DNA from: a virus
DNA length: 25,808 nt
Virus record (IMG/VR): IMGVR_UViG_3300008108_003675
Location: 1-25,808 of that record
Reading direction: 5' to 3' (one strand)
Shown piece by piece: positions 1 through 25,808 of the stretch; positions within the stretch are counted from its first letter, which is position 1; each line of letters begins with the position of its first letter. The position numbers and the translations under genes are program-made. The notes under the pieces were generated by a model that searched no databases, was not told the DNA's origin, and worked only from the letters and a program-made list of their open reading frames with translations.

Positions 1-1383
1 AAAAGGGATTTTCTAAGAACCTTTGCTTTAAATGCTGAGATAGAATATATTTTAGATACTATATGTGACGAAGCAGTAGTATATGATGAGAAGAATTTTT
101 TCTGTCATCCAGCTTTAATGAATATGGATCTAAAGGATGATGTTATAAAATCCATGAGGAAGAATTTCAGAAAACTATATGTTCTTCACAATTTTGCAAA
201 TGGATTAACCGGATGGCAATACTTTAGACAACTAATTGTAGAAGGGTTTTTAGCATTCGAGATAATATATTCAAACGATGGTAAAGAAATAGTTGGTTTT
301 AAAGAATTGGATGCTGTTAGTTTAACTCCAGCTATCGAAAAAAAGCCTGACGGAACAAGAGAAACTATATGGTGGCAGTATTACGGAGAAACTGTTAGAC
401 AAAGAAAGTTATTAGATGCTCAGGTTATTTATATCTCGTATGCTAAAGCCAACGTTGTTTCAAGAGTATCTTACACTGAAAGATTAATAAGGTCTTATAA
501 CTTATTAAAGATTATGGAACACTCCAGAATAATATGGAATGTTATGAATGCTCAGTATAGGATTAAAATGACAGTTCCTATTGGAAGTAAAGCTCCTCAA
601 AAGGCTAAAGAGACACTTGGAGAACTTATGTCCGTATATAAAGAGGATATTAAACTAGATACAAGCTCAGGAGAATTAGCTATAAACGGAAGACCCGATC
701 TTCAATTTTATAAAAACTATCTTTTCCCACAGCAAGGAGGTGAATCAGTAAAAGTAGAAACACTTAATGCTCAAGGTCCTAATTTAAATATAATGGACTC
801 GGTTGTTTATTTCTATAATAAATTAAGACAAGATTCCAAAATACCTTATAACAGATTCTCTTCAAGATTTGGTATGGGTTCAAATAATACTTTTAAAACA
901 GGGGCGGAAGGAGCAGAAAGGGATGAGGTTAGATTTGCTAAATTTATAACAAGATTGAGATCTATATTCCAAGAGATTATAGTAAAACCTCTATGGATAC
1001 AAATGTGCTTAGAATTTCCAGATCTTAAAAACGATGCTGAATTTAGAAGTCAAATAGGTGTTAAATTTGAAAGTGATAATTTATTTGGCGAATCTAGAGA
1101 AATAGAACAACTGATCAAAAAAATTGATTTCATTACTGCAATGGGAGAAATAAAAGAAACAGTAAACGAAGAAGAGGTTCAATTTTTTGATCAAGATTTT
1201 ATGATAGAGAGATGGTTAGATCTTAACTATGAGGATATACAGTTAAATAAATCCTACGTTAAAAAATCAGAGGAAGAAGGTAAAGCCGGGGCTACTGGAG
1301 CTACCGGAGCAGAAGCTGGAGCTACTGGAGCAGAAGCTGGAGCTACTGGAGGCGAAGCAACAGGAGCAGAACCTGCTATTTAA
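1..1383 (+). CDS. 20: T4-type portal protein (gp20-like), 5' end outside window
   Basis: The portal forms the dodecameric ring at the capsid vertex through which DNA is packaged and to which the tail attaches. The reading frame is open from base 1, so the gene begins upstream; the first internal ATG (118) is not the true start. About 460 codons are present. Recognition comes from blocks matching T4 gp20: an early CDEAVVYDE segment, the pattern VETLNAQGPNLNIMDSV followed by KIPYNRF (T4 has EVDTLPGADNTGNMEDI and VPLSRI), and ERDEVRFAKFI, matching T4 TRDELTFAKFI, near the end. The last ~30 residues are unusual: a Gly-Ala-Thr/Glu collagen-like tail encoded by an imperfect 21-bp repeat (1297-1350), absent from T4 gp20. 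No capsid protease or major capsid gene follows; a replication block does. Identification is firm, the role of the tail unknown. Confidence 0.9.
   Translation, partial: KRDFLRTFALNAEIEYILDTICDEAVVYDEKNFFCHPALMNMDLKDDVIKSMRKNFRKLYVLHNFANGLTGWQYFRQLIVEGFLAFEIIYSNDGKEIVGFKELDAVSLTPAIEKKPDGTRETIWWQYYGETVRQRKLLDAQVIYISYAKANVVSRVSYTERLIRSYNLLKIMEHSRIIWNVMNAQYRIKMTVPIGSKAPQKAKETLGELMSVYKEDIKLDTSSGELAINGRPDLQFYKNYLFPQQGGESVKVETLNAQGPNLNIMDSVVYFYNKLRQDSKIPYNRFSSRFGMGSNNTFKTGAEGAERDEVRFAKFITRLRSIFQEIIVKPLWIQMCLEFPDLKNDAEFRSQIGVKFESDNLFGESREIEQLIKKIDFITAMGEIKETVNEEEVQFFDQDFMIERWLDLNYEDIQLNKSYVKKSEEEGKAGATGATGAEAGATGAEAGATGGEATGAEPAI
1297..1350 (+). repeat. 21-bp imperfect tandem repeat in the portal 3' end
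   Basis: Two 21-bp units (1297-1317 and 1318-1338), differing by one base, are followed by a partial third (1339-1350). They encode GATGAEA-type heptapeptides. The period is a multiple of three, so copy-number change would keep the frame. Confidence 0.8.
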
Positions 1384-1481
1384 AACCAATAAACCGAAAA
1401 CTTACTTATTTTTTTTTAGTATAATATTTAAATCATTTTTATTATTTAGATTTGATTTCTATATTAGCTAAAAACCAATTC

Positions 1482-2807
1482 ATGCAGAAAGAACTTAGAA
1501 TTTTATTAGAGATTGAAAATTCAACAGGCAACGGGTCACAAAAAATTAAACAGGATCTAATAAAAAATAATTACTCTAAGGAATTAGAATATCTTTTAAA
1601 AGTTGCTCTAGATCCATTTTTAACAACAAAACTACACAAGCTTCCAGTTTTAGAAGAATCACCCTATATCATAGAGGATGGAGATCTATTTGAAAGATTT
1701 AAGGATCTTACTGAAAAATTATTTTTTGCACCTGCAGCAAATGATAAATTAAGAGAGGAAGCATTTGAAGTTGTTAACTGTTATCCCCTTTCTATTGATG
1801 AAAGAAAGATTTTGTCTAAAGTTTTAACAAAAAGATTAAACATAGGAATTGGAGCTAAGTTAATAAACAAAGCTTTTAATAAGGAAGTTATACCCGATCC
1901 AAGTCTAATGCTTGCACAAGACGACGAAGACGAAATAAAAAAATGGGATCTAATCGTTTGTGAGGAAAAATATGACGGTGTAAGAGTAATAGCATTTATT
2001 TCCGGTGGTGAAGTAAAATTTTACACAAGGGCTTTCAACGAAATTCCTAATCAATACTTGAAAAAGATTGCAGATGAATGTTTGATACTTATTAAAAATT
2101 CGGGATTAAAAGGAGAATGGTTTTTTGACGGGGAACTTACTGATCTAAACAGGAAAAGTGTATCAGGTAAAGTTACACAAATGTTAAAAGGAAAACCATT
2201 AGATTCTATAGGTGACGATCTTCTTTATAATGTTTTTGATCTTGAAGATGCAGACACGTTAAAATCTGGAAAAGGTATAATTCCTTTTGATGTCAGAAGA
2301 AGTACATTAGAGGGGGTTTTTAGTACATATAAGACAACTTCACTCACTCTTGCAGATTCTTTCTTGACTACTGAAAAAGAAGACATCTACGCTTACTATA
2401 ACAAAATTGTTGCTCGCGGGGGAGAGGGAGTAATTCTTAAAAATCCTGAACATGTATATGAATGCAAGAGATCTAAGAATTGGATTAAGCTTAAGGAGGT
2501 TAATGATTGTGATCTAATAATTACTGGATGGTATCCAGGAGAAGGTAAGAGAGAAGGGTTTATTGGAGGTTTCTATTGTGAAGATTCATCAGGTACAGTT
2601 AAAGTAAAAGTAGGAGCAGGATTTACAGATCAGGATCTTAAAGATCTTAGTGAAAATCCAGATTCTCAAATAGGTAAGGTTTGTGCTATACAATACAACG
2701 TCATAATAAATGATAAGAATGATAATTGGTCTTTGTTTTTACCAAGATTTATAGAAATAAGAAACGATAAGGATTTAGGTGACAATATGAGTGGTTTATG
2801 TAAATGA
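1482..2807 (+). CDS. 30: ATP-dependent DNA ligase, T4 gp30-like
   Basis: Seals nicks in duplex DNA using ATP during lagging-strand synthesis and repair. Counting from ATG 1482 (441 aa), the adenylation motif KYDGVR has its nucleophilic lysine at K163. Motif III is FDGELTD, motif IV is RGGEGVILK with Glu315, and motif V is NWIKLKE. An OB-fold tail follows, and there is no BRCT domain. Size and order match T4 ligase (487 aa). The N-terminus LRILLEIENS aligns with the T4 start LKILNEIAS, which favours ATG 1482. A TTG at 1452 would add ten residues and cannot be excluded. The gene follows the portal after a T-rich gap and is the first of the replication block. Function is firm. Confidence 0.93.
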   Translation: MQKELRILLEIENSTGNGSQKIKQDLIKNNYSKELEYLLKVALDPFLTTKLHKLPVLEESPYIIEDGDLFERFKDLTEKLFFAPAANDKLREEAFEVVNCYPLSIDERKILSKVLTKRLNIGIGAKLINKAFNKEVIPDPSLMLAQDDEDEIKKWDLIVCEEKYDGVRVIAFISGGEVKFYTRAFNEIPNQYLKKIADECLILIKNSGLKGEWFFDGELTDLNRKSVSGKVTQMLKGKPLDSIGDDLLYNVFDLEDADTLKSGKGIIPFDVRRSTLEGVFSTYKTTSLTLADSFLTTEKEDIYAYYNKIVARGGEGVILKNPEHVYECKRSKNWIKLKEVNDCDLIITGWYPGEGKREGFIGGFYCEDSSGTVKVKVGAGFTDQDLKDLSENPDSQIGKVCAIQYNVIINDKNDNWSLFLPRFIEIRNDKDLGDNMSGLCK

Positions 2808-2822
2808 TTTAAATTTTAATAT

Positions 2823-3404
2823 ATGGAGGTTAAGGTAACAAAATTTTTAAAAGGGGTATGTAAAATTCACGGAGAGTCCGATTTTTATATTTATAAAGAA
2901 GAGGCACATAAATGTGCTGAGTGTACTAAGAAGAAATCTAGGGAATGGAGTTTAAAAAATAAAAAATACAAAAAACAATATTCCATTCAATATTGTAAAA
3001 AAAATTCAGAAAAAATAAAACTGCTAAATGATAGACATAAGGAAATAGATAGGAGGAAGAGAATAGAAAAGCACGACGAATTTTATAAAAAATTTGGCGA
3101 CTATATAGAAGAAATAGCATCTAAAATTTCTTTGAAAAAAATACCTAGGGGTACAAAATTTAAGGGGATGGAGAATCCTACTAAGGATAAAATACTTGAA
3201 GTACTTATAAAATCTAAAAGAACACAATTAAACAATTACGAGACATATAGAGCTTCGACAATGGTTAAATGGAATCATCTTAAGTCTCTTAATATGAGAT
3301 CTGCAACAGAAGAGCAGAAATCTATTATAAGAGATGAGTATAAAAGAATAGCAAAGAAAGTTGTTGATGCTGAGATGGAAAGAATATTAAAAAATATTAA
3401 ATGA
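2823..3404 (+). CDS. Small basic protein with N-terminal zinc-binding motif
   Basis: 193 residues, very rich in Lys and Arg. The N-terminus holds a possible zinc site: Cys-x2-His at about residues 13-16 and Cys-x2-Cys at about 31-34, followed by a Lys/Tyr-rich helix. That layout resembles the N-terminal zinc ribbon of many phage endonuclease-like proteins (recombination endonuclease VII or HNH type), but I see no HNH or DHH catalytic block afterwards. The rest is charged, probably helical. The start ATG sits 15 nt after the ligase stop, and the stop overlaps the next start (ATGA), so it is probably co-transcribed with ligase and the clamp-loader gene. A DNA-binding role is an inference; function is not recognised. 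Confidence 0.7.
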   Translation: MEVKVTKFLKGVCKIHGESDFYIYKEEAHKCAECTKKKSREWSLKNKKYKKQYSIQYCKKNSEKIKLLNDRHKEIDRRKRIEKHDEFYKKFGDYIEEIASKISLKKIPRGTKFKGMENPTKDKILEVLIKSKRTQLNNYETYRASTMVKWNHLKSLNMRSATEEQKSIIRDEYKRIAKKVVDAEMERILKNIK

Positions 3405-4348
3405 TACAAGAACTATTAACAGAAAAATTAAGACCGAAGGAACTAAAACACATGATCCTTCCACAAAGAATAAAGGGATCTTTTGAAAGTGGACTTCAAC
3501 AGAATGTTTTATTAGCTGGATCTCCAGGATCTGGTAAAACCAGTATGGCTAAAATTCTAATAAAGAATCATCCATACATTTTTATAAATGTATCAGATGA
3601 AAGTTCAGTAGAAACAATTAGAACTAAAGTTCATGATTTCTGTTCTACAGTTTCTATACTAGACGGGGAGAATCAGATTAAGATTGTAGTTCTAGATGAG
3701 TTCGACGGTGCATCAGATCAGTTCTACAAAGCTTTAAGAGGTACAATAGAGAAATATGCTAGAACAACAAGATTTGTTGCTACGTGTAACTATTTAAGTA
3801 AAATTCCGGATGCTATTAGGTCAAGATTTGAAGTTTATGATTTTGATCCTATGAGTAAGGAAGAAGAGAACGAGATAAAGACCCAATGGCAAGATCGCGT
3901 TTCTAAAATACTTAATCTAATGGAAATAAATCACGACGACAGAAGTCTTGAGCTATTTACAAAGAAGTATTTTCCTGATATGAGATCCGCACTTAATACC
4001 ATACAGAGATGGCAAATAGACGGAGTAACAGATCTAACAGAAAGCAAAATAAACGAGATAACATTTGACCACGAGGAAGTTTTTAATATAGTTCTATCTA
4101 AACCAGATCCAATTGGAAACTACCAATACATAGTTGGTCAATATTCAGGAAGAGTTGATGAGGTTATGGCATCTTTAAGTTCTGACTTTATTAAATGGAT
4201 TGAAGAAAAGAATCCGCAAAAATTAAACTTAATACCTTCTATAGTTATTACTGTGGCGAGATACCAATCTCAAAGAAGCCAAGTAATAGATCCTATAGTT
4301 AGCCTATTAGCTTTAATATTTGAACTACAACAAATGTTCAATAAATGA
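3401..4348 (+). CDS. 44: Clamp-loader ATPase subunit, T4 gp44-like (RFC small-subunit family)
   Basis: AAA+ ATPase that, with the gp62 subunit, opens and loads the gp45-type sliding clamp onto primer-template DNA. Walker A is AGSPGSGKT (residues 39-47, Lys46). Walker B is VVLDEFD (Asp99, Glu100), matching the T4 gp44 DEFD form. Sensor I lies in ATCN, and the arginine-finger region is IRSRFE in place of the usual SRC. 315 aa compares with 319 in T4. The C-terminal helical collar ends near LALIFELQQM, like the T4 end. The start overlaps the previous stop by 4 nt. Its likely partner (6014-6415) lies three genes downstream rather than adjacent as in T4. Confidence 0.92.
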   Translation: MIQELLTEKLRPKELKHMILPQRIKGSFESGLQQNVLLAGSPGSGKTSMAKILIKNHPYIFINVSDESSVETIRTKVHDFCSTVSILDGENQIKIVVLDEFDGASDQFYKALRGTIEKYARTTRFVATCNYLSKIPDAIRSRFEVYDFDPMSKEEENEIKTQWQDRVSKILNLMEINHDDRSLELFTKKYFPDMRSALNTIQRWQIDGVTDLTESKINEITFDHEEVFNIVLSKPDPIGNYQYIVGQYSGRVDEVMASLSSDFIKWIEEKNPQKLNLIPSIVITVARYQSQRSQVIDPIVSLLALIFELQQMFNK

Positions 4349-4360
4349 CCAGTATACTAG

Positions 4361-4389
4361 GCATTATCTAAGGTTTTAGATAGTAATGC
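4361..4389 (+). other. Imperfect hairpin between the clamp-loader and kinase genes
   Basis: GCATTA/TAATGC and TCTAA/TTAGA arms surround a GGTT loop, with a 3-nt bulge on the right side. There is no clean T-tract after it (TTATTATAAT follows), so it may be a weak terminator, an mRNA-processing or stability element, or chance. It sits in the longest gap of the replication block, just before a TATAATAT box (4394-4401) ahead of the kinase start. Confidence 0.4.
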
Positions 4390-4413
4390 TTATTATAATA
4401 TGCAAATAATAAT

Positions 4414-4884
4414 ATGAAAGGAAAAATTATAATAGTTGGACCAGGAGGATCAGGAAAAGATTTTCTGAGAAAAAAAATGGTAGATAAAGGATTCGAGTAT
4501 GGTGTATCTTTTACTAGTAGACCTCCACGTGAGGGAGAGGAAGAAGGAATAGATTATTATTATAGGGATGAAGATTTTTTTAAAGCCAACAACGACATAT
4601 TTCTAGAACTACAAGAATTTAATGGCTGGAGATACGGAATATCCAAGGGGGAATTTTCAATAAAGAATCTTTTCATTCTTAGTCCCGCAGGTCTTAGAAG
4701 CTTACCTAAATCATTTAGAGACGAATCTTTCGTTATTTATTTGAATCCTTCAGCAGAAATTAGAAGAAAAAGATTAGAGGAAAGGAATGATGCAGATAAT
4801 GTCGGAAGAAGATTTTTAGCTGACGAAAGGGATTTTTCTGGTTTTTTTGACTATGATATAATGATAACAAATGAAGATTTTTAA
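4414..4884 (+). CDS. Guanylate kinase-like nucleoside monophosphate kinase
   Basis: Probably phosphorylates GMP/dGMP to the diphosphate using ATP, feeding nucleotide pools for phage replication. The P-loop is GPGGSGKD (residues 9-16). The guanylate-kinase signature TSRPPREGEEEGIDYYY begins at Thr34 and supplies the GMP-binding Arg/Tyr region. A WRYGIS strand follows, and the lid-like segment has RRKRLEER and RRFLADERD. At 156 aa it is shorter than bacterial Gmk (about 200 aa), mostly through a shortened core and C-terminus. It is not the T4 gene 1 dNMP kinase type. The stop overlaps the next ATG (TAATG), which implies translational coupling to the nuclease gene. Substrate specificity is inferred from the family. 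Confidence 0.82.
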   Translation: MKGKIIIVGPGGSGKDFLRKKMVDKGFEYGVSFTSRPPREGEEEGIDYYYRDEDFFKANNDIFLELQEFNGWRYGISKGEFSIKNLFILSPAGLRSLPKSFRDESFVIYLNPSAEIRRKRLEERNDADNVGRRFLADERDFSGFFDYDIMITNEDF

Positions 4885-6014
4885 TGACAACAGTAGTAGT
4901 AGACGGTAATTATATCTTCCATAAGACATTCGGTATATTTTCTGGATTTGGAAGTAAGAACCCTGGAGATGTATTATCATCAGAGGCTGAAAGAAATATG
5001 TTTATAAGAAAGGTGATAACGGATCTTTGCTATTCTCTTAAACAAATACCAGAAATAAAACAAGTGATATTTTGTAAGGATTCTAGATCTTGGAGAAAAG
5101 ATTACAAAATAACAAGAAGTGTTTATAAGGAAAGTAGAGTAAAAGGAGAAGGTGTAGACTGGGGATCTTTTTTTAGATTAATGGACGAGTTTTCGGAATA
5201 TCTAGAATCTAATGGATTTATTTATAGCTCATATCAAGGAGCGGAAGGAGACGATTTAATTTGGGCTTGGTCTGAATATTTTACAGATAAGAAAGAATCT
5301 GTTATTGTAATAAGTGGTGATAAGGACATGCACCAGTTAGTAAAATACAACGAAGATGTTTGGGTTGGAATATGGAACAGTAATTCTAAAAATAACAAAT
5401 TAATTGTTTCTGAAAATTGGAAAGAAGAATCCGAATCAGAAACAACTATATTTGATGTTAATCCTATCTCTGGAGCTAATTCATCAAAGATGGAAAAGCT
5501 ATTATCTTCTTGTACTTTAGAAAGAATTAACACTAAGGAATACATTTTTAAAAAAATCCTAATGGGTGACAAAAAAGATGACGTTCCTGGAGTTTTTCCG
5601 CACCAAACTAAAAGCGGAAAGAATTCTAATATAGCGGAAGGAAAATCTAATAAAATTTGGGAGCTTTATCAGGAGTCGGAATGGAAAGATTATTCGATGG
5701 AGTATCTATGGGATAATGAAGATTTTCTCGGATGGATAGCTGGTCTTTCATTAAGATTAATATCACAAACAGACAACTCTGAGAATAGAGATAAATTTAA
5801 AAAATTCTACGAGGAAAACGCTAGATTGGTTTGGCTTAATTCTAGGACTCTTCCAAAAAATATGGTTGAAGGATTAAAGAATCACGTACAGGAATTAGAT
5901 TCCAAAGAAAAAATCACATTAAATATAGATAAAAAAGAAATGATTGAAAATTCACCATGGGCTAGCGAAGCTAAACCTCCTAAGGGATTTGATCCATTCG
6001 AACTATTTAACTAA
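4884..6014 (+). CDS. rnh: RNase H / 5'-3' flap exonuclease, T4 Rnh-like (FEN family)
   Basis: Removes RNA primers and 5' flaps from Okazaki fragments; the product is sealed by ligase, also encoded here. The metal-binding acidic residues fit the FEN family: Asp7 in VVVDGNY, the GAEGDD cluster (Asp123, Asp124) and SGDKD (Asp146, Asp148). An arginine-rich stretch with WRKDYK lies in between, like T4 YWRRDFAYYYKKNR. Later KKILMGDKKDDVPGV matches the T4 KILKGDKKDNVASV helix-hairpin-helix region. The protein is 376 aa against 305 in T4. The extra length includes a Ser/Glu/Asn-rich insertion at about residues 175-210. The C-terminus PFELFN could be a clamp- or SSB-interaction tail, which is speculative. 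Confidence 0.87.
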   Translation: MTTVVVDGNYIFHKTFGIFSGFGSKNPGDVLSSEAERNMFIRKVITDLCYSLKQIPEIKQVIFCKDSRSWRKDYKITRSVYKESRVKGEGVDWGSFFRLMDEFSEYLESNGFIYSSYQGAEGDDLIWAWSEYFTDKKESVIVISGDKDMHQLVKYNEDVWVGIWNSNSKNNKLIVSENWKEESESETTIFDVNPISGANSSKMEKLLSSCTLERINTKEYIFKKILMGDKKDDVPGVFPHQTKSGKNSNIAEGKSNKIWELYQESEWKDYSMEYLWDNEDFLGWIAGLSLRLISQTDNSENRDKFKKFYEENARLVWLNSRTLPKNMVEGLKNHVQELDSKEKITLNIDKKEMIENSPWASEAKPPKGFDPFELFN

Positions 6015-6415
6015 TGAATAATCCATTTGATATAATAAAATCATTTTATTCCAAAGCTTGGGATAAGATAAGTGATAGAGATAAAGCTAGAAATCTATTT
6101 ATGGTTAATCGTATATGTTCTATAGCATATCCCCTTCAAGCTAATTCATTTAATAATATAAAAATAAATCCCGAAAAAGTAGTAGACTTTTGGAAGATAT
6201 TTATAACACACAAACACAAAAATAATCCATCTTGGGTATGGACAAAAACATCAAAAAAAGAGAAGGAAAAGGAGAAAAAAGAGTATAAAGAAGAAGTTAT
6301 AAACTTCATAAAAGATAAGTATAGTCTATCTAATAGGGAGATAGAAGAACTTAAAATTTTTTTTCCATCTAAATTTAATTCTTTTTATAAGGAGATTGAA
6401 ACTCTAATAAGTTGA
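6014..6415 (+). CDS. 62: Probable clamp-loader small subunit, gp62-like
   Basis: 133 aa. The segment FMVNRICSIAYP followed by NSFN resembles the conserved 'F(I/M)VNR..S..P....AN..N' region of short gp62 proteins in T4-like cyanophages. A 'WxW' plus Lys-rich stretch and a C-terminal 'YSLSNREIEELKIF' helix match the same layout (basic segment, then a short helical tail). gp62 lacks ATPase motifs, as this protein does, and bridges the gp44 subunits. Its position right after the RNase H gene (stop/start overlap TAATG) in the replication block supports the call. Similarity was judged by eye from remembered family patterns, so the assignment is moderate; otherwise it is a hypothetical replication-block protein. 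Confidence 0.55.
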   Translation: MNNPFDIIKSFYSKAWDKISDRDKARNLFMVNRICSIAYPLQANSFNNIKINPEKVVDFWKIFITHKHKNNPSWVWTKTSKKEKEKEKKEYKEEVINFIKDKYSLSNREIEELKIFFPSKFNSFYKEIETLIS

Positions 6416-6432
6416 TTGAGATTTAAAATCCG

Positions 6433-6440
6433 GATATATA
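6433..6440 (+). promoter_or_regulatory. GATATATA promoter-like element upstream of the collagen-like fibre gene
   Basis: The octamer preceded by CCG lies 21 nt before ATG 6462. The same element stands 19 and 20 nt before 15277 and 22263. It lies in a non-coding gap where replication genes give way to virion genes, and it resembles a one-box late promoter such as the T4 TATAAATA. Confidence 0.5.
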
Positions 6441-6461
6441 TTCTAAACATAATATTCCGGG

Positions 6462-10370
<3,909 letters not shown>

Positions 10371-10376
10371 TATCAA

Positions 10377-11600
10377 ATGATAAGAGAAAACAATTCATAT
10401 AGAAGACATTCAATTTCTAAGGATCAAGGAAAACTTCTGGCTTTTAAGATTGACGGAAAAATAATTAACGTCGATATTTTTAATTGGGACATAAAAGACC
10501 TAAAAGGAAATGCTCCCTGGATATATTCAGACTCTGAAATAGATGGATATGAAAATATATTATCAATATCAAATCTAAATGATCTATGGGCATTTTCAGG
10601 AATGGATTATATAAATTTTTTAGATGAGCTTGAACTAATATATTCTTCCAAAAAATACAAAGAAAAGAATGGTAATGATTCAGTGGATATTGATTCATTC
10701 ACTGAGATTGAATTAAATATCCTGTGTAAGCATTTTATACCTGATTCAGAAATAATAAAAAAAATACTTAGTGAGGACGATATCCTAATCAATTGGGACG
10801 AATTCAATAACAACATAAAAAAATGTAGGGATGATAGACAAGAAGCTGTTTTTAGATATTTAAGAAGAAATGTAGATGACTTTAATTTTAAGGATTTTAT
10901 AGTAAGTACACAATCTCTATTTGACTTTTATAAAAATCACGGCATTCAAAGCTATAATAAGGATAAAATAGACGGAATAGTTGATTGGATAAATGGGGAT
11001 TTTTCTTATATAAACATAAGGACATACTCTATTACAAAGACAGGACCTATACAAACAGATAGTTACAAAATCTATCAATATATTAACAAAGGAAATCAGC
11101 TATTAAAAACTGAAGTATTGGAATCAAAAATAGATCCTAATGGATATTCGATATCTAAATTTACCTCAGATCTAAATGGAGCTAGTCCTGAGGAATTTGA
11201 AACATCTTTAGATTTTACTTGTAAATACTTACCTAAATATTTAGACCCTGAAGAATCTATTGAGTTAGATAAAGATCCTGAGATTGGATACATTGTGGAA
11301 TTATTAGACGTAGATGGAAATATTATTGATTCGCTATTTCCGTTAATAAACGAAAGTAAATTACCATTAGATAATGTAGAACAAGATGCTACAAAAAACG
11401 ATTTAGCTGGAGCTATAAGATCAGATATAAACGAAAGATATAGATTAATATATAACGAAAGAGAAAGTAATACATTTCCATCGGGATCTTTAACAAGGTC
11501 AGATAATTACCTAATTAAATCATACTGGAAAAAAGACCATAGTGATGAAATATTAGATATTTTATTGAAGGGTAAGTATAAAAAAAATATAATTAAATAG
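10377..11600 (+). CDS. Hypothetical protein in the fibre cluster
   Basis: 407 aa, acidic, rich in Asp, Ile, Asn and Tyr, with no signal peptide, membrane segment or recognised motif. The N-terminal part (about 1-200) looks alpha-helical with repeated Asp-Asn-Ile runs. The middle and C-terminal part alternates hydrophobic residues as in beta structure and includes GYIVELLDVDGNIIDSLFP. It begins 6 nt after the fibre gene stop and is followed 8 nt later by the next gene, so it almost certainly shares the fibre transcript. A structural, fibre-connecting or assembly role is inferred only from position. Confidence 0.7.
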   Translation: MIRENNSYRRHSISKDQGKLLAFKIDGKIINVDIFNWDIKDLKGNAPWIYSDSEIDGYENILSISNLNDLWAFSGMDYINFLDELELIYSSKKYKEKNGNDSVDIDSFTEIELNILCKHFIPDSEIIKKILSEDDILINWDEFNNNIKKCRDDRQEAVFRYLRRNVDDFNFKDFIVSTQSLFDFYKNHGIQSYNKDKIDGIVDWINGDFSYINIRTYSITKTGPIQTDSYKIYQYINKGNQLLKTEVLESKIDPNGYSISKFTSDLNGASPEEFETSLDFTCKYLPKYLDPEESIELDKDPEIGYIVELLDVDGNIIDSLFPLINESKLPLDNVEQDATKNDLAGAIRSDINERYRLIYNERESNTFPSGSLTRSDNYLIKSYWKKDHSDEILDILLKGKYKKNIIK

Positions 11601-11608
11601 AATAAATT

Positions 11609-12151
11609 ATGTCAAACTGGCCAACAAATCCACCCAGAATGGGATTAGATATAGGATACATCTATACAGATAACGGAAAAACATGGATATGGAACGGATA
11701 TGCTTGGGATTCAGCTGGTGCTATACCAGTTCAGCCATATAGCTCTATTATATTTAGACACTCATCAATATCTCCCATAGACAATCAGTTATATTTCTTC
11801 GGGGATTTTAATGACCAATTACCACTAACAACATTATCTGATGCTTCTAAGGTTTTATCTCTCTTTGATGGCGAGATAACAGGATATTCTATTCTTTTAT
11901 ATCCAGGAATGGTAACAGGATCCTCAGAGTTATCTAATTATTTACTATACAATGAAACTAAAGGGTTAAACGTATTTGATACTAATATCCCAACAGATAC
12001 AGTGGAAGCTTTAAGTATAAACCTAGATACACCTGTATCTATATCTAGAGGGGATAAGTTATACATAAAATGGACTACACCTACATGGTCAACTAATCCT
12101 ACTAATCTTAGATCTAGAATAGAAATAAAAATTAAACTAACCAATGTCTAA
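11609..12151 (+). CDS. Small virion protein with N-terminal WPxNP/WNGYAWD module
   Basis: 180 aa. The first ~35 residues (MSNWPTNP, then WIWNGYAWD with WNGYAWD at 28-34) closely match the N-terminus of the 760-aa spike-like protein at 15277 (WPANP, WNGYAWD at 26-32). This suggests a shared attachment or fold-capping module. The remaining ~145 residues look like a beta-sandwich: alternating hydrophobics, many Ser/Thr/Asn and no Cys. It could be a short fibre tip or a head/tail decoration protein. The stop overlaps the next start by 8 nt. Confidence 0.72.
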   Translation: MSNWPTNPPRMGLDIGYIYTDNGKTWIWNGYAWDSAGAIPVQPYSSIIFRHSSISPIDNQLYFFGDFNDQLPLTTLSDASKVLSLFDGEITGYSILLYPGMVTGSSELSNYLLYNETKGLNVFDTNIPTDTVEALSINLDTPVSISRGDKLYIKWTTPTWSTNPTNLRSRIEIKIKLTNV

Positions 12152-12689
12152 TATCGGATCATATCAAATAAAGGAATACCAGATAACTCTACCCAATGGG
12201 GATGTTGTTACAAGGAAAAAAATAATATACCTAGACAATAGCGGTATAGAGATTACCAGAGAACAATATGACGATAAACCGATACCTGTTGATTATGTAG
12301 ATCACAAGAATCCAGCAGAAATTGTAAATCAAATGACTTTTACATTTGATGCTTCTGAGGATTGGAACGGATGTGAGGGAGTAACAGATAGATTTATAAA
12401 GAGAGCAGGAGGAAATTATACAAATATAACACCATTTATTTCTTGGAACGATTGTGTTCTTGTGGGTATATCTCTATCATCAAGAGAAGAAAAAGAATGG
12501 GAGGCTATAATTTATGTTAATGATGAAATAATAGCATCTTTAAAATCAGAAGGTAATAAGATAGCTTGTGGTAGATCCGAATATAAAATCTTAGGAGGAT
12601 CTGAGATTTCAATATTTGTAAAAGGAGAAAATGTTCAAAATCCTGGCGTGCAGCTTATATTTACATCTATACTTTCCCCAAATAAATAA
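12144..12689 (+). CDS. Hypothetical beta-rich virion-associated protein
   Basis: 181 aa. It opens with ITLPNGDVVTRKKIIYLDNSG, which looks like a beta hairpin. It contains three cysteines (in WNGCEG, WNDCVL and IACGRS) and a C-terminal strand-rich half ending VQLIFTSILSPNK. I recognise no family. The ATG overlaps the preceding stop by 8 nt, and a promoter-bearing gap follows, so it closes the transcription block that starts with the large fibre gene. A fibre-accessory or structural role is inferred from position. Confidence 0.68.
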   Translation: MSNIGSYQIKEYQITLPNGDVVTRKKIIYLDNSGIEITREQYDDKPIPVDYVDHKNPAEIVNQMTFTFDASEDWNGCEGVTDRFIKRAGGNYTNITPFISWNDCVLVGISLSSREEKEWEAIIYVNDEIIASLKSEGNKIACGRSEYKILGGSEISIFVKGENVQNPGVQLIFTSILSPNK

Positions 12690-12744
12690 ATAATTATTTT
12701 TTTAGTCGATACTCCATGTATAGTAGTATTTTATTGGAATTTTA

Positions 12745-12753
12745 GAATATATA
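12745..12753 (+). promoter_or_regulatory. GAATATATA promoter-like element before the 796-aa protein
   Basis: A one-base variant of the GGATATATA element, 15 nt before ATG 12769, in a 79-bp non-coding gap. The gap also begins with an A/T palindrome and T-run (about 12686-12703) that might act as a weak terminator. Confidence 0.4.
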
Positions 12754-12768
12754 CAAATAAAAACTACT

Positions 12769-15159
12769 ATGAACGCAGCCGCATCAACAAAATCTGATAA
12801 TGAGAATTACATCTTTAAAGTTACTAACCTACTTTCAAGAGATCTTATTATTTCAGATCTTGGTGGAATTAGATTGAAAGCAAATTCCACCATCGACCTA
12901 GGAAAAAAATTCGATGTCGAGCAAATTAAAAAATCTAGAGCACTAGCAGAACAAATCTGGAACGGAGACGTATGGGCTTGGGACACTAAAGGAAATCAAA
13001 TAGGTGGATGGGACCCTTGTGACGTGGAAACAAATCTAACAGAAAGCGGAACTGAGGAATCTCAAGATATCGCAATCGTTTGCCTTTCAGGATGCTTAAC
13101 AGATACTATATCTGACTATGTTGGACTTAAATTAGCAGATCCTGAAAAATATGAAGGATCCTTATTATATAACGTATTCCAAGAAAAAGAACCTTCCGAA
13201 GATACACCAAAAGGAGTTTGGTTTGCATATCCTGAGGAATATGATGGTGTAGATCTTTATAATCCATCAATAAACTATTTAAAATATTTAAGATGGGGAG
13301 GTATTTCAGATCTTCAACAAAGAGCTAATGCTTTAGAAGCAGTGGGTCCAGTTAGACCTGAATCTCTTATTCTTTATATGTTGGACAGAAAAACAGAGAA
13401 ATATTACATTTTTAAAATAAAAGATGTTGATTTTAAAAAAGGAGAGATATGCTATATCCGCAAATCCCTTAAAAATGTTTGTATGGATGATTGTAAAAAA
13501 ACTAATATAGTTTTTGGTACAAACGTTCCAGATGCTTGTGACACTTATCTGTATAATAACTTTGGAGTTTCTTCTAATATATCTCCATACTTAGTGACAG
13601 GAGCTCAATCTGCTTGCGGATTAACTCTTTCTTATCAATCAGCATCTATAAAAGACGGAAGAGCAACAGCTGCAAAAGATGCTGAAATATATTCACCGTA
13701 TAGATTATGGATAGAGGGTAACGGAGAAAGACGTTTTTATATTCCCCTTCCTGGTGGAGATTGGCAAGGAAGGTATTTAGATCTTTGCAACCCAAGTCCA
13801 TTAAATGTTGTAGAATTCTTTGAAGGAAGATCAGATCTTTGGTATAAGCTTTATGAGTTTTATCAAAAATGGAACGAAACTAAAGATAAGACTTATCAAG
13901 AACTTCTTTACGGAGGATGTATTTTGGGGGTTTATTTAGAAGGTGCAAATGGGGAAGAAAATTGGGCAAAATTACATAACGTAGCTCCAAAATATACAAT
14001 AGATACTAGAATATCTAGGGATTTACATGATAGAGTTGATCAAGAATTAAGTATATTAGAAGATGGTGATATAAGAAGAGAGGAGCTTAATGATTTATTC
14101 TCCACTGGAGTTAAGTTTTATGACGATTTCATTAAATTACTTCATCTAATAGGATCTAGAGTTCTTTTCAATGCTGATAAAATTTCAGTTTATGTAGATT
14201 GTAACGATAACCTTAAAGCTATTCAAGCTGACCAAAGAGAATCTTCAGATTTTGCGAATAGAATATTCTGTGATTCTATTTCCAATGTACAATTGACCCT
14301 TTCATTTAATGATCTTTGCGAAGTTACTCCTATAAGTGAAATAGACGGTAGAGTATGGGGTAAAGTTACAGATGATAATGGTGTTGGAATAAGCAAGGCT
14401 AAAGTTGGATTATCTCCCCTTAATAGATCGGTTTCAACAGACGAAAACGGGAATTATATTTTCTTAGATGTTCCTTTTGGAAGATTGGATAGAATAACAG
14501 TAGAAGCAGGAGGATATGGAGAATACGAATATTCAAATATTGTTGTTGAAAAAGAGGTTCCTTCAGTAGAAATTAATTTCGAACTAAATTATGTAAATCC
14601 AGGAGATAATATCGTTTATGGATATGTTAGAGACGAAAACGATAATCCACTAGCGAAAGCGGAAGTATCTGTTGATGGAGATACTTGGAGTTATACAGGT
14701 AACACTGATAGCAATGGATATTATGAATTCACTATACCTAATAACGATTCACAGATGATCAACGTATATGCAGCATTATCTCCAGATTATCCAGAAAGGG
14801 GAGCTTCAGGATCATATGATGGAGCTTCGGATGTTTCTGTAGATATAAATCTAGATAGAGTTATTAATTTAAATGTAGACGTTGTTGGCGGAACAGATAC
14901 AATTATAGATTCTAATATTAATCTCTATAGACTTTTTGAATTTGGTCCTGATAATATTCAGCAAGTTTCAATAGGAAGCGGATCTATAACTAATGGATTT
15001 AGAAGTATTACTTTCTACGATCTTCCATCATCATATAATAATGAATATGTGATAGAGGTACTTTCAGTTCAAGATGGGTGGGAGGATTCAACTAGAACAA
15101 TAAATATTACAAGTACAGCTACTGAATATTTTAATCTAGTGGAAACGGTTCAATCATAA
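12769..15159 (+). CDS. Large virion protein with C-terminal transthyretin-like (carboxypeptidase-regulatory/CnaB-type) domains
   Basis: 796 aa. The C-terminal third holds at least two tandem domains of the carboxypeptidase regulatory-like/CnaB type. One starts near residue 525 (GRVWGKVTDDNGVGISKAKV, then STDENGNYIFLDVPFG). The next starts near 614 (GYVRDENDNPLAKAEVSV, then TDSNGYYEFTIP). A more divergent third may fill 698-796. Such domains are common in surface adhesins and phage baseplate or fibre proteins and often bind polysaccharide or extend the structure. The N-terminal ~520 residues are not recognised; they contain Cys clusters at about residues 83-110 and 225-260 and many aromatics. 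The gene has its own promoter-like element and a strong intrinsic terminator 26 nt after the stop, so it looks monocistronic. Confidence 0.78.
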   Translation: MNAAASTKSDNENYIFKVTNLLSRDLIISDLGGIRLKANSTIDLGKKFDVEQIKKSRALAEQIWNGDVWAWDTKGNQIGGWDPCDVETNLTESGTEESQDIAIVCLSGCLTDTISDYVGLKLADPEKYEGSLLYNVFQEKEPSEDTPKGVWFAYPEEYDGVDLYNPSINYLKYLRWGGISDLQQRANALEAVGPVRPESLILYMLDRKTEKYYIFKIKDVDFKKGEICYIRKSLKNVCMDDCKKTNIVFGTNVPDACDTYLYNNFGVSSNISPYLVTGAQSACGLTLSYQSASIKDGRATAAKDAEIYSPYRLWIEGNGERRFYIPLPGGDWQGRYLDLCNPSPLNVVEFFEGRSDLWYKLYEFYQKWNETKDKTYQELLYGGCILGVYLEGANGEENWAKLHNVAPKYTIDTRISRDLHDRVDQELSILEDGDIRREELNDLFSTGVKFYDDFIKLLHLIGSRVLFNADKISVYVDCNDNLKAIQADQRESSDFANRIFCDSISNVQLTLSFNDLCEVTPISEIDGRVWGKVTDDNGVGISKAKVGLSPLNRSVSTDENGNYIFLDVPFGRLDRITVEAGGYGEYEYSNIVVEKEVPSVEINFELNYVNPGDNIVYGYVRDENDNPLAKAEVSVDGDTWSYTGNTDSNGYYEFTIPNNDSQMINVYAALSPDYPERGASGSYDGASDVSVDINLDRVINLNVDVVGGTDTIIDSNINLYRLFEFGPDNIQQVSIGSGSITNGFRSITFYDLPSSYNNEYVIEVLSVQDGWEDSTRTINITSTATEYFNLVETVQS

Positions 15160-15184
15160 TTTAATAATAAATATTCATAATTCT

Positions 15185-15213
15185 AAAAGGATCTCGAAAG
15201 GGATCCTTTTTTT
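15185..15213 (+). terminator. Rho-independent terminator with GNRA loop
   Basis: AAAAGGATC pairs with GATCCTTTT. The stem extends by a U-G and a C-G pair to close a GAAA tetraloop at 15196-15199, and seven T follow (15207-15213). It lies 26 nt after the stop of the 796-aa protein gene and is the clearest terminator in the window. Confidence 0.9.
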
Positions 15214-15249
15214 ATTTGTGCTATCTAGTTCTTAATAATAAAAAAATCG

Positions 15250-15257
15250 GATATATA
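15250..15257 (+). promoter_or_regulatory. GATATATA promoter-like element before the spike gene
   Basis: Sequence CGGATATATA, 19 nt before ATG 15277 and directly after a terminator, so a new transcript must start near here. It matches the elements before 6462 and 22263 in sequence and spacing. Confidence 0.55.
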
Positions 15258-15276
15258 AGTAAATAAAAATATTAGC

Positions 15277-17559
15277 ATGTCTCAAATAGATTGGCCAGCA
15301 AATCCCGTACTTAATCAAATTTATATAAGTCCAAATTTAGATAGGTGGAGATGGAACGGTTATGCTTGGGATTTCGTAAGTCCTGGATATTCAATAGGTC
15401 CAACAGGTCCAACTGGAGGTACTGGTGCTACTGGTGCTACTGGTGCTACTGGTGCTACTGGAGCAGATGGAATTTCTTCTGGTCAAATATATTATTTTAA
15501 TCAAAGTGTAAATTCGGATGTTAGTGGATATAAAGAATTAAGTTTAATTCCAACAACAACAGGGCAAGTAACATTAACAACAAATTTAACTAGTTTGCAA
15601 ACTGGTGTTATGGTCCAAGATTTTATAACTCCACAATTAGGATTCTCTATAATCCCTTCAGGAGTTCAAAGATTCCAGATACATTACTTATTACCATCTT
15701 CAAATGCTGATTTAGAAGGATATATTGAACTCCAATTAGCTGATTCTACGGGTACTCCAATAGGAACTACTATAACATCAAATGTGGCTGTGCTACCCTA
15801 TGTTGACGCAATTAATCCCGCTGAACTTAATGTAGATGTAGTATTATCTACAACATCTATATCACCAACTAATAGAATCATTGTTAGACTCTATCTTAAT
15901 AATCTGGATACGACATCACGTAGTGTTATTTTTTACACTGAAGGTAGTGCAAATTACTCATATGTTATAACATCAGTAGGACAACTAGCAGCAGCTACTG
16001 GGGCAACAGGAGCTACTGGGCCAACTGGTGATACTGGACCAACAGGACCAACAGGTGATACTGGACCGACAGGATCACCCGGAAGTATTTATGGTGATCC
16101 ATGGGGGATATTTGACACATCGGGAAATTTAACAACTTATTCCACTTTTGCTCTAGCAAAGGCAGCAGTAACATCAACGGAAGACATTATACACATGTTC
16201 TGTAACGTGACTGAGACAACATCCATTTCATTAGATTTCGACGGAACTTTCAAAGGGGTAAACCTTAATGGACATTCTTATACTCTCGATGAAACATCGA
16301 CAAAACCAGCAATATTAGTTACTGGGGAATCTTATTTATTTAATGGTAGGGTAATTAGATTAAACTCAACTATAGGTGCTTCATCTATATTCAACGAAAG
16401 CTATATTTTCTTAAGCGGAATATATTTATATAGCGATAATGTAGGAAGGGGAGCAACTTTATATTCGTTAGGTGGAGAAGTACAAGGTGGTAACAGTGTA
16501 GCTGAAAGCTCAACAGTTGCAGTATACGGAGCGGAAAACACAGGAAGTCCTATTACTAGCTCCTTAATAAAAGATATTAGGGTATTAGGAGCAGTTGTTT
16601 CTACTGAATCTAGTTTAGATAACATAAGTGGTACTGGCGATATTTTTACTAGGGGATCAAGTATAAGCAATATTACATTATCCGGATATGCTGTTTTAGA
16701 AACATCAAATGTTATAGATTCAAAGATCATTTCTAACGATACATATTCTATTTCTGCAACAGAATGTAATTTAATAAACACACAAGGAATAGTTTTATCT
16801 GGCACAGGATCAGGAATAATATTAAATAATTTTTCAGGAAAGTCTTCCCCAAAAAATATAATAAATTGTTACGGTAGAGGAAGCGGGAGTGGCGAATCTG
16901 GTATATCTATTATAGATAATGTATCAGCAGGAAATTATATAATAGATAACTGTATAGGATACGGAGAAAGAGAAGCATACGGAATCTACATAGATAATTC
17001 TGATTCTATAGAAATATCAAATTCTGTTGGTGAATCAGTTGGGGGAATAGGAATTTATAATGGACCAACGGGATCCGATTGTTATTTAATTAATGTTACT
17101 GCTAAAGCATTTTCTGCAAGTGCTGCAGCTTATTTTTTAAATACCTCGACTAGATATAGGGATATTAAAGCAGTTAACACTAGAGGAGATGGTGGAGGTC
17201 CAGGGATAAGAATAGGAGGAGATGATATAAGCATATGGGGATTTAATTCTTTATCTGAAAATACATCAGCTATAGTTTGCGATTCATCAATAACTGGAAC
17301 TAATTTTATTATGGGGGTTGCACAGGCTAAAAGAAATCTTTCCACTGCTCATGCTTTTGAATTACAAAACTTATGTAATGTTATAAAATGCACAGGTATA
17401 GTTAGGAATTCTTCAGCTAATGTTTTATATGCTTCTTCACCTATAAATGTTGGATATGTTCAGAATTTATTTACAGGGGCAACAACAAATATAAATGCTA
17501 ATATAACGCAGTCTATAACAACACCTACCGAGGATAACCAAGGTAACTTATTAATATAA
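15277..17559 (+). CDS. Collagen-like plus beta-helix tail spike/fibre protein
   Basis: 760 aa. Order of parts: N-terminal WPANP/WNGYAWD module (1-35) shared with the protein at 11609; a short GAT collagen stretch (about 42-66); a beta-rich domain (about 67-235); a second GPT/GDT collagen stretch (about 236-268); then a long region to about 740 with regular short strands, Gly/Asn/Asp turns and repeated Ile/Val/Ser (for example SSISNITLSGYAVLETSNV). The last region is typical of a right-handed parallel beta-helix (pectin-lyase fold), the architecture of tail spikes and host-glycan depolymerases. Catalytic residues cannot be assigned by eye, so enzymatic activity is unproven. It is preceded by its own promoter element and followed closely by 17562. 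Confidence 0.8.
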   Translation: MSQIDWPANPVLNQIYISPNLDRWRWNGYAWDFVSPGYSIGPTGPTGGTGATGATGATGATGADGISSGQIYYFNQSVNSDVSGYKELSLIPTTTGQVTLTTNLTSLQTGVMVQDFITPQLGFSIIPSGVQRFQIHYLLPSSNADLEGYIELQLADSTGTPIGTTITSNVAVLPYVDAINPAELNVDVVLSTTSISPTNRIIVRLYLNNLDTTSRSVIFYTEGSANYSYVITSVGQLAAATGATGATGPTGDTGPTGPTGDTGPTGSPGSIYGDPWGIFDTSGNLTTYSTFALAKAAVTSTEDIIHMFCNVTETTSISLDFDGTFKGVNLNGHSYTLDETSTKPAILVTGESYLFNGRVIRLNSTIGASSIFNESYIFLSGIYLYSDNVGRGATLYSLGGEVQGGNSVAESSTVAVYGAENTGSPITSSLIKDIRVLGAVVSTESSLDNISGTGDIFTRGSSISNITLSGYAVLETSNVIDSKIISNDTYSISATECNLINTQGIVLSGTGSGIILNNFSGKSSPKNIINCYGRGSGSGESGISIIDNVSAGNYIIDNCIGYGEREAYGIYIDNSDSIEISNSVGESVGGIGIYNGPTGSDCYLINVTAKAFSASAAAYFLNTSTRYRDIKAVNTRGDGGGPGIRIGGDDISIWGFNSLSENTSAIVCDSSITGTNFIMGVAQAKRNLSTAHAFELQNLCNVIKCTGIVRNSSANVLYASSPINVGYVQNLFTGATTNINANITQSITTPTEDNQGNLLI
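15424..15459 (+). repeat. Four perfect 9-bp tandem copies in the spike gene
   Basis: GGTGCTACT is repeated four times (Gly-Ala-Thr) with no mismatch. The unit is in frame; it makes the first collagen-like stalk. Confidence 0.95.
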
Positions 17560-17561
17560 TT

Positions 17562-18185
17562 ATGGCAATATCAATTTTATCTAGAAAATCTTCATTTGGT
17601 ATAGAATACCAATATACTATTACAGATTTTTCCACCGATTCAGTATCTATACCAAACGATACGGTTTTTCTTTCATTAGATCTAAACCAAATATTTTATA
17701 AAGACCTCGATGGAAATATAAGTGGTGTTTTCCAAGGGGATTATAATTATATAGAAGTTCAGCCAGCTCCATCTGATATTAGAGTACTAACAAGTCAATA
17801 TTACGAGTTAATACCAGCACCCGGAGTAGGAAAATACATAGACGTATTTAGAATAATATCGGAATCTTATCCTGGTGATTCACCTGCAACTACTCCTTAC
17901 AATTATTCTTCATATAAAGGAATTTATTTTTCTCAAGAAACTTCGGGATTTTCAACTAATTATATATCTGCAATTTCTCTTTCTGTTGGTGCATTATGGA
18001 CAGGCAATGATGAGTCATATGCTATCTCCGTCCCTTTATCAATATATAATTTACCGATAAATACTAATAAGCCTCTTAATGTAGCAATAGATAATGGGGA
18101 TAATCCATTAAATGACGCTACAGTGGGAGATCATTTAGTTACCTTTAGAATATGGTATAAAATAAGAAGTATAACAACTTCATAA
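17562..18185 (+). CDS. Hypothetical companion of the spike protein
   Basis: 207 aa, starting 2 nt after the spike stop, so probably co-translated. The composition is beta-type (Ser, Tyr, Ile, Asn), with no Cys or Met after the start, no signal peptide and no membrane helix. Segments such as PNDTVFLSLDLNQIFYKDLDG and DHLVTFRIWYKI suggest a jelly-roll-like or beta-sandwich fold. It could be a spike chaperone or a second surface protein; there is no family match. The stop is followed by a T-rich stretch without a clear stem. Confidence 0.65.
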   Translation: MAISILSRKSSFGIEYQYTITDFSTDSVSIPNDTVFLSLDLNQIFYKDLDGNISGVFQGDYNYIEVQPAPSDIRVLTSQYYELIPAPGVGKYIDVFRIISESYPGDSPATTPYNYSSYKGIYFSQETSGFSTNYISAISLSVGALWTGNDESYAISVPLSIYNLPINTNKPLNVAIDNGDNPLNDATVGDHLVTFRIWYKIRSITTS

Positions 18186-18243
18186 TTTTATTTTTATTTT
18201 TTGGAACACAATTATAGGATTTGAGTAAAAATAATAAAGGGCA

Positions 18244-18786
18244 ATGGTAATATCAGAAAAAAATAAAACACTAATAAGCAGAGTAATTGATACCATTGAT
18301 TGGCCTTTAATCCATAAGTTTTATAAATTGGTGGGGAGGACAATAGGTACTGAAACTACACAGATACCAGGTATAAAAAAGCTTGATAAGAAGACTAAAT
18401 TAACAGATGAACACATAAAAGAGGAGGTTCTTCATGTTATAAATCATGTGGTTGAAAACGATATATCACAATATATGTATGGACCATGGAATGTAATATG
18501 GGTTAATGGAGAATGGGAAATGGAGATACCAGAAACAGATGATAATGGTAAGGAAATAGAAAATGGTGAAAGCACATTTATACCTATCATGGAATCTATG
18601 TTAGAGGTGTATTTTTCACCAATGGTTGTTGTTTCTAGAGAAACTGTTTTAACTGACGAAGAAATAGATGAAAAACCAGAAACTGCTGACCTACAAAAAC
18701 AATTAGATAAAGCTTTAAACGACGAAAACTACGAGTTGGCTTCTAAACTTAGAGATCTAATTGAAGTATATAAAAAACAAAAATGA
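18244..18786 (+). CDS. Protein with C-terminal UVR-type helical hairpin motif
   Basis: 180 aa. The C-terminal ~32 residues (from about 149; LQKQLDKALNDENYELASKL then RDLIEVYKKQK) match the UVR motif of UvrB, UvrC, McsA and ClpC, a helical hairpin used for protein-protein contact ('L...L..A....E.Y..A..LRD.I'). The N-terminal ~125 residues are not recognised; they contain a WPLIHKFYKLVGR helix and a YGPWNVIWVNGEWEMEIP strand pair. There is no catalytic motif, and the Cys clusters of McsA are absent. It begins a four-gene run with ATGA or short overlaps. A scaffold or adaptor role is inferred. Confidence 0.7.
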   Translation: MVISEKNKTLISRVIDTIDWPLIHKFYKLVGRTIGTETTQIPGIKKLDKKTKLTDEHIKEEVLHVINHVVENDISQYMYGPWNVIWVNGEWEMEIPETDDNGKEIENGESTFIPIMESMLEVYFSPMVVVSRETVLTDEEIDEKPETADLQKQLDKALNDENYELASKLRDLIEVYKKQK

Positions 18787-19655
18787 AAAGAAGGATTAAA
18801 TTAATAAACGAACAGTTTGCTCAATCGATAAACGGCGATGGATTTAATAGCTCTAATGGGGTTTTTAAAGTTAACTATAAAGCATATTCAGATCTTTCTA
18901 TTGCTGTAGGTAGAGATGCAGATCCTAGTTTATTAGTAAAGGATTCAGTTTTTCAGGTTGGTGACATAGTAAAAGGAAAAGTAAAAGGAAAATCTAAAAA
19001 AATAAAAGGTGAGATAATAGAAACGTCAAAATCAACTGACGGTAAATCATATATCGTAAAGATACAATCCTTACAAGATAAAAAAACATATACCTTAATC
19101 CCCGGATCAATAGAATTTTACGAGGATAGAGGTAATTCAAAAAATGTTATGGGTATGGGAATAGATTCAAGAGAGAAGAACGCACAAAATCTAAAATATA
19201 ACGGAGGTAATATTGTATGGGGATCTTTGGAAAATAAAATTCTAGATCATCCTTATATTGATACCGAAGGAAACTCAGTTGAAGGCCCTATGGGAACTGG
19301 ATGGAAAATAAAATTTGTTGATGATATACCATCCGACAATCTTATATTTAATTCAGTTTTAGCTGATCCTAGCGACAACCTTATATCATTTTCAAGGAAA
19401 TCTATTAATGGTTCATTTAAGGACATTTTAAAAGCAGCTGAGGCATTTTGTTATTTCTGTTATCATCCAGATTTATTAGAAGAGCCAATAGATTTAAAAG
19501 CTATTCTTGCTATATTGTTTTTAGAGATTAAAAATGAAATGGAGTCAAAAAAACAAATGATTCAACACTTTCCTGATATATGTAAAAGATCTTACGGTGA
19601 ATCTAAGGATGATCATACAGAAAAAGCTAATAATATTATAAATCGATTTATGTAA
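18783..19655 (+). CDS. Hypothetical protein with possible SH3/KOW-like segment
   Basis: 290 aa, ATGA overlap with the gene before and a 1-nt overlap with the next. The N-terminus is basic (MKRRIKLINEQF). At about 56-110 the pattern FQVGDIVKGKVKGKSKKIKG, then YIVKIQSLQDKKTYTLIPGS, looks like an SH3/KOW-type small barrel. The C-terminal ~80 residues are helical (DILKAAEAFCYFCYHPDLLE, then ILAILFLEIKNEMESKK). No enzyme motif is visible. It could be a structural, assembly or nucleic-acid-binding protein; function is unknown. Confidence 0.68.
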   Translation: MKRRIKLINEQFAQSINGDGFNSSNGVFKVNYKAYSDLSIAVGRDADPSLLVKDSVFQVGDIVKGKVKGKSKKIKGEIIETSKSTDGKSYIVKIQSLQDKKTYTLIPGSIEFYEDRGNSKNVMGMGIDSREKNAQNLKYNGGNIVWGSLENKILDHPYIDTEGNSVEGPMGTGWKIKFVDDIPSDNLIFNSVLADPSDNLISFSRKSINGSFKDILKAAEAFCYFCYHPDLLEEPIDLKAILAILFLEIKNEMESKKQMIQHFPDICKRSYGESKDDHTEKANNIINRFM

Positions 19656-20449
19656 TGTCAATAGAAAGAAAAAGAAGCTTACTAAGAATAAGTAGAGAAA
19701 AATCTATAAACAATAATAAAATTAACATACCATCGGAGCTTCCTAAGAACTACGAAAAAGAAATAGAGATTAAAAAGGATCCAAATACGGATACTCAAAT
19801 AAGCAGAATAAAAACATCTGTAAAAAGCAGTCATCTAGGAAACACTCTATATCCTAATTATATAAATAAATTCGACGGTGAGACTTTTATAGTTGCTGGA
19901 TGCGGTACATCTCTAAACTATTATAGTGATTTTAGTAAATACTATGTTATAGGGGTAAATGATATTGATAGAATATTAACCCCCGATTTTTTAGTTGTTG
20001 TAAACGACCATCGTACTTTCATGAGAGGAAGATGGGAGTATGTAAGAGAAACATTAAGTCCAGTAATATTTACTCATCTAGAAAATCCTGGACCTATAAC
20101 AAGATCTTCCAATATATCTAAAATTAAAATAGGCTCAAGGAACAATCCAAATTTAGATAATTTAAGCCTAGTAGATTATACAATGAACTCTCCTTATATG
20201 GCTATAATAATAGCTTATCAATTAGGAGCTAAAAAAATAGGAATGGTTGGAGTTGATTTTACCAACGATCACTTCTTTTCAAATACAGGATCTCACAAAT
20301 TATCTAAGCACATAAGGAATATAGATTTAGAATATTCAGTATTAAGAAATAATTTAGAAAAAAGAGGAGTAAAGGTTGCTAACCTTTCGCCCATAAGTTT
20401 ACTAGAATCCTGGCCCAAAATGGATTTGAATCAATTTGATTCTCTATAG
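19655..20449 (+). CDS. Rossmann-like glycosyltransferase-type protein (GT42/DUF115-like)
   Basis: 264 aa. After a basic 70-residue lead, FIVAGCGTSLNYY (Gly82, Gly84, Ser86) matches the nucleotide-binding opening of GT42 sialyltransferases and DUF115/MptE-like proteins (pattern 'I.AGNGPSL'). Later SPYMAIIIAYQLGAKKIGMV, then GVDF, matches their 'SG.Y..A.A.ALGYKEIYLSGIDF' block, and the final KRGVKVANLSPISLLESW matches their C-terminal 'L...P.S.L' pattern. It might transfer a sugar to a virion protein or host surface, or modify a nucleotide-linked substrate. The donor and acceptor are unknown. Neighbouring Thr-rich collagen-like fibres are a possible acceptor, which is speculative. Family assignment is by motif only. 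Confidence 0.62.
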   Translation: MSIERKRSLLRISREKSINNNKINIPSELPKNYEKEIEIKKDPNTDTQISRIKTSVKSSHLGNTLYPNYINKFDGETFIVAGCGTSLNYYSDFSKYYVIGVNDIDRILTPDFLVVVNDHRTFMRGRWEYVRETLSPVIFTHLENPGPITRSSNISKIKIGSRNNPNLDNLSLVDYTMNSPYMAIIIAYQLGAKKIGMVGVDFTNDHFFSNTGSHKLSKHIRNIDLEYSVLRNNLEKRGVKVANLSPISLLESWPKMDLNQFDSL

Positions 20450-20480
20450 AAACTTATTTTCTTTTCACACTAAAAAAGTT

Positions 20481-21233
20481 ATGGAATCAATAAGAAATGG
20501 TATTGTAATAAGAATTCCAGAGGGAAAACACAGGGACAATTCTTTGTCCCGTATAGTTTGTGACCAGATAAAAATATATTTGTCTATAGGATATAAATTG
20601 TTTATAGTTGAGTTATCTGAAAAAGATATAGATTTATCAACAGACGTTACAGAATTTGAGAAGGAAAGATTTTTTCATTATCTTGATGATTTAGAAATAA
20701 GAATAGCTTTTTATATAAAAAGTAAAAACCATGTCATATCAACAGATGCGGATTCAAAGAAAAAATCTAAATCAGAAATATTAAAGATAGGTAATTTTAT
20801 AAATGAAATAGATGCTGGAAGATTTGATATACCATTAATATGTCATATCGGAGGAGCTAATGGGAACAGAAGAAAAAGTATGATGGACTTTTGTAAGTTC
20901 TTTGATACACTTCCTTGGAGAGTACAAAAGCAGATAGCAATAATAAACGACGAAAAGCCTAGTTTATTTTCTGTAAAAGATCTATTATCTGTAACCTACA
21001 TAGAGAAAAAAATACCAATAATATTTAGAACAGGGTCACACAGAACCAACCAAGGAGGACTAACCTATAAAGAAAGTTTATTTTTGGCTGCTTCCACTTG
21101 GGCAGAAAGATCTAATCCTATAATGTTCTATTGTCCTTCTAGTCAAGAGGAAACAATAACAATACAAGATTTAAATCCTTATAATTTAATAATAGATGTT
21201 GCTTTTGATAATAATTTACCAGAGCCTAACTAG
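20481..21233 (+). CDS. UvdE/UvsE-like TIM-barrel protein, apparently lacking metal ligands
   Basis: 250 aa from ATG 20481; an upstream in-frame TTG at 20436 would add 15 residues and overlap the previous gene. The middle block CHIGGANGNRRKSMMDFCKF, then LPWRVQKQIAIINDEKPSLFSVKDL, aligns with UV-damage endonuclease ('IHIGGAYGNKDTATAQF', then '[22 protein letters not shown]'). The following strand PIIFRTGSH corresponds to 'PFVFDFHHF', and AASTWAERSNPIMFYCPSS to 'IKTWERIGLQPKVHLSS'. The catalytic metal ligands of UvdE seem replaced: Glu of LEND is Ile, Asp-x-x-His of DFHH is Arg/Ser, and the Lys/His of KVHLSS are gone. Only the His of HIGG remains. It is therefore probably a non-catalytic homologue. 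It sits at the end of a four-gene run. Confidence 0.65.
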   Translation: MESIRNGIVIRIPEGKHRDNSLSRIVCDQIKIYLSIGYKLFIVELSEKDIDLSTDVTEFEKERFFHYLDDLEIRIAFYIKSKNHVISTDADSKKKSKSEILKIGNFINEIDAGRFDIPLICHIGGANGNRRKSMMDFCKFFDTLPWRVQKQIAIINDEKPSLFSVKDLLSVTYIEKKIPIIFRTGSHRTNQGGLTYKESLFLAASTWAERSNPIMFYCPSSQEETITIQDLNPYNLIIDVAFDNNLPEPN

Positions 21234-21243
21234 GAAAGGATTT

Positions 21244-21510
21244 TTACCAGGCAACGTATCCTTTAGGCTTTCTTTCATTTGTAATAGACTTACTCATCTT
21301 GTCGTTGGCCTTTATAAGATCTTCGATAGTTTTTACATAATATCTAGTCTGTCCTGGCATTCCCCAGTCTCCCTTTTTCTTAAGATCTACGAAGTCGTAT
21401 GTGGTAAGCTCGTCTCCTACTACAGGTCCATGATCAACACGTCCGTCTCTCTTAGATGCTTTTTCGAATTCGTTTCTAGAGCTTATGTTTTTATACCCGT
21501 ATTTTTCCAT
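21244..21510 (-). CDS. Small unknown protein on the opposite strand
   Basis: 88 aa, the only convincing minus-strand gene. It is hydrophilic and well balanced (Lys, Asp, Glu, Gly, Tyr), without the Pro/Val or Ser-rich bias of antisense shadows. The centre reads GDWGMPGQTRYYVKTIEDLI, and it ends with KGYVAW. It has no known motif, membrane segment or Cys. It fills a stretch that no good + strand gene uses: its end lies 10 nt from the stop of the UvdE-like gene and its start 14 nt from the exonuclease start. A GATATATA copy on the minus strand lies 6 nt before its ATG. It may be expressed at a different time from its neighbours; function is not recognised. Confidence 0.7.
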   Translation of the reverse strand: MEKYGYKNISSRNEFEKASKRDGRVDHGPVVGDELTTYDFVDLKKKGDWGMPGQTRYYVKTIEDLIKANDKMSKSITNERKPKGYVAW

Positions 21511-21524
21511 ATAAACTATATATC
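21511..21524. promoter_or_regulatory. 14-bp divergent start region
   Basis: The only DNA between the minus-strand ATG (21510) and the plus-strand ATG (21525). It is A/T rich and contains TATATATC, which is GATATATA when read on the minus strand (21524-21517). Either both genes have promoters overlapping the opposite gene, or one transcript is nearly leaderless. Confidence 0.4.
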
Positions 21525-22220
21525 ATGCTACACCAAGGAATAATAGATGGTTCAATTTTTTTCGATATTGAAACCGCAGGATTATATCCAACACTAGAAG
21601 AACTAAAATCCAATGACCCCCATTTGGCAGAACTATGGGTTAAAAGATGTAAATGGCTACAAAAGCAAGTAGAGCCTGGAGAATCTACAGATCCTAGTGA
21701 TTTATGGATAAACAGATCATCGCTACACCCAGAATTTGGTAGAATAGTATGTGTTACATTTGGAGTCTTTACTCCTGAAGGAGTTGAGAGATTAACAAGC
21801 TTTTACGGTGAGGATGAAAAAGACATACTAGAAAAAACAAATAAAGTATTGGCTAATTCAAGATCCAAATCATATAAATTAGCTGGACAAAATATAAAAA
21901 ATTTCGATGTTCCGTACATGGGTAAAAGAATGTTAATAAACAATATAACCCCTGATCCTATTATACAAACATGGAATAAAAAACCCTGGGAGACTTCTTT
22001 TTTAGATCTTGCTGAAATATTTGCATTTGGTGCATGGGGACAAACTTTTTCTTCACTGGATCTAATATCACATGTTTTAGGAGTACCTACATCTAAAGAT
22101 AATATGGAAGGATCTCAGGTACATGAATTTTACTGGAGTGGAAAATCAGAAGAGATAAAATCATACTGTGAACAAGATGTTGTTTGTACAATGAATTGTT
22201 TTAAGAGAATGACAGCATAA
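21525..22220 (+). CDS. DEDDy-type 3'-5' exonuclease (DnaQ/PolB-exo superfamily)
   Basis: 231 aa. All motifs of a DEDDy exonuclease are visible: Exo I FFDIETAGLYP (Asp14, Glu16), Exo II GQNIKNFDVPY (Asn123 to Asp128) and Exo III YCEQDV (Tyr214, Asp218). The tyrosine at Exo III places it with the family-B polymerase-type and RNase D-type exonucleases. It resembles the stand-alone 'predicted 3'-5' exonuclease related to PolB' proteins of Bacteroidetes and phages. It would remove 3' nucleotides from DNA in proofreading, recombination or nucleotide salvage. It is not accompanied by a polymerase here. A divergent small gene lies upstream. Confidence 0.87.
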   Translation: MLHQGIIDGSIFFDIETAGLYPTLEELKSNDPHLAELWVKRCKWLQKQVEPGESTDPSDLWINRSSLHPEFGRIVCVTFGVFTPEGVERLTSFYGEDEKDILEKTNKVLANSRSKSYKLAGQNIKNFDVPYMGKRMLINNITPDPIIQTWNKKPWETSFLDLAEIFAFGAWGQTFSSLDLISHVLGVPTSKDNMEGSQVHEFYWSGKSEEIKSYCEQDVVCTMNCFKRMTA

Positions 22221-22231
22221 AGATTCTAGGT

Positions 22232-22260
22232 CTGGATATATACGTTAAAGTAATATCCAG
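22232..22260 (+). promoter_or_regulatory. GATATATA element inside a perfect 8-bp inverted repeat
   Basis: CTGGATAT (22232-22239) and ATATCCAG (22253-22260) are perfect inverted arms with a 13-nt spacer. The left arm contains the start of GATATATA (22235-22242), 20 nt before TTG 22263, and the right arm ends 2 nt before that codon. It may be an operator over a promoter or an RNA hairpin; 6430-6460 shows a similar but imperfect arrangement. Confidence 0.5.
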
Positions 22261-22262
22261 AT

Positions 22263-23057
22263 TTGAAAAACATTTTAAATTTTTATTCTTGGGTTCTAGA
22301 AAACGAGGAAAGGAGTGATTTTTATAAAAAAGAATTAAATCCGTCATTCTGGAAAAAAATTAGTGAAGATCTTCCCGAAAGTGCTGGAGCAGAAAATTAT
22401 GAATTTGACCAGACACTAAGAAAAAAACTTATTGAGTTAGCTAACGATTTTTATTCATCACTAGGATTCGATCCAGAAATAAGAGATATCCAACTAACTG
22501 GTTCTTTAGCCAACTATAACTGGACAGACAAATCTGATTTAGACGTACATGTTCTAATAGACTTCAATGAGATTGATGATAATTTTACTCTTGTTAAAAA
22601 AGCAGTTGATGGCGTAAGATTTATATGGAATCTTAGACACAAAATAAAAATAAGAGGATTCGACGTAGAATTATACGTACAAGACATCAACGAGCCACAT
22701 ACTGCATCTGGTTTATATTCTTTATTAAATAACGAATGGATCAGAGTTCCTAAGTATAATCCACCAGAGATTGACTACAAAGACGTAGATTTAAAATTTC
22801 AAGGTATCGTTTCAGATATACTAAAGATGGAAAATCTAATGGCAGCATCCGATTTTTCAACCGCTACTGAGGTTGAACTCTATAATCATGCTTTAGAAAT
22901 AAAGAAAAAAATAATGAAAATGCGAAAGGAAGGATTGGAGAGGGAAGGGGAATTTTCCGTCGAAAATCTAGCATTTAAAAAATTAAGAAATGAAGGATAT
23001 ATAGAAAAGATAATAGAGTTAATCTCTAAAGCATATTCAAATATATACAATGAATAA
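22263..23057 (+). CDS. Nucleotidyltransferase-fold protein (Pol beta superfamily)
   Basis: 264 aa, TTG start. TTG was chosen because it gives MKNILNFYSWVLENEE at the expected distance from the promoter element, and no ATG occurs early in the frame. The catalytic layout is LTGSLANYNWTDKSDLDVHV, with Gly80-Ser81 and Asp92/Asp94, and a third acidic position in GFDVELYV (Asp134 or Glu136). These are the hallmarks of the nucleotidyltransferase fold. Similar stand-alone proteins occur in T4-like cyanophages. The substrate could be a tRNA, protein or small molecule and cannot be told here. The C-terminal ~90 residues are charged and helical. The stop overlaps the next start by 8 nt, suggesting co-expression with the virion protein below. 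Confidence 0.8.
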   Translation: MKNILNFYSWVLENEERSDFYKKELNPSFWKKISEDLPESAGAENYEFDQTLRKKLIELANDFYSSLGFDPEIRDIQLTGSLANYNWTDKSDLDVHVLIDFNEIDDNFTLVKKAVDGVRFIWNLRHKIKIRGFDVELYVQDINEPHTASGLYSLLNNEWIRVPKYNPPEIDYKDVDLKFQGIVSDILKMENLMAASDFSTATEVELYNHALEIKKKIMKMRKEGLEREGEFSVENLAFKKLRNEGYIEKIIELISKAYSNIYNE

Positions 23058-24657
23058 TAATAATATGAAAAAAGACATCTACGGCGGAATTAACCCAGTT
23101 TTCGAGAGTTTAAGAAGCTCACTTAACGAAGGAGAAAGAACATCAAGAAAAACAAAAGCTATCGACACAATGACAGCTGTTGTTACTGCTTTAAATACTC
23201 TTTTTAGTTTAATACTATCTTCCAAAATGGAGGATGCTAAAACTGTTAGAGGATTTGAATCTATAAAAAATAAAATTCTGTCAACAGATAATTTTGGATC
23301 TTTTAGACAGTATCTTATTTCTTTTATAGAATCATTAGCAGTATTGGATCCAGGTCAAAAACAAGCTTACGATTCAAACCTAAAAATGATTACTAGTATA
23401 CTAAGCGGTGAAGTAGAAGCTGTTCTAGGAGATCCTAAAATGTATAAGAGTATTAAAAACGATACTATAGCTAAAGTTCTTGAAAACTTCTCTAACGATT
23501 TAAAAGACAGAGAAAATCAGATGAGAAAAACTAATCCTAAACTTTTTGGAGAAGTAATTAAAAAGGGATTGGTAGTTAAAGAAGGTTTATCTGAAAAAAG
23601 AAAAACTGGAGACGAATCTGATGCTACAGAGGGTGAATTTAGAGGACAAGCTTTTAACAAATCTAAGGAATCATTAGATGCAGCAAATTCTTTTGTTGGT
23701 ATGGTAGACAGAGACAAATACTTACCAAATTTAAAGGATAATTCAGATATAAAAAGATACAAAGAAATTGCAGATTCTCTTTATAAAAAAGCACAAGAAC
23801 TACAAATGGTAGACAGAGCAGGTGCTTTAGGAGGAAAAATTGTTACTCCTTCAGGAGAATTTAAAGCTGGCGAATATAAGAGAAAGCAAGACGATCTAGT
23901 AAATGAAATTATTAGACAGAAAAAAGAATACGAAAGATTAAAAGCATCTCTTACTAATATAGAACAACCAGTAACTGCAGATCCTGTTTGTCCTCCAGGA
24001 CAGGTTTACGACAAATCATTAGGAAAATGTGTAGACGTTGCAACAGGTGAAGAAGAAGTTGTTAAGAAGAAAAAGAAAGTTACACCTACACCTCTACCAG
24101 TTAAAGATTGTACATTCCCTGTTAAACTTAATAACAAATGTACACAAATAGGGGATCTTCAGAAAAAATTAATGGAATTAATTCCTTCAGCAAATACATA
24201 TTTAGCAAAATTTGGAGGTCAAGATAAAATATACGGTAAAGGTACTGCAGCAGTAGTAAATATAGTATGGGGATATTTATCAGGTCAATCAGGTCAAGCT
24301 TTAACTTCTGATTTAACTCAGGATATGTACGATCAGTTAATGGCTCTTAATTCTACAGATATAGATACTACATCTATAATTTTTGAAGGAAGTTACGGTA
24401 GATATTATTTTGACGATTTCGAAGAAATGGAAATCGACGAAAAGATCCAAGAAAGAGAAGAGATAAAAGGATCCCCTATTTTATCTTTCGAGGATTTCTA
24501 TTCAGTTATAGAAGAATCATATAGCTTTAGAAAATTAGACGAAGAAAACGTATTTGATAGATTAAGAGGTAAATCTGAAGAAACTCCTGGAGCTAAGGCA
24601 GTAGTTCCAGATCCTAATATAGGAAAGAAAAAAATCGTTGAGGAGCTAAGGCAGTAG
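23050..24657 (+). CDS. Virion-type protein with peptidoglycan-binding-like domain, N-terminal part of a split gene
   Basis: 535 aa as it stands. The last five codons (EELRQ) come from a frame shift caused by a 53-bp tandem duplication. Without it the frame runs on through 25706 to give one 867-aa protein. The N-terminal ~330 residues are helical and charged. A Cys-bearing segment near 315 (VCPPGQVYDKSLGKCVD) precedes a Lys-rich linker, and about 354-440 (TFPVKLNNKCTQIGDLQKKL, then KIYGKGTAAVVNIVWGYL) resembles a PG_binding_1 domain. Such a domain would hold the protein on the cell wall. A role in virion structure or DNA entry is likely but inferred. ATG 23065 is an alternative start. The gene overlaps the nucleotidyltransferase stop. 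Confidence 0.72.
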   Translation: MNNNNMKKDIYGGINPVFESLRSSLNEGERTSRKTKAIDTMTAVVTALNTLFSLILSSKMEDAKTVRGFESIKNKILSTDNFGSFRQYLISFIESLAVLDPGQKQAYDSNLKMITSILSGEVEAVLGDPKMYKSIKNDTIAKVLENFSNDLKDRENQMRKTNPKLFGEVIKKGLVVKEGLSEKRKTGDESDATEGEFRGQAFNKSKESLDAANSFVGMVDRDKYLPNLKDNSDIKRYKEIADSLYKKAQELQMVDRAGALGGKIVTPSGEFKAGEYKRKQDDLVNEIIRQKKEYERLKASLTNIEQPVTADPVCPPGQVYDKSLGKCVDVATGEEEVVKKKKKVTPTPLPVKDCTFPVKLNNKCTQIGDLQKKLMELIPSANTYLAKFGGQDKIYGKGTAAVVNIVWGYLSGQSGQALTSDLTQDMYDQLMALNSTDIDTTSIIFEGSYGRYYFDDFEEMEIDEKIQEREEIKGSPILSFEDFYSVIEESYSFRKLDEENVFDRLRGKSEETPGAKAVVPDPNIGKKKIVEELRQ

Positions 24658-24694
24658 TTCCAGATCCTAATATAGGAAAGAAAAAAATCGTTGA
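24589..24694 (+). repeat. Perfect 53-bp tandem duplication causing a frameshift
   Basis: Copies at 24589-24641 and 24642-24694 are identical (begin GGAGCTAAGG, end AAATCGTTGA). 53 is not a multiple of three, so the upstream frame hits TAG at 24655-24657, while the second copy is in frame with the downstream coding region to 25706. Confidence 0.97.
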
Positions 24695-24809
24695 TAATTG
24701 CGTTAAGAAATCTCTAGAGCAAGGAAAAGTTCTTGATTGCGTTGGTGCTACTGGTGGTGCAACTGGAGAAACTGGTACAACTGGAGAAACTGGCGCAACT
24801 GGAGAAGAA

Positions 24810-25706
24810 ATGAAATGGAAAGGTTTAAAACCAGTAGACGATGGAACATATGCAGTATTATATGACGAAAGCTGGGGAGAATGGTTTGGCGATGTAGCTA
24901 AAGGAGCATTAGTTGCTGGTATTATTATAGGAGTTGGTGTTGCTACTTGGGGAGTAGGATTAGCAATAGCAGCTCCGGGAGCAGTAACAGCAGCAGGAGT
25001 AGCTAGCGGTATAGGTACTGCAGCTACTTTAGGTACCACAGCAGCTGGAGGACTTAGCGCAGCAGCAGGGGCTACTATTTTATGGGGAGGTGGAATAATC
25101 GGAGGAACCACTATAGCAAAATGGGCAGGAAGCGATAGAAAAACTGTCGGAGTATTAGTATTTAATGGATTTATAGAAGAAATTGCAGTTAGAGCAATGG
25201 CTAGAGGTCTATACAACAGCTTAGGTGGTACTGTATCTTCGCAAGACTTATTAGCAATATACTCTACTCTTATTCTTTGTAGAGGTACATTTACTGATAC
25301 AGGAGACGGTAAAGCAGTTTCAGTATGGAGTTTAGTTAAAAGACAATATTCATCATTCGGGGGCGGAAGCTTAGAAGGTGATATAGCTTCTATCACTTCT
25401 GGTGGAGCTGGAGGATTCTTTAAAGATATGGTTACTGATATGGACACTATTCCTTCGTTCCCTAAATCATTTAAAACTAGAAATCCTATCAATGGAACAC
25501 CAATAGAGTTTGAAAACGCTAAAGACGCTTGTGTTGCAGCAGTAGGAAAATTAAATTCTAACGAACCTAAGCTGTCAGAAAATCTTAAATACATAACTGA
25601 AGATGATTTAGAAAAATTATCCGAATCTATGGAAGAAATCACTGATGCAGTTGTAGCAGCAGCTCCGGGAGCTAAAGCTGAAGGAGAAGAAGAATCTGAA
25701 GCATAA
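24810..25706 (+). CDS. C-terminal part of the split virion protein, Gly/Ala-rich membrane-like segment
   Basis: 298 aa from its first ATG, but the same frame is open from 24642 and continues the coding sense of the second repeat copy. It is best read as the rest of the 23050 gene; ATG 24810 is probably internal. Upstream of it lie a Cys-containing stretch and a short collagen-like GATGETG tract. Residues about 30-110 are strongly hydrophobic and rich in Gly/Ala (GALVAGIIIGVGVATWGVGL and on), suggesting two to three membrane-inserting or glycine-zipper helices, as in phage proteins that cross the host membrane during DNA entry. The C-terminal half is soluble and ends in an acidic tail (EGEEESEA). 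Whether it is translated on its own is unknown. Confidence 0.68.
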   Translation: MKWKGLKPVDDGTYAVLYDESWGEWFGDVAKGALVAGIIIGVGVATWGVGLAIAAPGAVTAAGVASGIGTAATLGTTAAGGLSAAAGATILWGGGIIGGTTIAKWAGSDRKTVGVLVFNGFIEEIAVRAMARGLYNSLGGTVSSQDLLAIYSTLILCRGTFTDTGDGKAVSVWSLVKRQYSSFGGGSLEGDIASITSGGAGGFFKDMVTDMDTIPSFPKSFKTRNPINGTPIEFENAKDACVAAVGKLNSNEPKLSENLKYITEDDLEKLSESMEEITDAVVAAAPGAKAEGEEESEA

Positions 25707-25709
25707 TTA

Positions 25710-25717
25710 GATATATA
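25710..25717 (+). promoter_or_regulatory. GATATATA element before the last gene
   Basis: Lies 4 nt after the previous stop and 11 nt before ATG 25729. It is closer than the 19-21 nt seen at three other sites, so the assignment is weaker. Confidence 0.35.
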
Positions 25718-25728
25718 AAAAAAGAAAA

Positions 25729-25808
25729 ATGGAAAATAACCTAGATTACGTACTGATATTAGAGAAATCTTCTCATAACCTTAGCACTAAAAAGCAAGGA
25801 GGAGAATA
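25729..25808 (+). CDS. Start of a gene cut by the window end
   Basis: The frame is open from ATG 25729 to the end, 26 codons (MENNLDYVLILEKSSHNLST and on). The leader is A-rich, and a GATATATA element stands just upstream. Too short to identify. Confidence 0.55.
   Translation, partial: MENNLDYVLILEKSSHNLSTKKQGGE

Follow-up and report, generated by a model that had tools for sequence, protein, structure and literature searches.

Small tandem duplications arise by replication slippage, and tandem repeats are a known kind of phase-variation switch. Contigs assembled from short reads, in turn, tend to stop at the ends of words shared between strains. The excerpted text of Chen et al. 2020 (PMC7111523) describes a local assembly error in which flanking sequences are joined despite their overlap, in IDBA-UD and CLC assemblies; it gives the largest k as the usual length of contig overlaps, and mends such errors by removing the Ns together with the duplicate sequence. 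Here we analysed a viral contig of 25,808 nucleotides (IMG/VR record IMGVR_UViG_3300008108_003675, positions 1 to 25,808; hereafter the window) in which the reading frame of a phage gene breaks at a perfect tandem duplication. On the sequence comparisons given below, the second copy is most probably an assembly artefact, an uncollapsed overlap between strain contigs, and the phage gene is most likely one continuous frame of approximately 867 codons, like that of its relatives.

The duplication consists of two identical, adjoining 53-bp copies at 24589-24694 (Table 1), for which Tandem Repeats Finder reported 2.0 copies of a 53-bp unit with 100% matches and a score of 212; an origin of such a perfect 53-bp tandem copy by chance is far beyond expectation. 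The length of the unit is not a multiple of three. The upstream ORF stops at 24657 (TAG 24655-24657) after 535 amino acids, and the frame that starts with the second copy at 24642 remains open to 25706. TGA 24639-24641 abuts this second frame on its 5' side, and its earliest ATG, GTG or TTG is the ATG at 24810. Removal of one copy gives a continuous gene of 2604 nt by arithmetic (2657-53). In the coordinates of the copies, the frames and the length of the rejoined gene, and in the presence of a collagen-like GATG tract and a Gly/Ala segment further downstream, our results agree with an earlier note on this DNA, which had described a single interrupted gene and offered three explanations: a recent mutation, a reversible switch or an assembly overlap that was not collapsed. 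We favour the third, because the relatives are continuous, the edges of the unit fall on strain differences, the copies share no matching bases beyond their ends and contig ends lie nearby. The first of the three is less likely, with perhaps a modest minority share of the probability, and the second is without support.

Table 1. Coordinates of the features at the interrupted gene (positions in the window)
Feature	Position	Strand	Basis
First 53-bp copy, read in the upstream ORF's frame	24589..24641	+	sequence
Second 53-bp copy, read in the downstream part's frame	24642..24694	+	sequence
Left edge base: T in the window and L006, C in L014	24588..24588	+	
Right edge base: T in the window and L014, C in L006	24695..24695	+	
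N-terminal 535-aa piece; single ORF in relatives	23050..24657	+	
C-terminal piece, open frame, without a start codon before 24810	24642..25706	+	
Collagen-like GATG/GETG tract	24755..24808	+	
Gly/Ala hydrophobic segment, strain-variable	24930..25090	+	

Protein-guided scans of viral contigs yielded a family set of 18 contigs with the gene, 16 of which span the site. The remaining two lie on either side of it: 3300008114_000084, which is 99.9% identical to the window, ends at 24421, and 3300044949_001675 starts beyond the site. In every one of the 16 spanning contigs, the N-terminal and C-terminal pieces match one and the same open frame; two near-identical pairs (L010/L011 and L029/L030) reduce these contigs to approximately 14 independent lineages, and three (L006, L007 and L017) start within the gene. 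A naturally split gene, with relatives encoding two separate proteins at this point, is what the earlier note had named as evidence against its reading, and this arrangement was found in none of the 16. The closest relative, L014 (3300042398_001385), is 97.2% identical to the window across 8768 alignment columns and encodes the gene as an 866-aa ORF at 6001-8601.

These comparisons also bear on a reversible switch, in which one and two copies would alternate by slippage or recombination and thereby turn the C-terminal part on or off. In principle, a tandem repeat with a unit length not divisible by three could act in this way, and the exact 53-mer does occur as a single copy in two viral contigs besides the window. 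However, these were the only other contigs with the unit and both have one copy, so that copy number did not vary between relatives as it does in phase variation. The 'on' state is the one seen in all 16 relatives, and no conserved repeat is present at the site in any of them. A 28-mer from the two-copy junction had no match in other viral contigs, which is a weak result because records near-identical to the window may be left out. We consider a switch of this kind highly improbable, and it is very doubtful that the two-copy form represents, in part of the population, a reversible off state of the C-terminal half of this phage structural protein with its membrane-like segment.

We also considered whether two proteins are truly made, either from an internal start or by a frameshift at the junction. 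The GGAGAAGAA stretch precedes ATG 24810 and, from a reading of the letters, could serve as a ribosome site, but this ATG aligns to a residue other than methionine (I, V, A or W) in all 14 relatives that have a residue there, the rows of the remaining 2 of 16 being gapped. A shift would likewise find little room, as the -1 frame is closed by TGA 24639-24641 before copy 2 and TAG 24655-24657 follows; only five codons (GAG GAG CTA AGG CAG) remain for a shift, and no slippery heptamer was found between TGA 24639 and TAG 24655. We rejected -1 frameshifting on the A-run at 24628-24634, which the same TGA would stop. As a shift has no evident route and the ATG at 24810 lacks conservation, we consider a designed split unlikely, and the production of two proteins has a very slim chance of being correct.

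We found that both edges of the unit coincide with differences between strains. Aligned with L014, the window has a mismatch at 24588, the base before copy 1, and the next only at 24719. Aligned with L006 (3300031758_008174), it matches at all 46 bases of the left flank and has its first mismatch at 24695, just past copy 2. Between L014 and L006, the bases at 24588 and 24695 differ and all those in between are the same. As the two differ only at its edges, the unit is the maximal exact word common to both strain types at this place. From the local divergence, the joint chance that both edges are variable sites is roughly 0.005, an estimate that assumes independent sites and borrows the left rate of L006 from L014 (46 nt only). 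Under mutation there is no reason for this coincidence. The join is thus placed at a strain branch or contig end, where the strains are other contigs and not the sample's own reads.

The most probable route to the duplication is as follows. Two strains of the phage would have a 53-bp word in common, with one differing base on either side; a contig carrying the left flank would stop at the right end of the common word, and a contig carrying the right flank would start at its left end. The two contigs would then be joined end to end with their overlap left uncollapsed. We infer that both strains were present in the sample and that the join was made in this manner.

The junction itself is of a different type from other tandem duplications in related loci. 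Its copies have zero further matching bases on either side (h=0), so the short homology at unit ends that marks replication slippage was not found. As a control we collected perfect tandem duplications with a period of 25-300 from 109 related loci, amounting to 1,351,883 bases (approximately 1.35 Mb), a total that counts overlapping loci of one contig repeatedly. In each of the 30 distinct others, the period was a multiple of 3 and the copies matched for 2 or more bases beyond their ends. A 36-bp duplication within the window (8697-8771, h=3) is of the same kind as the control set, and the 53-bp unit is the sole exception in the 109 loci, with h=0 and a period not divisible by 3. There was no second blunt duplication in these loci, and the control therefore gives no evidence that the artefact is common.

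The absence of homology also weighs on a genuine duplication, that is, a recent 53-bp tandem duplication in a phage strain by which the gene was knocked out or truncated. The copies are perfect, and such an event would hence be young; they also lie in a linker of variable length in the relatives, with residues 489-524 predicted at a pLDDT under 50. However, slippage would lack flanking homology here, mutation does not predict edges that both fall on strain differences, and the frame is kept at the site in all 16 spanning relatives. We therefore regard a real duplication as unlikely, although a greater prospect than a switch or a split protein. Were it genuine, the phage would carry a natural allele, null or truncated, of an uncharacterised gene beside the capsid protease. 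Unequal homologous exchange between strains was set aside, as an equal exchange at the common word would be expected to leave one copy, not two.

Consistent with an uncollapsed overlap, contig ends are frequent near the site. Four of the 18 family contigs (3300008114, 3300031758, 3300042567 and 3300044949, the start of the last being placed by simple offset) end or begin in the equivalent of 24400-24910, compared with 0.66 expected (Poisson 0.005), for a stretch that was picked after the ends were seen. A likely cause of such breaks is the Gly/Ala segment just downstream, which varies strongly between otherwise close strains. Compared with the window, 3300008114_000084 also has gaps of 77, 18 and 38 nt in a collagen-like gene, which comprises 193 codons in that contig versus 1302 aa in the window, L035 and L037. 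The frame-breaking gaps (77 and 38 nt; L114-L116) are at window positions 6999 and 8935, and the gaps of this contig may be assembly errors too. A published IDBA-UD recipe, 'mink 52, maxk 92', was dropped as evidence: its largest k does not predict 53, and it is not tied to the window.

In L014, the gene sits between a nucleotidyltransferase-like gene and, directly downstream, a head maturation protease (phrog_207, E 1.1e-38). The nucleotidyltransferase-like gene of the window (22263-23057), directly upstream of the broken gene, matches phrog_36119 (E 5.5e-35), a PHROG of unknown function, and its Pfam matches are below the cut-off. The name 'virion gene' in the earlier note is inferred solely from the position directly upstream of the L014 protease. 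Its proposal of a PG-binding-like domain did not hold up either: the one corresponding match was the endolysin phrog_1493 at E 0.076 (residues 336-403), with no Pfam match at the cut-off. Neither of the two window pieces nor the intact 866-aa relative had a significant match in Pfam or PHROGs, and a profile search against solved structures returned a single match, at E 0.41. We found no phage record by tblastn with both window pieces and the distant member L029, and no relative in a scan of genome contigs. An AlphaFold2 model of the intact relative, built from 16 rows, was of poor quality (mean pLDDT 54.9, pTM 0.40), and Foldseek found no match to it in the PDB at E 0.001 or better. As none of Pfam, PHROGs, the structure-profile search, tblastn and Foldseek returned a significant match, a PG-binding or other named domain is unsupported.

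Several further features of this family were observed. The Gly/Ala segment (residues 601-668 of L014) is hypervariable and looks mosaic. The amino acid identity between L014 and L006 is 84% to its left, 31% within it and 92% to its right, and L023 and L029 are 77% identical in the segment versus 43% overall. The segment may belong to a membrane-active part and be exchanged as a module. In L030 (3300014720_000095; L030 10001-10157), the frame of the gene is interrupted by a stop at residue 52, at a distance from the duplication, and the near-identical L029 is open at this residue. Elsewhere in the window, the phage record that best matches a portal-like protein (118-1383) is LR756500, from an uncultured phage of 462 kb (45% identity), and matches in other very large phages are 35-37% identical; because of these matches, the window may derive from a lineage of large phages.

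The locus serves chiefly as a caution: what looks like a split gene in a public viral contig is most likely the product of strains that occur together and of an overlap left uncollapsed. Edges on strain differences, h=0 and a period not divisible by three together provide a simple read-free test for other contigs. Like slippage duplications, the window has a perfect head-to-tail copy that breaks the frame; unlike them, it has no short flanking homology and both of its ends lie on strain differences. Like phase-variable repeats, its unit is not a multiple of three and lies within a coding frame; unlike them, it has relatives without a repeat at the site and no copy-number variants were seen among them. 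The local assembly errors in the excerpted text of PMC7111523 have Ns in the gap, whereas the join here has none, the window holding 0 N. By contrast, the window resembles those errors in that sequence is exactly duplicated on both sides of the join, and in that the join lies where strains diverge and contigs end.
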